Shown here in pieces: positions 1-64,000 of a stretch of DNA of 64,000 bases. Source of the DNA: Gemmatimonadota bacterium (GTDB lineage Bacteria > Gemmatimonadota > Gemmatimonadetes > Palauibacterales > KS3-K002). Every line of letters starts with the position of its first letter. Position 1 is the first letter of the stretch. The notes beneath the pieces are model-generated. The model had not been told where the DNA came from, ran no database searches, and saw only the letters and a program-made list of their open reading frames with translations. A program made the translations under genes and the position numbers. The DNA is taken from NCBI GenBank assembly GCA_020344215.1, contig CP070815.1:320461-384460 (forward strand), in the 5' to 3' direction.

Positions 1-233
<233 letters not shown>

Positions 234-236
234 TCG

Positions 237-321
237 GTGGTCAGTAGTCGGTGGTCGGTAATTGTCAATTTGAGATAGGAACTTCGCAGTTACAGACCAC
301 TGACCACCGACCACAGACCAC
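237..321. repeat. Imperfect inverted repeat of GTGGTC/GACCAC units between metB-like gene and purD
   Basis: GTCGGTGGTC at 247-256 is the exact reverse complement of GACCACCGAC at 302-311, and GTGGTC at 237-242 pairs with GACCAC at 316-321. The arms are separated by about 45 nt of AT-richer DNA. There is no T-tract, so it does not look like an intrinsic terminator. It could be a REP-like dispersed element or a transcript-stabilising hairpin at the 3' end of the upstream gene. Confidence 0.7.
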
Positions 322-368
322 AGTAGAAGAAAGCAAGAACACGCACGTACGATTACAGGGTTTAGACA

Positions 369-1658
369 ATGCGAATCCTGGTGGTAGGAAGCGGCGGAAG
401 AGAGCATACGCTCATCTGGCAGTTGAAGCGCGAGGTTCCCGACGCGCAGATCTACGCGGCGCCCGGCAACGGGGGCACGAAGGCGCTGGCCGAATCGGTA
501 CCTCTCAAGCCCGACGAGATCGACGAGCTCGCCGACTTCGCCGACTCGCGCGAGATCGACCTGACGGTCGTCGGGCCGGAGGCACCGCTGGTCGATGGCA
601 TCGTCGATGTGTTCGCCGAGCGCGGCCTCAAGATCTTCGGCCCCAGCAAAGCCGCGGCGGAGATCGAGGGCTCGAAGGCGTTCGCCAAAGCGCTCACGCA
701 GAAGGCCGGCGTGCCGACCGCCGAGCACCAGACCTTCGACGATTTCGAGGACGCCGAGCGCTACATCCGCGACCGCAGCGCTCCCATCGTCGTTAAGGCC
801 TCCGGGCTCGCCGCCGGCAAGGGCTCCATCGTCTGCCAGACCATCGACGAGGCCGTGGAAGCGACTCGCTCGATGATGGTCGACGAGCGCTTCGGCGCTG
901 CTGGCTCGACCGTCGTCGTCGAGGACTGCCTCGTCGGCGAGGAACTGTCACTCCTCTATATCACCGACGGCGAAATCGCATTCCCGCTCATCCCGTCGCA
1001 GGACCACAAGCCGATCGGCGAGGCTGATACCGGTCCCAACACCGGGGGGATGGGCGCCTATGCGCCGGTCTCCATCGCCGACGAGGCGCTGGTCGGCCGG
1101 GTTAGCGACACGATCGTCATGCCGACGCTGGCCGCCATGAAAGCGCAGGACCGCACGTTCCGCGGCGTACTCTACGTCGGCCTGATGATCGTCGAAGGCG
1201 AGCCGTACGTCATCGAGTTCAACTGCCGGTTCGGGGACCCGGAGACCCAGGCGATCCTGCCACTCATGGAGAGCTCGCTGCTCGAGTCGTTCGAGCGGGT
1301 GGCCCGTGGCGAGTCTCTTAAGGGCACGGACTATCGCTTCAGCCGGCGCGCCGCGGTCTGCACCGTGCTCGCATCCAGAGGCTACCCGGGCTCCTACGAA
1401 AAGGGCAAGGTCATCACGATTCCCGAGCCGCTGGCCGACGACCCCGACCTCATCGTTCTGCATGCCGGGACGCGCCGCGACCCGGAGGGCAAGCTGGTCA
1501 CCGATGGCGGCCGGGTGCTCGGTGTCGTCGGGCTGGGCGATAACGTGACCGCCGCCGCCGCGAAGTCCAAGGAGGCGGCTAGTGCCATAAAGTTCGCCGG
1601 CAAGTACTACCGCGGCGACATCGGATACCGCGAGATCGAGCGGGAGGGCTCCCGTTAA
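369..1658 (+). CDS. purD: Phosphoribosylamine-glycine ligase
   Basis: GAR synthetase catalyses the second step of purine synthesis: phosphoribosylamine + glycine + ATP gives GAR. The 429-residue product has the family's usual length. The N-terminus MRILVVGSGGREHTLIW is the canonical PurD start. ATP-grasp landmarks are KASGLAAGKG (about residues 142-151), VEDCLVGEELS and EFNCRFGDPETQ, the last carrying metal and substrate ligands. It stands alone downstream of the inverted repeat and 52 bp before a membrane protein gene, with no other pur gene beside it; guaB lies about 45 kb away. Confidence 0.97.
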   Translation: MRILVVGSGGREHTLIWQLKREVPDAQIYAAPGNGGTKALAESVPLKPDEIDELADFADSREIDLTVVGPEAPLVDGIVDVFAERGLKIFGPSKAAAEIEGSKAFAKALTQKAGVPTAEHQTFDDFEDAERYIRDRSAPIVVKASGLAAGKGSIVCQTIDEAVEATRSMMVDERFGAAGSTVVVEDCLVGEELSLLYITDGEIAFPLIPSQDHKPIGEADTGPNTGGMGAYAPVSIADEALVGRVSDTIVMPTLAAMKAQDRTFRGVLYVGLMIVEGEPYVIEFNCRFGDPETQAILPLMESSLLESFERVARGESLKGTDYRFSRRAAVCTVLASRGYPGSYEKGKVITIPEPLADDPDLIVLHAGTRRDPEGKLVTDGGRVLGVVGLGDNVTAAAAKSKEAASAIKFAGKYYRGDIGYREIEREGSR

Positions 1659-1710
1659 TGTCGTGTAGCTGAATCACCTCCATGTTGACGCTCTCCGAGG
1701 ATCGTGAGCC

Positions 1711-2391
1711 ATGAGTAGCGCCGAGGACTTCTTCGCTCTCGTAGAGATGTACAACGTCACTTACTGGCCTGTGCACGTTGTCACATTCTTGCTGGGAATC
1801 ACCGCGGTGATTCTGGCGCTGAAGAAAGGCGCCTATTCCGACAGGATCGTCTCCGCTATCCTGGCCTCTCTATGGCTGTGGTCGGGCATCGTCTTCTTCA
1901 TGATATATTTCAGTGACTTGACTCCAACGCTTTTCGGATTCGCTCCCCCCGGTTTCTCGTACGCGTCCGGGGCGCTGTTCATCATCCAGAGCATCATATT
2001 CCTGTACTTTGGCGTGATTCGAGACTCTATAGCCTACGGGTTCGAGGGCGACCTGTACGCGAAAGTCGGCCTTGTTGCGATCGTCTACGCGATGATCGTC
2101 TACCCGATCATCGGCTACATCACCGGACACCCGTTACCCGGCTACCCGTTGTTCGGGTCGGCCCCCTGCCCGGTCGCGATCTTCACGGTCGGGATGCTGC
2201 TGTTGACGAACCGACGCATGCCACCACTCGTCCCCATCATCCCGCTGATATGGGGCCTGATGGGCATAGTGGCTGTCGTGGTGTTCACGGTATGGGCGGA
2301 CGTCGGCTTGTTCGCCGCGGGTATTGTCGCCTTCCTGATTCTGAAGCGAAACGCGCAGCTGCCGGTTAGCACAGTTGCCAGAGCTCCCTGA
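1711..2391 (+). CDS. DUF6064-like integral membrane protein
   Basis: The 226-residue product is mostly hydrophobic with about six transmembrane segments. Examples lie near residues 20-37 (VHVVTFLLGITAVILAL), 47-65, 88-101, 120-137, 155-165 and 190-220. The N-terminal pattern FFALVEMYN and the MPPLVPIIPLIWGL stretch resemble proteins annotated as DUF6064, whose function is unknown. I know of no catalytic residues. The start ATG follows a GAGGATCGTGAGCC leader. The gene overlaps mutM by 17 bp in another frame, so the two are probably cotranscribed, although no functional link is obvious. The family assignment is from memory. Confidence 0.75.
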   Translation: MSSAEDFFALVEMYNVTYWPVHVVTFLLGITAVILALKKGAYSDRIVSAILASLWLWSGIVFFMIYFSDLTPTLFGFAPPGFSYASGALFIIQSIIFLYFGVIRDSIAYGFEGDLYAKVGLVAIVYAMIVYPIIGYITGHPLPGYPLFGSAPCPVAIFTVGMLLLTNRRMPPLVPIIPLIWGLMGIVAVVVFTVWADVGLFAAGIVAFLILKRNAQLPVSTVARAP

Positions 2392-3205
2392 GGCCGAGAC
2401 GATCGCCCGCGGCCTCGACGCCGCCATCGCCGGCCGCCGCATCGAGCGGATCAAGATTCACAGGGATGAGGTGGTCGAGCCCATGTCGCCGGCCGTCTTC
2501 CGGCGCCGGCTGCGGGGCCGCTACGTCGAGCGCGTCGGGCGCCGGGCCAAGTGGATCACCGCCCTGCTCGACGACGGCGGCCGCTGGGTGACCCAGCTCC
2601 GTATGACCGGCCGCTTCACCTGGGGATCGCCTTCCCCGCTCCGCGCCGAGCCCCATCTCTCCGCCAGCTTCGTCATCAACAACGGCGACGCGTCCGGCGT
2701 GCTCCGCTTCTACGACACGCGTCGCTTCGGCCGCATGTGGGTGCTGAACGAGAGCCAGTGGGCGGAGATCGATGCGCGGCTCGGCGTCGAGCCGCTCTCC
2801 GAGGAACTCACTCCCGGGTCGCTAGCCGAGCTGCTCGCCGGCTCGAGTGCACCGATCCGCAACTGGCTGCTCGACCAGCGTCGCGTCGCCGGGATCGGGA
2901 ATATCTACGCCGTCGAAGCATGCTACCGCGCCCGCATCGACCCGCGCCGGCCGGCAGGAAGCCTCGAGCGGAACGACGTGCGCCGTCTTCATAACGCGAT
3001 CCGCAGAGTGCTCGGCCGGGCGGTCGACCGTCGCGGCACTACCTTCAGCGACTACCGCGACGTCCTCGGTGCGGGCGGCGAATTCCAGAACGTGCTGAAG
3101 GCTTACGGGCGAGAGGATGAGCAGTGCGCCAGGTGCGGTGGGACGATCGAGCGGATCGTGCTGGCCGGGCGGTCAGCATTCTTCTGCGCCGGCTGCCAAG
3201 TCTGA
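2375..3205 (+). CDS. mutM: Formamidopyrimidine-DNA glycosylase (Fpg/MutM)
   Basis: Bifunctional glycosylase/AP lyase that removes 8-oxoguanine and ring-opened purines in base-excision repair. The N-terminus MPELPEAETIARGL carries the catalytic proline (after Met removal) and glutamate. GRRAKWI holds the conserved lysine. IGNIYAVEACYRARIDP is the helix-two-turn-helix, and the C-terminal zinc finger is CARCGG then FFCAGC, with GRSAFFC matching the family signature. At 276 residues it is full length. The start is TTG at 2375, because only this codon yields the MPELPE sequence. It overlaps the upstream gene by 17 bp, and its TGA directly abuts the stop codon of the convergent gene. Confidence 0.96.
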   Translation: MPELPEAETIARGLDAAIAGRRIERIKIHRDEVVEPMSPAVFRRRLRGRYVERVGRRAKWITALLDDGGRWVTQLRMTGRFTWGSPSPLRAEPHLSASFVINNGDASGVLRFYDTRRFGRMWVLNESQWAEIDARLGVEPLSEELTPGSLAELLAGSSAPIRNWLLDQRRVAGIGNIYAVEACYRARIDPRRPAGSLERNDVRRLHNAIRRVLGRAVDRRGTTFSDYRDVLGAGGEFQNVLKAYGREDEQCARCGGTIERIVLAGRSAFFCAGCQV

Positions 3206-4228
3206 TCAGAGAGCTCCAAAGACCTCCGTCTTCAGATCCGCCTCAGCCAGGGTCTGAGGCTTCGGCTTCTTCTTATCATCCGGCCACTGAATGAGCTTGA
3301 CCCGGCCATCGCTGATATCGATGCCGGTGATGCCACCGTCTGAAAAAGAGCAACAGCCGGAGTTGAAGTAGCAAGGCTTCACAGAGGCTACCTTGTGCCG
3401 GTTCTTTTCCAGCACATCGTCGCCACGCGCCCTCACCCACTCGAGCTCGGCTCTCAGCTCAGCAACCCGCACGATCGCCGAAGGCGAGGGAGGGTGTCGC
3501 CGCGAGTCCTCGAGAAGTCCCGCGATCCTCTCCTCCACTCGTGCGCTTTGGGCACAACCCATGAACACCGGCCGATGCGTGTGGCCCGCAATCAGCACCA
3601 GCCGCTGCTGCGCTGCCGCCCAGTTGTACAACGCGATGTCGTGCCGGTTGCGCAGGACGAAGCTCCGCGCCGGGGTCGTGTAGGCTAACCGTGTGAGACG
3701 CTGGAGTGGCCGCCACGTATACCGGACGAAGAACCTGCTGAGTGCCCGATAGCGGTCGTTACGCTTGGTGCCCTGATGCCCATGGGCGAGGAAGAGCGTG
3801 CCCAGCTCCTCCCCGCAGGACGTCACGCGGAAGCACTCGCCTTCCTTGACCTCGACGCCCGGATGAACCTTGCCCAAACACCGATCGACGGCGCCGCCGT
3901 ACTCCCACTCGTCGTCGTGGTTACCCCAGAACCGATCGTAGCGGCGGTCGTCATAGAACTGCCCCTCGAGCTCGAGAGTGTAGGCGTAAGCCTCGAACAC
4001 AGCCCCGGGGCGGCTCTCCCACAGCTCCTCCACGTCGCCCAGCAGAATCAGCCGGTAACCCGCCTCCAGGTAGTAGCCCAATGCAGCGTGATAGGCCGCC
4101 TCGCAGCGCTGGAAATCGTCGGCGCCGTCGCGCTCCCCTCGATGATGGTCGGAGAAGATGATCCAGCGGGCCGCGTCGATGTCGAGCTCGCGTCGCTGCC
4201 CGCGGGTTCGCTCGAAGAGCTCCTCCAT
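3206..4228 (-). CDS. Calcineurin-like metallophosphoesterase
   Basis: A roughly 340-residue phosphoesterase with all five metal-ligand blocks in order: SDHHRGE, GDVEELWE, WGNHDDE, LAHGHQG and AGHTHRP. These are the two-metal ligands of the calcineurin-like fold. The substrate is unknown; the large insert between GHTH and the C-terminal strand (CYFNSGCCSF) is unlike UDP-2,3-diacylglucosamine hydrolase. The start is uncertain. ATG 4228 gives MEELFERTRG, while ATG 4276 would add 16 unremarkable residues, and neither has a clear Shine-Dalgarno sequence. It converges end to end with mutM and has no signal peptide, so it is probably cytoplasmic. Confidence 0.85.
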   Translation of the reverse strand: MEELFERTRGQRRELDIDAARWIIFSDHHRGERDGADDFQRCEAAYHAALGYYLEAGYRLILLGDVEELWESRPGAVFEAYAYTLELEGQFYDDRRYDRFWGNHDDEWEYGGAVDRCLGKVHPGVEVKEGECFRVTSCGEELGTLFLAHGHQGTKRNDRYRALSRFFVRYTWRPLQRLTRLAYTTPARSFVLRNRHDIALYNWAAAQQRLVLIAGHTHRPVFMGCAQSARVEERIAGLLEDSRRHPPSPSAIVRVAELRAELEWVRARGDDVLEKNRHKVASVKPCYFNSGCCSFSDGGITGIDISDGRVKLIQWPDDKKKPKPQTLAEADLKTEVFGAL

Positions 4229-4348
4229 GCCGCTATGGACGCTTGACTCATAGCTCACGCCGCACCCCGCTATCATTCCCGAATCTTTGTAGGGGCCATG
4301 CCCAAATGTACGCTGCTCGTATCTGGCGCCAATAGTCGTTTCGGCGCC

Positions 4349-5224
4349 TTAACTGACGTCCCTAGGTGAGCGCAGGGCCGCGCGCTGCAGAGCCTCTTCG
4401 TCGATATCGACGTCGTACCCGCCGACCAGGCCTTCGTAGAGCAACTCGTTGGCGCGGTCGCGGCGCATACGGTTGTAGTCGTTGACGAGCCGATCGCGAA
4501 CCTCCCCGTACTCCGGGATGCGGGACTCGACTCGCTCGCCGACGTACACCAGATGAATGCCGTACCCGGACACTACTGGGCCTTGCCATCCCGGTTCCAA
4601 CTCGAACAGCGTCTCCGCGAAGCGGACCCCGAACAGTTGCTGCACCTCGAGCGGCGACCGTCGGGCGTAGTCGTGTTGGAGCATGAAGCGGTCGCCCCGC
4701 TCGGGCGCGCGCTGGGGCGGCGGCGTCGCGGCCCGGAGCTCGGCCAGCGCGCGCCGGGCGTCTTCCTCCGCCGCCGGCCCGCGTCGGTCGATGTTGAAGT
4801 AAACGTGGCTGAAACTGATGCGAGGCGGAACGCGGTATTCCTCTTGCCGCTCCTGGAAGAAGGCCTGCAGCTCCTGGTCGGTCGGATCAGCCAGGGTTGC
4901 GAGGTCCTGGGAGAGGAGCTCCATCTTCCGCACCATGCGCCGGCGCACGACGACGTCGTTCTGATCGAGTCCCACGGCCAGCGCATCTCGGTACAGAACC
5001 TCCTCACGCACACGTCCTTCGACCAGGGCCCGTAACTCATCCTCGGTGGGCGGCCGCTGCCATTGGCGTCCGAAGCCGGCGGCGAAGAACTCGATCTCCG
5101 ATTCCGTGATCGCGATCCGCCGCGACGCATCGGTGGAGAAGACGTCGCTGGCGATGGCGTGAACCAGAAACAGCGCCGCCCCGAGGACCACGAAATGAAG
5201 CAGTGGTTCGCGAAGAAACCTCAT
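4349..5224 (-). CDS. Membrane-anchored parvulin-type peptidyl-prolyl isomerase
   Basis: A PpiC/SurA-like folding factor with one N-terminal transmembrane helix (LLHFVVLGAALFLVHAI, about residues 7-23) and a periplasmic part. A SurA-like helical region (about 40-140) precedes a parvulin domain from ISFSHVYFNI to VSGYGIHLVYV. The domain is degenerate, lacking the usual GGDLGW turn, so it may act as a chaperone more than an isomerase. ATG 5224 overlaps the preceding gene's TGA (ATGA), which indicates translational coupling. An upstream in-frame ATG at 5269 lies inside that gene and is unlikely to be used. The partner gene at 5221-5830 is frameshifted. Confidence 0.85.
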   Translation of the reverse strand: MRFLREPLLHFVVLGAALFLVHAIASDVFSTDASRRIAITESEIEFFAAGFGRQWQRPPTEDELRALVEGRVREEVLYRDALAVGLDQNDVVVRRRMVRKMELLSQDLATLADPTDQELQAFFQERQEEYRVPPRISFSHVYFNIDRRGPAAEEDARRALAELRAATPPPQRAPERGDRFMLQHDYARRSPLEVQQLFGVRFAETLFELEPGWQGPVVSGYGIHLVYVGERVESRIPEYGEVRDRLVNDYNRMRRDRANELLYEGLVGGYDVDIDEEALQRAALRSPRDVS

Positions 5225-5830
5225 CTCACTCTTTCCTGCTCGAGTACTTCGATCGATTGGATCTTCCACGTCCCGGCCTCGGGGACGATGCCGATCCGGG
5301 CGTCGTAGCGGTTCTGCCTGAAGTGTCGGTGTCCGAAGTGGGTCACCATCCCGCCGACGGTCCAGGTGGATCGGACCGCGAAACCGGTATCCCGGGATTC
5401 GATCTCCGAAGCTTCCAGGACCTCGACGGCCTCGACGCGGGCCTGGGCACCACCGCGGTCCTCGATCTCCAGGGCGCGCCGCTGCTCCAGGTATACGTCG
5501 GTCAGCGTTTCGCCGGTGACGCTCACGGCGAGCCGGTCGTAGATCGTCGCTTCATCCCGGAATTCCAGCGCCCGATAGATGTTGGGCAACAGGCCGACCA
5601 GGATTCGGCGGGCCTGCCTCTCGGACGGGGTCCGCCCGGCGGATCCGGGAAGCGCAACCGCGGTCTGCACGAACGGCCCCACCAGGAAGGCCAGAGCGAG
5701 GACGACACGCGCTGTGGCAAGGCTGAGCGTGCGTCGGCGACCCCGAATCCCGGCGATCAGCAGAACCGCCGAAAGCGCCAGCAGCGGCAGCGAAAGCAGG
5801 GGGACCGGCCGTTGCTTTCAACAGCCTCAT
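5221..5830 (-). CDS. Two-TM membrane protein with conserved C-terminal domain; N-terminus frameshifted
   Basis: The C-terminal part reads cleanly from about 5814 to 5221 and includes LLPNIYRALEFRDE, HFGHRHFRQNRYDAR and GTWKIQSIEVLEQE. It resembles a domain I recall beside PpiC-type genes and near HupE/UreJ-like proteins; that link is weak. The same frame extends upstream through two hydrophobic helices (LLSLPLLALSAVLLIAG, ARVVLALAFLVGP) to a stop at 5820-5818 with no ATG, GTG or TTG before codon 5682. ATG 5830 has a strong AAGGAG six nt upstream but lies in the other frame (MRLLKA). Skipping one base near 5815 joins them as MRLLKQRPVPLLS. This suggests a single-base insertion, either real or an assembly error. 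Confidence 0.6.
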
Positions 5831-6037
5831 GACCCTCTCCTTCTCAGCTGGTCTTTGGTCCCGACCTCAGCGGCCGGGTGCAGGTAAAGGGTGATGCGCA
5901 GACCCCATCCCCGCGCGGTCATACGCGAGAACGTTACGGCACGAACGCGTCAACCTCAGATAATCTTCCTGACGATGAGCGCCTCGAATGTATCCGACAG
6001 CCCGCCAAGTGCCGGGCCCACTCGCAACGGCCGCGCC

Positions 6038-6532
6038 TTAGCCGCTGGCCCTGAGACCGATGAGCCTGGCGGAGGGTGCGCGACCACGCTCGAGGGTCAG
6101 AATCGCCACCGTCACGGACTCCCCGAGGCGGGCGTGCCCGGCGCTCCCGGGGTTCACGACCAGGGGGCCGGCGGTAATCTTGATAAGCGGTTGGTGGGTG
6201 TGACCGTAGACGACGACGGAGAACTCGGAATAGGCCTCGACGAGATCTTTCACCTTCGGCGAGCCCCATTGGTGGCCGTGGACCATAGCGACCCGGTGGC
6301 CAAGCCGCTCGAGCTCCAAAGACTCACCCACCCGCTGCCTCACATCCCAGTCATCCACGTTTCCGTAGACGGCGCGCACGGGTGCTATGACTTCGAGCTC
6401 GGTGAGGATGGCAGGATCGCCGACGTCGCCAGCGTGGAGGATCTCATCGACGCCCTCGAAGGCGGCGTAGACCTCGTTGCGAAGCAGTCCGTGGGTGTCC
6501 GATATGAGGCCGATGCGAAGCGACTCGCTCAC
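6038..6532 (-). CDS. YfcE/MJ0936-family metallophosphodiesterase
   Basis: A small (164-residue) calcineurin-like phosphodiesterase of the YfcE type. Metal-binding blocks are SDTHG, HAGDVGD, GNVDDWD, VHGHQWG and GHTHQP, followed by NPGS. Known relatives hydrolyse phosphodiester model substrates, and the physiological substrate is generally unknown. The GTG at 6532 was chosen because GGAG lies six nt upstream; a TTG at 6544 would add four residues (MERR). It is monocistronic as far as visible. The 207 bp between its stop and the frameshifted gene hold nothing I recognise. Confidence 0.88.
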   Translation of the reverse strand: MSESLRIGLISDTHGLLRNEVYAAFEGVDEILHAGDVGDPAILTELEVIAPVRAVYGNVDDWDVRQRVGESLELERLGHRVAMVHGHQWGSPKVKDLVEAYSEFSVVVYGHTHQPLIKITAGPLVVNPGSAGHARLGESVTVAILTLERGRAPSARLIGLRASG

Positions 6533-6652
6533 TCGCCGCTCCAACGCTTCCCGGTGTCGTGATCGTTCCCCGCGCGCTCCAGTTACACGGGTTGAGCGTG
6601 CTCGTCGGAAGAGCCGGGTAGTCTACGCGGACGAGCTGTTCTTGCCAAGCCG

Positions 6653-7270
6653 TTAGTGCTTGAGCTTACGGACTGAGCCCCCGCGGTAGGCGAGCATGGC
6701 GGCCGCGCCCATCAAGAGCCCCTCAACAACCCACAGCCAGTACTTGAGCGCCGTCGCGCCGCCGGTTGCCAGCGAGATCTGCCTGGCGAGGTCGACGCTC
6801 TGGAAGAAGGGCGTGGCGGTAGCCGACGGAGCCGCGCGCAGGAAAGCGAAGAAGGTCTGGCTCGGCACGAAGCCATCGCTGGCGAGCCAGAAGATGACGT
6901 GAACGAGGATATAGCCGAAGCATGCCGTTCCGAAGACGTAGGCGTAGCTCCAGCGTGGCGGCCGCCGTTGCCGCACAGACGATGGCACGGCCGCCGCCTC
7001 GCCGATCACCACGCCTAGCGCGATCGGTTCCAAAGCGAGTATCCAGATCCAGATTCGCAGGAACCCGGTCAGCACGGCCCCAACGAGCGCCACGACAGTG
7101 CCCCAGGTGAGTGCGCGGGCGTACGGCTCGCCGGCGGCCTGCTGACGGCGGCGCCGGACGTGCTCGGTCCACGCCTCGTCCGCCGCGCTCTCCGCGGCTT
7201 CAGGCGACGGCGGCGGGGACGTCTTCCGGCCGGGCCGCTTCTTCTTCTTCCGCGTGGACTTCTTCGCCAT
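6653..7270 (-). CDS. Unknown small integral membrane protein with a lysine-rich N-terminus
   Basis: A 205-residue protein not assigned to a family. The first 20 residues are very basic ([16 protein letters not shown]) and probably cytoplasmic. Four hydrophobic segments follow, near residues 55-70 ([15 protein letters not shown]), 73-92, 110-128 and 172-192, ending in a short basic tail (RKLKH). The start overlaps the 3' end of the chemoreceptor gene by 71 bp, and that overlap encodes low-complexity sequence in both proteins. No Shine-Dalgarno sequence is close to the ATG, so a later start is possible. Confidence 0.65.
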
Positions 7271-9353
7271 CCGCGCTCGTGTACCCCTCTACGGTAAAGA
7301 CGTCGGCCAGTGCGGCCAGCTCCAGCGCGGAGGCGTTGAGGGCGTTCACCGCCGCCGCGATCTCTTCGGTGGATGCGTTCTGCTCTTCCATCCCGGCGGC
7401 GAGTTCCTCCATCGCCGCCGCGAAGTCGGTGTAGCCGGAGGCGACCGAGCCGAGGCGGTCCGCGGTAGCGCCGACGCTGGCGTCGACCTCGGCGCTGATC
7501 GCCGCCACGCGATCCGCCCAGCCCTCCGCCTCGCCCATAGCGGCGGTCACAGCATCGAAGCCTTCCTCCATCGACTCCACCACGGCACCGATCGTATGGG
7601 TGGTCTCCCGTGTCTCCTCCAGCGCCTGGCGGGTCGACTCGACCTGGCCGAGAACGGAGTCGGTCGTCTCCTGGGCGCGATCAGCCGCGCTGCCTGCCTG
7701 GTTCGCTAGCTTTCGTATCTCGTCGGCCAGCACGCCGAAGCCGCGCGCCTCCGCACCGGCCCGGGCGGCCTCGATCGCTGCGTTTAGAGCCAGCAGGTTG
7801 GTGCGACGAGCGAACTGCTTGATCAGGTCTACGAAGTCGCCGAACTGCCGCGACGCGTCGACGAACTCGAGCAGCCGCGAGGTGGCCATGTCCGAGCGCT
7901 CCGCCATCTGCTCCACCTGAGCGTGGCCCTCCCGCAAGCGCTCGCGACTGCGCTGGGCTATGCCGGCCAGTTCCCGGCTGCGCTGCATCGCCGTTCCGGC
8001 GCCCTGCGACAGATCACGCGCGGCGGTCCCCAGCGCTTCCATCTGCATGTTGACCTGCTGGATGGTCTCCGAGTGGTCCGACGCTTCGCTGGTCAGGCGC
8101 GCCAGCGTGCTCGTCATCTCCTGGGCACCGGCGGAGAGTTGCTCCACGGCGGTGGCGATCTCTTCACTGCGCGTGCGCGTGTGGTAGCTGGCCTCACGAA
8201 GCGACCCGACCAGCTCGCCCAGCCGGTCGATCATCTGCTGCACCGCGACGCACAATCTCCTCACCTCACCCGTACCCATCTCGACCACGCGGACTCGCAG
8301 GTCGCCGCCACCGACCCGATCAGCTGCATCGGCGACCTGCCTCACAGGCCGGCCGATCTGACGCGATATCCAGATTCCTGCGACGATGACCCCAACCAGC
8401 GCGGTCAACAGCGCGATGAACCCGCCGAGTACGATCGCCCTCCGCGCCGCGCCGAGTAGCTCGAAGGCCTGTTCCTCCGGCACCCAGTAGATGACCTGCC
8501 ACCGGTTGTCGAAGGCCGTGCTGGTCATGCCGACGATCGGGACGCCGTCAGGCGAAGTGGACTCGAGGAACCCTTCGGCAACGAGGGCGCCAGGATCGAA
8601 ATGAGGCTGCAGCAGATGATCGTCGTGGGGATCGCTGATCAGACGGCCCTGCTCATCGACGACCTGAACGTAGCCCCACCCCTGGGCGAGCTGAGCCAGG
8701 GTCGGACGCAGGCGACCGAGATCGATCACACCCTTCACGACACCGACGATCGTGCCGCCCGGCCCGGCCACCGGCCACGATATCGATATAGAGACCGTGT
8801 TGGTCGACTCATCGAATTCCGCCTCGGAAACATGGGCCAGGCCCGCAAAGGCCTCCTGCCACCAGCGCTCGTCGCTCTGCACGAAGTCCGAGGTCAACCC
8901 GCTGCTGGCCACCACGAACCCGCTGCGCTCGGTGAGGAAGACCTCGGCGAACATCGACCGCTCGACCACGCCGACAAGATGGCGATCGACCTCCGAGTCG
9001 ATCTGCAGCGAGCGCGTCGCCGCCATCCGCCGCTCTGCCTCACCCGTGGAGACGCGATCCAGCCCGAGCTGCCGGGCGCGGGCGGCGCCGCGACCGGCCG
9101 CGTCGACGACGGCCGGCGAGATGACCAGCATCTCCAGATCTCTGACGGCACCCTCAACGGTCGCGTCGGTCAATGAGGCCGCCGAGTTGGCCCGCTCGCG
9201 AAGTTGCCGCTCGACCTCGGGCTGGATCAGCTGCTCCGCCCCACCCCAGGCCAGGGTGAAGAAAGTGACGATGACGATCACCAAGGCGCCGCCGACGATC
9301 CCGAAGAGCAGGCGTTGTAGGTCGATGGCCTTCCAACCAGTGGATTCAGGCAC
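7200..9353 (-). CDS. Methyl-accepting chemotaxis protein
   Basis: A membrane chemoreceptor of about 717 residues. TM1 (about 12-35, [18 protein letters not shown]) is followed by a 260-residue periplasmic dCache-like sensor, TM2 ([20 protein letters not shown]), a HAMP linker ([19 protein letters not shown]) and a long cytoplasmic coiled coil. The tip is [20 protein letters not shown], the invariant CheA/CheW-binding hairpin. The GTG at 9353 was chosen because GGAGG lies five nt upstream; a TTG at 9431 would add 26 residues before TM1. No che genes are visible. The acidic tail ([15 protein letters not shown]) is encoded within the overlap with the next gene. The ligand is unknown. Confidence 0.92.
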
Positions 9354-9479
9354 TGCTACCTCCAGATGAGGCTGGATTTCGTTCAGGCCGGGGGTACGTA
9401 GGGGGGGAGTCGGTAAGAACTTCGCTGACAACAGTTTGGCTCGTTAACCGCCTTTCGTCAAGTCGATGCTCGGCCCCGG

Positions 9480-9674
9480 CTAGTTCTCGTCGATCCGGCG
9501 TTTCGTCGCGAGGGGCATAACGATCACCTCCCGCCACTCCCGGGTGAAGCCTTCCTCGGGCCACTTCTGCCTCGCATCGATACTCCTCTTGCCACCGTTG
9601 CTGAACGTCCGATCGATGAGCGCTACCCACCACGCCTCCCGCACGTCGTGAAGGTTCGTCGTCGTCATCCGCAT
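9480..9674 (-). CDS. Hypothetical small protein (64 residues)
   Basis: A short reading frame rich in Trp, Arg and Glu (for example EAWWVALIDRTFSNGG), with no membrane segment and no family I recognise. It lies between the chemoreceptor and ubiE on the same strand. The nearest SD-like GAAGG is about 14 nt before the first ATG, which is too far to be convincing. It may be real or chance. Confidence 0.35.
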   Translation of the reverse strand: MRMTTTNLHDVREAWWVALIDRTFSNGGKRSIDARQKWPEEGFTREWREVIVMPLATKRRIDEN

Positions 9675-9726
9675 CGGCTACGCTGGCCTTCAGGATGGCG
9701 ACGACGACAACGACGACGAGACTGGG

Positions 9727-10470
9727 TCATGCGGTCCCCCACCAGATACAGGCTATTCCGCCCGTGACCAACTTCCAATCCACCTCCCGATACCCCGCCG
9801 CCGCCAAGCACGCACCCAACTCCTCCGGTCGCCCGAAGCGCAGTACAGACTCTGGTAGGTATTTGTACGCGTGGCTATGTTTCGAGATCACTCGCCCGGC
9901 GAACGGCAGCAAGCGGGTGAAGTAGAAGCGGTAGAACCACTTGAGCGGCTGGCGCATCGGCAAGGCAAAGTCGAGGATCACGAGTCGAGCGCCAGCTCGC
10001 AGCACCCGCCTGAGCTCAACAAGGGCGGCGTCGATGTCCGCCAGGTTCCGGACACCGAAGGCCACCATCGCACCGTCGAAACCGCCCGAGACCGCCGGAA
10101 GCCTCAAGGCATCGGCGCAGACCGGCGCGACGGGCCGCCGGGCGATCTTAGGTATTCCGTTGCGAAGCATCGCTTGCGAGAAATCCACGGCAACAACATG
10201 ACCGGTGAACTCCGGGCGCCCGGCGATCTCGATCGCCAGATCGAGCGTCCCGGCGCATACGTCGAGATAGGACCCGCCGGGCCGGGCATCCCAGTCCAGC
10301 CGATCGACAGCGCGTCGCCGCCAGGAGCGATCGATATTGAGGCTGAGGAGATGGTTGAGCAGGTCGTAGCGCGGCGCGATCGCCGAGAACATCTCGCGGG
10401 TCGCCTGCGCTCGCTCACCCTGGGACTCGGCCTCCAGCGGGGCGAGGGGATGGCTCGGCGAGCTGGTCAT
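9727..10470 (-). CDS. menG: Demethylmenaquinone C-methyltransferase (UbiE/MenG)
   Basis: A SAM-dependent methyltransferase for the last step of menaquinone synthesis; in organisms that make ubiquinone the same family also methylates that pathway. The N-terminal motif MFSAIAPRYDLLNHLLSL is a UbiE/COQ5 signature. The SAM-binding motif I is LDVCAGTLDLAIEIAG, and AFGVRNLADIDAAL with VILDFALP matches family blocks. KWFYRFYFTRLLPFAGRVIS is the conserved C-terminal region. ATG 10470 gives MTSSPSHPLAP; an upstream in-frame extension has no family-like sequence. It is divergent from the sigma factor gene, with 44 bp between starts. Confidence 0.93.
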   Translation of the reverse strand: MTSSPSHPLAPLEAESQGERAQATREMFSAIAPRYDLLNHLLSLNIDRSWRRRAVDRLDWDARPGGSYLDVCAGTLDLAIEIAGRPEFTGHVVAVDFSQAMLRNGIPKIARRPVAPVCADALRLPAVSGGFDGAMVAFGVRNLADIDAALVELRRVLRAGARLVILDFALPMRQPLKWFYRFYFTRLLPFAGRVISKHSHAYKYLPESVLRFGRPEELGACLAAAGYREVDWKLVTGGIACIWWGTA

Positions 10471-10514
10471 AATCGGCCGCGAACTTACGGGAGGGGGATA
10501 CCCCCGGCAACCCG

Positions 10515-11174
10515 GTGAGACGGGAGCGCCCACCCAGCCGAACGGCACCGAGCCCTGCCGGCAATCCGAACACGTCAGGCGGCGCGCCGCCTGACGACAA
10601 GGAGCTGGTCGCCCGGGCCTTGAAAGGGGATGAGGCGGCGTATCGGGAGCTGCTCGAGCGCTTCCGGCGGCCGGTGTTCTCGCTCATCTACCGGATGATC
10701 GGGGACCGCGAGCAGGCTGAGGACCTCGCTCAGGAGTCGTTTGTAAAAGCCTTCAATAACCTCGACAGTTACAACCCGAATTACCGGTTCTCCTCCTGGC
10801 TGTTCAAGATCGCCAACAACCACGCCATCGATCACCTGCGGCGTGCCCGGCTACCAACCGTCTCCATACACGGCTCACCACACGCCGTAGACGCGGAACG
10901 CGAGGAGGAGACGCGGATCGTCCTCGAAGCACACGACGAGTCGCCGGAGCAGGAGATGCTGGCGCTCGAACTGGGCGGCGAGATCGAGCAGGCCATCGCG
11001 GTACTGCGGCCCGAGTACCGAACCGCGGTCATCCTACGCCACGTGGAGAACCGGCCGTACGAGGAAATCGCCGAGATCATGGACGTCCCCATCGGGACGG
11101 TGAAGACGTTCCTCCACCGAGCCCGGGCCGAGCTTAGGGCCCAACTGGGCCACCTACGAGCTGAGGAAGAATAG
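10515..11174 (+). CDS. ECF-family RNA polymerase sigma factor
   Basis: A two-domain extracytoplasmic-function sigma factor (219 residues). Region 2 spans FRRPVFSLIYRMIGDREQAE and AQESFVKAF, and includes SSWLFKIANNHAIDHLRR for -10 recognition. Region 4 contains LRPEYRTAVILRHVE followed by a helix-turn-helix, YEEIAEIMDVPIGTVKTFLH, for -35 recognition. There is a roughly 50-residue acidic linker. The start is GTG 10515; the first 25 residues are Pro/Gly rich, so a later start is possible. An anti-sigma gene lies 317 bp downstream, separated by a long inverted repeat. Confidence 0.95.
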   Translation: MRRERPPSRTAPSPAGNPNTSGGAPPDDKELVARALKGDEAAYRELLERFRRPVFSLIYRMIGDREQAEDLAQESFVKAFNNLDSYNPNYRFSSWLFKIANNHAIDHLRRARLPTVSIHGSPHAVDAEREEETRIVLEAHDESPEQEMLALELGGEIEQAIAVLRPEYRTAVILRHVENRPYEEIAEIMDVPIGTVKTFLHRARAELRAQLGHLRAEEE

Positions 11175-11263
11175 GAGTGTCGAGTTCGCAAGACGGAAGT
11201 CCATTGGGAATTACCGAACGGCGATTCGGGGAGTTGGGGCATCCGGGAGTTCGGGAATCCAAG

Positions 11264-11382
11264 AATCCGGGTATCCGGGTATCCAGGAATCGGGGAGATA
11301 GGGGGGGGTCCGAGGCGGTTGGCTCGCCAGCGGCCTTCGCCACCCCGATTCCCCGAATCGCGGATACCCGGATCCCCGGATT
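11264..11382. repeat. 33-bp inverted repeat with GGGTATCC units, member of a dispersed family (copy A)
   Basis: The arm at 11264-11296 and the reverse complement of 11350-11382 match at about 28 of 33 positions, with a 53-nt spacer. Each arm contains tandem CCGGGTATC-type units. A 21-bp block starting at 11263 recurs exactly at 42836, followed in both copies by TCGGGGAGATAGGG. It occupies most of the non-coding stretch 11175-11492 between sigma and anti-sigma genes. Apart from this I see no gene in that stretch. Confidence 0.8.
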
Positions 11383-11492
11383 GGCGAACCCTGGGTTCCA
11401 GAACTTGTGAATTCCCAACAACTTACAACTTCGACCTCGCCATCGCCGAATTCCCGATTCCCAGCTGAAACCTGGCCGGGGGTTCCTTCGTA

Positions 11493-12137
11493 ATGGAGAG
11501 CAGCGGGCAGGTAGAAATGAAAATCTGGACTTCCGAGGGACATCTCACTGAGCTGGTCCTGGAGCTTCGGGCGGCCGACGAAGTGTCGGCGAACGAGCTT
11601 CAGGCGATTGAGGGCCACCTGGACGGTTGCGCGGCCTGCCGGGCCGAGCACGCGAGGTGGCGCCGGCTTTACCACGCCCTGTCGACGCTACGGGCCGCCG
11701 AGCCGTCCGCTTCGTTCGAGGCGGCGGTGATGGCCCGGGTGCGGCTGCCGGAGCGGGCGGAGACTGTGGGACCGGCTCGGCTGCCGGCCTTGGTCCGGCG
11801 GCTACGCCCGGTGGCCGTGGCGGCGGCGGCGGTCTGGACCACAGCAGTGGTCGGCGGCGCGGCCTGGTTGCAGCAGGTGGTAGACGTCCCCGGCTCCGTG
11901 CTGCTCGCCCGCCTGTTAAGCGATGCCAGAGAGTTGTTGCTGGCGGCGGCCCTCAGGCTAGGCGCGATTCTGCAATTGAGCGGGCTCGCGGACGCGTGGG
12001 CCGAACTCGTCGAGACGGTTCCCGGGTCCGGCGTGGTCATCGCCGGGACTCTCATCACAGTACTGTCGGGGCTCGCGATCTGGACACTCTACCGCGTGAC
12101 CGGCTACGAACCTCCAGAGGCCAACGCTCATGCTTAA
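11493..12137 (+). CDS. Membrane-bound anti-sigma factor with zinc-binding N-terminal domain
   Basis: A 214-residue protein likely to sequester the ECF sigma factor encoded upstream. The N-terminal domain (about residues 15-60) contains IEGHLDGCAACRAEH, the HxxxCxxC core of the zf-HC2 anti-sigma domain. One transmembrane helix follows (VAVAAAAVWTTAVVGGAAWL, about 109-128) and a second lies near the C-terminus (SGVVIAGTLITVLSGLAIWT). The second ATG (11517) is an alternative start. The gene overlaps the next by 8 bp, consistent with cotranscription. The partner relationship is inferred from position. Confidence 0.88.
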   Translation: MESSGQVEMKIWTSEGHLTELVLELRAADEVSANELQAIEGHLDGCAACRAEHARWRRLYHALSTLRAAEPSASFEAAVMARVRLPERAETVGPARLPALVRRLRPVAVAAAAVWTTAVVGGAAWLQQVVDVPGSVLLARLLSDARELLLAAALRLGAILQLSGLADAWAELVETVPGSGVVIAGTLITVLSGLAIWTLYRVTGYEPPEANAHA

Positions 12138-13770
12138 GCACGTGCGATACACCGGACTGCTGATCCTCGTTCTGGCGGCGACGGTGCCGACCGAAGTGGC
12201 CGGCCAGACCGCCCAGGCGGTTGACGAGATCGTCCAGACGTCGGTGGCGCTGACCGGGGACGAGGCGATCCTGCACGTCGAACTCGCCAGCGGCCGCTCG
12301 TTGCAGATCGTGCTCAGCGACGGCCAGGTCCTCATCGACGGCGACGAGGCCGGCCGCTACGCCCCGGGCGGAGCGCTGGAGTCGGCATGGCGCGACCTGC
12401 TTCGCGAGGCAAGCCTGGGCGAGCTGGGCAGCGGCTGGGCGAGTTTCTTTGGCTCGGAGTTCGGGAATACCGACGCCGGTGCAACCCAAGCGATCCGCGC
12501 GGTGCTGGTGCCGCTGGTGGCCGGCATCTCGGCGGACGCCGGTGCTGAAGCCCAAGCCGTGGCAGCGGCGGAGATTCAGGAAGCCGCGACGGCCCAGGAA
12601 GCCGCTGAGACGGAGGCTGCGGCGGCCAGCGTCGCGGCGCAGGTGGAAGCCCTCGAAGGCATCTTGCTCGACGAGGTGATCGTGGGCGGCCTGGTGGTAG
12701 AGCTCACCCAGGTCAAAGGTCTGGCCCGCCAGCTGGTACGAATCGGGCTGGCGCCCGAACTCGAGCGCCTGCTGAATGGCGATCTCGAGATGCCGGTGCG
12801 CATCGTGATCGACGCTGACGAGTACCGGCTGCCTGAGGGGGCGGCGCTCGACGAGATGTTACTGCTGGTGGAATCGAACGGGGTCGTGGCTGGCACGATC
12901 CGATCGAACGTGCTGGTAGCCGACGGCACGCTGCTGATCCTACCGACGGCCCGAATCGAAGGCGACGTCATCGCCATCGACGCCACCGTCACCAATCAGG
13001 GGACAGTGGAAGGGACAATTCGGGAGCCGAGGCACCCGGCACCCGTCGTCGTGGCGCCTGCCACCCCGCGTGTCCGCATGCGGCAGCGGGCGCCGTCGGC
13101 GTTGAGTCGGGTGACGTCCGGCTTGGGGTCGCTGGCGAAAACGGTCGCCATGTACCTGCTCTTCGCCTTCATGGGTGCGCTGATCGTTTACTTTTTCCGC
13201 GGGCAACTGGAGACGGTGAGCGACACCGTGTCGTTCAGCTTCGGGCGCTCCTTCCTGGCGGGACTGGCGGCGGAGGTGCTGTTCTTGCCCATCGGTCTGG
13301 TGATGACCGTGTTGGTCGTAACCGCCATCGCGGTCCCGTTCTATGTCATCGGCTTCGGCCTGCTGTCACTGCTCGGCTATACGGCGGTGGCCCACGCGGC
13401 CGGCGAGAACTTGACACGCCGCCGCTTCTCGTGGACCGACCGTATGCGGCGCGCCAACTCCTACTACTACGTGCTGAACGGGCTCGGCGTGCTGCTCGCC
13501 CTGTTCGTTGGCGCCGCCATCACTCATATGGCCTACCCCCTGCTGGGCTGGGCTCATGACTTGCTGATCGTATCGGCCTGGATCCTGACCTGGATCGCGG
13601 CAACGTCCGGGCTGGGTGCAGCGCTGCTCTCCCGGGCGGGCACGCGGCGTACCTACGCGCGGCCGCGCGAGCTGCCCGAGCTGCCGGCGGATTCACTGGC
13701 CGAGGAGATGGAGCCGATCGAGCGCCGGGCTGAGGCGCGGCGCCGAGCGGAGCGGAGCGATGAGAGCTAG
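12130..13770 (+). CDS. Secreted-start, bactofilin-like (polymer-forming) multi-pass membrane protein
   Basis: A 546-residue protein with a signal peptide (LLILVLAATVPTEVAGQ), an Ala/Glu-rich coiled coil (about 135-175), and a beta-helical bactofilin-like block at about 250-300 with VAGTIRSNVLVADGTLLILP and IEGDVIAIDATVTNQGTVEG. Four to five membrane helices follow between about 335 and 500. A bactofilin-like repeat on a membrane protein with a signal peptide probably sits on the outer face of the inner membrane, unlike cytoplasmic bactofilins. It overlaps genes on both sides (8 and 11 bp), so it belongs to the sigma/anti-sigma operon and is a plausible stress-response effector. Its biochemical function is unknown. 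Confidence 0.8.
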   Translation: MLKHVRYTGLLILVLAATVPTEVAGQTAQAVDEIVQTSVALTGDEAILHVELASGRSLQIVLSDGQVLIDGDEAGRYAPGGALESAWRDLLREASLGELGSGWASFFGSEFGNTDAGATQAIRAVLVPLVAGISADAGAEAQAVAAAEIQEAATAQEAAETEAAAASVAAQVEALEGILLDEVIVGGLVVELTQVKGLARQLVRIGLAPELERLLNGDLEMPVRIVIDADEYRLPEGAALDEMLLLVESNGVVAGTIRSNVLVADGTLLILPTARIEGDVIAIDATVTNQGTVEGTIREPRHPAPVVVAPATPRVRMRQRAPSALSRVTSGLGSLAKTVAMYLLFAFMGALIVYFFRGQLETVSDTVSFSFGRSFLAGLAAEVLFLPIGLVMTVLVVTAIAVPFYVIGFGLLSLLGYTAVAHAAGENLTRRRFSWTDRMRRANSYYYVLNGLGVLLALFVGAAITHMAYPLLGWAHDLLIVSAWILTWIAATSGLGAALLSRAGTRRTYARPRELPELPADSLAEEMEPIERRAEARRRAERSDES

Positions 13771-14623
13771 CGTTATACTCGCCGTCGCAGTCATGCTGGC
13801 CGGGCCGGCGGCCGCGCCGGCCGCCGGCCAGTCGTGGAGGACCGAGGCCAAGGCGCGACAGTACCGCGGCCAAGAGTTCCTCGACGTGAAGATCACCTAC
13901 GCGGTGGGGCGCTTCGAGTTGAGGAAAGGAGCCGACCACCTCCTCTACAGGCTCGACTCCAGGTACGATGAGGACGCCTTCGACCTGCGCAGCAACTATC
14001 TCGAGTCGGAAGGACGCGGCAGCTTACGGATAGAGATCGACGACAACGACGACATCGACCTCAGGGATCTCAAGGACTACGACTACGAGGCCGGTAATCT
14101 GACCCTCGACCTCACAGGCGCCATCCCCCTCGCCCTCGACTTGGAGATGGGCGCGGTCGAGGCGCAACTCGACCTGGGCGGACTGAAGCTGCGCCGCCTC
14201 TCGCTGCAGACGGGCGCCAGCGACACGCGGGTGAGCTTCAGCGAGCCCAACCGGGAAGCGGCCGAATTCTGCACGTTCAAGGCCGGCGCCGCCTCCTTTA
14301 GGGTGGACGACCTGGGGAACTCGGGCTGCCGGCGGATGCAGGTGTCAGGCGGCATTGGCAGGCTGACGCTGGACTTTTCCGGGGACTGGGACCACGACGC
14401 GACCGGCGATATCAACGTCGGGCTGGGTACGGTTCAGATCCGCGTCCCCGCCGAGCTCGGCGTCCGGATCGAGAAGAGCACTTTCCTCATGTCGTTTGAC
14501 GCACCGGGCTTCGAGAAGCAGGATGGAGGGGTCTGGCTCAGCCGCAACTGGGACACGGCCGAGCATCATCTCACTCTCTCAGTGAGCGGTGTGCTCGGCG
14601 GGGTCGAGGTCGACCGAATCTAG
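13760..14623 (+). CDS. Secreted protein with a toastrack-like (LiaF/DUF4097-like) beta domain
   Basis: A 287-residue exported protein. The signal peptide is RASVILAVAVMLAGPAAAPAAGQ. The rest is repetitive beta-strand sequence such as LTGAIPLALDLEMGAVEAQL, LRRLSLQTGASDTRVSFSEP and INVGLGTVQIRVP, resembling the beta-solenoid C-terminal domain of LiaF-type proteins. The start ATG 13760 overlaps the preceding gene by 11 bp, and the open frame upstream of it lacks plausible coding sequence. It converges with the SAM hydrolase gene, overlapping by 4 bp. As the last gene of the ECF operon it may be a periplasmic stress component; this is inferred from context. Confidence 0.78.
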   Translation: MRASVILAVAVMLAGPAAAPAAGQSWRTEAKARQYRGQEFLDVKITYAVGRFELRKGADHLLYRLDSRYDEDAFDLRSNYLESEGRGSLRIEIDDNDDIDLRDLKDYDYEAGNLTLDLTGAIPLALDLEMGAVEAQLDLGGLKLRRLSLQTGASDTRVSFSEPNREAAEFCTFKAGAASFRVDDLGNSGCRRMQVSGGIGRLTLDFSGDWDHDATGDINVGLGTVQIRVPAELGVRIEKSTFLMSFDAPGFEKQDGGVWLSRNWDTAEHHLTLSVSGVLGGVEVDRI

Positions 14624-15405
14624 CCCGCTTCTCCCAACCTGCGTTTGGCCACGACGGGGTCGCCTCTGGCGGCCCCGAGTACTTTCGCCGCCGAGCTGTC
14701 GCGCGCTGCGATCTCCACGGTCCCTGCCGAGCCGATCACTACCAGAAGCTCACCCGCTCCCACATCCGAGTAAGTCCGACGCCGACTTCCCAAGTCGTGG
14801 CCGGCCACCTCGAACCGCCACATCTCATCCACCCAGCCGCCCGGGATGTCGGTGATCAGGTTGCCGAAGCGATCCACGTGGACAACGCGTCCCCTGATCT
14901 CCCTTTCCCGCCGCTCCGGCGGCTCCATCTCTAGCAGGCACGGCTCCTCCAGTGGCGGACCCAGCCTCTCGAGCGGTAGACCGCCCGCCAGGTGTGCCGC
15001 CGCCGGCGCGAAGATGTCGCGGCCATGGAAGGTCGACGACGGCTCCGGGCGCATGTACGCAGCCTCCGCCACCTCGACGCAGCACCACGAGGCCGCCGCT
15101 CGAACCACATGCGTGACGAGCCCGTTGTTGGGCGCTACCACGTAGCGCTGATCGGCGACCAGAGCCATCGGCTGGCGAGCACCGCCGACACCCGGGTCGA
15201 CTACGGCGAGATGGACCGTACCAGCCGGATATAGGCGCCAGTACTGGGAGAGCGTCCAGGCTGCAGCCTCGATGTCGCCCGGCGCGATCTCATGCGTCGC
15301 GTCGACGATCTGCACGCCGGGACACAGATCGAGCACCACACCCTTCATCGCGGCGGCGAAACCGTCGGAGGTTCCGAAATCGGAGAGGAAAGTGACGATC
15401 GGCAT
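14620..15405 (-). CDS. S-adenosyl-L-methionine hydrolase (adenosine-forming), DUF62 family
   Basis: Family members use an activated water to hydrolyse SAM to adenosine and methionine; halogenating relatives use chloride or fluoride. Motifs are MPIVTFLSDFGTSDGF at the N-terminus, VVDPGVGGAR (catalytic Asp and Arg) and TFHGRDIFAPAAAHLA (catalytic His), plus VDRFGNLITDIP in the C-terminal barrel. The D-R-H triad points to hydrolase rather than halogenase activity. ATG 15405 gives the family's standard N-terminus; the 31 in-frame residues before it are not conserved. A 17-bp hairpin lies 86 bp upstream. Confidence 0.92.
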   Translation of the reverse strand: MPIVTFLSDFGTSDGFAAAMKGVVLDLCPGVQIVDATHEIAPGDIEAAAWTLSQYWRLYPAGTVHLAVVDPGVGGARQPMALVADQRYVVAPNNGLVTHVVRAAASWCCVEVAEAAYMRPEPSSTFHGRDIFAPAAAHLAGGLPLERLGPPLEEPCLLEMEPPERREREIRGRVVHVDRFGNLITDIPGGWVDEMWRFEVAGHDLGSRRRTYSDVGAGELLVVIGSAGTVEIAARDSSAAKVLGAARGDPVVAKRRLGEAG

Positions 15406-15490
15406 CTTGTGTTGCAGTTCACCATCCAACACCCAAACATCCGACGTCCTTTGCAGCAAGTTGTCTTCAAGACGCTGCGATCGATCACCC

Positions 15491-15536
15491 AACCTCAATA
15501 GCCAGCTGGCGCAGGGTCAAGCTGGCTACTGAGGTT
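15491..15536. repeat. Near-perfect 17-bp hairpin between mrp and SAM hydrolase genes
   Basis: The arm AACCTCAATAGCCAGCT (15491-15507) pairs with 15520-15536 with one mismatch and a 12-nt loop. It lies about 75 bp beyond the mrp stop on the minus strand and 86 bp before the SAM hydrolase start. Without a long T-tract on the minus side, a terminator role is uncertain; a protein-binding site or leader hairpin is also possible. Confidence 0.7.
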
Positions 15537-15609
15537 TGGGCAGCGAGCCTTGAGTCCTGAAGTCCTCCTGAATCATTGGCTGTCGGGTGTCGATCAGCGG
15601 ACCCTGAAC

Positions 15610-16737
15610 TCAGGTTTTCGGTACTTCCGCCGCTTGAAGGGCTTCGACCAGTCTGTCCGCCAGTTCGAAAAACGCCTTCGCTTCAGCCGAGTCGGGTGCC
15701 GCCACGACTGTGGGGCGTCCGCTGTCACCCGCCTCGACGACCCCTGCACCGAGTGGCACCTCACCCAGGAAGGGGACCCCGGCTGTTGCTGCGAGCTTTT
15801 GTCCCCCGCCGCGGCCAAAGATATCGGTCCGCTCGCCACAGTGGGGGCACAGGAAGCCGCTCATGTTCTCGACGAGGCCGAGCACCGCCACCTCGACGCG
15901 CTCGAACATCTTGATCCCCTTCAGCACATCTCCCGTCGCCACGCTCTGCGGTGTCGTGACCATCAGCGCGCCGTCCACTTTCGCGAGCTGGACGAGCGAG
16001 AGCTGAGCGTCGCCGGTCCCCGGCGGCATGTCGACGAGCAGATAGTCGAGCTCACCCCACTCGACCTGCTGCAGGAACTGGCGGATGATCCCCATGACGA
16101 TCGGGCCCCGCCAGATTGCCGGTGTGTCTTCGTCCAGCAGGAAGCCGATGCTCATCAGCTTCACGCCGTGTGCCTCGATGGGCACTACCTTCTCGTCCGG
16201 GGTCACCCGCGGCCGACTGTGCACACCGAACATGACCGGGATGTCCGGACCGTAGACGTCCGCATCCATGAGGCCGACCCGCACGCCACGGCCGGCCAGC
16301 GCTGCCGCCAGGTTCGCCGCGACCGTCGTCTTCCCTACTCCGCCCTTGCCCGAGCTTACCGCGACGACGTGCCGCACACCCGGGACCACTTCAGGTGTCG
16401 GAGGCGCGGCGCTCGGCGGCGCTTCACGGTTGGGGCCTCCCCGCCGCTCCATGACCGGAAGTGGGCGGCCAGTCCGTGGCTGCTCCCTGCCGCTCACTCG
16501 CACCTCCACGCTGACGGCCTCGACGCCTGCCACCGATTCGGCCACCGTCCGAGCCTCGCCGGCCAGCCCGGGAGGGTGATCGGGTCGCATCACGAGCACG
16601 AAACCTACCCGACCGGGTCCTTCCAGCCTCAGCTCTGTCACGCAGCCGGAGGCTACGATATCCTCGCCGGTCCCAGGGAGAACGATGGACCTCAGCGCCG
16701 CTGCGACCTTGCTTACCAGATCACGTTCATCCGCCAT
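15610..16737 (-). CDS. mrp: Mrp/ApbC-family P-loop ATPase, iron-sulfur cluster carrier
   Basis: A 375-residue cluster carrier that delivers Fe-S clusters to apoproteins. The N-terminal 90 residues are a divergent MIP18/DUF59-like domain. The deviant Walker A is SSGKGGVGKTTVAANLA, Walker B is LLVDMPPGTGD, and NMSGFLCPHCGERTDIF contains the conserved CxxC that bridges a cluster between subunits. It lies 105 bp downstream of the NifU-like gene on the same strand, a sensible pairing. The intervening sequence contains paired GCCGGC blocks and no ORF. Confidence 0.95.
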   Translation of the reverse strand: MADERDLVSKVAAALRSIVLPGTGEDIVASGCVTELRLEGPGRVGFVLVMRPDHPPGLAGEARTVAESVAGVEAVSVEVRVSGREQPRTGRPLPVMERRGGPNREAPPSAAPPTPEVVPGVRHVVAVSSGKGGVGKTTVAANLAAALAGRGVRVGLMDADVYGPDIPVMFGVHSRPRVTPDEKVVPIEAHGVKLMSIGFLLDEDTPAIWRGPIVMGIIRQFLQQVEWGELDYLLVDMPPGTGDAQLSLVQLAKVDGALMVTTPQSVATGDVLKGIKMFERVEVAVLGLVENMSGFLCPHCGERTDIFGRGGGQKLAATAGVPFLGEVPLGAGVVEAGDSGRPTVVAAPDSAEAKAFFELADRLVEALQAAEVPKT

Positions 16738-16842
16738 GTAGTGCCATTCTTTCTTCGGTTACGTAGAGCCGCCCCCCTACAAACAACAGAAAGCCGGCAG
16801 GGGCGCACCCACGCCGGCAGATAAGCGACTCTCCGGCAATCC

Positions 16843-17082
16843 TCAGACCGCGACGACCGTCTTCACTCCCGGCAGCACGTTTCTCAGCCGGTGCTCGATA
16901 CCGCCCTTCAACGTCAGAAGCGAGTACGGGCAGCTATGGCAGGCGCCAACAAGGCGGAGCTCGACCCGCCCTTCCTCCGGGTCGAATCCGACCAGCTCGA
17001 CATCCCCGCCATCGGCCCTGACCGCCGGTCGGATTTCCTCTATCACCGCCTCGATCTGTTCCAGCGTCGTCGCCGCCACCAT
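16843..17082 (-). CDS. NifU-like C-terminal-domain Fe-S protein
   Basis: A 79-residue stand-alone NifU C-terminal domain, a scaffold or carrier for 4Fe-4S clusters. IRPAVRADGGDVELVGF and LVGACHSCPYSLLTLKGGIE include the essential CxxC (CHSC). The start ATG has GGGAGG about five nt upstream. Its neighbour mrp encodes another cluster carrier, so the pair probably works in Fe-S assembly; no SUF or ISC scaffold genes are present here. Confidence 0.95.
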   Translation of the reverse strand: MVAATTLEQIEAVIEEIRPAVRADGGDVELVGFDPEEGRVELRLVGACHSCPYSLLTLKGGIEHRLRNVLPGVKTVVAV

Positions 17083-17197
17083 TCTACCTCCCCGGCAGAT
17101 GCGTCACTGCACTCTCTTGATAACCGTTCTCAGAATCTATGGGAGCGCTCGAGGCCGGTCAACTCAACATCCCGGCGAGTTGGCCGGCCCCAAAGTG

Positions 17198-17226
17198 TTG
17201 CGCTCCAATAAGAAGCGCATTATGCT
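17198..17226 (+). promoter_or_regulatory. Candidate sigma-70-type promoter upstream of the tyrosine kinase gene
   Basis: TTGCGC at 17198-17203 and TATGCT at 17221-17226 are separated by 17 bp, each matching 4 of 6 consensus positions. The site is 88 bp before the proposed start codon of the Wzc-like gene. This is a motif match only. Confidence 0.3.
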
Positions 17227-17313
17227 GAGGCCGGTGGAGATCCTTGCCGCCACTAGCGATTGTGTCGACACGGTAACGACGGGGTGCGGCGGGGAGGCGA
17301 TGAGGATCATCCA

Positions 17314-19605
17314 GTGAGCCCTTCCGACACAGGCGACGACCAGAAGGCCGGGGTCGGCTACGAGCGACCCCACCTCGAGGACTATTGGCGCGTCATCCGG
17401 CGACGTGCCTGGCTGATCTCACTCACAACACTCGTCGCGCTCGTCGCCGCCGTGTGGGCGGCGTCGAGGCAACCTCAGCTCTATCGGACTTCCCTCACCC
17501 TGCAAGTGGGTGATCCACGCGGCCGCCTGGGACAACTGGGCGACATCGACGTCTCGCCCAACATGCTGTGGACCGATCCGGTCGAGTCGGAGGTCCAGCA
17601 GCTGACGACCCAGGCGGTGGCAAAGTCTGTGGTCGATTCGCTGCAGTTGCGTGCTCAGTCGCCGGACCTGTTCCGCGTATTCCTGATCGAGGACGTGAGG
17701 ATCGACCCGGTTGCGGCGGTCGCAGACTACAGCGTCCGCATCGCCGGCGGCGGGTCGCTGACTATCGAGGGCGGTGGGCAGGGCGCTCCCGTCCAGGCGA
17801 GGGTTGGGGAACGGGTGCGTTTCCCGGCCGGCTACGTCGTCGTGAGCCCGAGGGCCCAGCAGGGCGAGTACACACTCAGGGTGATCTCCCAGACGCACGC
17901 AGAGAACCTGGTCAGGGGCGGTTTGGCAGCTAGCACCCGGCCAGAGACAAATCTGATCGACGTAACCTACCAGATCGGCGATCCGTATCTGGCTCCAGAG
18001 ATTCTCAACCAGGTGGCGGAAGCCCTGCGCCAGATCGGAGTGCGGAGGGCTCGGGCCTGGGCTCAGTCCAGAACGGAGTTCATCGGCAACAGGTTGGCCG
18101 AAGCGGGGCGGGCGTTGCGGGAAGCCCTCGAGGCGGTCGAGAGCTACAAAGAGGGTCGAGGACTCACCAGCCTGCAGAGCGAAGAGGGTCGCGTCCTGCG
18201 CCGCATGGCGACGCTTCAGACCGACCTGGAGGATCTTGTCCTCGAGAAGAACATCTACACGTCTCTCGTCACACAGATCCGTAGCGCGGGTCTACGCCCG
18301 GCGGACGTTCAACAGTTCGCCGTGCTCTCCGACGAGGACGTGAACCGCACCGTCCAGTACTACTACGACGAGCTACTCCGGTTGCTCGAGGAGCGCGCAA
18401 GCCAGCTCGGCCCGCTCGGCAAGGATCCCGCGCACCCGGCGATCGTCGCACTCGACCGGCGCATTGCCGATACCCAGCAGCAGCTGCTGTCCGCCGCCGA
18501 GAACGCGATCGCCGCCGTCGACCTCCGCATCGAGACGCTCACAGGCGCGTTATCCGAGAACCAGGCTGATCTGCGCAGATTGCCAGCGGTGGAGACAGAG
18601 CTGGCGCAGCTCCAGAACGAGGTGGAGATCCACTCGGACATGTACAAGTACCTCCTGTCGAGGTATCAGGAATCGCAGATCGCCGAGGCGGAGATCTCCC
18701 CGTATGTGGATGTGCTCGACCCGGCCTCCGGAGCGTCGCCGGTCAGCGGCGGCAGGCGGATCAACATCATCTTCGGCGGCCTGCTCGGGCTCCTGCTCGG
18801 CTTAGCCGCTGCCTTCTTCCTCGAGTATCTGGATCGCTCTGTCCAGTCAACCTCCGACGTTGAATCGAAGCTGGGGTTGGCCGTGCTCGGCTGGATTCCC
18901 AAGGTGGAGGCGGACGGTGAGAGGCGGGCGATCCCGCTGGTCACGGAACTCGATCCGGAAGGTCCCGCCGCCGAAGCCTACCGAGTGCTTCGCACCAACC
19001 TCGCATTCTCCACAGCACGCGAGCACCCGCTCTACAGCCTCGTATTCACCAGTCCGGGCCCGGGCGAAGGCAAGTCCACAACCGTGGCGAACCTCGGCGC
19101 TGTGCTGGCCACACGCGGCGATCGCACATTGCTCATCGATGCCGACCTCCGACGCGGCGAGCTCCACGACGCCTTCGACCTACTGCGTTCACCCGGTCTC
19201 AGCGACCTGCTGGTCGGCGAGCTCGACCAACGAGAGGCGATCCGGCCCGCCGTACGCCCCGGGCTCGACCTGCTGCCGGCCGGCAAGCGACCGCCGAACC
19301 CTTCCGAGCTACTTGGATCGCAAGCGATGGCGAGCTTGCTGGCAGAGTGGCGCGAAGTCTACCGCTGGGTGCTGCTCGATGCTCCACCCGTCCTCGCCGT
19401 CACCGACGCCGCGGTGCTGGCCGCGCTGACAGACGGCGCGGTTCTCGTCATGAGGGCGGGGGAGACGGATCGGCGAGCCGGCTGGCAGGGGATCCAGCAG
19501 TTGCGCCGGGTCGACGCCCGGATCGTTGGCGCGGTGTTGAACGAGGTGGATCCTCAGCTTACCTCAGACCGCTACTACCTCGACTACTATTACGCGAAGT
19601 CGTAG
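17314..19605 (+). CDS. Wzc-type polysaccharide copolymerase / bacterial tyrosine kinase
   Basis: An inner-membrane BY-kinase with a chain-length-control domain, used for extracellular or capsular polysaccharide export (763 residues). TM1 is AWLISLTTLVALVAAVWA and TM2 is IIFGGLLGLLLGLAAAFFLE, flanking a long periplasmic coiled-coil Wzz domain. The kinase has Walker A SPGPGEGKSTT, Walker A' LLIDADLRRGELH, Walker B VLLDAPPVL and a tyrosine cluster DRYYLDYYYAKS as the autophosphorylation tail. GTG 17314 starts just before PSDTGDDQK; an earlier in-frame start would add 18 residues. No Wza, Wzx, Wzy or phosphatase gene is adjacent; it converges on the STAS/GHKL gene row. Confidence 0.92.
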   Translation: MSPSDTGDDQKAGVGYERPHLEDYWRVIRRRAWLISLTTLVALVAAVWAASRQPQLYRTSLTLQVGDPRGRLGQLGDIDVSPNMLWTDPVESEVQQLTTQAVAKSVVDSLQLRAQSPDLFRVFLIEDVRIDPVAAVADYSVRIAGGGSLTIEGGGQGAPVQARVGERVRFPAGYVVVSPRAQQGEYTLRVISQTHAENLVRGGLAASTRPETNLIDVTYQIGDPYLAPEILNQVAEALRQIGVRRARAWAQSRTEFIGNRLAEAGRALREALEAVESYKEGRGLTSLQSEEGRVLRRMATLQTDLEDLVLEKNIYTSLVTQIRSAGLRPADVQQFAVLSDEDVNRTVQYYYDELLRLLEERASQLGPLGKDPAHPAIVALDRRIADTQQQLLSAAENAIAAVDLRIETLTGALSENQADLRRLPAVETELAQLQNEVEIHSDMYKYLLSRYQESQIAEAEISPYVDVLDPASGASPVSGGRRINIIFGGLLGLLLGLAAAFFLEYLDRSVQSTSDVESKLGLAVLGWIPKVEADGERRAIPLVTELDPEGPAAEAYRVLRTNLAFSTAREHPLYSLVFTSPGPGEGKSTTVANLGAVLATRGDRTLLIDADLRRGELHDAFDLLRSPGLSDLLVGELDQREAIRPAVRPGLDLLPAGKRPPNPSELLGSQAMASLLAEWREVYRWVLLDAPPVLAVTDAAVLAALTDGAVLVMRAGETDRRAGWQGIQQLRRVDARIVGAVLNEVDPQLTSDRYYLDYYYAKS

Positions 19606-19631
19606 CACCGGGCACTCGGTGCACCACCCTG

Positions 19632-20375
19632 TCAGTAGGCGGGAAGCGGCTTGCTCCCTCCCGGAGCGGAGGGATAGGGGTCGGTGTCTCCCGACGGGCG
19701 CGGGTGGCCGTCACCACCGCTCGGCTCGGGACCGTATGGCGCCATCTCTTCTGCAGCGGCGGGGTATCTGCCGGCCTCCGGTGCTTCACCGCCGTCCCGC
19801 CGGCTGAGTACGGCCGGCAGGCTCGAGAAGCTGTCGAAACTCTCCGGCACGGCTACACGCCAGTTCACCAGCCTGCGCAGCCACGAGCTCGCGGTTGCCT
19901 GGTTCACGCCGTAGGTGGATGCGAATTCGGAGGCGCCTAGACGGCCCATCCGATCGAGGCAGTCCCAAGCGGCGCGCAGCCGGCCGGGCGCCGGTCCCCA
20001 CAGGGCCGGTCGGCCGGACTCGACCGCGACCAGCAACAGGTTATGCCGCCGCAGCACGGCATCGATGGGATCCCTGTGGTGCTCCAAGACGCCCTGCACG
20101 ATGAAGAAGGCATCGGAGGGACGATCAGAGCGCAGGTACCGCCTGAGCAGCTTCGCTATCACCTCGTCGGCACAGCTGAAGTCGAGGACGCCGACCTGAG
20201 AGAAGTCGAGCACCGACACGCAGCGACCCCGGCCGCCCTGTAGCTGCTCCTCGATCGCTGAACGCACCGCCCGACCCGTGGGGCGCGTGACTAGGTTGCT
20301 GTAGAACGTCGCCACCGAGGTATGGACCACGCTGTCCACAACTTTCCCCGTCATGCCCGTCGCCGGATCACCCAT
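19632..20375 (-). CDS. STAS-like (DUF4325-type) protein with a C-terminal helix-turn-helix
   Basis: A 247-residue protein of unusual architecture. Residues about 20-125 contain VSVLDFSQVGVLDFSCADEV, resembling STAS-like domains annotated DUF4325. A winged-helix-like segment (about 140-175) includes LGASEFASTYGVNQATASSW. The tail of about 65 residues is Pro/Gly/Ala rich and probably disordered. ATG 20375 was chosen because AGGAGG lies six nt upstream; the TTG at 20390 would place that ribosome site inside the gene. It follows the GHKL ATPase gene by 11 bp, so the two are likely made together. A DNA-binding output of a partner-switch pathway is inference. Confidence 0.7.
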   Translation of the reverse strand: MGDPATGMTGKVVDSVVHTSVATFYSNLVTRPTGRAVRSAIEEQLQGGRGRCVSVLDFSQVGVLDFSCADEVIAKLLRRYLRSDRPSDAFFIVQGVLEHHRDPIDAVLRRHNLLLVAVESGRPALWGPAPGRLRAAWDCLDRMGRLGASEFASTYGVNQATASSWLRRLVNWRVAVPESFDSFSSLPAVLSRRDGGEAPEAGRYPAAAEEMAPYGPEPSGGDGHPRPSGDTDPYPSAPGGSKPLPAY

Positions 20376-20386
20376 TCCCATCCTCC

Positions 20387-21313
20387 TCAATCACCGCCAC
20401 CCGGCGGGACGACTTGCGGTAGCACCACCTGGATCTGCGCACCTGGGAAGTCCGGTAGGCCGCTGGCGATGGGCTGCTTGTCGATCCAGTCGGGCACCTC
20501 GGCGATCTGCGCCGTGCCGCTCCGAATCGTGAAGAACCCGTTCCACCGCAGCACCTGCTTCCGAATGCCCTGTAAGCCCTGGCCGCGACCCGGGTCGCGG
20601 TAGCGTGAGACGCCATGCAGAAAGGCCGCCTCAAGCGCCGTCTCGTCCGACCAGCGGTCACCGTAACGCTGTGCATGCTCCCGAGCAAGCGAGCCACGGA
20701 ATCCCATGCCCACATCCATCACGGCGATGACCACGACCTGCCGCCCCAGTCGTTGCTTCCAGTTGTACGTCTGCGCCGAGACCCAGCCGTCGGTCCCGGC
20801 GTGCTCGACGATGTTCTGGCACACCTCGGACAGGATCACGCTGAAATGAAGCACCGCCGGTGGCGGGTAGCCGAGTCGCTTGCCCAGAATCGCGGCGGCG
20901 CGGTCACGCACCCTGTCGACCACGTCATGCACATCTTGGTGAGACCGGACCGGCGTGATCTCCAGCAAGGCGTCGGACTCGCCCGCCGCTCGCTTCCTGA
21001 CGTGCCCCTGGAAGTCGAACAGCTCGTGGGCGTGCTCGTAGAACCGGATGCGGCCGAGGTAGCTCGCCACCTCCTTACTCTCAGGAGGCTCCAGCAAGGG
21101 CCGCTCGCCAAAGCGCTCTTGCCACGCGGCGCCTGCGGCTAAGAGCCCGAGGATCCCGTACGGGCTAACCCAGCGGACGTGCCGGGCGTCGAACAGAGCA
21201 CGTCCACCCTCCGCGCCCGCCCAACCGGACACGAGCGTCTCGAACCCGCGATCATCCAGCGTCTCAGCCACGGGGAGGACGACCGTCACCGTACGCTCAC
21301 CCCCCGCTGCCAC
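20387..21313 (-). CDS. STAS-like domain fused to a GHKL (HATPase_c) ATPase
   Basis: A 308-residue protein. The N-terminal part (about 10-100, FDARHVRWVSPYGILGLLAA) looks STAS-like. The C-terminal part is a GHKL ATPase: N-box LSEVCQNIVEHA, G1-box VMDVGMGF and G2-box GRGQGLQGI, all intact. It has no histidine-phosphorylation or transmembrane domain, so it resembles an anti-sigma/serine-kinase-type switch more than a sensor kinase. The GTG start is 3 bp after the pfkB-like stop. Its likely partner is the downstream STAS-like/HTH protein. The fusion suggests an intramolecular version of the usual kinase-antagonist pair. Confidence 0.75.
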   Translation of the reverse strand: MAAGGERTVTVVLPVAETLDDRGFETLVSGWAGAEGGRALFDARHVRWVSPYGILGLLAAGAAWQERFGERPLLEPPESKEVASYLGRIRFYEHAHELFDFQGHVRKRAAGESDALLEITPVRSHQDVHDVVDRVRDRAAAILGKRLGYPPPAVLHFSVILSEVCQNIVEHAGTDGWVSAQTYNWKQRLGRQVVVIAVMDVGMGFRGSLAREHAQRYGDRWSDETALEAAFLHGVSRYRDPGRGQGLQGIRKQVLRWNGFFTIRSGTAQIAEVPDWIDKQPIASGLPDFPGAQIQVVLPQVVPPGGGD

Positions 21314-21316
21314 CGG

Positions 21317-22291
21317 CTAGGCACGCTCGATCTCTCCCTTCAAGAAACTGTTCAACCCCGAGGCGCCGCGGTGGGCGACGGAACGGCTGGCTGCGGCATT
21401 GGCCCGGCGCATCGCCGCCTCCACCTCGTGGCCGTCGAGCAGCGCCCGGAACACGGTCATTCCCCAGACGTCACCGCAGCCCGTCGGGTCGCCACCTCGC
21501 ACCGCTTCCGCCGTCACCTTGCCAGTGCGAACGGAGTCAGGCCCCTCCAGGCGAGCGCGCACCGCTTCCAGAGGAAGCGCATCGGGAGCCATCACATACG
21601 CCGCGCCCTCGGCCCCGAGCGTCACGAACAAGAGCCGCGTCTCTCGACCGACGGCGGCGGCGGCAAAGGCCCACGGATCGCCCCAGTGCGCGGCGAGGGC
21701 CGCGAGCTCATCTTCGTTGACCTGCACGACGTCGAAGCAGGCGAGCCACTCCGACCAGCGGTCGAGCGACCGCCGCCGCCGTTCGCCGTCGCGCCCGGTC
21801 GCTAGCATGAGTGAGTGGATGTCCACGTAGATCGGTCCGTCGAATCCGCGCCGCAATTGCTGGGCGACCTCCAGGTCAAACTCGAGGCCCGTGATGAAGT
21901 TCACGTACAATGCTTCGCAACCGGCGATCCGCGGCCCCAGCTCTTCCCAGGTCCACGCCGGCACGCCGCCTGTGAGCCGCTCGGCACGCCGCGCCGGACC
22001 GGTGTATCGCAACTCCACCCGCGGGTTGGGCGCGTCGACCACCGCTACCGCCTCGTCCGTCTCGACGACGGACAGGTCTCTCAGGAAGCGAAAGCCCTGC
22101 TCCGCCAGATCGCTACCCAGCTTGATTAGCGGCCGGACTCTGGTCTTTCCCGGCGTGAAGGCGTCGGCCGCAGCGAGGGCGTAGCTGATTCCCCCCCACT
22201 CCTCCACCGGCGATCTGACGTCTGACTGCCGCCAGATCGTGTCCCACACCATAGTGCCGATGACCCCTAGGATGCCCATGCTGTCCGGCAT
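21317..22291 (-). CDS. PfkB-family carbohydrate kinase
   Basis: A ribokinase-like sugar or nucleoside kinase of 324 residues. The N-terminus MPDSMGILGVIGTMVWDTIW replaces the classic start. GGISYALAAADAF is the substrate-binding loop, VNEDELAAL is the usual NE-E motif, and GGDPTGCGDVWGMT holds the anion hole and catalytic Asp. Substrate specificity cannot be read from sequence. ATG 22291 was chosen because this is where family-like sequence begins. It is followed within 3 bp by the GHKL gene and is 165 bp downstream of the ROK kinase gene on the same strand. Confidence 0.88.
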   Translation of the reverse strand: MPDSMGILGVIGTMVWDTIWRQSDVRSPVEEWGGISYALAAADAFTPGKTRVRPLIKLGSDLAEQGFRFLRDLSVVETDEAVAVVDAPNPRVELRYTGPARRAERLTGGVPAWTWEELGPRIAGCEALYVNFITGLEFDLEVAQQLRRGFDGPIYVDIHSLMLATGRDGERRRRSLDRWSEWLACFDVVQVNEDELAALAAHWGDPWAFAAAAVGRETRLLFVTLGAEGAAYVMAPDALPLEAVRARLEGPDSVRTGKVTAEAVRGGDPTGCGDVWGMTVFRALLDGHEVEAAMRRANAAASRSVAHRGASGLNSFLKGEIERA

Positions 22292-22456
22292 TCCGATCCC
22301 GGAGCCACGCTCGCTGTGTTGAGGCCGGATCTCCCGCTGTAGCGCTCGCCAGCCCAGCCGCACGGTGTTCTGCGCGCGACGAGCGGATCGTGGAGGGTAC
22401 CGTTGCCCAAGCTAATCACTTCCCTTCGCGAGCGCGAGCCTTCATTCCTGCCAGCC

Positions 22457-23455
22457 TCACACTTCGCCGCACTTCTCCCGCTTGAAGCAGGCCACGGCGC
22501 CGATGATGCCGGCGAGGCCCTTCAGCCCCGAGGGGACTATTCTGCACGCCTCTTCCGCGACCCGGAACGCGCGGCGCCTTATCTCGGCGCGCAGCGGCGC
22601 GAACAGGTGATCGCCAGCCCGGGTCACGCCGCCGGATATCACCAGCACCTCCGGGTTGAGGATGTTGATGACGTTGGCCAGGCCGACGCCCAGAAACTTC
22701 GCCGTGTCGTGCATGACCTCGGTTGCGTAAGGATCCCCCTGGACCACAGCCTCGAAGACCGTCCCCGCCGTTATGTTCTGGACATCCCCGGCCAGCTCGG
22801 GCAGGATCGAGCCGACCCCCGAGTCGAGCCCCTCTATGGCTCGCGCAGCGATCGCCGGGCCCGAAGCGTAGGCCTCCAAGCAGCCGTAGTTGCCGCAGTT
22901 GCACTTGCGGCCGGTGGAGTCGATCGTCATGTGTCCGATCTCGGCCGCCGCGTCATTGGCGCCGTGATACAGCTCGCCGTTAAGCACGATCCCACCGCCG
23001 ATCCCGGTGCCCAGTGTCACGCCGACCAGCGTGTCCACCCCACGCCCGGCGCCCAGCCACCACTCACCGTAGGTCGCCGCGTTCGCATCGTTGTCGAGGC
23101 TCGCCGGCAGCCCAACGGCGTTCTGAATCAGGTCACGGAGCGGGAAATTGCGCCAGCCGAGGTTCGGCGTGCTGATGACCGTGCCGGTCTTCCGATCCAG
23201 CGGTCCCGGCGACCCGATGCCGACGCCCGCAAACGTCTCGCGACCGACGCCCTTCTCATCCATCACCTCGCGCATCGATTCCTCGATCATCCTCACGACG
23301 CGATCGACGATGAACTTCGCACCGCGCATGACCTCCGTCGGCTCGCTGCGCACGGCAATGGGTAGGGCACCCTCGAACGGCAGCACCCCCACGTTCAGGT
23401 TCGTGCCGCCGATGTCCACTCCAACGATCCAATCACCTTCCGGCACTTTAGACAT
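22457..23455 (-). CDS. ROK-family sugar kinase, probable glucokinase
   Basis: A 332-residue ROK kinase. ATP-binding is seen in VGVDIGGTNLNVGV; DNDANAATYGEWWLGAGR carries the catalytic Asp; TLGTGIGGGIV is the phosphate loop. The zinc site is GHM followed by CNCGNYGCLEAYASG, matching the GH-CxCGxxGCxE signature. No helix-turn-helix precedes the kinase, so it is an enzyme and not a NagC/XylR-type repressor. Glucose is the commonest substrate for this form, but others are possible. It overlaps the GT9 gene by 8 bp, so the two are cotranscribed. Confidence 0.92.
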   Translation of the reverse strand: MSKVPEGDWIVGVDIGGTNLNVGVLPFEGALPIAVRSEPTEVMRGAKFIVDRVVRMIEESMREVMDEKGVGRETFAGVGIGSPGPLDRKTGTVISTPNLGWRNFPLRDLIQNAVGLPASLDNDANAATYGEWWLGAGRGVDTLVGVTLGTGIGGGIVLNGELYHGANDAAAEIGHMTIDSTGRKCNCGNYGCLEAYASGPAIAARAIEGLDSGVGSILPELAGDVQNITAGTVFEAVVQGDPYATEVMHDTAKFLGVGLANVINILNPEVLVISGGVTRAGDHLFAPLRAEIRRRAFRVAEEACRIVPSGLKGLAGIIGAVACFKREKCGEV

Positions 23456-24491
23456 CGCTTGCAGTCCTCGCTTGACTCATCTGCTGACGGGCCGCCCGCG
23501 CCACGGCCTCCACAGTTATCAGGTGTACACACTCGTCCTGGGCTTCCGGTAGATAGGTACCCTGCCCCCGGCGCCGACATCTGTTCTTGCGGCACGGCGC
23601 GCACGGCAGCTCGGACCGCCAAAGCACGCGTGCACGCGTGCCCAAAGGCCCTGTGTGCTTCGGGTCGCTCGAGCCGAAGATGGCGATTAACGGTGCGCCC
23701 ACAGCCGCCGCCAGGTGCATGGGACCGCTATCGTTGCTGACCACGAGGTCGCACTCACTCAACCCGGCGGCGAGCACGGCGAGGCTGGTTCGCCCACCCA
23801 GATCGATGCCGCGTTTCCCGGCGCCCGCCGCTACGCGGGCCGCCAGCACCTCTTCCCCCGACCCACCGAACACCACGACCGTACCGACCTCCTGACCTAG
23901 CAATCCGGCCAGCGCCGTGTACTTGCCCTCCGGCCACCGACGTGCTGGAGCGTACGAGCTTGGAAAGATCGCCACCGCCGGCCGCTCGAAGCGACCCTCC
24001 ACCAGCTGGCGGAACTGCTCGAGCGCCCGCTCCTGTACTGGAAGGCGCGGCACCGGCGGCTCCCCGCCCTTCCAACCCGGGTCGACCAGCCGCATGTAAA
24101 AGCTCACACGATGCTCGCCGGGCGCCTCCGGGCGAACCGAGCGGTCGGTGAGCAGCAGGCCCCGCCCGTCGGTGGGTGTGCCCCGGCGCCTCGCTATTCC
24201 GGCCAACCGGACGACGGCGGCAGACGAGAAGGATGGGGGGAAGAGGTAGGCCGCGTCGTAGCCGACGTCTCGCAGCCGTGCCGCCGTCCTCCAGATCGCC
24301 CTCGTGCGCCGGAAGGCCATGACCTCAGCCGGGAGACCGGCCGCCTCGAGAACCGGCGCCCACGCCGCAGGGCACCACACGTCGACCCCGCTCTCTGGGT
24401 AGCGCTCCGCCAGACGGCGAAGCGCCGGGATGGCCATGACCACGTCACCCAGATGGTTCGGCGCGCGAGCGTAGACGCGCGGCTCACTCAA
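23448..24491 (-). CDS. Glycosyltransferase family 9 (heptosyltransferase-like)
   Basis: A GT-B enzyme of about 347 residues related to LPS heptosyltransferases. Signatures are RAPNHLGDVVMAIPALRRLA at the N-terminus and VSNDSGPMHLAAAVGAPLI followed by FGSSDPKHTGPLG in the nucleotide-sugar-binding half. CAPCRKNRC and DECVHLITVEAV match the family's C-terminus. TTG 24491 was chosen because GGAGGTAGGAG precedes it and the conserved sequence begins right there; the 94 extra upstream codons are low quality. It is the first gene of the minus-strand row with the two sugar kinases. Confidence 0.87.
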   Translation of the reverse strand: MSEPRVYARAPNHLGDVVMAIPALRRLAERYPESGVDVWCPAAWAPVLEAAGLPAEVMAFRRTRAIWRTAARLRDVGYDAAYLFPPSFSSAAVVRLAGIARRRGTPTDGRGLLLTDRSVRPEAPGEHRVSFYMRLVDPGWKGGEPPVPRLPVQERALEQFRQLVEGRFERPAVAIFPSSYAPARRWPEGKYTALAGLLGQEVGTVVVFGGSGEEVLAARVAAGAGKRGIDLGGRTSLAVLAAGLSECDLVVSNDSGPMHLAAAVGAPLIAIFGSSDPKHTGPLGTRARVLWRSELPCAPCRKNRCRRRGQGTYLPEAQDECVHLITVEAVARAARQQMSQARTASDV

Positions 24492-24755
24492 TACTCTCCT
24501 ACCTCCAGAATGGCTAGGAACGCTTGGGTTGCAGGCCCTCAATATAGGCTGCCGAGAAGGCCCGTGGCAGGGCGTCAGCGGTCGGAAACTTCCCAGGCGG
24601 CTGCGGTGTAGGCTACTGCAGCGGCCTGTAGCGCCGCCACCGGGCTCCGGACCCCCGGAGCACGCGCCGAAAGCCGCCGGATCCCTGAGTCTTGCTACCG
24701 GCCGGCTACCTGCCTCGGCGACGCCCTCTCCCCAGCAACGAACGGAGGAAACCCG

Positions 24756-25889
24756 GTGCGTATCATCGGACACGCCAGAGCGCGCCTGCGCCCTGTCCTG
24801 CTGCTCGGCTCCGGCATCGCGCTGCTGGGACTGGCCGGCTGCGAGCTGCCGGAAGAGCCAAAGTGGGACGTGGAGGTCGTAGCTCCCTTCAGCTCCGATC
24901 CCATCATGATCTGGGACTTCCTGCCCGGCATCGTGCAGGCGGATATGCAGAGCGACCCGCCAGTCTTCCTGGTCGACCCGCAGGCGGCCAGCGTCGACTT
25001 CAACTACAACGACATGTGCGCCCTCTTCGGCTGCGTCGGAGTGTCCGGCCTGCCGGTTCCCGGCTTCGCCTACACCGACACGTTGACGGTTCAGTTCTCT
25101 GAGCCCGAGCTGGTTGCCGTCGAGGGCGTAGACGCTGTGTTGACCTTGAGCGTCATCAACGGCCTCGGCTTCGAGCCGCTACGCTCGAACGTCGACACGG
25201 TCGGATACATCGCACTGGCCGTGCGCGACATCGGCAGCGGCACGACGATCGACAGCCTGTTCCTCAGCGACGCGACACACGATATCGGTGCGCAGAAGGA
25301 CACCACGCTGACCATCTCGGCCGCCGAGCTGGTCGATGGTATCACGGTCGTCTTCCACATCGTCTCGCCGTACGACGGTCAGACGATATCGATCGACCCG
25401 TCGGGGGCTTCCCTTAGCCTGGCCGCTTCTGTCGACGGTATCGAGGTCGCCGCCGCGACCGTCGTTGTCGCCAGCGAGACGCTGGATACGACCTTCCAGG
25501 TCGACTTCGATCAGGACGCCAGGGAAGAGATCATGGACCGTGTCATCAGGGGCTCGTACGAGCTGACGCTGATACACGACCTGCAGCTCGACGGCACGCT
25601 CGAGGTCTCGATCGCCGGCTCCGAGGCCGACCTCTTCTCCGGCGACCCGTTGCGCGAGATTCGGCTCACCCAGCTCGTCCTCACGCCCAACCTGAAGCAG
25701 CCCGGTGAGCTCAGCGCTGCCGATCTGGAGCTGATCGCCGCCTTCCCGGACATGTACCTGGGCTACCGCGGCGACGCTTCGGGCACAGGATCTGGCTACG
25801 GTAGGCCTGGTGATCTGAGTCGCTTCACCCCCGACCAGAGTATCCAGGCGCAGTTAAAGGTTACGGCACAGGTTAGAATCGGCGGCTAG
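24756..25889 (+). CDS. Lipoprotein of unknown function
   Basis: A 377-residue protein with a lipoprotein signal peptide: positively charged start, hydrophobic GSGIALLGLAG and lipobox Cys at about residue 28. The rest is beta-rich and repetitive with many Asp, Val and Thr (for example TVQFSEPELVAVEG), similar in style to surface-attached beta-sandwich proteins. No catalytic motif is recognised. The GTG start has GGAGG seven nt upstream. It is followed 3 bp later by an outer-membrane barrel-like gene, and the pair ends at an intrinsic terminator, so it forms a compact two-gene unit. It may assist or decorate that barrel, but this is inference. Confidence 0.75.
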   Translation: MRIIGHARARLRPVLLLGSGIALLGLAGCELPEEPKWDVEVVAPFSSDPIMIWDFLPGIVQADMQSDPPVFLVDPQAASVDFNYNDMCALFGCVGVSGLPVPGFAYTDTLTVQFSEPELVAVEGVDAVLTLSVINGLGFEPLRSNVDTVGYIALAVRDIGSGTTIDSLFLSDATHDIGAQKDTTLTISAAELVDGITVVFHIVSPYDGQTISIDPSGASLSLAASVDGIEVAAATVVVASETLDTTFQVDFDQDAREEIMDRVIRGSYELTLIHDLQLDGTLEVSIAGSEADLFSGDPLREIRLTQLVLTPNLKQPGELSAADLELIAAFPDMYLGYRGDASGTGSGYGRPGDLSRFTPDQSIQAQLKVTAQVRIGG

Positions 25890-25892
25890 CGA

Positions 25893-27212
25893 GTGATGAA
25901 AATGAAGACGCATCGGTATATAGGGATCGTTCTCGCGCTGCTCGCCTGTGTCACCGGCGTGGCCCAGGCACAGCTGGCGACGCCCAGTGCACGGAGTATC
26001 GCGCTGGCCAACTCGTTCATGGCGCGGGCACGTGGTTACGAATCGCCGTTCTGGAACGCGGCAAACCTGGGTTTGAGCGATCGACCGGGCTGGTCCGTCG
26101 GGCTGGCCGGTGCCAGCGCATACTTGAACAACAACTCGCTGAGCTACGGCCAGATCACCGATCTGTACGGTGTGTACATGGACGACGCCACCAAGTCGGA
26201 GATTCTGGCGTCGATCCGCGAAGATGACCCCAACAAGATGTTCAAGCTGAACGCAGACCTCGGCGCGAGTGTCCTCGGGTTCAGCATCTCGAGGTTCGCC
26301 TTCGGCTTCGGGACTGTGGGCGCGCTGAACTTCGAGATCACACCGGACGCCGCAGAGCTTCTACTCTTCGGCAACGTGGGCGAGGACGGCACGGGCAGGG
26401 ATTTCAGCTTGGACGGATCGCACGGCGAGGCATGGTCGTTCAGCGGTGGTTATGTGTCTTACGCCCAACCCTTCACGGTTCCGGCACTCGACTATCTGGG
26501 TCTGAAGTTCTCGATCGGCGCTACCGTAAAGTACGGGGTGGCACACGGGTTCGCGCGCATCACCGACACAGGCACCAACCTCACCTACGACCCGCTCGCC
26601 GCGGACGTGCAGGCCGAGCTACTCTCTTCAGACGCGCTCGACGCCGGGCGGCTGTGGGCCGTGGACATCGGCGCGGCGGCCGAGTGGGACGGACTGCTGG
26701 TGGCGGGTATCTCGCTGTCTAATGCTCTCTTGGGTGTCTCATGGAACGAAGAGGAGTTCGAGCTCACACAGGTCACCGCGTTGGCCGACTTCGAGCAAAC
26801 GGAATCGACCGATACGACCTACGCGTGGGACGAGCTGACGCCCGAGAAGCAGGCTGAGATCGTCGAGTACCTCGAGCAAGCGGACGTCCCCAAGCGCCTG
26901 CGCTTGGGCCTGGTGTTCGAGGCGATACCGGTACTCACCGTGTCGGCCGACTACGTCGAGCTCATCGGCGGCACGCTGCGCTCGCGCTGGGACCGCGCGC
27001 TGTCGGCCGGCGGCGAGTTGCGGCTGCTGGATGCGTTGCCGCTACGCGTCGGCCTCGCCACCGACTTCAGTCATTTCGCCTACACCGGCGGCTTGGGCGC
27101 CTACGTGGGGCCCGTCCACCTCGACCTCTCCGTCGGCCGCTGGGGCGTCGTGGGCGGCGACGGCGTGGTGGGCGCCGTATCGATCAGCATCTGGCCCGGC
27201 TCCGGCTACTGA
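25893..27212 (+). CDS. Outer-membrane beta-barrel protein candidate (DUF5723/PorV-like style)
   Basis: A 439-residue exported protein with signal peptide IVLALLACVTGVAQAQ. The mature start LATPSARSIALANSFMARAR and ESPFWNAANL resemble outer-membrane proteins that begin with an 'A..PA.la' region. Alternating hydrophobic strands (FAFGFGTVGALNFEI, LGLKFSIGATVKYGVAHGF, LDLSVGRWGVVGGDGVVGAV) suggest a barrel. No enzymatic motif is seen. The start is GTG 25893, with ATG codons 3 and 9 bp later as alternatives. It is cotranscribed with the upstream lipoprotein, and the operon ends at the terminator 26 bp downstream. Confidence 0.75.
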   Translation: MMKMKTHRYIGIVLALLACVTGVAQAQLATPSARSIALANSFMARARGYESPFWNAANLGLSDRPGWSVGLAGASAYLNNNSLSYGQITDLYGVYMDDATKSEILASIREDDPNKMFKLNADLGASVLGFSISRFAFGFGTVGALNFEITPDAAELLLFGNVGEDGTGRDFSLDGSHGEAWSFSGGYVSYAQPFTVPALDYLGLKFSIGATVKYGVAHGFARITDTGTNLTYDPLAADVQAELLSSDALDAGRLWAVDIGAAAEWDGLLVAGISLSNALLGVSWNEEEFELTQVTALADFEQTESTDTTYAWDELTPEKQAEIVEYLEQADVPKRLRLGLVFEAIPVLTVSADYVELIGGTLRSRWDRALSAGGELRLLDALPLRVGLATDFSHFAYTGGLGAYVGPVHLDLSVGRWGVVGGDGVVGAVSISIWPGSGY

Positions 27213-27237
27213 CCTACCGGGGATCGCTGACTCTAAG

Positions 27238-27268
27238 GCCTGCGGTGCTCCGGCTCCGCAGGCTTTTT
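27238..27268 (+). terminator. Intrinsic (rho-independent) terminator
   Basis: An 8-bp perfect stem, GCCTGCGG (27238-27245) with CCGCAGGC (27256-27263), a 10-nt loop and five T residues. It lies 25 bp after the barrel gene's stop, so it ends that two-gene operon. Confidence 0.9.
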
Positions 27269-27296
27269 CGTACTTGCCGAAGCCCGCTCTGCCAGC

Positions 27297-28187
27297 TCAG
27301 AGTAGCCGGGCTTGGGGTCCGGCATCGGGCTCGGCGAACCCGGACAACGCCTCCGAGAACGCGTCGACCAGAGTCTCGGGCGCCCGCTGCTTTGTCCCGC
27401 GGAACATCCCCGCCAGCATGATGGCGTTGGCCGCCGCCTGGCCGCGGAAATGATTGTTGGTGACGACGTAGACGTCTTCCACCATGCCGCCCGCGGCGAG
27501 CTCGCGGATGCGGTCGACCCACGGCTCAAGCTCTTGGCGGTCATAGAGGTAGTCGTAGCGCGCGTCGCGGCCGGCGCCCTCGCGGAACCAGTCGTCGTAG
27601 TTGCGACCGTGCAGGCGAACGTAGCCCACCCGGGCGCTCGCTTCGGCGGACGGGCCGATCGAGCGGTTAAACAGCGGCTGGTCGATGTTCACGAACCCGA
27701 CGCCGCGCTCGCTCAACCAGCGGTAGAACTCCGGCCTGTTCCAGGACGTGTGACGCACCTCGACGACACAGGGGTAGTCGGAGAAGGTCGAGGTGACGTC
27801 GTCCAGCCACTCGAGCGCGCCACTGCTCGCTTTGTACGACCACGGGAACTGGATCAGTAGGGCGCCGAGCCGGTCGCGCTCCGCCAGCGGGTCGAGGCCG
27901 CCACGTACCGCGCCCACCTCATCCGCTGTCCAGGCGGAGTCGCGCTGATGCGTGAATCGCTGCCAGAGCTTTGCGGTGAACTTGAAGTCGGGGTTTTCGG
28001 CGACGCGACTCACCCACCGCCGCGCGACGTCGGGTCGCGCCGGGCGATAGAAGGTCGAGTTGACCTCGATCGCGTCGAAGTAGCGTGCCAGGAAGGCGAG
28101 TGGATCGAACCCCTTCGGCTGACGCTCGGGGTAGACGACACCTTGCCAATCGGGATAGCTCCAGCCGGCGGGTCCGAAACGGATCAA
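27297..28187 (-). CDS. DUF72 domain protein
   Basis: A 296-residue TIM-barrel protein of the DUF72 (YecE-like) family, function not established. Family landmarks: FGPAGWSYPDWQGVVYP, FDAIEVNSTFYRPAR, FTAKLWQRFTH, GALLIQFPWSYK, VEVRHTSW, GYVRLHGRN and YVVTNNHFRGQAAANAIML. The TTG start overlaps the upstream M28 gene's TGA (TTGA), so translation is probably coupled. The stop is 28 bp from the terminator on the other strand. Confidence 0.93.
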   Translation of the reverse strand: MIRFGPAGWSYPDWQGVVYPERQPKGFDPLAFLARYFDAIEVNSTFYRPARPDVARRWVSRVAENPDFKFTAKLWQRFTHQRDSAWTADEVGAVRGGLDPLAERDRLGALLIQFPWSYKASSGALEWLDDVTSTFSDYPCVVEVRHTSWNRPEFYRWLSERGVGFVNIDQPLFNRSIGPSAEASARVGYVRLHGRNYDDWFREGAGRDARYDYLYDRQELEPWVDRIRELAAGGMVEDVYVVTNNHFRGQAAANAIMLAGMFRGTKQRAPETLVDAFSEALSGFAEPDAGPQARLL

Positions 28188-29665
28188 CGTGCGCCCTCGA
28201 CGATTCGACTCCGTGCCTCGGGATCCCAGTGCGGAGGATCATCCGCATTCGCCACGGTGCGTGCCACTTCGTAGATGAGCCTGGCGATGCGCGAGGCTTT
28301 CTCGAACTTGATTTTGCTCACCTCGTCCGACGGCCGATGATAATCCTCGTGTACCCCGTTGAAGAAGAAGACCGCCGGGATACCCTTACGGGCGAAGTTG
28401 AAGTGATCGGACCCGAAAAAGAAGCCGTCGGCCGGCCAAGGGTCGTCCACCGTGGCCAGGCCCAGGTCCGGGTGAGCCGCCGTCACGCTGTCGACGAGCA
28501 TGCCCAGTGACGAATACGGCTTTCCGATCACCGCGATGGTATCCTCCCAGTTGCGGCCGACCATGTCGATGTTCAGATTCGCAACGATCTTGTCGAGCGG
28601 GATGGGAGGGTGCTCCACGAACCAAGCAGAGCCCAGGAGTCCAAGCTCCTCTCCGCTGACCGCCAGGAACGCCAGCGACCGCTTCGGCGGCCGGCCCGCC
28701 GCCATCATCGCCTCGGCCACTTCTAGAACCGCCGCGACCCCGGAAGCGTTGTCGTCGGCGCCGTTGTAGATCGAGTCGTCATCGACGGGGTAGCCGACGC
28801 CGAGCGCATCCAAGTGGGCGCTGACCAGCACGTACTCTTTGCGAAGCCTGCGATCACTCCCCTGCAGTATCCCCAGCACGTTGGGAGCAGAGAGGGTCTC
28901 GACCCGCAGGTCCGCCGACAGGCGCAGCCGCGCGCCCGCTGCGATCCCACCGTCATGCGGGTCGGCGGGTGGGACCTCGAGCCCGATTTGTTGCATGGCG
29001 GCGGAGAGCGCCTCCTCGGAGACGAGCGCCGCCGGTAGACTCACCTCGAGATCGCCCAGCTCGTACACTGTCTCGCCTTCGCTGAGCCAATGTCGCGCCT
29101 GCGGCTCGAGCATGTCAGGCGCTGTCACCAACAGAAGGCCCACCGCTCCGGCAGCGCTCGCCGCACGCTGCCATTCGCGCGGCATCATGTTCGTAGTCAA
29201 CCTTGCCACCCAGATGGTCGGCTCGTCGCTTTCGATCACACCGCCCGCGTCGGTGCCGACGAACCGCAGCCTACCTTCGACGGTGCCGGCCGCCCAGGGC
29301 AGACCCCAGAAGTCGGTACGGTGGTCGAGAGTCGCCCGCTGATTCCCACGCTGCAGGGCCAACGACCAGCCGCTCCCCATCTCGGTCCTGACCAGCTGGT
29401 AGCGCTGAGTGTACCCACCCGCCGGTGACTCGAGGCCCAGGCGGCGGAACTCCGACTCGACGTAGCTGGCCGCAATGTCCAGACCCCGGCTGGGAGTACC
29501 GCGACCCTGAAGTCGATCTGAGGCGAGGAACGAGATGCGGGCCCGCATGTCCCCCGGCGTGATATCGTAATCGGCCAGCGGGGTGCCCGGTGCGCCACGG
29601 CAGCTCAGGCCGAGCGCTCCTGCCAGAATCGCCCACACCAGCATTCTCCCCCTCACGTATGCCAC
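28184..29665 (-). CDS. M28-family zinc metallopeptidase, lipoprotein-type
   Basis: A 493-residue exported peptidase related to aminopeptidases Y/S. The lipobox-like GALGLSCRG near residue 22 suggests lipid anchoring. A PA domain (about 110-235) precedes the catalytic domain, whose zinc ligands and catalytic residues are SAHLDALG, NGADDNASG, VSGEELGLLGS, NIDMVGR and EDYHRPSDE. The GTG start has GGAGG directly upstream. The DUF72 gene follows with a TTGA overlap. Likely substrates are peptides in the periplasm or outside. Confidence 0.92.
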   Translation of the reverse strand: MAYVRGRMLVWAILAGALGLSCRGAPGTPLADYDITPGDMRARISFLASDRLQGRGTPSRGLDIAASYVESEFRRLGLESPAGGYTQRYQLVRTEMGSGWSLALQRGNQRATLDHRTDFWGLPWAAGTVEGRLRFVGTDAGGVIESDEPTIWVARLTTNMMPREWQRAASAAGAVGLLLVTAPDMLEPQARHWLSEGETVYELGDLEVSLPAALVSEEALSAAMQQIGLEVPPADPHDGGIAAGARLRLSADLRVETLSAPNVLGILQGSDRRLRKEYVLVSAHLDALGVGYPVDDDSIYNGADDNASGVAAVLEVAEAMMAAGRPPKRSLAFLAVSGEELGLLGSAWFVEHPPIPLDKIVANLNIDMVGRNWEDTIAVIGKPYSSLGMLVDSVTAAHPDLGLATVDDPWPADGFFFGSDHFNFARKGIPAVFFFNGVHEDYHRPSDEVSKIKFEKASRIARLIYEVARTVANADDPPHWDPEARSRIVEGAR

Positions 29666-30169
29666 CTCTCCTCCGTCACGTTTGTCGCAGTATCCAGTGT
29701 CCGAAGCTCAGGAGCCATTGATACAGTGGGGCGTGAAGTATGCCGTAGCAATACTCTTTGACCAGCGGCCGCCAGTACCTCACCGCTGGAGGCATTGGTG
29801 ACCGGAGATTGCCACCTGATTATTGATGCCCGCGAACTACCTGAACGTTGGGCTGGAATGTCGAGTATTGGATAATCAACCGCCCAGCGGCTTATCTTTC
29901 GTCTCTCAGGCGAAGTGGCGATCGCGATGACGGACGGTAGCCGCAACAGAGCCCCGAACTCGCGCGCTCACCGCACCCGACGGCTCGCCGGTTCCGGTCG
30001 AGGGAGGGGCGCCGGGGAAGCCTCACTTGGCAGCCCCTTGTTGTACTCCTGATACTCGTTTCTATTGTCGAGGCGGCTTTGGCGGCGGCGGGCCGACGGC
30101 CCCCTCGCGCGTCCGGGCACGAAGAGAGGCACACGCTAACGAAAGCCACCGAAAGCAGCTGAAGCACCT
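29666..30169. other. 504-bp non-coding stretch between divergent genes
   Basis: No reading frame here has a convincing ribosome site or family-like sequence; short frames up to about 97 codons look like chance. It must contain the promoter for mfd and the one for the M28-DUF72 pair. A weak promoter-like match is listed separately. Confidence 0.6.
30027..30056 (+). promoter_or_regulatory. Candidate sigma-70-type promoter for the mfd operon
   Basis: TTGGCA at 30027-30032 and GATACT at 30051-30056 with 18-bp spacing; the -35 matches 5 of 6 and the -10 4 of 6 consensus bases. It is 113 bp upstream of the mfd start. Sequence match only. Confidence 0.3.
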
Positions 30170-33100
30170 GTGATCATAGATGCCATCCGCAGCACACCGG
30201 AATTCACCCGGCTGACAGACCGGATACCGGCCCCCGGTGAGGAGCGCGTGCTGGCCGGACTCCCCGGCTCGGCACCGGCCGTCCTGGCAGCCGCCCTGAG
30301 CGAGGCGGGTGCGGCCCGCCGCCTGCTCGTAGTGGCGCCTACGGCGCCGGATGCTGAGGAGGTCGAGGCGGACCTCGAGGCACTGCTTCCCGGTCGGTCT
30401 CGCGTCTTCCCGCAGCGCGAGTCAGTTCACCCCGATCTCACCGACCCCCACATCGAGATCTCCGCGCGTCGCGTCGATTCGCTGCAGGCTCTCATCACGG
30501 GGCGCGCGCACGTCATGGTGACGACGGGCAGGGCCCTCGGCGAGCGCTTCGTAGTCCCACCCAGCTGGAGCGATCTGGAGATCCGGCTGGAGGCCGAACA
30601 GGAGCTTGACCGTGACTCGCTCCTGGTGAACCTCGAGACAGCCGGCTACCGAAAGGTCCCGATGGTAGAAGCTGTCGGGGAGTACTCGGCGCGCGGCGGC
30701 ATAGTCGATATCTACCCGATTACAACGCTCGATCCCATCCGCCTCGAGTTCTGCGAAGACACGATCGAATCGATACGCTCCTTCGACATACTCGACCAGC
30801 GCTCGATCACGCACCTGGAATCAGTTCGGCTGCTGCCTGTCCGCCTCCCGGCCCGTGACGACAGCGCCCCAGCCGGTGGAGCTGAGCACCCCGCATACAC
30901 CGGCAGCTTGTTGGAGCTACTCCCCGAGTCCACGCTGATCCTGCAGCTCGATACGGAAACGGAGGAGACCGAGCGACGAAAGAGCTGGGAAGAATTGCAG
31001 CGTCGGACCGAGACGCCCGAGGTATACCAAGACCCGCCAGACTCGGTGCGCTCGAGACTGAGCTGCTTCGGTCGGCTACGCGTCGTCGATGCGCCGGAGG
31101 GAGTCGATCAGGATTTCGGGGTGCTCCCACCCCCCCTCATCGACCGCCGTATCGAGCGTCTGGTCGCCGCTGTACACGACGCGTTGTCCAGAGGCGCTCG
31201 CCTCCTGATTCTGTGCGACAACGAGGGGCAGCTTGAGCGGCTGGAGGAGATCCTCGAGGACGCGGCCGGCGCGTCCGCGCTGCGCGCGATCACTCTGGGG
31301 CTCAGCCCCTTGGCCGGTGGCTTCGTGATCGCCCAGGCCGAGCCGCCACTCTGGCTGTTCACCGATCACGAGATCTTCCGGCGGGCACGCCGTCCACGCC
31401 GACGACCGCAGGCGACCAGCCGAGCCGCCCTCGACACACTCTCGGCACTGTCGCCCGGCGACTACGTGGTCCATCTCGATCACGGGATCGGCCGCTATCG
31501 CGGGCTCGAGCTGGTGACGATCGGCGGCGCGGAACTCGAGACGCTAGCCGTCGAATACGCCGGCGGCGACACCTTGCGGGTGCCCCACTACCGAGCCGAC
31601 CTGGTCGAGCGCTGGATCTCCGACGCCGGGGACGACGAGGGAGTTGCGCCCAAGCTCCACCGGCTGGGGAGCAAGAGCTGGCAACGGGTCAAGAAGCGGG
31701 CCCGCGACGCGGTCCAGACGATGGCAGCGGAACTCCTGGAGCTCTACGCCGCACGGCGGATTGCCAAGGCCCACGCGTTTAGCCCCGATACGCGCTGGCA
31801 GCGGGAGATGGAGTCGGCGTTCATCTATGAAGAGACGCCGGACCAGGAGCGCGTCGCCGACCAGGTCAAGCGCGCCATGGAGCGACCACAGCCCATGGAC
31901 CTGCTGATCTGCGGCGACGTGGGCTACGGAAAGACGGAGATCGCCATCCGTGCCGCCTTCAAGGCGGTTCAGGACGGCGCCCAGGTCGCGGTGCTCGCAC
32001 CTACAACGGTACTGGTCGAGCAGCATCTGCAAACCTTCCGCGCCCGGCTCGCCGAGTACCCGGTGGTGGTCGAGTCGCTCTCGCGTTTCCGGACGGCCAG
32101 CGAGCAAGACACCGTCGTGCGAAGGCTGGCGGAAGGAGCTATAGACATCGTCATCGGTACCCATCGAGTTCTATCGACCGATGTCGAGTTTAAGAATCTG
32201 GGACTCCTGGTAATCGACGAGGAGCAACAGTTCGGCGTGACGCAGAAAGAGAGGCTGAAGGCGCTGAAGCGGAACGTTCACGTCATCACGATGACAGCGA
32301 CGCCCATCCCGCGCACGCTCCACCTGTCGCTCAGCGGGCTACGCGACCTCGCCGTGATTCGCACAGCGCCGCGCAACCGTCAGCCCATCATCACCCACAT
32401 GATGACGTGGGACGATCAGACCCTAGAGGACGCCATCCGGCTCGAGGTCGACCGTGGCGGCCAGGTGTTCTTCGTCCATAACCGAGTCGAGTCGATCGGC
32501 GAGGTCGCCGCCAAGGTGCGCCGCCTGCTCCCCGAACTTCGGATAGAGGTCGCACACGGCCAAATGGCGGAGCGCAAACTCGAGAAGACGATGACCGAGT
32601 TCGTGCGCGGCGAAATCCAGGTTCTGGTTGCCACGGCGATCATCGAGAACGGCCTCGACGTGCCCAACGCCAACACCATGATCGTCCACCAGGCAGACTA
32701 CTTCGGACTGGCTCAACTCTACCAGCTGCGCGGTCGCGTCGGGCGATCGCATCAGCGGGCGTTTTGCTACCTTATCGTGCCGCCGAAGCTCCCCCCCGAG
32801 ACCGAGCGCAGGCTGACCCTGCTGGAGAAGCACACCGAGCTGGGTGCAGGCTATCGGCTCGCGCTCAGGGATCTGGAGTTGCGGGGAGCGGGGAGCCTGC
32901 TGGGCACAGAGCAATCAGGATTAGCTCAGGCCGTTGGCTTCGACACCTATATACGCCTGTTGGAGGACACGGTGGCCGCCCTGCGGAGCGGGGACGGCGA
33001 GCGGGCAGTCCGCCCTGAGGCACCCGAGGTGTCGATCTCCGGAGCGACGTATATTCCTGAGAGCTTCATACCCGACGAGAGGCAGAAGCTGGACCTGTAT

Positions 33101-33469
33101 CGCAGGCTCTCCAAGGTCTCCGATCTCGACGAGGTCGAACACCTCACGTCGGAGCTTCGCGACCGCTTCGGCCGCTTACCGCCGGAGGTGGAGCGGCTTA
33201 TCGCCGCCTCGCGGATCAGAATCTTGGGTGGCGGGCTGGGCGCGGAGCGCGTGCTCGCCACCCCGGGCACCGCGCGTGTGAGCTTCCGGCGCGGGGTCGT
33301 ACCGCGGCTGACGTCGCTGCGCGACGCCCTGACCGGGCGCGAGGTCGAGGTCGAGGTACGCAGGCTGCAGCCGCTCTCCCTCGTCTTCCGGGTCGCCGGG
33401 TCGTCAGACATCGCGCCCATCGTCGTCGAAGCGCTGGAGCGTATGCTCGAAGAGCAAGGTAACTCGTGA
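30170..33469 (+). CDS. mfd: Transcription-repair coupling factor (Mfd)
   Basis: An ATP-driven translocase that removes stalled RNA polymerase and recruits UvrA in transcription-coupled repair. At 1099 residues it is near full length. The UvrB-like N-terminal module includes RGGIVDIYP. The RNAP-interacting CarD-like domain is LSPGDYVVHLDHGIGRYRGL. The helicase core has Walker A GDVGYGKTEIA, VIDEEQQFG (the DEEQ box) and TMTATPIPRTL, with GRVGRSHQRAFCYLI late in RecG-like motif VI. A C-terminal D7 domain follows. GTG 30170 yields the N-terminus. It heads an operon of nine genes on the same strand; uvrA lies elsewhere in the window. Confidence 0.97.
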   Translation: MIIDAIRSTPEFTRLTDRIPAPGEERVLAGLPGSAPAVLAAALSEAGAARRLLVVAPTAPDAEEVEADLEALLPGRSRVFPQRESVHPDLTDPHIEISARRVDSLQALITGRAHVMVTTGRALGERFVVPPSWSDLEIRLEAEQELDRDSLLVNLETAGYRKVPMVEAVGEYSARGGIVDIYPITTLDPIRLEFCEDTIESIRSFDILDQRSITHLESVRLLPVRLPARDDSAPAGGAEHPAYTGSLLELLPESTLILQLDTETEETERRKSWEELQRRTETPEVYQDPPDSVRSRLSCFGRLRVVDAPEGVDQDFGVLPPPLIDRRIERLVAAVHDALSRGARLLILCDNEGQLERLEEILEDAAGASALRAITLGLSPLAGGFVIAQAEPPLWLFTDHEIFRRARRPRRRPQATSRAALDTLSALSPGDYVVHLDHGIGRYRGLELVTIGGAELETLAVEYAGGDTLRVPHYRADLVERWISDAGDDEGVAPKLHRLGSKSWQRVKKRARDAVQTMAAELLELYAARRIAKAHAFSPDTRWQREMESAFIYEETPDQERVADQVKRAMERPQPMDLLICGDVGYGKTEIAIRAAFKAVQDGAQVAVLAPTTVLVEQHLQTFRARLAEYPVVVESLSRFRTASEQDTVVRRLAEGAIDIVIGTHRVLSTDVEFKNLGLLVIDEEQQFGVTQKERLKALKRNVHVITMTATPIPRTLHLSLSGLRDLAVIRTAPRNRQPIITHMMTWDDQTLEDAIRLEVDRGGQVFFVHNRVESIGEVAAKVRRLLPELRIEVAHGQMAERKLEKTMTEFVRGEIQVLVATAIIENGLDVPNANTMIVHQADYFGLAQLYQLRGRVGRSHQRAFCYLIVPPKLPPETERRLTLLEKHTELGAGYRLALRDLELRGAGSLLGTEQSGLAQAVGFDTYIRLLEDTVAALRSGDGERAVRPEAPEVSISGATYIPESFIPDERQKLDLYRRLSKVSDLDEVEHLTSELRDRFGRLPPEVERLIAASRIRILGGGLGAERVLATPGTARVSFRRGVVPRLTSLRDALTGREVEVEVRRLQPLSLVFRVAGSSDIAPIVVEALERMLEEQGNS

Positions 33470-33569
33470 GAACAGGATGACCATGAAGCGGCGCTTTTCA
33501 ATCATGCCTTCCGCCATCGAGGCACTTGAACGGATGCTTCGAGTCGCAACGCCAACCGCTAACAGCAGG

Positions 33570-35027
33570 ATGAAGATGAACCGACCTTTCCTAGCAATTG
33601 TCTCGATCTGCTTCCTCGCCATGACCCTCGCCGGTTGCTCGGCCGCGCGGGAGGGCATGGAGGGCCACAAGACGGCCGTAGCTCGCGTCGATCGTTACTC
33701 CCTCACCATCGATCGCGCAGCGGAACTCCTCGCTGCCAGCATGCGGCGCGCCGCACCGCTCGAGCCGGCGCTCGTCGAGCGCTTGGTCGATCTCTGGATC
33801 GGATACACCTTGCTTGCCAGCCAGATTGCAAGCCCGGACTCCACAGCCGATGTCGATCTGACACCGCTGATCTGGGCTGACGAGGCTCGGGACATCATCG
33901 ACCAGTGGTACCAGGAAACGATACTCGCTCGCCTGGAGGATCCGACCGATAGCGTGCTACGCGACTCGTACGAACGCCGACGGCCGTACGTGAGGGTCGA
34001 AACCCATCAGATACTGATCTTCATCCCCGAGACGGCGACGCAGGCCCAGATCGACAGCCTGAAGCGCTACACCGACGCTATCCGCGCGCGCGCTGTGGCC
34101 GGCGAGGATTTCGCGCAGCTGGCACGTGCTTATTCCCAACATACACCGACCGCCGCCGTGGGCGGCCGATTGGGATGGGCAGACCGCAGTCGCCTGCTCT
34201 CGGAGTTGGAGCCGACCGTGTTCGCGCTCGAGCCTGGCGAAATCAGTGAAACCGTCAGGTCGCGCCTGGGGTATCACATCTTCAAAGTCACCGACCGCAG
34301 AGACCCCGACTACGAGTCCGTGCGTGAGCGTTACCGGGGCGATCTTATGCGACGGCAAGTGAGAGATCTGGAAGAGGAGTACATCGGCTCGCTGGTTGCG
34401 GCGGCTCGCGTCCGAATCATCCCGGGAGCGGTGAGCCTGCTGCAGGAGCTCGCGACTTCGCCTTCAGTTAGGCAACTAAGCGGCGTGCGGCGCGAGGCCG
34501 AGCTGGCGCGCTATCGGGGCGGCGTGTTCACGCTCGGTGAATTGGCCGACTTTCTTCTCTCGGACTCACCCGCGGGCTGGCGCTACTTCGCCGACGAAGA
34601 CTCGGCGAGGGTCCACGAGGCCCTCCTCCAGGTGATACGGAACGAGATCTTGACCAGCGCCGCACAGGAACGCGGTTACACGGTGCCGGAGGCAAAGCTC
34701 GAAAGCCTGCAGCTCCGCGCGACACAACAACTGATGCAGACGGCCAGTCAGTCAGGCTTCCAGCGCAGCGCCTTCTTGAGCGGTGACGACACGGTCGAGG
34801 CAGCGGTTGATCGTGCCCTACGCCAGCCCGGCTCGCTCCTGAGAGGGAATCCGGTCGATCGTGTCGCGCCCGCCTTGCGACCAACTCACACGAGTCAGGT
34901 TTATCCCAATCGCTATTCGGCAGTGATCGTTCGTGCGCTCGAGCTCAGAGAGCAGCGACGGCAGGTGGAGGCGAGCGGCGAACCCACCGCCCAGTCGGAG
35001 AGCGCGGCGCCGGAGGTGGGCCAATGA
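33570..35027 (+). CDS. Parvulin-type peptidyl-prolyl isomerase, lipoprotein
   Basis: An exported PpiC/SurA-like folding factor of about 485 residues. The lipobox is CFLAMTLAGCSA. The parvulin domain (about 140-245) includes VETHQILIFI, GGRLGWADRSRL and EPGEISETVRSRLGYHIFKV. Long helical stretches flank it. ATG 33570 or 33576 is preferred because each gives a proper lipoprotein signal; the in-frame ATG at 33477 would add an odd 31-residue extension. The region just upstream looks like an imperfect copy of the mfd end. It overlaps surA by 4 bp (ATGA), so the two chaperones are coexpressed. Confidence 0.88.
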   Translation: MKMNRPFLAIVSICFLAMTLAGCSAAREGMEGHKTAVARVDRYSLTIDRAAELLAASMRRAAPLEPALVERLVDLWIGYTLLASQIASPDSTADVDLTPLIWADEARDIIDQWYQETILARLEDPTDSVLRDSYERRRPYVRVETHQILIFIPETATQAQIDSLKRYTDAIRARAVAGEDFAQLARAYSQHTPTAAVGGRLGWADRSRLLSELEPTVFALEPGEISETVRSRLGYHIFKVTDRRDPDYESVRERYRGDLMRRQVRDLEEEYIGSLVAAARVRIIPGAVSLLQELATSPSVRQLSGVRREAELARYRGGVFTLGELADFLLSDSPAGWRYFADEDSARVHEALLQVIRNEILTSAAQERGYTVPEAKLESLQLRATQQLMQTASQSGFQRSAFLSGDDTVEAAVDRALRQPGSLLRGNPVDRVAPALRPTHTSQVYPNRYSAVIVRALELREQRRQVEASGEPTAQSESAAPEVGQ

Positions 35028-36364
35028 CGCGAAGCCTGCCGCTGGCCTTAGCGCTCTGCCTCGCCGGATCCAGCACGCCGCTGGGGCTCGCCACCGCCGC
35101 TGCCCAAGACCCCGGCGAGCTCGTGGAGGGCGTCGTCGCGGTGGTCGGCGACACGGCCATACTGTGGACCGAGCTTCAGGAATACGTCTTCGAGCTCCAG
35201 GCCCAGGGCTTGCCGATACCTCAGAACCGCGACGAGTACAGGACGTTCCTCGGACAGGCCCTCGACCAGAAGATCAATGAGGTCGTCCTATTCCTCCACG
35301 CGCAGCGCGAGGGCATCTTTGTCTCCGACAGCGAAGTCAGCGACCGGGTCGATGAGCAGTTGGCCCAGATTCGACGGCAGTTCCCCAGCCAGACCGAGTT
35401 CCAGCAAGCTCTGGCCAGAGTAGGCACGACCCCCGCCGAGTTCCGTATCCGCCTGACCGACCGCGTGCGGGTCCAGCTCATCACGAACCAGTACCTGCAG
35501 CGGAGAGTCGGCGAGGCGCAGCCAGTCCCGGTCAGCGAGGCAGAGATCCGCGAGCGCTTCGAGCAGCAGAAGGCGGCGCTGGGAACCAGACCAGCCACCG
35601 TGACCGCCAAGCAGGTGATCATGGCCCCCCAGCCGTCCGAGGAGCAGCGGTTGGCGGCCCAAGAGAGGATCGAGCGGTTGCTCTCGCGCCTCAGGGCCGG
35701 CGAAGACTTCGCCCTGCTCGCCGGCGAGCACTCCGATGACCCCGCGTCGCGTGAGCAGGGCGGCGAGCTGGGTTGGGTCAGGCAGGGCGAGCTGCTGCCG
35801 GAGTTCGAGGAAACCCTATTCAGACTGCTGCCCGGTGAAGTGAGTGGCCCGGTCGAGACATCGGTCGGCTATCACATCATCAAGCTCGAACGCGTTAGAG
35901 GGGCTGAGCGGCTGGCCCGACATATACTCGTTCGTTTGCAGTTGTCCGCTGAGGATACGGAAACCACACGACAGCGGGCTGAGCAGGTGGCCGCCGACCT
36001 CCGCGGCGGCGCCGACCCCGACTCGCTCATCAACCAGTACGGGGATCCGTCGGAGCGGAGCATCCTGACAGATTACCCCCAGGAACAGCTGCCCGGGGAT
36101 TACCAGCAGCAGTTGGCAGGGGCAAGTCCGGGGGACGTAGTGGGTCCGTTCCTCCTGGCGACGTCAGGCACGCCTGGGGAAGGCAAGTGGGTTGTGGCAC
36201 TCGTCTCTGCGCTCCGGCCGGGGGGCGAGTGGACCCTCGACGACGTGCGCGAGTCGTTCCGTCTGCAGATCGAGCAGGAAAAGATGCTATCGAAGATCAT
36301 TGGTGATCTCCGGGAGGCGACATACATCGAGATGCGATTGGACGAGTTCCCTTCTCCCAACTGA
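35024..36364 (+). CDS. surA: SurA-like periplasmic chaperone / peptidyl-prolyl isomerase
   Basis: A 446-residue periplasmic chaperone for outer-membrane proteins. After a signal peptide (LALALCLAGSSTPLG) comes the SurA N-terminal region (VEGVVAVVGDTAILWTELQE). The first parvulin domain includes VTAKQVIMAPQPSEEQRLAA, LGWVRQGELLPEFEET and ETSVGYHIIKLERVRG. A second, shorter parvulin-like segment starts at ARHILVRLQL and is degenerate. Its order after a lipoprotein parvulin suggests cooperative folding factors. The ATG overlaps the previous TGA by 4 bp. Confidence 0.9.
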   Translation: MTRSLPLALALCLAGSSTPLGLATAAAQDPGELVEGVVAVVGDTAILWTELQEYVFELQAQGLPIPQNRDEYRTFLGQALDQKINEVVLFLHAQREGIFVSDSEVSDRVDEQLAQIRRQFPSQTEFQQALARVGTTPAEFRIRLTDRVRVQLITNQYLQRRVGEAQPVPVSEAEIRERFEQQKAALGTRPATVTAKQVIMAPQPSEEQRLAAQERIERLLSRLRAGEDFALLAGEHSDDPASREQGGELGWVRQGELLPEFEETLFRLLPGEVSGPVETSVGYHIIKLERVRGAERLARHILVRLQLSAEDTETTRQRAEQVAADLRGGADPDSLINQYGDPSERSILTDYPQEQLPGDYQQQLAGASPGDVVGPFLLATSGTPGEGKWVVALVSALRPGGEWTLDDVRESFRLQIEQEKMLSKIIGDLREATYIEMRLDEFPSPN

Positions 36365-36401
36365 GTCGCGGTCAGAGCTAATCCGACCAAGCAGGGCAGA
36401 C

Positions 36402-37364
36402 GTGCGACGGCCGAGAATTGCTGTCACATTGGGCGACCCGCGGGGCATCGGCCCCGAGGTCGCGGCGCGTGCCACCCAGGGATCTCCGGCACTGGACGCG
36501 GACGTCGTCTTCGTCGGGGCCGAGGGGCTCGCCGCGACTCAGGGGCTCGAGCTGATCCCAATCGGGCGCTGGCAGGCCGCTGGTGGCCCCGAGGAGGCCG
36601 GCCGCCTCGCCACTATGGCGATTGAGCGCGCGGTCTCGCTGGCCAGCGCTGGTGACGTCGACGCCATCGTCACGGCGCCCATCTGCAAGGCGGCGCTCGC
36701 CGCGGCGGGATATGCCTGGCCGGGACACACCGAGATGCTCCGCGACCTCGTCGGTGTACCGGAGACAGCGCTATGCCTTGCCGCCGAGACGACACCGCTT
36801 GGCTCGCCGCTGCGTGTGGTTCTGGTTACGGGACACATGGCGCTCCGCGTCGTGCCGGAGGCCTACACGGTGGAGCGTCTCCTGACGATCGCCCGTCTCA
36901 GTCACGAGGGGCTGCAGCGCTGGTGGGGACTCGAGCGACCGCGGCTCGCCGTCTGCGCCCTTAACCCGCACGCCTCCGACGATGGACTCTTGGGTGACGA
37001 GGAGGTGCGGGTATGCGCGCCGGCGATCGCAGAGTTGCGCCAAGCCGGGATCGACGTCGAGGGACCTTACCCGGCGGACACCGTCTTCCTGCACGCCATG
37101 CGGGGTGGGGTGGATGCCGTGCTCGCCCCTTATCACGACGTGGGGATGGCCGCGATCAAGACGGCCGCGTTCGGTTCGGCCGTGAACGTTACGCTCGGTC
37201 TTCCCTTCCCCCGCACGGCGCCTGACCACGGCACCGCGTTCGACATCGCCGGCACCGGGCGAGCCGATCCGGCCTCGATGCGGGCGGCGCTGGAGACGGC
37301 CGTCAGGTTCGCGCGGCGCGCTTTGACGTCATCAGAGAACTCCAGTAGATTGGCCAGCGGATGA
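36402..37364 (+). CDS. pdxA: 4-hydroxythreonine-4-phosphate dehydrogenase (PdxA)
   Basis: An enzyme of DXP-dependent pyridoxal phosphate synthesis. It oxidises 4-phosphohydroxy-L-threonine to a ketone that then decarboxylates. Motifs are IAVTLGDPRGIGPEV, TAPICKAAL with AWPGHTEML (metal-ligand His), LVTGHMALR, NPHASDDGLLGDEE, YHDVGMAAIK (second His) and GTAFDIAGTGRADP. The GTG at 36402 begins VRRPRIAVTLGDP, a normal PdxA start; the longer upstream frame overlaps surA out of frame and is not coding. No PdxJ or other pdx gene is nearby. Confidence 0.95.
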   Translation: MRRPRIAVTLGDPRGIGPEVAARATQGSPALDADVVFVGAEGLAATQGLELIPIGRWQAAGGPEEAGRLATMAIERAVSLASAGDVDAIVTAPICKAALAAAGYAWPGHTEMLRDLVGVPETALCLAAETTPLGSPLRVVLVTGHMALRVVPEAYTVERLLTIARLSHEGLQRWWGLERPRLAVCALNPHASDDGLLGDEEVRVCAPAIAELRQAGIDVEGPYPADTVFLHAMRGGVDAVLAPYHDVGMAAIKTAAFGSAVNVTLGLPFPRTAPDHGTAFDIAGTGRADPASMRAALETAVRFARRALTSSENSSRLASG

Positions 37365-37410
37365 AGGTAACCGCCCCTGCCTACTGCTCCGCCCGCGGCG
37401 ACCGGATTTC

Positions 37411-38106
37411 GTGATCAAGCTTATCAACGTCTACAAAGAATACCCGCGTTCCGGGCTCGCCTTGAAGAACGTGTCGTTCCACTTGAGGAAGGGGGAGTTC
37501 GCCTTCCTCATCGGTCCCTCGGGCGCGGGGAAGACGACCGTCCTGCGCCTCATTCACATGGCCGAGCAACCGACGGACGGCGAGGTGCGGGTCTCGGGGT
37601 ATTCCTCCGGCCGGATGAAACGCCGCGACATCCCGAAGCTCAGGCGCCGGGTCGGGATGGTGTTCCAGAGCTTCCGCCTGCTGCGCGACCGAACGGCAGC
37701 TGAGAACCTGGCATTCGCCCTCGAGGTGACCGGTGCCCGGCGCAGCGAGATCAAGGGAAAGGTGCAGCGGCTAATAGCGCAGGTGGGGCTTGCCGCTCGA
37801 GCCGGCGCTTACCCGGAAGAGCTTTCCGGCGGTGAGCAGCAGAGGATCGCGCTGGCGCGCGCCCTGATTCACGATCCGGTGGTTCTGCTGGCCGACGAGC
37901 CGACGGGAAACCTCGATGAACGGGCGTCGCGGGGCATCTTCGACTTGACGCGCGATATCAACTCAGCAGGCACGGCAGTACTCATGGCGACCCACAACCT
38001 GGACCTGGTGCGACGCTACCCGCAGTACCGGGTGATCGAGCTCGCCGACGGGGCGGTGGTGTACGACTCGGTGGGCGAAACAAGCGAGCCCAATGGCGTA
38101 TCATAG
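37411..38106 (+). CDS. ftsE: Cell division ATP-binding protein FtsE
   Basis: An ABC-type ATPase of FtsEX, which couples ATP hydrolysis to activation of cell-wall hydrolases at the division site. Walker A is IGPSGAGKTTV; the signature LSGGEQQRIALARAL and Walker B LLADEPTGNLD follow, with the switch His in MATHNLD. The GTG start follows pdxA by 46 bp. It overlaps ftsX by 14 bp, the usual FtsE-FtsX arrangement, and the next gene is an EnvC-like activator. Confidence 0.96.
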   Translation: MIKLINVYKEYPRSGLALKNVSFHLRKGEFAFLIGPSGAGKTTVLRLIHMAEQPTDGEVRVSGYSSGRMKRRDIPKLRRRVGMVFQSFRLLRDRTAAENLAFALEVTGARRSEIKGKVQRLIAQVGLAARAGAYPEELSGGEQQRIALARALIHDPVVLLADEPTGNLDERASRGIFDLTRDINSAGTAVLMATHNLDLVRRYPQYRVIELADGAVVYDSVGETSEPNGVS

Positions 38107-38956
38107 CGTCCGGGAGGCGATGGCTGCTTTCCGGAGGGCGCCCGGCCTGGCGGTGCTCTCGGCCATGAGCATTGGGCTCAGCCTCTTCGTGCTCGGAACG
38201 TTCGGGCTCGTCACCTATAACGTCGAGGTGACGCTGCGGTCCATCGAGCGGCGGGTCGAGGTGGTCGCCTATTTGCGTGACGACGTCTCTGCGGCGCAGC
38301 TGGAGGTCCTGCAGAACGATGTCGGATCCTTCCCCGAAGTGGAGAACATCGACCACGTGTCGAAATTCGACGCGATTCGGGACGCCATGCAGGACCTCGA
38401 GGAATTCCGTGAGGTCTTCACCGACCTCGAGGTGAACCCACTGCCAGCCTCGATCGAGGTGCAGTTGAAGTCGGAGTACCGCGACCCCGAATCCGTGGAG
38501 CGTGTGGCCGAGCTTATAGCGCTCTACCCCTTCGTCGAAGATGTGCGCTACGGCCGCGAGTGGGTCGAGAAGATCTACCAGTTACGGCGGCTCGGCGGTG
38601 CCGTCGCCGCCATCCTCGGAATCGCGTTCGCCGTCGTAGCGATCCTCATCATCGGCACGACGGTCCGTATGGCCGTCCTGGCCCGACGCGAGGAGATCAT
38701 CATCATGAAGCTGGTCGGCGCCACCGACGGCTTCATCCGCCGACCCTTCTTGCTCGAGGGGTTTATCACCGGCCTGGCCGGTGGCCTCCTCGCCCTGCTC
38801 CTCACGTACGGGGCCTACCTGGCGGTGAACGGATCCCTCATCGACCTCGAGTGGCTACCGCCTCTCTGGGCCGCAGCGGGCGGCCTAGCCGGTGGCGTCC
38901 TGGGCCTGGCGGCGAGCGACGCGGCCTTGCGACGGCACCTGATCACCTATGCCTAG
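38093..38956 (+). CDS. ftsX: Cell division protein FtsX
   Basis: A four-TM permease-like partner of FtsE with a large periplasmic loop. TM1 is AMSIGLSLFVLGTFGLVTY; the loop (about 45-170) includes VEVVAYLRDDVS and NPLPASIEV, an FtsX signature; three further helices follow around AAILGIAFAVVAILIIGTTV, EGFITGLAGGLLALLLTYG and WAAAGGLAGGVLGLAAS. ATG 38093 overlaps ftsE by 14 bp and the gene overlaps the EnvC-like gene by 8 bp, so the division module is tightly coupled. Confidence 0.95.
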   Translation: MAYHSVREAMAAFRRAPGLAVLSAMSIGLSLFVLGTFGLVTYNVEVTLRSIERRVEVVAYLRDDVSAAQLEVLQNDVGSFPEVENIDHVSKFDAIRDAMQDLEEFREVFTDLEVNPLPASIEVQLKSEYRDPESVERVAELIALYPFVEDVRYGREWVEKIYQLRRLGGAVAAILGIAFAVVAILIIGTTVRMAVLARREEIIIMKLVGATDGFIRRPFLLEGFITGLAGGLLALLLTYGAYLAVNGSLIDLEWLPPLWAAAGGLAGGVLGLAASDAALRRHLITYA

Positions 38957-40166
38957 ACCGGCGTCTGCGCTCCTGCGCGCCAGCTATCTGGCGGCGCTCG
39001 CCGTGACCGGCCTAACGGGTCCGCTGTTGGGCCAGGAAGATCCCATCGCACCGCTCGAAGAGCAAATACGCTTGAGCCGGCAGCGTCTGGCGGCCATCCG
39101 TGAAGAGCAGCGACGCCTCCGCTCGGAGATGGACGCCCTCTCGGCCCAGATCCACAACGTGAGCGCCGAGCTGGACAACCTGAACCAGCAAGCCAGGAAC
39201 CAGGAGGCGCTACTCCGCGAGATGGATCATCAGCTCCTGATCCGCGATCAACAGGTGCAAGAGACCACGGCCGATCTGCTGCAGACGCAGGACCAGCTGG
39301 TGGAGAAGAAGGTGCTCTTCGCGCGCCGGGCGCGAGACCTATACATGCGGGGACCGCTGGCGAACTGGCAGGTTCTGCTCGCGGCGGAGAGCTTCTCCGA
39401 CCTGATAAACCGCTACCAGTACCTGTACCTCGTGGCGCTCCACGATCGCCTGCTGGTGAGACAGATCGAGGACCTCAAGGACCTTCTGGAGCAGCAGTAC
39501 GACAAGCTGAGGCGCGAGGTCCAGGGGCTGCGCGGAGTCCGCAGCGAGAAGGTGAGGGAAATCCAGGACCTCTATCACCTAGAGCGCGAGCGCGGCCGTC
39601 GTCTGAGGACCGTGCGCGGCCAGCACGAGACTGCGGGGCGCCAGCTCGAGGAGCTGGAGCGCGCGGAGAATGAGCTCACCAACCTGGTCGACCGCCTGGA
39701 GCGTGAGCGCGCGGCCGCCGAGGCCCTCGCTGCCGCGTCGCCGACGGCAAGAACTCTGTTGCCGGAAGACCGCGGCACGCTCGATTGGCCCGTGCGGGGC
39801 CGGGTGATCTACGGCTACGGCCAGCAAAGGAACCCCGACGGCACGGTGATCATCCGGCAGGGTATCGGGATCGCCGCCGACGAGCACACCGAGGTGCAGG
39901 CGGTGCGCACCGGTACGGTCGTCTTCGCGCAACCCTACCTGAGTTATGGACCGTCGGTAATCTTGAGCCACGGCGGAGGCTACTACACTGTCTACCTGTA
40001 CCTCTCGGATATCCTGGTGCGCGAGGGCGAACTGGCGGCGACGGGGCAGGTCATAGGCTACGTGGGAGGCTCCGACACGCCCGAGGGCCCCCACATGGAG
40101 TTCCAGGTCCGGGTCAATCGCAGCGCCGTGGATCCGCGCCCCTGGCTGCGGAGGACGAGTGGCTGA
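38949..40166 (+). CDS. envC: EnvC-like murein hydrolase activator with degenerate LytM domain
   Basis: A 405-residue periplasmic protein with a signal peptide (ALAVTGLTGPLLGQ), a coiled coil (about 30-270) and a C-terminal M23/LytM domain (about 285-400). The zinc ligands are lost: active enzymes have HxGxD, but here it is RQGIGIAAD; the HxH segment reads VYLYLSD; only GPHMEF keeps a His. A dead LytM domain is the hallmark of EnvC/NlpD amidase activators. Location directly after ftsEX supports the role: FtsEX recruits EnvC to activate amidases. No amidase gene is nearby. Confidence 0.93.
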   Translation: MPRPASALLRASYLAALAVTGLTGPLLGQEDPIAPLEEQIRLSRQRLAAIREEQRRLRSEMDALSAQIHNVSAELDNLNQQARNQEALLREMDHQLLIRDQQVQETTADLLQTQDQLVEKKVLFARRARDLYMRGPLANWQVLLAAESFSDLINRYQYLYLVALHDRLLVRQIEDLKDLLEQQYDKLRREVQGLRGVRSEKVREIQDLYHLERERGRRLRTVRGQHETAGRQLEELERAENELTNLVDRLERERAAAEALAAASPTARTLLPEDRGTLDWPVRGRVIYGYGQQRNPDGTVIIRQGIGIAADEHTEVQAVRTGTVVFAQPYLSYGPSVILSHGGGYYTVYLYLSDILVREGELAATGQVIGYVGGSDTPEGPHMEFQVRVNRSAVDPRPWLRRTSG

Positions 40167-41316
40167 GCCGGGCTACCTGGCCGTCTTCGGTCACGAAGAG
40201 ATCCGCGAGCGGCTTGCCCGGGCTGCAGTGCTGGGGCGCCTCCCGCAGTCGCTCCTCCTCCACGGCACGCGCGGCGTCGGCAAGCAGCGGCTGGCACTTT
40301 GGACCGCCACCGCGCTGGTTTGCCGCTCCGACGGCGAACGTCCGTGCGGCACGTGCCGGGCCTGCCGGTTGAGTGCCCGCTTGGAACACCCGGACGTCAA
40401 CTGGTTCTTCCCGCTGCCGCGCCCCAAGCGCGTTTCCGGCGCGCAGCAGCTTCGGGAGAAGCTAGAGGACCTGCGAGCGGCCGCCCTCGCAGAACGCCGC
40501 GCGAACCTGCGCTATCTCGATGGGGAGGAAGGCGCCACAGGAATCTATGTCGGCGCCGTCCACACGATGCGCCGGCTCGCTCAAAAGGCACCCGCCATGG
40601 GGCCTGCCAAGGTCCTGATCATCGGACGCGCCGAAGCGCTTACCCCACAGCTCGGGAGCCCGGAGGCTGCCAACGCGCTGCTCAAGCTGCTGGAGGAACC
40701 GCCCGCCGATACCACGCTCATCCTCACCAGCGACGTACCGGGTGCCCTACTCCCCACCATCAGGTCGCGAGTGCAGAGCGTCCGGATCGCTCCCCTCCCC
40801 GACGAGCGCGTCGCCGAATTCCTCGCCGAACAGGCCGGCGTTCCCAGGCGCGAAGCCAGCAGAGTCGCCGGCCGCAGCGCCGGCTCGATCGGTCGGGCCC
40901 TCGAGCTGCTCGAGGGTGAGCAGGAGAGCCTGCGCGAAGGCGCTATCGAGCTGACACGCGCGCTACTCGACGGGCGATCGCTGGCCCAGTTGGCCGCTGC
41001 GCATCGCTTCCGCTCCTTCGGTGCCCGCGGCTCTTTTGCTCGAACCCTCAGCGAAACCCGCAGCCTGCTCCGCGACGTCGTGGCCGTCGCCACCGGTGCT
41101 CCAGCCTCCGATCCCGAGGGCTTAACCGCCGTCGGCGGCGACCGTGTTGACGACCTCGCCCGGCTCATCCGGCTGCTCGACGCCCTCGACGAGGCTCGGG
41201 AGCTCGCCGACCGGAACGTGAACCCGCAGCTCATTATCGCTAACCTCTCGCGGCTCGGCCGGCTCGGCGCCCGTGGAGCGCCCGGCACATTCCCAGCCAC
41301 GGAGGCGACTGAATGA
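40159..41316 (+). CDS. holB: DNA polymerase III delta' subunit (HolB)
   Basis: A clamp-loader subunit of the DnaX/HolB AAA+ family. The P-loop is LLLHGTRGVGKQRLAL, followed by a zinc module (CRSDGERPCGTCRACRL) and LLKLLEEPPADTTLILTSDV, with IRSRVQ marking the arginine-finger/sensor region. The Gln after the P-loop Lys fits a subunit not expected to hydrolyse ATP. The C-terminal 130 residues are the helical collar. GTG 40159 overlaps the EnvC-like gene by 8 bp and moaC begins at the stop (ATGA). At 385 residues it is slightly longer than E. coli HolB. Confidence 0.92.
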   Translation: MAEPGYLAVFGHEEIRERLARAAVLGRLPQSLLLHGTRGVGKQRLALWTATALVCRSDGERPCGTCRACRLSARLEHPDVNWFFPLPRPKRVSGAQQLREKLEDLRAAALAERRANLRYLDGEEGATGIYVGAVHTMRRLAQKAPAMGPAKVLIIGRAEALTPQLGSPEAANALLKLLEEPPADTTLILTSDVPGALLPTIRSRVQSVRIAPLPDERVAEFLAEQAGVPRREASRVAGRSAGSIGRALELLEGEQESLREGAIELTRALLDGRSLAQLAAAHRFRSFGARGSFARTLSETRSLLRDVVAVATGAPASDPEGLTAVGGDRVDDLARLIRLLDALDEARELADRNVNPQLIIANLSRLGRLGARGAPGTFPATEATE

Positions 41317-41807
41317 CCGGCAAGAAGAGTAAGATGACTCACGTCGACGCGGGCGGCACCGTCCGCATGGTCGACGTCGCAGGCAAGGACACCAGCCGCA
41401 GAACGGCGACGGCCGAGGGTCGGATTCGCATGCAGCGCTCGACCCTCGACGCGATTCGCCAGAACACGGTGGAAAAGGGCGACGTGCTCGCCGTCGCCAA
41501 GATCAGCGGCGTCACCGCCGGAAAACGCGCCGCAGAGTGGATCCCACTCTGCCATCCTCTACAAATCGACGTGATTGATGTATCTTTGACCCTAGATGAG
41601 GACCTTCCCGGTGTAAAGGTCCAGGCCCGGGCCGGAGTGACTGGCCGGACCGGCGCCGAGATGGAAGCGCTGGTGGCCGCCAGTGCTGCCTTGCTCACCG
41701 TCTACGACATGTGCAAGGCCCTCGACCGCGGAATGGAGATCGACTCCGTCCGGCTCGTCGAGAAGAGCGGCGGCCGCAGTGGAACCTGGCGCCGACGGGA
41801 TTCGTAG
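41313..41807 (+). CDS. moaC: Cyclic pyranopterin monophosphate synthase (MoaC)
   Basis: MoaC converts the MoaA product into cyclic pyranopterin monophosphate in molybdenum cofactor synthesis. MTHVDAGGTVRMVDV is the start; RAAEWIPLCHPLQI and TGRTGAEMEALVAASAALL include the active-site residues; YDMCKALDRGM and LVEKSGGRSGTW complete the signature. ATG 41313 overlaps holB (ATGA). A second ATG 21 bp later gives the commoner N-terminus. moaA and other moa genes are not present. Confidence 0.97.
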   Translation: MTGKKSKMTHVDAGGTVRMVDVAGKDTSRRTATAEGRIRMQRSTLDAIRQNTVEKGDVLAVAKISGVTAGKRAAEWIPLCHPLQIDVIDVSLTLDEDLPGVKVQARAGVTGRTGAEMEALVAASAALLTVYDMCKALDRGMEIDSVRLVEKSGGRSGTWRRRDS

Positions 41808-42073
41808 TTAGGTAGAGACTCGCCGGTGCGAGGTTGACAGCGTGAAGGTGTGTGGTGGTGGGTGAGGTGAGGGCCAAAAACTGTAGGGTCCCCTACGATC
41901 TTCCAGTGCCCGCCTTTGGCCGGGCTGAGGGCGACACCGACCCGTTCAGCCGACTGCATCCCACTCGGAAACAGGGAGTAACGGAGAGGCCGTTATAAGG
42001 GAAGTGGGTTCCGGTGTGGCCGGGCCCCGCAGTGGGCGAAGGCAGGGAGGCAGACGGGAGGATCGTGGTCAAT
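41808..42073 (+). ncRNA. Candidate structured 5' leader of the SLT gene (class unknown)
   Basis: This 266-bp stretch after moaC contains several hairpins. GTAGG (41883-41887) pairs with CCTAC (41892-41896); GCCCG (41908-41912) pairs with CGGGC (41921-41925); GGCTGA (41923-41928) pairs with TCAGCC (41946-41951). The last two helices share bases and cannot form together, as in switching leaders. Fragments resemble parts of the ydaO (c-di-AMP) and cobalamin motifs, but neither pattern is complete. No reading frame here is convincing. Confidence 0.35.
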
Positions 42074-42784
42074 ATGAGTAGACTGATGAGAGACTATACA
42101 AAGGCGTGGCAAACACAGACGCAGACGCGGGAGCAGGCGGTTTCGCACCGCTGGCCTCTGATCCAGGCAAAGTTGTTGGAGATTCCGGCGACGGTCTGGG
42201 CGCTGTTCCTGGTCACCGCCGCCTTAGCGGTGGCCGCCGTGATCAGCGGAGTGCCGCAGGCGAGCAACCCGTCGGCGAAGCAGCTTGCCTCGGACGTGGC
42301 GTTGCTGGGGGCGGAGAACCGAGATCTGCGCAGTGAGATCGAGCTCAGGACGCTGGAGGTAGAGCGACTGGAGCAGATACAGCGGTTTTCGGGCGATTTC
42401 CGGATTCCGGCGAATCGGGCGATGCAGATCTACGACATCGCTCTGTCCGAGGGGGTGAATCCGGAGCTGGCGTTCAATCTGGTTCGAGTGGAAAGCGGTT
42501 TTCGGCGCACGGCGGTGAGCTCGGCGGGCGCTATCGGCTTTACGCAGATCAGGCCGAGCACGGCGCGCTGGCTCGACCCGACGGTGGAGACGCAGGACTT
42601 GTTTGATCCGGAGACGAACCTGCACCTGGGGTTCCGGTATTTCCGCTACCTGCTCGACGAGTACAACGGCGACACGCGCCTTGCGCTGCTCGCCTACAAC
42701 CGTGGCCCGGGTCGGGTCGGCGGCCTGCTGCGCAGCGGGATCGACCCAGCGAACGGATACGCCAAGGCTGTGCTCGGGGAATAG
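42074..42784 (+). CDS. Membrane-anchored lytic transglycosylase (SLT domain)
   Basis: A peptidoglycan lytic transglycosylase of 236 residues. A cytoplasmic tail is followed by a single TM (ALFLVTAALAVAAVISG), a short coiled coil and an SLT domain with NLVRVESGFRRTAVSS (the catalytic Glu), AIGFTQIRPSTA and LAYNRGPGRV. Slt70-like signatures are intact. ATG 42074 was preferred over an earlier in-frame ATG at 42014 because the 20 extra residues are unconserved. The preceding leader appears structured, and a dispersed repeat follows its stop by 52 bp. Confidence 0.9.
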   Translation: MSRLMRDYTKAWQTQTQTREQAVSHRWPLIQAKLLEIPATVWALFLVTAALAVAAVISGVPQASNPSAKQLASDVALLGAENRDLRSEIELRTLEVERLEQIQRFSGDFRIPANRAMQIYDIALSEGVNPELAFNLVRVESGFRRTAVSSAGAIGFTQIRPSTARWLDPTVETQDLFDPETNLHLGFRYFRYLLDEYNGDTRLALLAYNRGPGRVGGLLRSGIDPANGYAKAVLGE

Positions 42785-42835
42785 AAGTTCGAACTTCCAT
42801 TGGCCAATCCCGAAGTCTCCTCGGAAGTCGAAGGC

Positions 42836-42935
42836 GAATCCGGGTATCCGGGTATCGGGGAGATAGGGAGGTTAAGAAGCGGGGGCGCCGACCGAGTGAG
42901 GTGGCGCCCCTACTCCTTGATTCCCGGATCCGCGG
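42836..42935. repeat. Dispersed GGGTATCC repeat, copy B, with an internal GC hairpin
   Basis: A 21-bp block (42836-42856) identical to one at 11263, followed by TCGGGGAGATAGGG (42855-42868), which also occurs in copy A. An 8-bp perfect stem lies inside (GGGGCGCC at 42882-42889 with GGCGCCCC at 42903-42910), and a partial inverse of the left arm follows around 42918-42932. Like copy A it sits just after a stop codon. Nothing else was seen in 42785-42957. Confidence 0.75.
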
Positions 42936-42957
42936 CTCGAGAATTCCCGCACGCCTT

Positions 42958-44403
42958 CTAATTTAAATCTACGTAAATTCTGACTTCGTCGCCCGGGTAG
43001 ATTCGACTGGTCGCCAGTCCGTTCCACACCATCAGGTCACGGGCGGTGACATCGTAGCGCTTGGCGATGGCCCAGAGGCTGTCGCCAGCCTGGACACGAT
43101 AGGTGATATACGGGCCGCCGGGCGGCCGCGCGGTGACGCGCACCGGCGTAGTGCTCCTGCGCACCGTCGGTGCCGATGTGTAGCGCGGCAGTCTCCCAGC
43201 CCTCGGGATGACGAGGTGCTGACCGATACGCAGCTGCCGCGCCCTGACGCCCGGGTTCGCCGCGCGGATCGCCGAGACGCTCACGCCGTACAGCCGGGCG
43301 ATCTGACTGAGAGTATCGCCGCGCCTCACTACGTGCTGTACCCAGGTGACCCGCTCCGAGGAGGGGATCCCGGCGTAGTTCAGCGCGAAACGGTGGCCGG
43401 TGCCGGGCGGGACACGCAGCGAGTAGCGCTGGCCCGGCGGTGTGACGCCGCGGAGGATCTGGGGGTTCAACTCCATTACCTGGGCAACGGGCACCTCAGC
43501 GGCGTTGGCGATCACGTCGAGGCTGGTGGCGTCGGGCACCTGCACGACGTCGTAGGCCATAGGCACCGCCGTCTCGATATTGAAGAATCCGTAGTGCGCC
43601 GGCTGCTTCGCGATCAGGGCAGCGGCGATGAGTTTGGGGACGTAGTTGCGCGTCTCGCGCCTCAAGTGGCGGCGCCGTGCCAGCGTCCAGAAGTCGTCGG
43701 TCCCGGCGCGACGGACCGAGCGGCGTACCCGGTTCGCACCGCCGTTGTAGGCGGCAGCCGCCAGATACCAGGAGCCGAACTCGGTGTACAGATCCTTCAG
43801 GTGAGCCGCCGCCGCTTTAGTGGCGAGTATCGGATCGCGCCGCTCATCGACCCAGTAGGAGATCTGCAGACCGTACAGCCGGCCGGTGCTGGCGATGAAC
43901 TGCCAGAGGCCCACCGCCCGGGCGCGGCTATAGGCCCGCGGGCTGAACCCGCTCTCGATGAGCGACATATAGACCAGATCCTCCGGCAGACCGGCGTCCT
44001 GGAGGATGGCACGCATCATCGGCTCGTAGCGGCCCGCACGCTGCAGGTAGACCTCGAAGTTCTCCCTGCCGTCGCGCTGGAAGTACTCCAGCCAACTCTC
44101 GACCGCATCGTTCATCGTGATCGGGATGTCCCAGGTCGGAATCCCGCGTCTGGCTGCGTCGGGGCGGCTCGCGCCGGAGACCTCGAGCATCTCCGCCTCG
44201 ACCTCGAGCCCGGTCGCCGAGTCGGCGCTCTCCTCGACCTCAGCTATGATGAGGCTGAGGCTGTCCTCGCCGAGGCCCGCGCCGGCTTCGACCCCGGAGA
44301 CGGCGGGCTCGGGGTCGGCTCCACCAGAGCGCCCGGTCGCGCACCCCATCGCCAACACCGCGACGGCAACGATCATCAAAGCCAGCCGGCCCGCTCGCCT
44401 CAC
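42958..44403 (-). CDS. mltD: MltD-like lytic transglycosylase with two LysM domains, lipoprotein
   Basis: A 481-residue cell-wall hydrolase. A lipobox signal (AVAVLAMGCATG) anchors it. The SLT domain contains LVYMSLIESGFSPRAYS (catalytic Glu), AVGLWQFIASTGRLYGL and AAAAYNGGANRV, as in MltD. Two LysM repeats follow near the C-terminus: HVVRRGDTLSQIARLYGVS and YRVQAGDSLWAIAKRYDVT. The GTG at 44403 overlaps the upstream gene's TGA (GTGA) and has GGAGGG about six nt before it, deciding the start over earlier codons. It is cotranscribed with the aminotransferase gene. Confidence 0.93.
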   Translation of the reverse strand: MRRAGRLALMIVAVAVLAMGCATGRSGGADPEPAVSGVEAGAGLGEDSLSLIIAEVEESADSATGLEVEAEMLEVSGASRPDAARRGIPTWDIPITMNDAVESWLEYFQRDGRENFEVYLQRAGRYEPMMRAILQDAGLPEDLVYMSLIESGFSPRAYSRARAVGLWQFIASTGRLYGLQISYWVDERRDPILATKAAAAHLKDLYTEFGSWYLAAAAYNGGANRVRRSVRRAGTDDFWTLARRRHLRRETRNYVPKLIAAALIAKQPAHYGFFNIETAVPMAYDVVQVPDATSLDVIANAAEVPVAQVMELNPQILRGVTPPGQRYSLRVPPGTGHRFALNYAGIPSSERVTWVQHVVRRGDTLSQIARLYGVSVSAIRAANPGVRARQLRIGQHLVIPRAGRLPRYTSAPTVRRSTTPVRVTARPPGGPYITYRVQAGDSLWAIAKRYDVTARDLMVWNGLATSRIYPGDEVRIYVDLN

Positions 44404-45527
44404 GACTTGCCCTCCAGCAACTCGTCCAGCGCGCCCAGGAACAGCGTGACGGTCTCTTCCCGGCACGTCTCACCCATCAACCCCACTCGCCAGATCTTGC
44501 CCGCCAGCGGTCCCAGGCCGCCGCCGATCTCGATCCCGAAGCGTTCCAGAAGCTGGCGACGAAACACCTTGTCGTCCACCCCTTCCGGTACAAGCACGGA
44601 AGTCAGCTGTGGCAGCCGGTAAGGCTCGTCCACCAGAAGCTCCAGACCGCGTTTCATCAGACCGTTCTGCAGCGCGGTCCCTAGACGACGATGCCGGTCG
44701 AACCGCGCCTCCAACCCCTCCTCCAGGATGGCACGCAACCCTTCGTGCAGGCCGTAGAGCGCGTTGACGGGCGCCGTGTGATGGTACGCCCGCTCCCCGC
44801 CCCAGTAGGAAGCGATCAGCGACAGGTCGAGATACCAGCTGTGGACCTTCTCCTTCCGCGAGCCGATTCGTTCCATCGCCCGCTCGGAAAAGGTGATCGG
44901 CGCCAGGCCCGGCGGCACGCTCAGGCACTTCTGCGTGCCCGAGTACGCCACATCGATCCCGCGCTCGTCCACCTTCACCGGCACACCGCCCAAGCTCGTC
45001 ACCGTATCGACGAGGAACAGCGTCCCGCTGTCCTGTAGGTAGGCCCCCAGCTCCTCCAGCGGCTGGAGCACGCCTGTCGAGGTCTCCGCATGAACCACCG
45101 CCAGCAGCCGGGCCTCCGGCGCGGACTTGTGAGCTTCGATCAGCGCCCCAACGTCGAGCGGTTCGCCCCAGGCGGCTTCGACGGTCAGTACACGGGCGCC
45201 CGCCCGCTCGGCGTTCGAAACCATTCGCTGCCCGAAGACACCGTTCACCCCAATGATCGTCGTATCGCCCGGCTCCAGGAGGTTGTCGAACGCCGTCTCC
45301 ATACCGGCGGAGCCGGTGCCCGAAATCGGGATGGTCATCTGGTTGGCGGTGCCGAACAGCTCCCTTAGCTGATCCGCCAGCTCGTCCATCAGCTCCAGGA
45401 AGGCCGGATCCAGGTGACCAACAGTCGGTCGCGCCATGGCAAGCAGGACGCGGGGGCTGACGTTCGAGGGGCCCGGCCCCATCAGGATCCGGCGCGGTGG
45501 CTCGAATGGCGGGAGAAGCGCGCTCAT
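44400..45527 (-). CDS. Class V aminotransferase (alanine-glyoxylate/serine-pyruvate type)
   Basis: A PLP-dependent aminotransferase of 375 residues, related to AGT/SGAT and phosphoserine aminotransferase. The N-terminus ILMGPGPSNVSPRVLLAMA is characteristic. SGTGSAGMETAF binds PLP phosphate; VHAETSTGVLQPLE and FLVDTVTSLGGVPVKVD carry cofactor-ring contacts; YSGTQKCLSVPPGL contains the Schiff-base lysine. Substrate is probably alanine or serine with glyoxylate, but serine-pyruvate forms are possible. Its stop overlaps the MltD-like gene's start; no functional link is obvious. Confidence 0.92.
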   Translation of the reverse strand: MSALLPPFEPPRRILMGPGPSNVSPRVLLAMARPTVGHLDPAFLELMDELADQLRELFGTANQMTIPISGTGSAGMETAFDNLLEPGDTTIIGVNGVFGQRMVSNAERAGARVLTVEAAWGEPLDVGALIEAHKSAPEARLLAVVHAETSTGVLQPLEELGAYLQDSGTLFLVDTVTSLGGVPVKVDERGIDVAYSGTQKCLSVPPGLAPITFSERAMERIGSRKEKVHSWYLDLSLIASYWGGERAYHHTAPVNALYGLHEGLRAILEEGLEARFDRHRRLGTALQNGLMKRGLELLVDEPYRLPQLTSVLVPEGVDDKVFRRQLLERFGIEIGGGLGPLAGKIWRVGLMGETCREETVTLFLGALDELLEGKS

Positions 45528-45590
45528 ACGCCTTATACTCTCAAGGGTTGGGGGGGAAGAGGCGCCAAGAACTGACGCTCCTGCAGGTTA

Positions 45591-46034
45591 CTATTCACCA
45601 GTCGAGAGGAAGTTCCCCAACACCCGGTTCGTCGCGTTGAGGACCGCCCGCGCGACCCCCTGCGGGATGCCACCCTCGGTTGACGGCGCCGTGCCGATCA
45701 GGCGCCGGTCCCCGCCCGTCTCCGGGTCGACCACACCCAGCGCGACGATCGCCACGGAATCGTCGAACGCCTTCACCGACTTCACGCCGATTAGCCGGAA
45801 GCTCATACGTCCGCCCAACAGCTTGTGGAGCGCGTCGAGCGTGGCCTCAGCGCACACACGCAGGTCGATCGCGCCGTGTCCATGAGCATCGGCCCGCCCG
45901 CGGTACTCGACCGCCCGCCACTCCAGGGCGATCTCGGCGTGGGCACGCGTATCAGCGCCGTGCGCCAGCTGCGCATCGACCAGTCTAACACGCTCTCGGT
46001 GGAGGCCTTCTTGCCACGATGTCGTCATCGCCAT
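45591..46034 (-). CDS. Conserved protein of unknown function
   Basis: A 147-residue soluble protein I cannot name. It has two similar beta-alpha halves: EWRAVEYRGRADAHGHGAID with a helix CAEATLDALHKLLG, and FDDSVAIVALGVVDPETGGD with a helix ARAVLNATNRVLGNFL. The helix-strand pattern and Gly-rich turn recall the LeuA regulatory domain or related alpha/beta folds; this is only a shape resemblance. ATG 46034 (followed by a second ATG) was preferred; the 21 upstream codons are low quality. It follows guaB by 127 bp on the same strand. Confidence 0.65.
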   Translation of the reverse strand: MAMTTSWQEGLHRERVRLVDAQLAHGADTRAHAEIALEWRAVEYRGRADAHGHGAIDLRVCAEATLDALHKLLGGRMSFRLIGVKSVKAFDDSVAIVALGVVDPETGGDRRLIGTAPSTEGGIPQGVARAVLNATNRVLGNFLSTGE

Positions 46035-46161
46035 TCCGGAGGGCTTTCGCCGCTGGCGAACGCCTTGGCTGCGGCGGGGGGAGGCCAGCCGCCCCACAGG
46101 TCAGCTAGCTGACAGAACCTAGGGCCCCTCCCCTCCTCTGTCAACGTATCCGACGCCCCTA

Positions 46162-47643
<1,482 letters not shown>

Positions 47644-47743
47644 TTAACAGCAAGCCCGGGCTGCGCTGTAGCGCACGCACCCGGGCGGTGAAGTCTCATC
47701 AGCAAGTTCCATAGCTGAAAATACGCGGCGGTTCAACAGGGTG

Positions 47744-48118
47744 TCAACGGGCCTCCACCTCCTCCGCTAGTCTGTTACGCACCGGAGCCGGTAGTCGGCG
47801 CGCGAGATCTTCAAGGCTGCCACAGAGATCGACCAGGACATCCTCAGGCCCGTCCCAGTGGGCCAGGACCAGTTCCGCTCCGGCGCGTGTTATCAACCGG
47901 TCGATCGCCAGCGCTAGAAAGAAGAGATCGTCAAGCTGGCCGATGATCGGCAGGAAATCGGGGATCAGGTCGATCGGCGTCAGCGTGTAGGCAACTGCCG
48001 CCGCCAGCAGCCCCTTGTCCGCACCCGAGACCCGCGGGTCGCGGATCAGCCGCGCGAGCAACAGCAAGAACCGGGGAATCCCAGCGACCAGGTCTCTTAT
48101 CCGGGCGCGCTTCGCCAT
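47744..48118 (-). CDS. DUF1232 (YkvA-like) membrane protein
   Basis: A 124-residue protein with the DUF1232 signature DKGLLAAAVAYTLTPIDLIP followed by DFLPIIGQLDD, a short membrane-associated segment. A second hydrophobic stretch is FFLALAIDRLI. The function of the family is unknown. It lies 4 bp after the next gene upstream and is likely in one transcript with it and the lipoprotein gene at 48491-49189. Confidence 0.9.
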   Translation of the reverse strand: MAKRARIRDLVAGIPRFLLLLARLIRDPRVSGADKGLLAAAVAYTLTPIDLIPDFLPIIGQLDDLFFLALAIDRLITRAGAELVLAHWDGPEDVLVDLCGSLEDLARRLPAPVRNRLAEEVEAR

Positions 48119-48122
48119 AGCC

Positions 48123-48488
48123 TCAATCGACGACGATCTTCGTGGGTCGGTCGTCGGAATCGTCGTCAGATCCCTGGCCCGGCTTGCGCCCGACCTTCTC
48201 GAGCTCCTCCGCTAGCCCGCGGGCTGTCTTGGCAGCCGTACCGACGGCGCGGTCGACGACGCTAAGAGCGCCCATGACGCCCTTCAGAGCCCAGGGCGCG
48301 GCACGGCGGGCCCGAAGCTTGTCCTGGATCCCCTCGGCAAACTTCTGCATGCGGTCCGGCTTCTCCGGCGGCTCTTCCGCGTACTTGCCCTCAAGGAACT
48401 CGATGTAGTCCAGAACCTGATAGAGCTGCTCGTCCGCCAACGACTCCAGTTTGCGCCACACGCGGCGGCGCAAGAAAGTATCTGCCAT
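48123..48488 (-). CDS. Small coiled protein of unknown function (DUF2281-like start)
   Basis: A 121-residue protein. The N-terminus DEQLYQVLDYIEFLEGKYAE resembles DUF2281-like sequences (often partners in small toxin-antitoxin genes), but no toxin gene is adjacent. The middle has a weakly hydrophobic helix (LKGVMGALSVVDRAVGTA) and the tail is acidic and disordered (DDDSDDRPTK). ATG 48488 was chosen because the 57 earlier codons are low-quality and overlap the next gene. It lies 2 bp after the upstream lipoprotein gene. Confidence 0.7.
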   Translation of the reverse strand: MADTFLRRRVWRKLESLADEQLYQVLDYIEFLEGKYAEEPPEKPDRMQKFAEGIQDKLRARRAAPWALKGVMGALSVVDRAVGTAAKTARGLAEELEKVGRKPGQGSDDDSDDRPTKIVVD

Positions 48489-48490
48489 CC

Positions 48491-49189
48491 TCAGATCTCC
48501 TCTTCCGGTCCCACCAACGCCTCGGCTGCCACGTTGACCTCGAACGGCACTGAGAGCTCGGCCGGACCCAGCCGGATCTCCACATCCAGTAACGTGCCAC
48601 CTAGCCACACCGCCACCGCGACATCGCAGTCCTCCGCGTAGTCGCACTCCGTTTCCCACGGCATCGCTAGCCGTCCGCCGGCGAGCGCATCGAAAACCTC
48701 CAAGCTGCGGCGACCTGCGGCGCGGGCCAGCCAGATGGCAAGATAGCGGCCAGCCGGTGCCCAGAGTACCGTTTCCGGTACCGCCTCCGTCCAGCGCCCC
48801 AGGACACGCACGGCCGGGTCACCCAGGCCGACCACACCGACACAGGCGCCGGGCCCGCTCGTCACCCAGGCTGCCCATGCCGTATCGGTAGCGAGGTCAA
48901 GCTCTTCGAAGCGTGTCTCTCCGAGATCCGGGATGTCGGTGGCGCACTCCTCCAGTGTATCCGGCGCTTGCCGCCCCGCGCCGGGGAGGACCGCCAACGG
49001 CACGTACGATCCTCCCACCCTCCGGTAGAGGACACCGCCCCCAATCGCGTAGGCTCCCGCCCGCTCGAGCTCGGCCGCCGGCGGCTGCTCGCCCTTTGCC
49101 GGCGGCTCTCGCTCGGGGCGCTCACATGCCGCGGTCGCGGCGACGAACAGAGCGCCCGCCGCCAGCGCCGTTCGGATCTCCTGTCGCAT
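48491..49189 (-). CDS. Putative lipoprotein of unknown function
   Basis: A 232-residue exported protein with lipobox AATAACERPE near residue 22 (ALAAGALFVAATAAC). The rest is a beta-rich sequence with Trp and Asp, including RYLAIWLARAAGRRSLEVFD, possibly a partial beta-propeller, with a Glu-rich end. ATG 49189 follows from the signal-peptide start; the 44 codons before it lack sense. A hairpin directly upstream (49195-49230) may be a regulatory site. It is the first gene of three with 48123-48488 and 47744-48118. Confidence 0.65.
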   Translation of the reverse strand: MRQEIRTALAAGALFVAATAACERPEREPPAKGEQPPAAELERAGAYAIGGGVLYRRVGGSYVPLAVLPGAGRQAPDTLEECATDIPDLGETRFEELDLATDTAWAAWVTSGPGACVGVVGLGDPAVRVLGRWTEAVPETVLWAPAGRYLAIWLARAAGRRSLEVFDALAGGRLAMPWETECDYAEDCDVAVAVWLGGTLLDVEIRLGPAELSVPFEVNVAAEALVGPEEEI

Positions 49190-49554
49190 CAACTCAAAAG
49201 TGGTCTCGCGCCCAACGCTGGGCACTTTTGGTGACCGCTCGGCTTCGCCCAATAGTACCGAGCCGCAGGGCGGATACGCCAGGAGGCCGGGATCGGAGGC
49301 GGAGGACCGCACGCCAAGCACGGTGACCCATGCATCCTCCCAGGAGACTGGGAGTCGAAGGTGTGCCTACGAAGTCCGTGCGCGTCGAGCCGAGTGCGCC
49401 GCCGAGGCTGCCTCACTTCTCGCTGGCCACCCTCAACGGGGACGCCCGGGCCTGGCGCGCTTCACTGCGTCCAGCGCGCCTGGCCGTCGGTTTCACGCTC
49501 GGCTAGGTTGATCACCCGAACATCGGGCTGGAGGACTCGAGGGGAGAGGCACCG
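49190..49554. other. 365-bp intergenic stretch with a hairpin next to the lipoprotein start
   Basis: No convincing gene. At 49195-49230 CAAAAGT pairs with ACTTTTG and, inside, GCCCA (49210-49214) pairs with TGGGC (49219-49223). The arms lie 6 bp from the lipoprotein start codon. It could be an operator or leader hairpin on the minus strand. Both flanking genes face away, so promoters for both must be here. Confidence 0.55.
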
Positions 49555-50289
49555 ATGGACACAGGTAGACGTCTGGCGCTGGTCACCGGCTCCGCCCGGC
49601 GGCTCGGCCGAGCGATCGCGACCGCGCTGGCCGAGGCCGGCTGCAACATCGCTCTCCACCACCACGCCGCGCCGGCGGCGGCGCTCGAGGCCGTTGGGGA
49701 GATTCAGCGGCTCGGGGTGGACGCAGTAGCCTTTCAGGCCGATCTCAGCGATCTAGAGGAGATCCGCCGGCTGTTCGCGGGCCTCGACAGCGCCTTCGGA
49801 AGGCTCGACATCCTGGTGAACAACGCGGCGATCTTCGAGAGGGCGCCGGTGCTGGACATTTCGCCTGCAGCTTGGGACCGCGTGCTAGACTTGAACCTGC
49901 GCGCGCCGTTCTTCTGTTCCCAAGAGGCGGCGCGCTTGATGGCGCGCTCGGGAGCCGGGTCGATTGTCAACATCGCCGACGTCGCCGCGTTCCAGGCATG
50001 GCCGGGCTACGCGCACTACTGTGTCTCAAAAGCCGGCCTCGTGATGATGACCCGGGTCCTCGCTCGGGCTTTGGCGCCGGAAGTTCGGGTGAACGCGGTA
50101 GCGCCGGGGCCGGTCCTGCCCCCCGAGGATCTAGCCGCAGCAGAGCGACGACAGCTTGCCGAGATGACGGCCCTGAAGCGATTGGGTGCGCCGGCGGACG
50201 TGGCTCGGGCGGTGCTGTTCCTTGTGGAGTCGAGCTACATCACGGGGGAGACAATCGTCGTCGACGGCGGCAAGCTACTCAGGTCTTAG
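49555..50289 (+). CDS. SDR-family oxidoreductase, pteridine-reductase-like
   Basis: A 244-residue short-chain dehydrogenase. The Rossmann signature is TGSARRLGRAIA, as in PTR1/FolM, not the usual TGxxxGIG. The catalytic tetrad has Asp in place of Ser (IVNIADVAAFQAW) with YxxxK intact (YCVSKAGL), also as in pteridine reductases. NNAAIFERAPV and RVNAVAPGPV are normal SDR segments. A dihydrofolate/dihydropteridine substrate is probable, but another carbonyl cannot be excluded. The stop overlaps acpS convergently by 11 bp. A GGGGAGAGG ribosome site precedes the ATG. Confidence 0.85.
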   Translation: MDTGRRLALVTGSARRLGRAIATALAEAGCNIALHHHAAPAAALEAVGEIQRLGVDAVAFQADLSDLEEIRRLFAGLDSAFGRLDILVNNAAIFERAPVLDISPAAWDRVLDLNLRAPFFCSQEAARLMARSGAGSIVNIADVAAFQAWPGYAHYCVSKAGLVMMTRVLARALAPEVRVNAVAPGPVLPPEDLAAAERRQLAEMTALKRLGAPADVARAVLFLVESSYITGETIVVDGGKLLRS

Positions 50290-50665
50290 GAGCCTCCAAC
50301 AACACGACCGCGCACGCGAGCCCTGCCTCGTGGCTGAGGCTGACCCAAGCGCGCTCTGCCCCTAGGCGCGCCGCCCGGGCGTGCGCTTCGCCGCTCAGCT
50401 CAAGCCGTGGCCGACCGGAACCCTCTCGGATCACCTCCATATCGGTCCAACGGATGCCGGGGCTCTTGCCGGTGCCCAGCGCCTTGAGCGCTGCTTCCTT
50501 GGCCGCGAAGCGGGCCGCCAGGCACTCGCCGGGGTCCAGGCGACTCTCGCAGTCGCTGAGTTCGCGCGTGGTGAACAGGCGCTGCCGCGCACGCGCGCCG
50601 TAACGCGCCAGTACGCGTCGCAGGCGCTCCACTTCCACGAAGTCGACACCCACACCGACGATCAT
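50279..50665 (-). CDS. acpS: Holo-[acyl-carrier-protein] synthase (AcpS)
   Basis: This enzyme transfers 4'-phosphopantetheine from CoA to ACP, required for fatty acid synthesis. The 128-residue protein has MIVGVGVDFVEVERL (metal Asp) and ARFAAKEAALKALGTG (catalytic Glu/Lys), and WVSLSHEAGLACAVV near the C-terminus. Length matches the AcpS trimer type. It follows the AI-2E family gene by 42 bp on the same strand and overlaps the SDR gene end by 11 bp. Confidence 0.95.
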   Translation of the reverse strand: MIVGVGVDFVEVERLRRVLARYGARARQRLFTTRELSDCESRLDPGECLAARFAAKEAALKALGTGKSPGIRWTDMEVIREGSGRPRLELSGEAHARAARLGAERAWVSLSHEAGLACAVVLLEAPKT

Positions 50666-50707
50666 TTGGCGAAGATCACAGAGTGGGGCAGCATCGCAGG
50701 TGCCCGC

Positions 50708-51898
50708 TCAGCCCTCCAATAGGGCCGGGATGCTCGATTGGGTCGCCGATGGGTGGACCAGCACCCCGTCGCCGGTGGGCAGGCTGATGATCGCGGGCGC
50801 ATCTCTCACAATCCGGTGAAAGCCTTTGCCCTCCAGGATGCGATGCACGAAGATCCGGCGAACGAAAACCATCGCGCTCGCAAGTACCGGGACGGCAACA
50901 AGAAGGCCCACGACCCCAAGGAGCTTCGCCATGACCAGAACCGACAGTATCGTGAGGACCGGTGGCAACTCGACCTGCTTCTCGAACACCATCGGTGCGA
51001 CGACATTGGCCTCGAAAACGTGGACGACCACACCCAGCAAGATCACCAGCAGTGCCTTCGTGACACCGGCCGTGCCGATCACGAACAGAGCCGGCAGCAA
51101 CGTCGAGAGGATCGTACCGAAGAACGGCACGATCACCGCGATCCCGGTGAAGACACCGAAGGCAAGGGAGTACGGCACATCAAGGAGGACGAGGCCGATC
51201 CAGGTCAACGTGCCCAGCACCACCATCGAGATGCCCAAACCGACCAGCCAAGAGCGAATCGTGTGACCCAGGTCGGATAGGATATCACGCGCCAGTTCCC
51301 GGTACGCCGGGGGCGTGAGTGTGATGAGCCCTTCCCGGTAGATCGTTGGCTTCACCGCCATGTAGATGCCCATGATCAACACGGACACCACGTGAATCGC
51401 TACACCGATTCCGGAGAAGATGTACGGTACGACGTCCCCGAAGAACTCTCGCGCCTGCTCGAAGACCCGCTCCCCGATATCACCACCGCCCTCGGCGCCT
51501 TCGCCGAGCGGGCCGAGCAGCCGCCCCAGCAGGCTGTCCTGCTGCTGGGCCAAATGGGTCAGTTGTTCCTGGATCCCGTCGAGCCGGCCCGGCAGCTCGC
51601 CGAGCAGCGCCTGAAACTGATTGACGACCGGCGGGACGATCAGAAGACCTACGAGCCCGATCAACAAGAACGTCCCGAGCAGAGCGACGATGACGCCGAG
51701 ACCGCGAGCTATGGTGAGGCGGCCGGTGACGAGGTCGGTGAACGCGCCCAAGTATACGGCGAAAAGCGCCGCCACGAAGAGGAGCAGGAGAAGATCGGCG
51801 ACGCTATTGACGAAGAGCAGGAGAAGGACGACGAAAACCGTCGTCGCCAGTACGCCGTACGCCTGGCGTGGACTGAAACCCGAATTCGAATCAGCCAG
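50708..51898 (-). CDS. AI-2E family transporter-like membrane protein (probable CTG start)
   Basis: An eight-TM permease of the AI-2E/PerM family, about 396 residues. Family motifs include LDVPYSLAFGVFTGIAVIVP, FFGTILSTLLPAL, and ANVVAPMVFEKQVELPP with VVGLLVAVPVLA. The first GTG (51775) would delete the first TM. The same frame reads upstream without a stop through a hydrophobic helix (GVLATTVFVVLLLLFV) to CTG 51898, six nt after AGGAGG inside the pspA tail. That codon overlaps the pspA stop by 8 bp. I infer the CTG is the start; N-terminal sequencing would be needed to confirm. Substrate unknown. Confidence 0.85.
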   Translation of the reverse strand: MADSNSGFSPRQAYGVLATTVFVVLLLLFVNSVADLLLLLFVAALFAVYLGAFTDLVTGRLTIARGLGVIVALLGTFLLIGLVGLLIVPPVVNQFQALLGELPGRLDGIQEQLTHLAQQQDSLLGRLLGPLGEGAEGGGDIGERVFEQAREFFGDVVPYIFSGIGVAIHVVSVLIMGIYMAVKPTIYREGLITLTPPAYRELARDILSDLGHTIRSWLVGLGISMVVLGTLTWIGLVLLDVPYSLAFGVFTGIAVIVPFFGTILSTLLPALFVIGTAGVTKALLVILLGVVVHVFEANVVAPMVFEKQVELPPVLTILSVLVMAKLLGVVGLLVAVPVLASAMVFVRRIFVHRILEGKGFHRIVRDAPAIISLPTGDGVLVHPSATQSSIPALLEG

Positions 51899-52661
51899 CT
51901 TCTTCCTCCTCGGGTGCCGGCTCTTCCTCTATGATCTCGGCCTCGCGGACCTCACCCTCCGAATGGGTCTCACTTTCAGCCGCAGGCAGCAGGCCCATCT
52001 CTTCCTTTAGCGCGGCGAGCTGACGTTCCACATCTATGTCGCCGCCCTCCAGACGCTTGAACTGTCGCTCCAGGTCGTCACCACCCAACTCCTCATCGAC
52101 CTCGGCTGCGGCCAGCGCTCGAATCTCCGATTCCTCGATTCGCTCGGCCATCCGCTCGAATGCCTCGAACGAGCTGCGGTCGGCGAGCCCGGTCAGCGTC
52201 TCGTGGATCCGCTTCTGTGCCGCGGCCCGCTTCTGACGAGCGATCAGCAGATTGCGCTTGCGCTTCGCCTCCTCGATCTTGCTGCTCAACTGCCGCAGCG
52301 TGTCTTTGAGCTTCTCGGTCTCGGAGGCGTGACCGCGCCACTGCTCCTCCAACGTGCCGGCGTGCACGCCGTGCTCCTTCCCTCGCAGTAGAGCCTGTCG
52401 AGCCAGGTCCTCGCGGCCCTCTCGTAGCGCCAGCTTGGCCCGCCGATCCCAGTCGGCGGACTGGTCCCGCTCGTCCTGAACCTGCCTCCGGAGCTTGCGC
52501 TCATCGGCGATCGCGACCGCAACCTCTTGCTTGGCCTGTGCTAGCTGCGAGCGCATATCGTCGATGATCTGATTGAGCATCTTCTCGGGGTTCTCCGCTC
52601 GAGCGATGAGGTCGTTCAGGTTCGACCGGACCATCGTGGAAAGTCTGCTCCAGATACTCAT
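51891..52661 (-). CDS. pspA: PspA/IM30 (phage-shock protein A) family protein
   Basis: An ESCRT-III-like membrane-repair coiled-coil protein (256 residues). The N-terminus SIWSRLSTMVRSNLNDLIAR, followed by PEKMLNQIIDDMRSQLAQAK, is the PspA signature, followed by a long charged coiled coil. The acidic tail (EEPAPEEEEAG) is unusual and its codons carry the Shine-Dalgarno of the AI-2E gene. It lies with a row of small membrane proteins and a YbjN-like protein, suggesting an envelope-stress operon, although PspB, PspC and PspF proper are not seen. Confidence 0.94.
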   Translation of the reverse strand: MSIWSRLSTMVRSNLNDLIARAENPEKMLNQIIDDMRSQLAQAKQEVAVAIADERKLRRQVQDERDQSADWDRRAKLALREGREDLARQALLRGKEHGVHAGTLEEQWRGHASETEKLKDTLRQLSSKIEEAKRKRNLLIARQKRAAAQKRIHETLTGLADRSSFEAFERMAERIEESEIRALAAAEVDEELGGDDLERQFKRLEGGDIDVERQLAALKEEMGLLPAAESETHSEGEVREAEIIEEEPAPEEEEAG

Positions 52662-52671
52662 AGCTCTCTCT

Positions 52672-53061
52672 CTATGGCGTTCTGTAACGCAACAGCGTCT
52701 CGTACTGCGACCGCAGAGCCATCATAATGCTCTCCAGCGATGCCTGCAGCTCGCTGAAGTCCAGGTCCGCTAGCTGCAGGGTGTCGGTCAGCACGATCTC
52801 GTTCTCATCAAGGCCGTAGGCCCCGTGCACCATATCGTTGGCGTTCAACTCGAGAAGCTCGCGGAATAGCCCGTTCCGCAACTCCTCATCTTCCGGCGCA
52901 TCCATGACCTCAACCCGCACCAGCAGCAAGGGAGGCGTGTACGTCACGAACACCGGCGCTGCCTCCAGGCCGTCTCCGATGACCCAGAGCCCCTCTTCGA
53001 TCTCCTGGAAGGGCATTCCCATCCGGAGTAGGTAGCCTTCTACATCCTCGCGCGTGACCAT
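52672..53061 (-). CDS. YbjN/T3SS-chaperone-like protein
   Basis: A 129-residue acidic soluble protein with an alpha/beta order typical of the YbjN or CesT fold: EDVEGYLLRMGMPFQEIEEG, LLLVRVEVMDAPEDEELRNG and LLELNANDMVHGAYGLDENE. Such proteins are regulators or chaperones of uncertain function. It sits 10 bp before pspA on the same strand. It could bind PspA or a membrane partner, but this rests on neighbourhood only. Confidence 0.7.
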   Translation of the reverse strand: MVTREDVEGYLLRMGMPFQEIEEGLWVIGDGLEAAPVFVTYTPPLLLVRVEVMDAPEDEELRNGLFRELLELNANDMVHGAYGLDENEIVLTDTLQLADLDFSELQASLESIMMALRSQYETLLRYRTP

Positions 53062-53073
53062 CCCGATCTCCGC

Positions 53074-53376
53074 CTAGGTTCGCGTGTCAGAGTCTTCCGC
53101 CTCGCCAGGACCCAGTCTCATGTGTCCGGGCTCTGACAGCAGCTGCGTCAGGAAGGTCTGCTCCTCGACCACCCGCTCAACCCGGTCGCGCAGCTCCTCC
53201 ACGTCGTGCCGCAGCTTGTCAAGCTCGCCCCGAGAGACCGCCCCCTCGGACGCCTTGGGCGGCACCAGATTACTCACCGCGTCACCCAGTGCCTTTCCCA
53301 GCGGCGAATCGACCAGAACGATCTTCGCCAGAATCGCCAGAAAGAACAGCGCCACGAGGTACGCCACAGTCATCAT
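53074..53376 (-). CDS. Small membrane protein with coiled coil, PspB-like style
   Basis: A 100-residue protein with one N-terminal TM (AYLVALFFLAILAKIVLV), then a helix-rich cytoplasmic part (GELDKLRHDVEELRDRVERV) and an acidic tail. Topology resembles PspB, which has a short TM and a coiled coil, but sequence identity is not evident. It lies 12 bp before the YbjN-like gene. Its role is probably in the PspA membrane-stress module (inference). Confidence 0.65.
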   Translation of the reverse strand: MMTVAYLVALFFLAILAKIVLVDSPLGKALGDAVSNLVPPKASEGAVSRGELDKLRHDVEELRDRVERVVEEQTFLTQLLSEPGHMRLGPGEAEDSDTRT

Positions 53377-53490
53377 CCCAAACTACGACCCCGGGAAGCC
53401 GCCAGTTTCTACTCCAGTAGACCACCGCCCGTCCGGGCGGCCCTACATAACCATTGGGAAATATCGGTGTGCTGCGCCAGATTAGCTAGG

Positions 53491-54012
53491 TCAGGACGCC
53501 CGCTCGCGGCGAGCGCTCTGCAGCATTAGCGAGAGTTGCGCGTGAAGGGCCTCACCCTTGTCCTTCGCATGGCTCCACTTCTTCCGCTCCGCCAGCGTCC
53601 GGACCTCCTGAAGCCCCTCCTCGAGAATCTCCACCATCCCCGCCTGCTGGGCCACGACCTCGTCGTGCTCAGCCGCCTTCCGGAGCTCCCCCAGCATGCG
53701 CCCCGACTCCTCCAGAAGCACCTCTACACGAGAGCGCAGCTCCTTCTCTGAGGGCCTGCGCTTCTCGGACGGCGCCACTTCCTCCGCAGGCTTCGGCTCC
53801 GACACCGCCGCCTCCGCCTCGCGCGCTGCCTCCACCCGGGCGCGAAGTCCCGGAATCTCAGCTGTCTCCTCAACCTCACCCTGCGGCGTACTCTCCACCG
53901 GCGCTGCCGCCCGAGATTCCGAGGTCGTAACCACCCCGCGTCGACGCATGAGCAGGAAGGCGGCGATTATGGCCACCGCCACCACACCCACAGCGATCCA
54001 GACTACGCCCAA
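53491..54012 (-). CDS. Small membrane protein with long coiled coil
   Basis: A 173-residue protein with an N-terminal TM (VWIAVGVVAVAIIAAFLLM), an Ala/Glu/Pro linker and a C-terminal coiled coil (SRVEVLLEESGRMLGELRKA). I do not recognise the family. The TTG start has AGGAGG five nt upstream, which is strong. A perfect GC hairpin (CCGCCC-GTCC-GGGCGG, 53425-53440) lies between its stop and the next gene. It is in the same-strand row with pspA. Confidence 0.65.
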   Translation of the reverse strand: MGVVWIAVGVVAVAIIAAFLLMRRRGVVTTSESRAAAPVESTPQGEVEETAEIPGLRARVEAAREAEAAVSEPKPAEEVAPSEKRRPSEKELRSRVEVLLEESGRMLGELRKAAEHDEVVAQQAGMVEILEEGLQEVRTLAERKKWSHAKDKGEALHAQLSLMLQSARRERAS

Positions 54013-54045
54013 GATCCCTCCTGAGAGATCATCGGGAACACGGAT

Positions 54046-54237
54046 TCAGAAGGGGAGTCGGTCGGTGAAGAACAGGACCAGATAGGCCATCCCCCACACG
54101 ATAAGGAAGGTATAGGCGCCCAGCAGCCATGCCTTTGCACCTTTTCGCTTCGCTTCGATCGCTGCCACGCTGCCAGTCCGGGGGGCCGGGTCAGAGCTGG
54201 CGTCGGCCTTGTTTCTGTTAACTGGCTTACTGAACAT
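54046..54237 (-). CDS. Single-TM small protein of unknown function
   Basis: A 63-residue protein: a polar N-terminal half (about 30 residues) followed by a TM (WLLGAYTFLIVWGMAYLVLF) and a very short tail. The ATG has GGAG a few nt upstream. It might be a subunit-like or assembly-type small membrane protein; no family recognised. Confidence 0.55.
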   Translation of the reverse strand: MFSKPVNRNKADASSDPAPRTGSVAAIEAKRKGAKAWLLGAYTFLIVWGMAYLVLFFTDRLPF

Positions 54238-54386
54238 CGTCTCCAGGACAATTCCGGTGATGTAGACGCCAGCCCCGTCACCACACCACAGTCCAGCCCC
54301 ACGCCGGCAGTTCCCTCACCCTCGCGATCAAGTCCTTGATTCTTTCGCTGAAAGGGACCCTAAGCTACGGGCGGTACTTTATGGTG

Positions 54387-54707
54387 TCAAGAGATCGGCC
54401 GGCCTTTCTCAGCGGCTCTTTCCGCGGCGTCGAGTCGGGCGGCAAGCTTGCCGACCAGCCCTTTGTAGGCAAGGATAGTCCGCGCGTAGCCGACCCGTTC
54501 CCAGGTGGTGACGAGGATGTAGGCCACGGCCAGGAACAGCAAGAACTGCCATGATTGGAGGAGGGGAGCGGTGACGATGAGGGCCGCGGACAGCAGCAGG
54601 CCGCTGATCACAACCATGCGGACTCTTCGCCGGGTGACCCCAACGTCCGAGCTTCGCTCGAGGAGCATTCTTTCCCCTACGGTCAACCTCAGCTTCGTCT
54701 CGTCCAT
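54387..54707 (-). CDS. Two-TM small membrane protein of unknown function
   Basis: A 106-residue protein: a basic N-terminal stretch (TRRRVRMVVI), two adjacent TM helices (SGLLLSAALIVTAPLLQ and FLLFLAVAYILVTTW) and a helical cytoplasmic tail (VGKLAARLDAAERAAEKG). ATG 54707 was chosen for AAGGG about 8 nt upstream; ATG 54722 has no ribosome site. Family unknown; it lies between small membrane genes upstream of pspA. Confidence 0.6.
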   Translation of the reverse strand: MDETKLRLTVGERMLLERSSDVGVTRRRVRMVVISGLLLSAALIVTAPLLQSWQFLLFLAVAYILVTTWERVGYARTILAYKGLVGKLAARLDAAERAAEKGRPIS

Positions 54708-54790
54708 CTGGCGACCCTTCATGGTGGCACGCCGGCCGGGCTAGCCGGCGGCGGCGACAAACCCAGCCAGCCGATCCAGCGTGGCCCGGG

Positions 54791-54970
54791 CTAGCCCCTC
54801 TGACGCTCGGCCAGCTGCGAGAGTCGGAGCAGGAGCATTACGGCCGTCGTCAGCAGGACGCCGGTACCCGCGTAGAAGACAGTCTGCCCCGTGTCAGTGC
54901 CGATGAAGAACAGGGCAACCACATAGAACCCGAGACCGATCACGAATAGAGCATAGCAAAGGCGTAGCAT
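54791..54970 (-). CDS. Two-TM small membrane protein (59 residues)
   Basis: A very small protein of two hydrophobic helices (ALFVIGLGFYVVALFFIG and TVFYAGTGVLLTTAVMLLL) with a charged end. ATG 54970 has AGGAGG six nt upstream, so it is likely translated. It lies 29 bp after the DinB gene on the same strand. Family unknown. Confidence 0.6.
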   Translation of the reverse strand: MLRLCYALFVIGLGFYVVALFFIGTDTGQTVFYAGTGVLLTTAVMLLLRLSQLAERQRG

Positions 54971-54999
54971 GACTGCCTCCTTTCGCCGGGATCGCTGAA

Positions 55000-55515
55000 T
55001 CAAGAGGATGCTCGGATATTGCGGGTGAGCGCCGGTTCGATCCCCATGAGTCGTTCGTAGAGCGCTAGCTGGCCCCTGTGGTACATCTCCTGGGCAATGC
55101 CGTGGTGGAGCCAGGCCAACCGGGTCCCCTGCTCACCGTCGAAGCGCGTGATGAGCTGGAGCATGTGTAGCTCCCCCGCCTCGTGGAACCTCCGCTCGCC
55201 ATCCTGGATCGATGCCTCGAGGAGCCCGAGCAACTCAACTTTGGCGGTCGCATCCCTTACGTGTGCGGCATAGAGACCGAGCAACTCGGGCCAGGGCGCG
55301 CGCCGGAAGTCGGTGTCGGTCCGCGTCAGCTCTCCGGTCATCATTAGCGCGACTTCCAGTATGTGCTGGATCAGCTCAGTTACGCTCTTCACCTCCGCCG
55401 CGGGCCGGAAGTCGAAGCGATCCGCCGGGATGTTCTCCACCTCCTCGATGAGGCCCCGGCGCACGTCACGCCAACTCTCGAGCGCTTCCTCAAGCAAGGA
55501 CGTCACGAGTGCCAT
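55000..55515 (-). CDS. DinB-like four-helix-bundle protein
   Basis: A 171-residue DinB/YfiT-type protein. The metal-binding His positions are seen in ELIQHILEVALMMT and WLHHGIAQEMYHRGQL (H-x3-H-like pattern). The family includes thiol-dependent transferases and stress proteins; substrate unknown. It sits between the small membrane protein genes and the CDP-alcohol phosphatidyltransferase gene. Good ribosome site AGGAG about 5-8 nt before ATG 55515. Confidence 0.88.
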   Translation of the reverse strand: MALVTSLLEEALESWRDVRRGLIEEVENIPADRFDFRPAAEVKSVTELIQHILEVALMMTGELTRTDTDFRRAPWPELLGLYAAHVRDATAKVELLGLLEASIQDGERRFHEAGELHMLQLITRFDGEQGTRLAWLHHGIAQEMYHRGQLALYERLMGIEPALTRNIRASS

Positions 55516-55572
55516 CGCGTTCTCCTCCCTAAACCGGCGAGTAGACCCAGGTCACCGCTCCTCCACTCATGT

Positions 55573-56286
55573 TCATCCAGATCGATCACCGCCAATGGGC
55601 GCTGACTCCCTCACCACGTTGGGCGGCTCAAGTTTCGCCAGGTCGGCCAGGTTTCTCGCAATACGACGCAGTAGCACCAACAGCATCGCGGTGACGCCGA
55701 CGAGGGCGATAAAATCGAGCGTGCCGAAAGGTACGTTGCGAAGCTCTATTACCGGCTCGAACCCCAGTGCCAACGCGCTCCCCGCCACGATCAGGATCAC
55801 CCGCGCTTCCGTGGGCCCGATGTAGTCGTAACCGAACTGGAAGGTGCCGAGAACGTAGGTTTCCAGATAGACATTGATCGACATCAGGTAGTAGGCGATG
55901 AGCATCATCAGTGCAACCGAGAGCAGCAGGTAGGGCGAGAAGCCGAGCCCTAGGCAAACGAAAGCGACGCAGAACATGTCGACGGTGTGGTCCAGGTAGT
56001 AGCCGTAGCGCGGTCGCTCGATGCGCCTGACCCTGGCCAGCGTCCCGTCCAGACTGTCGCCGATCCAGTTCACCACCCACAACAGGTTCGCCGCCCACAG
56101 GTAATTGGCGCTGCGGCCGGACAAGGCGTAGCAGAGACCGATGGCGGCCGCCGAGACGGCGCCGAGCGCGGTCATATGATCCGGCATTACCCGCCGAGGC
56201 AGCACTGCTGCCATTCGCGGGAGGACGTACGCCTCGAAGGGGCGCAGCAGGTACTTTGGCTCACGACGATGCTCAGCGTCCGACAT
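55573..56286 (-). CDS. CDP-alcohol phosphatidyltransferase family membrane protein
   Basis: A phospholipid headgroup transferase of 237 residues with about six TMs. The active-site signature is complete: [12 protein letters not shown] with the downstream GYYLDHTVD, matching DGxxAR-x8-G-x3-D-x3-D. The alcohol acceptor cannot be deduced. It overlaps the uvrA end by 14 bp, so it is probably cotranscribed. The metal-binding aspartates are all present, so it should be active. Confidence 0.92.
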
Positions 56287-59104
56287 GCTCGGCCTCCCGT
56301 CGCTTCTCTCTCCTGCGATTCAGCAGCGGCTTGAGGAACCGACCCGTGAGGCTGTCTTTGACGCGCGCAACCTCCTCCGGCGTTCCTGCCGCCACGACTT
56401 CCCCACCCCCATCACCGCCCTCCGGCCCCAAGTCGATGATCCAGTCGGCTGTCTTGATGACGTCCAGCTGGTGCTCGATGACCACCACGGTGTTGGCGCG
56501 ATCGACCAGCTGGTGCAGCACATCAAGCAGCAGGCGGATGTCCTCGAAATGGAGGCCGGTGGTAGGCTCATCCAGGATGTAGAGCGTGCGGCCCGTCTGC
56601 ACCTTGGAGAGCTCGGTGGCAAGCTTGACGCGCTGGGCTTCGCCGCCCGAGAGTGTGGTCGAGCTCTGACCCAGCGTGATGTACCCAAGACCGACGTCGC
56701 GCAGCGTCTGCAGCTTGCGCCGCACGGTCGGAATCGGCTGGAAGAACTCCAGCGCCTCGTCCACCGTCATCGCCAGCACATCGGCGATGCTCTTGCCCTT
56801 GTAGAAGACCTCGAGCGTCTCACGATTGTAGCGTCTGCCGCGACACGCCTCACATGGTACGTACACGTCGGGCAGGAAGTGCATTTCGATCTTCACCAGA
56901 CCGTCGCCCTGGCACGCCTCACAGCGGCCGCCTTTCACGTTGAAGCTGAAGCGGCCCGGCTGGTAGCCGCGAATGCGGGACTCCGGCAGCTGGGCGAACA
57001 ACTGCCGGATCGGTGTGAAGACGCCCGTGTAGGTCGCCGGATTGGAGCGGGGGGTTCTGCCGATTGGCGACTGGTCGACATCGATCACCTTGTCGATGTA
57101 CTCGAGCCCCTCGAACCCACTGTGCTCTCCCGCAACGAGGCGCGAGCGGTAGAGGCGTCGCGCCAACTCGCGGTAGAGGATCTCCTCGACGAGCGTCGAC
57201 TTCCCCGAACCCGACACACCGGTGACACAGATGAAGCGGCCGATCGGGAACTCCACGTCGATGCTCTTGAGGTTGTACTGGCGGGCGCCGCGCACGATGA
57301 GCCGTTCACCGGTTCCCGGCCGCCGCACTTTCGGCACATCGATCCTGCGCTCGCCTCGCAGGTAGGCACCAGTAAGCGACTCCTGGCAGGCCAGCACATC
57401 GTCCAGCGTTCCTTCGACCACTACGTGACCGCCACTACGCCCGGCGCCGGGCCCCAAGTCGACGACATGATCGGCACGTCGGATCGTCGCCTCGTCATGC
57501 TCCACCACGATCACCGTGTTGCCGAGGTCGCGGAGCGACTCGAGGGTACTCAGCAGCCGCGCGTTGTCACGATGGTGCAGCCCGATCGACGGTTCGTCGA
57601 GGATGTAGAGCACGCCCACCAGCCTCGAGCCGATCTGTGTGGCCAGCCGTATCCGTTGGGCTTCGCCGCCGGACAAGCTCTCGGCGCTGCGGCCCAGCGT
57701 CAGGTAGGATACGCCGACATCGTCGAGGAACTGCAGACGCTCAAGGATCTGCTTCAGGATCGGCCCGGCCACCGCCTCGTCGAAGTATGACTCGCGGCCC
57801 ACGAAGAATTCACGCACCCGACCCGCGGTCATGCCGACGACCTGACCAATCGACCGACCCTCAAAGGTGACCGCCAGCGCCTCCCTGCGCAGCCGGGCCC
57901 CGCCGCAGTCGGTACACACGGCGTCCGACATGAACTCGGCAAACCGAGCGCGGAGCCGGTCGCTCGCCGTCTCGTGGTAGCGCCGCTCCAACCGCGCCAC
58001 CGCACCTTCCCAGCCGAGGTCCTCCGACCCGAACAGGATTTCCTGCCGCATGGTTTCGGGCAGATCGGCCCACGGCGTGTTCGAGTGGGTCCCGTGCCTA
58101 CGTGCCAGCGGATCGATCACACGCTTGCGCAAGAACCCGATCGGCGAGCCCCAGGGGATGAGAACGCCCTCGAGCAGCGAGAGGCGACCGTCGGCGAGCA
58201 TGAGATCGGGGTTGGCTACCTTCCGCACCCCCAGTCCACCGCACGCCTGACACGCGCCGTAGGGCGAGTTGAATGAAAACTGCCGCGGCTCGAGCTCCGG
58301 CAGGTTAATACCGCAGTCGGGGCAGGCGTACCGCTCGCTGAAGAGATGGCTCTGCGGGTCCCCACCGTTGGCGTAGCGGTCGACTTGCACCACCCCATCG
58401 GCGGTGCGGAGCGCCACCTCGATCGAGTCTGTGATTCGCGCCCGGTCGCCGGCACGCACGCTCAGTCGATCCACAACGATCGCGATGTCGTGGTTCACGC
58501 GGCGGTTAAGCTTTGGCGGATCGTTCAGATCATACGTCTGCCCGTCGACGCGGACACGCACGAAGCCGTCCTTGCGCGCCCGCTCGAAGAGGTCCTTGAA
58601 CTCGCCTTTCCGCCCCCTCACCAGCGGGGCCAGCACTTCGATGCGCGTCCTCTCCGGCCAGCCGAGCACGGTGTCTGCTACCTGCCCGGGCGTCTGCCGG
58701 CGCACCGGCTTCCCGCAAGAGGGGCAGTGGGGCGTACCGCAGCGTGCCCACAGCAGGCGCAGATAGTCGTAGATCTCGGTGATCGTGCCGACGGTGGATC
58801 GCGGGTTCCGCCCAGCCGTCTTCTGTTCGATGGAGATCGCAGGTGAGAGACCTTCGATCGAATCGACGTCGGGCTTCTCCATCAGCCCCAAGAACTGTCG
58901 AGCGTAGGCGGAGAGCGACTCGACGTAGCGGCGCTGCCCCTCCGCGTAGATCGTGTCGAAGGCGAGGCTCGACTTGCCGGATCCCGAGAGCCCTGTGATG
59001 ATCGTGAGCTCGTTCCGAGGGATGCGGATATCGATGTCCTTAAGATTGTGCTCGCGCGCGCCGCGGACGACCAGGTACTCGCCGTGCATCGGGCCTACAC
59101 CCAC
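56273..59104 (-). CDS. uvrA: Excinuclease ABC subunit A (UvrA)
   Basis: The damage-recognition ATPase of nucleotide-excision repair. At 943 residues it matches E. coli UvrA. The first ATPase half has [14 protein letters not shown] and [17 protein letters not shown]; the second has [30 protein letters not shown] and [20 protein letters not shown]. Zinc modules are [13 protein letters not shown] with CQACGG, and [19 protein letters not shown] with CEACRG. GTG 59104 or ATG 59089 ([18 protein letters not shown]) may be the start. Mfd, its recruiter, is elsewhere in the window. Confidence 0.97.
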
Positions 59105-59110
59105 GTCTCT

Positions 59111-60022
59111 CTAGCCGGCAGGGACAACAACGTTCAGCGCTCTCGGACGTACGGTAGCGGTGAACGGAGTCGTCGTCCCCTGCCGCTCGCCGTCGATCTG
59201 CACGGGCAGCGGCGGATCTGCCTCGACAACCACCTCGCGCCCTCGGTAGTAGCGCAGCCGCCGGCTACGCCGGTAGCGCCGGGTGACGATCGAAGCCATC
59301 GCCGAGAGGAAGTCGAGGGTCGTTTCGACGGCGAAAACGCAAACGTCCAGGAGGCCATCATCGGGCCGGCCGTCCGGCACGAGGTCCACGGGCCGCGGCA
59401 ACAACGGCGCCGTCAAACCCGACATGTTGGCCACTTCGACTCCGATACCCCTGCAGGTGTCTTGCTCGCCGTCCACGGTGATACGCAGTGTAGACGGGCT
59501 GGGCGCAAACGCTGCCGCTGTGGCTGCGTGCACGTAGGCCAGGTAGCCGAGACGCTTCTTGAGCTCCGACCGCGGTCGCACGACCTCGGCGTCGTACCCC
59601 GCGCCGGCGATGACGGTGAACGGCCGACCGTCGATCATGCCGACGTCGATCTTCCGGACGCTTCCCTTCAGCGCCACGTCGAGCGAGCCGCTGAGACTTT
59701 TCGGAACACCAAGGTTCGCCGCCAGCTGGTTACCGGTGCCGACGGGGAGAAGCGCGAGCACGGCATCGGAACCGACCAGCGCCGACGCGACTTCGAGTAC
59801 GGTGCCGTCACCTCCGGCGACGAGGACGCGACCGTAACCGTCAGCCACCGCCGCCGCGGCAAGCTCCTGCGCGTGCCCGGGCGCCTCGGTGCGTGAGTAT
59901 GCGTAGGGGATTTTGCGGGCATCAAGCGCCGCCTCGACCTGCCGGCGCAATTGCTCGGCACGCCTCGGCCCCGCCGCCGGATTGTGGATGATGAAGAGCT
60001 CCCGCCTCACAGATCCGCTCAT
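59111..60022 (-). CDS. Diacylglycerol kinase-like (DagK/YegS/LcbK) lipid kinase
   Basis: A 303-residue lipid kinase. IIHNPAAGPRRAEQLRR and VLVAGGDGTVLEVASAL (GGDGT nucleotide loop) are signature motifs, with LPVGTGNQLAANLGVPKS the second block. Diacylglycerol is the usual substrate, giving phosphatidic acid. ATG 60022 was chosen because the family sequence starts there. It is 7 bp before the uvrA start codon and 7 bp after the htpX stop, so the three genes form a tight row. Confidence 0.9.
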   Translation of the reverse strand: MSGSVRRELFIIHNPAAGPRRAEQLRRQVEAALDARKIPYAYSRTEAPGHAQELAAAAVADGYGRVLVAGGDGTVLEVASALVGSDAVLALLPVGTGNQLAANLGVPKSLSGSLDVALKGSVRKIDVGMIDGRPFTVIAGAGYDAEVVRPRSELKKRLGYLAYVHAATAAAFAPSPSTLRITVDGEQDTCRGIGVEVANMSGLTAPLLPRPVDLVPDGRPDDGLLDVCVFAVETTLDFLSAMASIVTRRYRRSRRLRYYRGREVVVEADPPLPVQIDGERQGTTTPFTATVRPRALNVVVPAG

Positions 60023-60029
60023 CGGCCCG

Positions 60030-60857
60030 CTAGGCGAAGCCGCGCCCGAGCTCCTCCAAGCGCGCAACGCGTTCCTCTACCGGAGGGTGCGTCCTGAACA
60101 GACGAGTGAGCCCGCTCCTACGCAGCGGGTTGACGATGCAAACATGTGCCGCCGACGGGCTCACGTTCATAGGGATTCGGCGTGCCGTCTCCTCAAGTCT
60201 CAACAGCGCCTGCGCCAGACCGCGCGGCGTCCCCGCGATCTCGGCACCGACACGATCGGCGCGGAACTCCATCTGTCGGCTGATCGCCATCTGCACGAGG
60301 AATGCAGCGAGCGGCGCCAGAATGAGCATGGCCAAGCTGGCCGCCGCGTTTCGATCACGGCCACCGAAGAAGAAGGCGAAGCGGGCCAGAATCATCACCG
60401 CACCGGCCATCGTGGCAGCCACCGTGTTAGTAAGCATGTCGCGGTTCCTGATGTGCGCCAGCTCGTGTGCCGTCACCCCCTCCAGCTCCTCACGACCCAA
60501 CGACCCCAGAATGCCCTCGGTGAAGCAGACCACGGCACGCTGCGGGTTACGCCCGGTGGCGAACGCGTTGGGCTGCTCGCTGGGTGCGATGGCGACCTTG
60601 GGCATCGGTAGCCCGGCCCGCTGCCGCAAACGGTCGACCATCTCGTAGAGCGCCGGATGATCCTGCGGCCCGATCACCCGCGCCCGGTACATCCGCAGGA
60701 CGGCCGAGTCGCTGAACCAGTACATCGCGAAGTTGAACAGCCCGACCAGTATCAGGGCCGGTACGAGCGCATCGGAGCCGCCCGCCGAGTAGGCGATAGC
60801 CAGAACCAGGGCGGTCAGCGCCGCCATCAGCCCGAAGATCTTGACGTAGTTACTCAT
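60030..60857 (-). CDS. htpX: HtpX-like M48 zinc metallopeptidase
   Basis: An inner-membrane quality-control protease of 275 residues. TMs lie at the N-terminus (FGLMAALTALVLAIAYSAG and ALVPALILVGLFNFAMYW) and around VAATMAGAVMILARFAFFFG and AMLILAPLAAFLVQMAI. The zinc motif is VTAHELAHIRNRDMLTNT (HExxH), with MEFRADRVGAE (third ligand Glu). ATG 60857 with GAGAGGAGC upstream was chosen. It is usually stress-induced, consistent with the envelope themes. Confidence 0.93.
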   Translation of the reverse strand: MSNYVKIFGLMAALTALVLAIAYSAGGSDALVPALILVGLFNFAMYWFSDSAVLRMYRARVIGPQDHPALYEMVDRLRQRAGLPMPKVAIAPSEQPNAFATGRNPQRAVVCFTEGILGSLGREELEGVTAHELAHIRNRDMLTNTVAATMAGAVMILARFAFFFGGRDRNAAASLAMLILAPLAAFLVQMAISRQMEFRADRVGAEIAGTPRGLAQALLRLEETARRIPMNVSPSAAHVCIVNPLRRSGLTRLFRTHPPVEERVARLEELGRGFA

Positions 60858-61034
60858 GCTCCTCTCCCAGACAGACTTCGGCCGCCTGCCCTGGCGGTCA
60901 ATCACCTCGTGTTGGACCTAGAATACTACACCCGAGCGAGGCGGCGTTCCAGCTACCACCAGCAGGCTGCCGAAGAACGCCGGAGCCGCCTTGCACGGGA
61001 GCGCCGCGGGACTCCTGCTTCTCTCGGCCGCCTG

Positions 61035-64000
61035 CTAGTACCCCCAGCCGTAGAAGAGGAAGAGGCCGATTGACTGCTCCAGGTCGGTGCCGGGGCCGCC
61101 ATAGAAGAGCGTCCCCTCGCGCCCGAACCGCGGCTCGGTGACGCCACGCAGCGTGAAGTTCTCATCCAGCCGCCACTCCAGGTGCACCGTGGGCCGCACT
61201 ACGCCGACGAGGTGCTGGGCGACGCTGACGAACACGGTGGGCGCCAGATACCAACCCACCTCTACCTGAGTGGCGGCCAGCGCCGGGCCCGCGCCGGTCC
61301 GGTACTCACCTTCAGCGACCGGGACGAGCGGGTCGCGACTGACGTCCACGTAGGAGATGAACGACTCTCCGACGAGCAGTGAGCCGAGCGCGTAGCCTAC
61401 GAGAGCTTGCGGGACACCGCTGGTGGCGTCCCTGAGCAGGTTGCTCTCCTCGCTGCTCCGGGTGAGCTCGTACGAGGGGCGGCCAAACAGGAGGTACGAG
61501 AGGAGGTCCGACTCGGGAATCGGAGGCTGTGCATCGCTCTCGAGGGCGAGCGTCATTTCCTCTAGGGTCCCACCGATCACCAAGCGAATGGCGATTGGTT
61601 GCTTTTGCGTTCGGACGGTGTAAAGGGCCACGATCCTCAGGTTGGGGTTCATTGCCGGCTCGCCCACGAACTCGATCGTCCCCTCGATGACCGCGAAACG
61701 CTTGTTGAAGAACCAATATTCCCCGCGCACGGCCCGCAGGGTGCCACTCATCCTCAGTATCTCCTGCGCCCGTTCCTGGTAAAGTGTCAGGTTTCCTGCG
61801 ATCTCGACGTTCATTTCCTCCGACCGCAGCCAGGTATCTCGCTCGACGCTGAGTCGCAGGTTGATGACGAGATTGTCAAGGAAGCGGTTGCCCGTTCGGC
61901 CTCTCAACTCCTCATCCAGAGCGAATATCGTATCGATGAGGACCAGGTTTCCCTCGAACGGGTTGATGATTTCAGCCTGGCGCCCGATCTCTTCGATGAA
62001 GAGCACACCGCTCACCACCGACAGGTCCCCGGATATCAGCGGTCTATCGTACGGGCCTTGTAGCTTAACCGTTCCCGACGCCACAAGCCTGGCGTCAAGC
62101 TGGTCGTAGCCGGGAAGCTCCAGGGCGGCGAGCTGGAGATCGAACTCTGGATTCCCGAGGTCAGCGAAGTTTACGAAGCCGGTCAGGGTGCCGTTCCCAC
62201 CCTGCGAGCCCTGCAGCGTCACGTTACTGAGCTCCATCTCAACACCGCTGAACTGCAGCTCACCTTCCAGTCGCTCGTAGGAGATCCCGCTCCTCGGGAT
62301 GCTGAACGCTCCACTCACCAGCGTCACCGGACCCTGGAGGTCGACGGCGGCCGGCGTCCCCCGGACGCGAACCTGCGCCCTAGCGTGCCCTTGAATGTCG
62401 GTAACCTGGTCGGTCACCAAGGAGACGAGGGTCATTGGCACGCTGTCGCCCTCGAACACCAGGTCGATGGGCCGTTCAGGCAGGCTCATGCTGAAGCCGG
62501 GCAACTCCAGGTCGATCGGCAAGGCCCCGTGCAAGCGCGCCCGCTGCCGAGCATTTTGCCACAGCGACGCATCCGCTAACATCTCGCCGCCGGCGTAGCC
62601 CACCGTGCCCCGAAGACTCGAGAACGCGACCCCGAATAGATCGCCGTTCGCCACTTCGAAGCTGCCCCGCACCTCTGGATCACGAACGCGACCGGAGAGC
62701 TCCAGGTGCATCTCGAGCATGCCGGCGATATCCAGGGTGTCGTCCCACAGCAGGGCGAGCTCAGCGAGATCGAAGCCGCTGAGCTCGGCGTTCAAGGCGA
62801 CGGGGCCCGCAGTGCCCACCGAGCCCTCGAGGTAGATACGACGCGAGGCGCTGGCGAGCTCGAACCCGCGCACACCTAGAGCACCTGCATCCTCGAGCCG
62901 CAACCGGGCCGGGCCCACGAGGTCCCATCGCGAGTCTCCCAGCGCCAGCGAGAGGGCAGCCAGGTCAACAACCTGCGTCTCCTTTCCGAGGCTGGCCGAG
63001 ATGCTCCCAGCGGCGGCCGCGCCTGGCTTAACGACCTCGAACTCGACGCCGAGCAGCGAGTCGGCCAGCTCTCCGTGCGCCTGCAGCTGATCGAACCTGA
63101 TCGCCCCGTAGCTCGCGCCGTCGGCGAGGACCGCACCGCCGGCGGCGAACCCCCCGGCCTCATCGCCGATATCGAACCTCTCGATGCGCAGGCCGTCGGC
63201 CTCGAACTTGCCGTAGGCGACCCCCTGTGCTTCGGCGCGGCCACGTAGCGAGAAGCGACCGGAGTCGCGGACCAGCCACCCGACGACACGAGCCGACCCT
63301 TCGATCCCTGGCAACTCACCTCGCGGCGTCGTCGACCCGCCGCTGCTCGTCGCCAGCGTCGGCAAGGGCAGTCGCTCGAACGCGGGGAACATCCAGGGAT
63401 TGAGCGCATCGAGACTATCGACTCGCAGGTCGAAGCGCAGGCTGTCCGCGTCTTCCCGCTGCAAGCTCAGCGCTCCGGAAGCGCTCAGCTCGCCGAACTC
63501 TGCGGCCACGACCGAGCTGTCGACGTGCAGCCGACCGTCGGAGATCCTGAGCGCCGCCGAGGCCGACTCGAAGCGCACTCCACCGACAAAGGACGCGAAT
63601 ACGTCCGCCCTGCCACTGGCCTCGAGTTCTGCCAGGTCGACACCCCGGCCCACGAACTCGACCCGGAAGTCCAGATCAGACTGCGGCAAGCCACTGCGGA
63701 ACTCGGGCAGCCCGACGCGCCAGCCTTGAACCATCGCCCGGTACCGAGGCGGCCCCTCCCCGAGCCGCAGATCACCAACAACAGCCAGCGAGTCGCCCAA
63801 CCCGCCCAAGTGGGCCTCGACGTGGAGATCATCCAGCGCGCCGAGCGCGCTGAAATCGCCGCTGAAGTCACCACGGAACGGAATCGCGGGATAGTAAGCC
63901 GCGAGCGTCGTGAGCGAGACCGGATTGCCACGCACCTGGACATCGAGACGGAGCGGCGAGCTGCCCTCCCAGTACACCGTACCGCCACCTTCGAGCCGCG
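61035..64000 (-). CDS. tamB: TamB-like translocation and assembly module protein (5' end outside the window)
   Basis: A very long beta-rich periplasmic protein (at least 988 residues in the window) thought to bridge inner and outer membranes and carry phospholipid or help insert outer-membrane proteins. The C-terminal region has DUF490-type segments: GTLRAVRGEYWFFNKRFAV, EGTIEFVGEPAMNPNLRI, and LLSYLLFGRPSYEL near the end. The final residues (IGLFLFYGWGY) end in aromatics like an outer-membrane signal. The reading frame stays open to base 64000 with RLEGGGTVYWEG, so the N-terminus lies off the window. A TamA/BamA partner is not seen. Confidence 0.9.
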   Translation of the reverse strand, partial: RLEGGGTVYWEGSSPLRLDVQVRGNPVSLTTLAAYYPAIPFRGDFSGDFSALGALDDLHVEAHLGGLGDSLAVVGDLRLGEGPPRYRAMVQGWRVGLPEFRSGLPQSDLDFRVEFVGRGVDLAELEASGRADVFASFVGGVRFESASAALRISDGRLHVDSSVVAAEFGELSASGALSLQREDADSLRFDLRVDSLDALNPWMFPAFERLPLPTLATSSGGSTTPRGELPGIEGSARVVGWLVRDSGRFSLRGRAEAQGVAYGKFEADGLRIERFDIGDEAGGFAAGGAVLADGASYGAIRFDQLQAHGELADSLLGVEFEVVKPGAAAAGSISASLGKETQVVDLAALSLALGDSRWDLVGPARLRLEDAGALGVRGFELASASRRIYLEGSVGTAGPVALNAELSGFDLAELALLWDDTLDIAGMLEMHLELSGRVRDPEVRGSFEVANGDLFGVAFSSLRGTVGYAGGEMLADASLWQNARQRARLHGALPIDLELPGFSMSLPERPIDLVFEGDSVPMTLVSLVTDQVTDIQGHARAQVRVRGTPAAVDLQGPVTLVSGAFSIPRSGISYERLEGELQFSGVEMELSNVTLQGSQGGNGTLTGFVNFADLGNPEFDLQLAALELPGYDQLDARLVASGTVKLQGPYDRPLISGDLSVVSGVLFIEEIGRQAEIINPFEGNLVLIDTIFALDEELRGRTGNRFLDNLVINLRLSVERDTWLRSEEMNVEIAGNLTLYQERAQEILRMSGTLRAVRGEYWFFNKRFAVIEGTIEFVGEPAMNPNLRIVALYTVRTQKQPIAIRLVIGGTLEEMTLALESDAQPPIPESDLLSYLLFGRPSYELTRSSEESNLLRDATSGVPQALVGYALGSLLVGESFISYVDVSRDPLVPVAEGEYRTGAGPALAATQVEVGWYLAPTVFVSVAQHLVGVVRPTVHLEWRLDENFTLRGVTEPRFGREGTLFYGGPGTDLEQSIGLFLFYGWGY

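Follow-up and report, generated by a model that had tools for sequence, protein, structure and literature searches.

Gene organization of the locus

The window, a stretch of 64,000 nucleotides from a Gemmatimonadota genome, contains five open reading frames that form a single row on the minus strand. The row begins with a heptosyltransferase-like GT9 gene (23448..24491) and continues with genes for a ROK-family, glucokinase-like protein (22457..23455), a predicted PfkB-family kinase with intact catalytic motifs (21317..22291, with an alternative ATG start at 22279), a predicted STAS-GHKL ATPase/kinase that resembles CapK and VapK but has no N-terminal helix-turn-helix (HTH) (20387..21313), and a CapS-like protein in which a STAS-like, DUF4325-like domain is joined to a winged HTH (wHTH) (19632..20390). 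For this last gene, the likeliest start is the ATG at 20375, which has GAGGAGG 6 nt upstream. A 165-bp gap separates the ROK gene from pfkB. On the plus strand, a Wzc-type BY-kinase gene (17260..19605) converges on the row; it is a neighbor in most of the window clade and lies outside the unit. An earlier sequence-only reading had described the five-gene row, its gap and the convergent kinase, and all were found in place.

The sole sigma-70-like promoter match within the row (CTGCCA-18-TATATT, 24541..24570, minus strand; one found versus 0.2 expected) lies 50 bp upstream of the GT9 gene. Upstream of pfkB, an intergenic block conserved in the window clade (22375..22440, minus strand) is a candidate promoter or operator. 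Its conserved core reads TTAGCTTG-N7-GTACC (22396-22415), and the only palindrome in the block is the 6-bp GGTACC. The block occurs in one exact copy in the genome. The core was rejected as a genome-wide operator because it has a single exact copy and its one-mismatch matches are not above control. A TTAA palindrome of the CapS operator type is absent from the pfkB gap, and an Rfam search of the region returned no match.

Domain architecture of the putative kinase and its partner

The kinase has the domain order STAS-GHKL, with STAS beginning near residue 10 and no HTH ahead of it. A STAS-like N-terminus and intact N, G1, and G2 boxes had been seen in the sequence, and both observations hold. 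Homologue profiles (STAS_2 matched in 11 of 31 GHKL homologues) and an AlphaFold model (pLDDT 91, STAS-like N-terminus) place the STAS domain at 21020..21286 on the minus strand. Profile (HATPase_c_2, E 4e-5 in the window protein), alignment, and model define a GHKL ATPase domain (20417..20971, minus strand) whose three motifs are intact together in 115 of 120 homologues. The protein is probably a serine kinase; in its own STAS domain the phospho-acceptor serine is not conserved. The position aligned with CapK W68 is Ser or Thr in 86 of 120 homologues, and near-invariant aromatic residues lie elsewhere (W48, W185). A weak PADLOC match to DrmA was set aside, as it covers the ATPase part only.

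The partner had been read as a STAS-like domain joined to an HTH, and its structure model, confident across both domains, agrees. The STAS-like domain spans residues 15-126 (19998..20333, minus strand; model and alignment), and the wHTH spans residues 131-185 (19821..19985, minus strand; model). Foldseek searches with the models of both proteins returned generic CheA P4, RsbS, and SpoIIA-type folds, with no close match. Against Pfam, the window protein has weak matches (MarR 0.021, DUF4325 0.27), and its homologues match TrmB at 3e-5 and DUF4325 at 0.009. Profile comparison connects the family to DUF4325 (PF14213), for which the window protein scores 11.4 bits and its best relatives 18-20 bits, against a Pfam gathering cut-off of 23. 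Within the STAS-like domain, the motifs LVTRxTGxxxR and DxSCADE are invariant. The SCADE serine (Ser67 of the 247-aa form; codon at 20175..20177, minus strand) aligns with CapS Ser54 and is present in 119 of 119 homologues; it is the presumed target of the GHKL kinase.

The wHTH is less conserved across the family than the STAS domain (27% versus 48%) and is absent from three of 119 homologues. In the recognition helix (19863..19901, minus strand), R167 and R168 occupy the positions of CapS K151 and K152. The helix carries a basic charge in the window clade (+2.1) and an acidic one elsewhere in the family (-1.6), a contrast that may represent a single event, since sequences within the clade are not independent. 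At the K151 position, Arg or Lys occurs in seven of seven window-clade proteins, whereas 70 of the 111 others have an acidic residue and five a basic one. The clade with the basic helix also keeps the intergenic block ahead of pfkB. At matched STAS divergence, and uncorrected for phylogeny like the other clade comparisons, wHTH conservation is 0.54 in the window clade versus 0.37. Helix charge and conservation speak against DNA binding as a family-wide property; because the helix is basic in the window clade only, DNA binding is plausible there. The direct DNA-binding output proposed earlier is thus supported for the window clade only.

Distribution and synteny

STAS-GHKL and STAS/wHTH proteins co-occur in 141 of 150 sampled Gemmatimonadota genomes, and neither was found in the remaining nine. 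They are strict partners and constitute a core chromosomal pair in nearly all sampled members of the phylum. A contig search with the GHKL profile gave at least 80 loci, nearly all titled Gemmatimonadota; the exceptions are one Gammaproteobacteria contig, probably mis-binned, and a few records of uncultured bacteria.

In a synteny sample of 120 loci, the STAS/wHTH gene lies 3′ of the GHKL gene within 1.3 kb in 113 of 119 loci and within 20 bp in 111 of 119, and the two often overlap by 4 bp. PfkB precedes the GHKL gene in 103 of 110 loci and ROK is upstream in 94 of 106, whereas GT9 is present in a minority of neighborhoods (28 of 98). The gene after STAS/wHTH is the convergent Wzc gene in the window, and a cystathionine-synthase-like gene or others elsewhere. 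The conserved core is ROK-PfkB-GHKL-STAS, with GT9 and Wzc as local neighbors, and the gene order kept across the class argues that the row is not due to chance. Adjacency of the two genes recurs in other genomes beside ROK and PfkB, and the two belong together, as first proposed. In six loci an extra gene lies between GHKL and STAS; examined in five of them, it reads as a cyclophilin-type prolyl isomerase and was discarded as a third component.

The neighborhood with ROK and PfkB could instead be mere frozen synteny of the class, and the pair might serve a stress response that has nothing to do with these kinases, such as one to ssDNA like that of CapK/CapS. Conservation often extends beyond the row, to LepA on its upstream side and the cystathionine-synthase-like gene on its downstream side, and a few genomes keep the pair without PfkB, indicating that the pair is not strictly dependent on it. 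The signal of CapK is ssDNA, and the near-invariant W48 and W185, together with R188 and R191, could serve a nucleic-acid input. However, PfkB, GHKL, and STAS are joined by short gaps and 4-bp overlaps, only 14 of the same 40 loci had a match to the housekeeping neighbor ApbC close to the pair, and the W68 position has no aromatic residue. We regard this explanation as somewhat unlikely.

Joint action of the two proteins is supported by fused chains and by split pairs carried on plasmids of Nostoc, Vibrio, and enterobacteria. Single STAS-GHKL-DUF4325 chains align across STAS and GHKL (E 3.7e-17) and with the STAS domain of the partner (E 4e-7). A Nostoc plasmid encodes this pair in split form, wHTH included (E 1.1e-22 and 5.1e-9), and pairs on Vibrio and Citrobacter plasmids are CapK-CapS by layout. 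The GHKL family matches the Vibrio CapK-like protein at E 6.7e-7, and the STAS/wHTH family matches the CapS profile at E 1.8e-5 across both STAS and wHTH. By sequence comparison, the window pair is a distant homologue of CapK/CapS.

Proposed mechanism and alternative outputs

In CapK/CapS, described on immune operons and called a controller of adjacent pathways, the STAS-GHKL kinase acts on a repressor built from STAS and wHTH, and phosphorylation of a single serine frees the repressor from DNA (EMBO J, June 2026, PMC13373217). The Gemmatimonadota pair is probably a two-protein phosphorylation switch of this kind, retained among the core chromosomal genes. In it, the STAS-GHKL protein would dock on the STAS/wHTH protein and phosphorylate the invariant SCADE serine; by homology to CapS and VapS, this would alter the self-association or contacts of the partner, and hence its output. 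In the window clade the output would most likely be transcriptional: the unphosphorylated partner may bind DNA, with the conserved block 5′ of pfkB as candidate operator, and the pfkB-GHKL-STAS unit would be repressed. Most Gemmatimonadota outside this clade have a recognition helix with no basic residues at the contact position, and there the partner may act through contact with a protein, as VapS does. As for the signal, which like DNA binding and repression we infer, linkage to ROK and PfkB makes a sugar or sugar-phosphate state the obvious guess, and CapK suggests ssDNA as the other.

A different mode would bypass DNA altogether, with the STAS/wHTH protein binding and restraining PfkB or ROK until phosphorylation frees the enzyme. 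VapS of VapKSC, a STAS partner that inhibits the enzyme of its operon, sets the precedent (PMC13373217). Such an output agrees with the tight linkage to PfkB and ROK, with the greater conservation of STAS, with a recognition helix that is acidic and weakly conserved in most family members, and with the occasional loss of the wHTH. Yet some pair-bearing genomes have no PfkB, and the basic helix favors DNA in the window clade; we consider this mode unlikely.

Less likely still, indeed improbable, is a classical partner switch: the GHKL protein would act as an anti-sigma factor and the STAS protein would antagonize it, with an alternative sigma factor encoded elsewhere as the output. The GHKL and STAS folds, the invariant serine, weak RsbA/RsbW matches, and two SpoIIE-type phosphatases in the genome are compatible with it, but the conserved cluster has no sigma gene, no SigB/F/G scores above the TIGR02980 cut-off in the window genome, the wHTH is left unexplained, and the closest relatives, CapS and VapS, have non-sigma outputs. 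The first proposal, that the output is not a sigma factor, is thus probably right with respect to SigB/F/G.

With distant CapK/CapS relatives in nearly every sampled Gemmatimonadota genome, a switch known from immunity is also a core pair beside metabolic genes. It lies by sugar kinases and lacks the known DNA-damage sensor features of CapK. Such a role would mean that the switch is a regulatory device of general use, one that predates immunity or reaches beyond it, and the Gemmatimonadota pair offers a clean system for questions on its ancestral signal and output. A bolder proposal holds that the CapK/CapS-like switch is class-wide and vertically inherited, responds to the state of sugar or envelope metabolism rather than to DNA damage, and has shifted its output between DNA in the window clade and sugar-kinase binding in most other lineages; taken as a whole, we consider it rather doubtful.

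Comparison with known systems

The sequence-only reading knew of no described pathway with this architecture, a statement superseded by the description of CapK/CapS and VapKSC in June 2026 (PMC13373217). CapK/CapS shares with the window pair a kinase gene directly followed by the substrate gene, a STAS-GHKL kinase core, and a STAS-wHTH partner with an aligned serine, Ser54 being the phosphorylated residue of CapS (PMC13373217). CapK has the domain order HTH-STAS-GHKL and ssDNA as its signal, which W68 stacks (PMC13373217), whereas the window kinase has neither the N-terminal HTH nor an aromatic at the aligned position. CapS contacts DNA through N145, K151, and the wing GG (PMC13373217; structures PDB 9z71-9z73). 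Basic residues at K151/K152 are a likeness limited to the window clade, and the Gemmatimonadota family does not conserve N145 or the wing glycines. In CapK/CapS, TTAA palindromes lie between the kinase and substrate genes and in the downstream promoter (PMC13373217); in the window, the two genes abut, the downstream gene is convergent, and the pfkB gap has no such palindrome. No immune operon was matched by PADLOC among 10 neighboring proteins, and the Gemmatimonadota pair differs from CapK/CapS in being class-wide core chromosomal genes in a ROK-PfkB row.

In VapK-VapS-VapC, as in the window, a STAS-GHKL kinase without HTH is followed by a STAS protein with a conserved serine (PMC13373217). 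The window pair has no VapC/PIN gene as third gene, and its partner has a full winged helix in contrast to the short C-terminal tail of VapS. SpoIIAB-SpoIIAA and RsbW-RsbV likewise combine a GHKL kinase with a STAS substrate, and the serine of the window partner occupies the position equivalent to SpoIIAA Ser58; however, the window kinase has its own STAS domain, the substrate has a wHTH, and the cluster has no sigma factor. The STAS-GHKL-DUF4325 (PF14213) chains of some Gemmatimonadota are fused, have no wHTH, and are sporadic rather than core, but their three domains and the order of these match the pair.

Gene Row and Distribution

The five-gene row placed by the sequence-only reading was recovered in full on the minus strand, with concordant family scans for GT9 (23448-24491; 1.4e-48), ROK (22457-23455; 9.5e-72), PfkB (21317-22291; 8e-12) and STAS-GHKL (20387-21313; HATPase_c_2, 4e-5), followed by the STAS/wHTH gene (19632-20390), whose product by itself is almost without Pfam signal. 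A Wzc-type BY-kinase gene (17260-19605, plus strand) faces the row. The PfkB protein is probably an active kinase, as the motifs D17, GG33-34, NxxE 192-195 and GCGD 271-274, which we take to be catalytic from knowledge of the family, are invariant in the homologue alignment.

Of 150 sampled genomes of the phylum, 141 yielded the STAS/wHTH protein; all of these belong to the window's class, and no match came from six genomes of another class. The GHKL protein was detected in the same 141 and not in the other 9; PfkB of the window type was found in 136. Among the matches listed in a second scan, the named contigs are Gemmatimonadota, plus a few uncultured records and one probably mis-binned.

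Gene order was read in 40 loci of 20 kb and 80 more among the matches listed in the second scan. Among the loci listed, STAS follows GHKL within 1.3 kb in 113/119, and PfkB and ROK precede GHKL in 103/110 and 94/106, respectively. The expected recurrence of the pair beside sugar kinases is thus observed, but GT9, also expected, precedes GHKL in only 28/98. Junctions are within 20 bp for GHKL-STAS in 111/119 and for PfkB-GHKL in 78/105 of the loci listed, a 4-bp overlap being the commonest arrangement. In five of the exceptions (L033, L034, L105, L106, L127), a cyclophilin-type prolyl isomerase gene lies between GHKL and STAS. Ancient synteny may account for some of the linkage, since genes whose names were read from sequence are also kept beyond the core: LepA upstream in 30/41 loci and, on the downstream side, a cystathionine-synthase-like gene in 20/41.

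Two Probable Partner Proteins

AlphaFold models were built with alignments of homologues. The STAS-GHKL model is confident (pLDDT 91), and its proposed STAS N-terminus is borne out by this model and by STAS_2 matches in 11/31 homologues. The partner is modeled as STAS plus winged helix, with pLDDT >90 over residues 31-190 and lower at both ends; the proposed HTH region thus folds as a winged helix in the model, and among six homologues the strongest TrmB match of this region is 3e-5.

PF14213 matches in the same phylum are single STAS-GHKL-DUF4325 chains. The STAS and GHKL domains of these chains align with the GHKL family (E 3.7e-17), and their DUF4325 domain with the STAS of the partner (E 4e-7); from this fusion, joint action of the two window proteins is predicted. 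Such chains occur in other Gemmatimonadota (loci L073, L074, L075, L077, L079, L081-L084). They are matched by the first 400 positions of the PADLOC model DrmA PDLC02567, at up to 5.6e-40; a module of this kind therefore seems to be part of that model.

Related pairs are found on plasmids and on a phage genome. Plasmid AP018224 of Nostoc linckia NIES-25 (L089) encodes a split STAS-GHKL and STAS-wHTH pair (region 5007-10041), followed by a 377-aa protein without a Pfam match, which by eye resembles a metallo-beta-lactamase, and a Prok-E2/ThiF/JAB fusion. The pair lies near a type I restriction gene on a Vibrio plasmid and directly before a multiubiquitin operon on a Citrobacter plasmid. In Marinitoga phage MPV1 (L198; 2902-4255), a STAS-GHKL protein precedes a 124-aa DUF4325-like protein without wHTH.

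Possible Output, Reset and Signal

The proposed DNA-binding output is plausible for the window protein and the six relatives closest to it but not for the remaining family, whose recognition helix is mostly acidic, as is the family average. Helix charge is +2.1 in these seven versus -1.6 in the rest, wHTH charge +4.1 versus -1.7, and wHTH identity at matched STAS identity 0.54 versus 0.37; the CapS K151 position is R/K in 7/7 versus 5/111. Upstream of pfkB, a block containing GGTACC (22396-22415, minus strand) carries TTAnCTTG-N7-GTACC, invariant across the same seven loci and present as a single exact copy in the window's genome. Helix and block are consistent with a protein and its operator in this clade, which is small and of non-independent sequences; a promoter is an equally possible reading of the block.

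SigB/F/G gave no match above the family cut-off in the window's genome. Two SpoIIE-type phosphatases encoded elsewhere in it could reset the switch. One 833-aa frame of that genome (G000:C1:1745196-1747133; L171, L173) combines HATPase_c_2 (2.8e-24) with a SpoIIE phosphatase (1.6e-38), possibly a separate partner-switch protein. As candidate input, the ROK-PfkB linkage suggests a sugar or sugar phosphate, and the CapK/CapS relatives suggest ssDNA.

Comparison With CapK/CapS

The architecture, earlier thought undescribed, had as of June 2026 already been reported as CapK/CapS (Chambers et al., EMBO J 2026; PMC13373217). CapK (HTH-STAS-GHKL) is a kinase activated by ssDNA, and CapS (STAS-wHTH) is a repressor in dimer form; once Ser54 is phosphorylated, the dimer comes apart and the neighboring immune operon is derepressed (PMC13373217). 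In VapKSC, a similar kinase and STAS protein control the VapC toxin (PMC13373217). The main text of that paper mentions neither Gemmatimonadota nor sugar genes. PDB 9z71-9z73 match the CapS family of Vibrio and enterobacterial plasmids.

The window STAS/wHTH family aligns with CapS over both domains (E 1.8e-5; Vibrio member, 4.7e-5), and the serine aligned with Ser54 is invariant (119/119). The GHKL family aligns with a Vibrio CapK-like protein (E 6.7e-7) but lacks the HTH of CapK, and has S/T at the W68 position in 86/120. No immune gene was detected among ten neighboring proteins. The pair is related to CapK/CapS and VapK/VapS and presumably works like one of them. We do not class it as CapK/CapS, since tests for that system's HTH, operator and immune-operon features found none of them; it is a CapK/CapS-like pair, chromosomal and class-wide, within a row of sugar-kinase genes.
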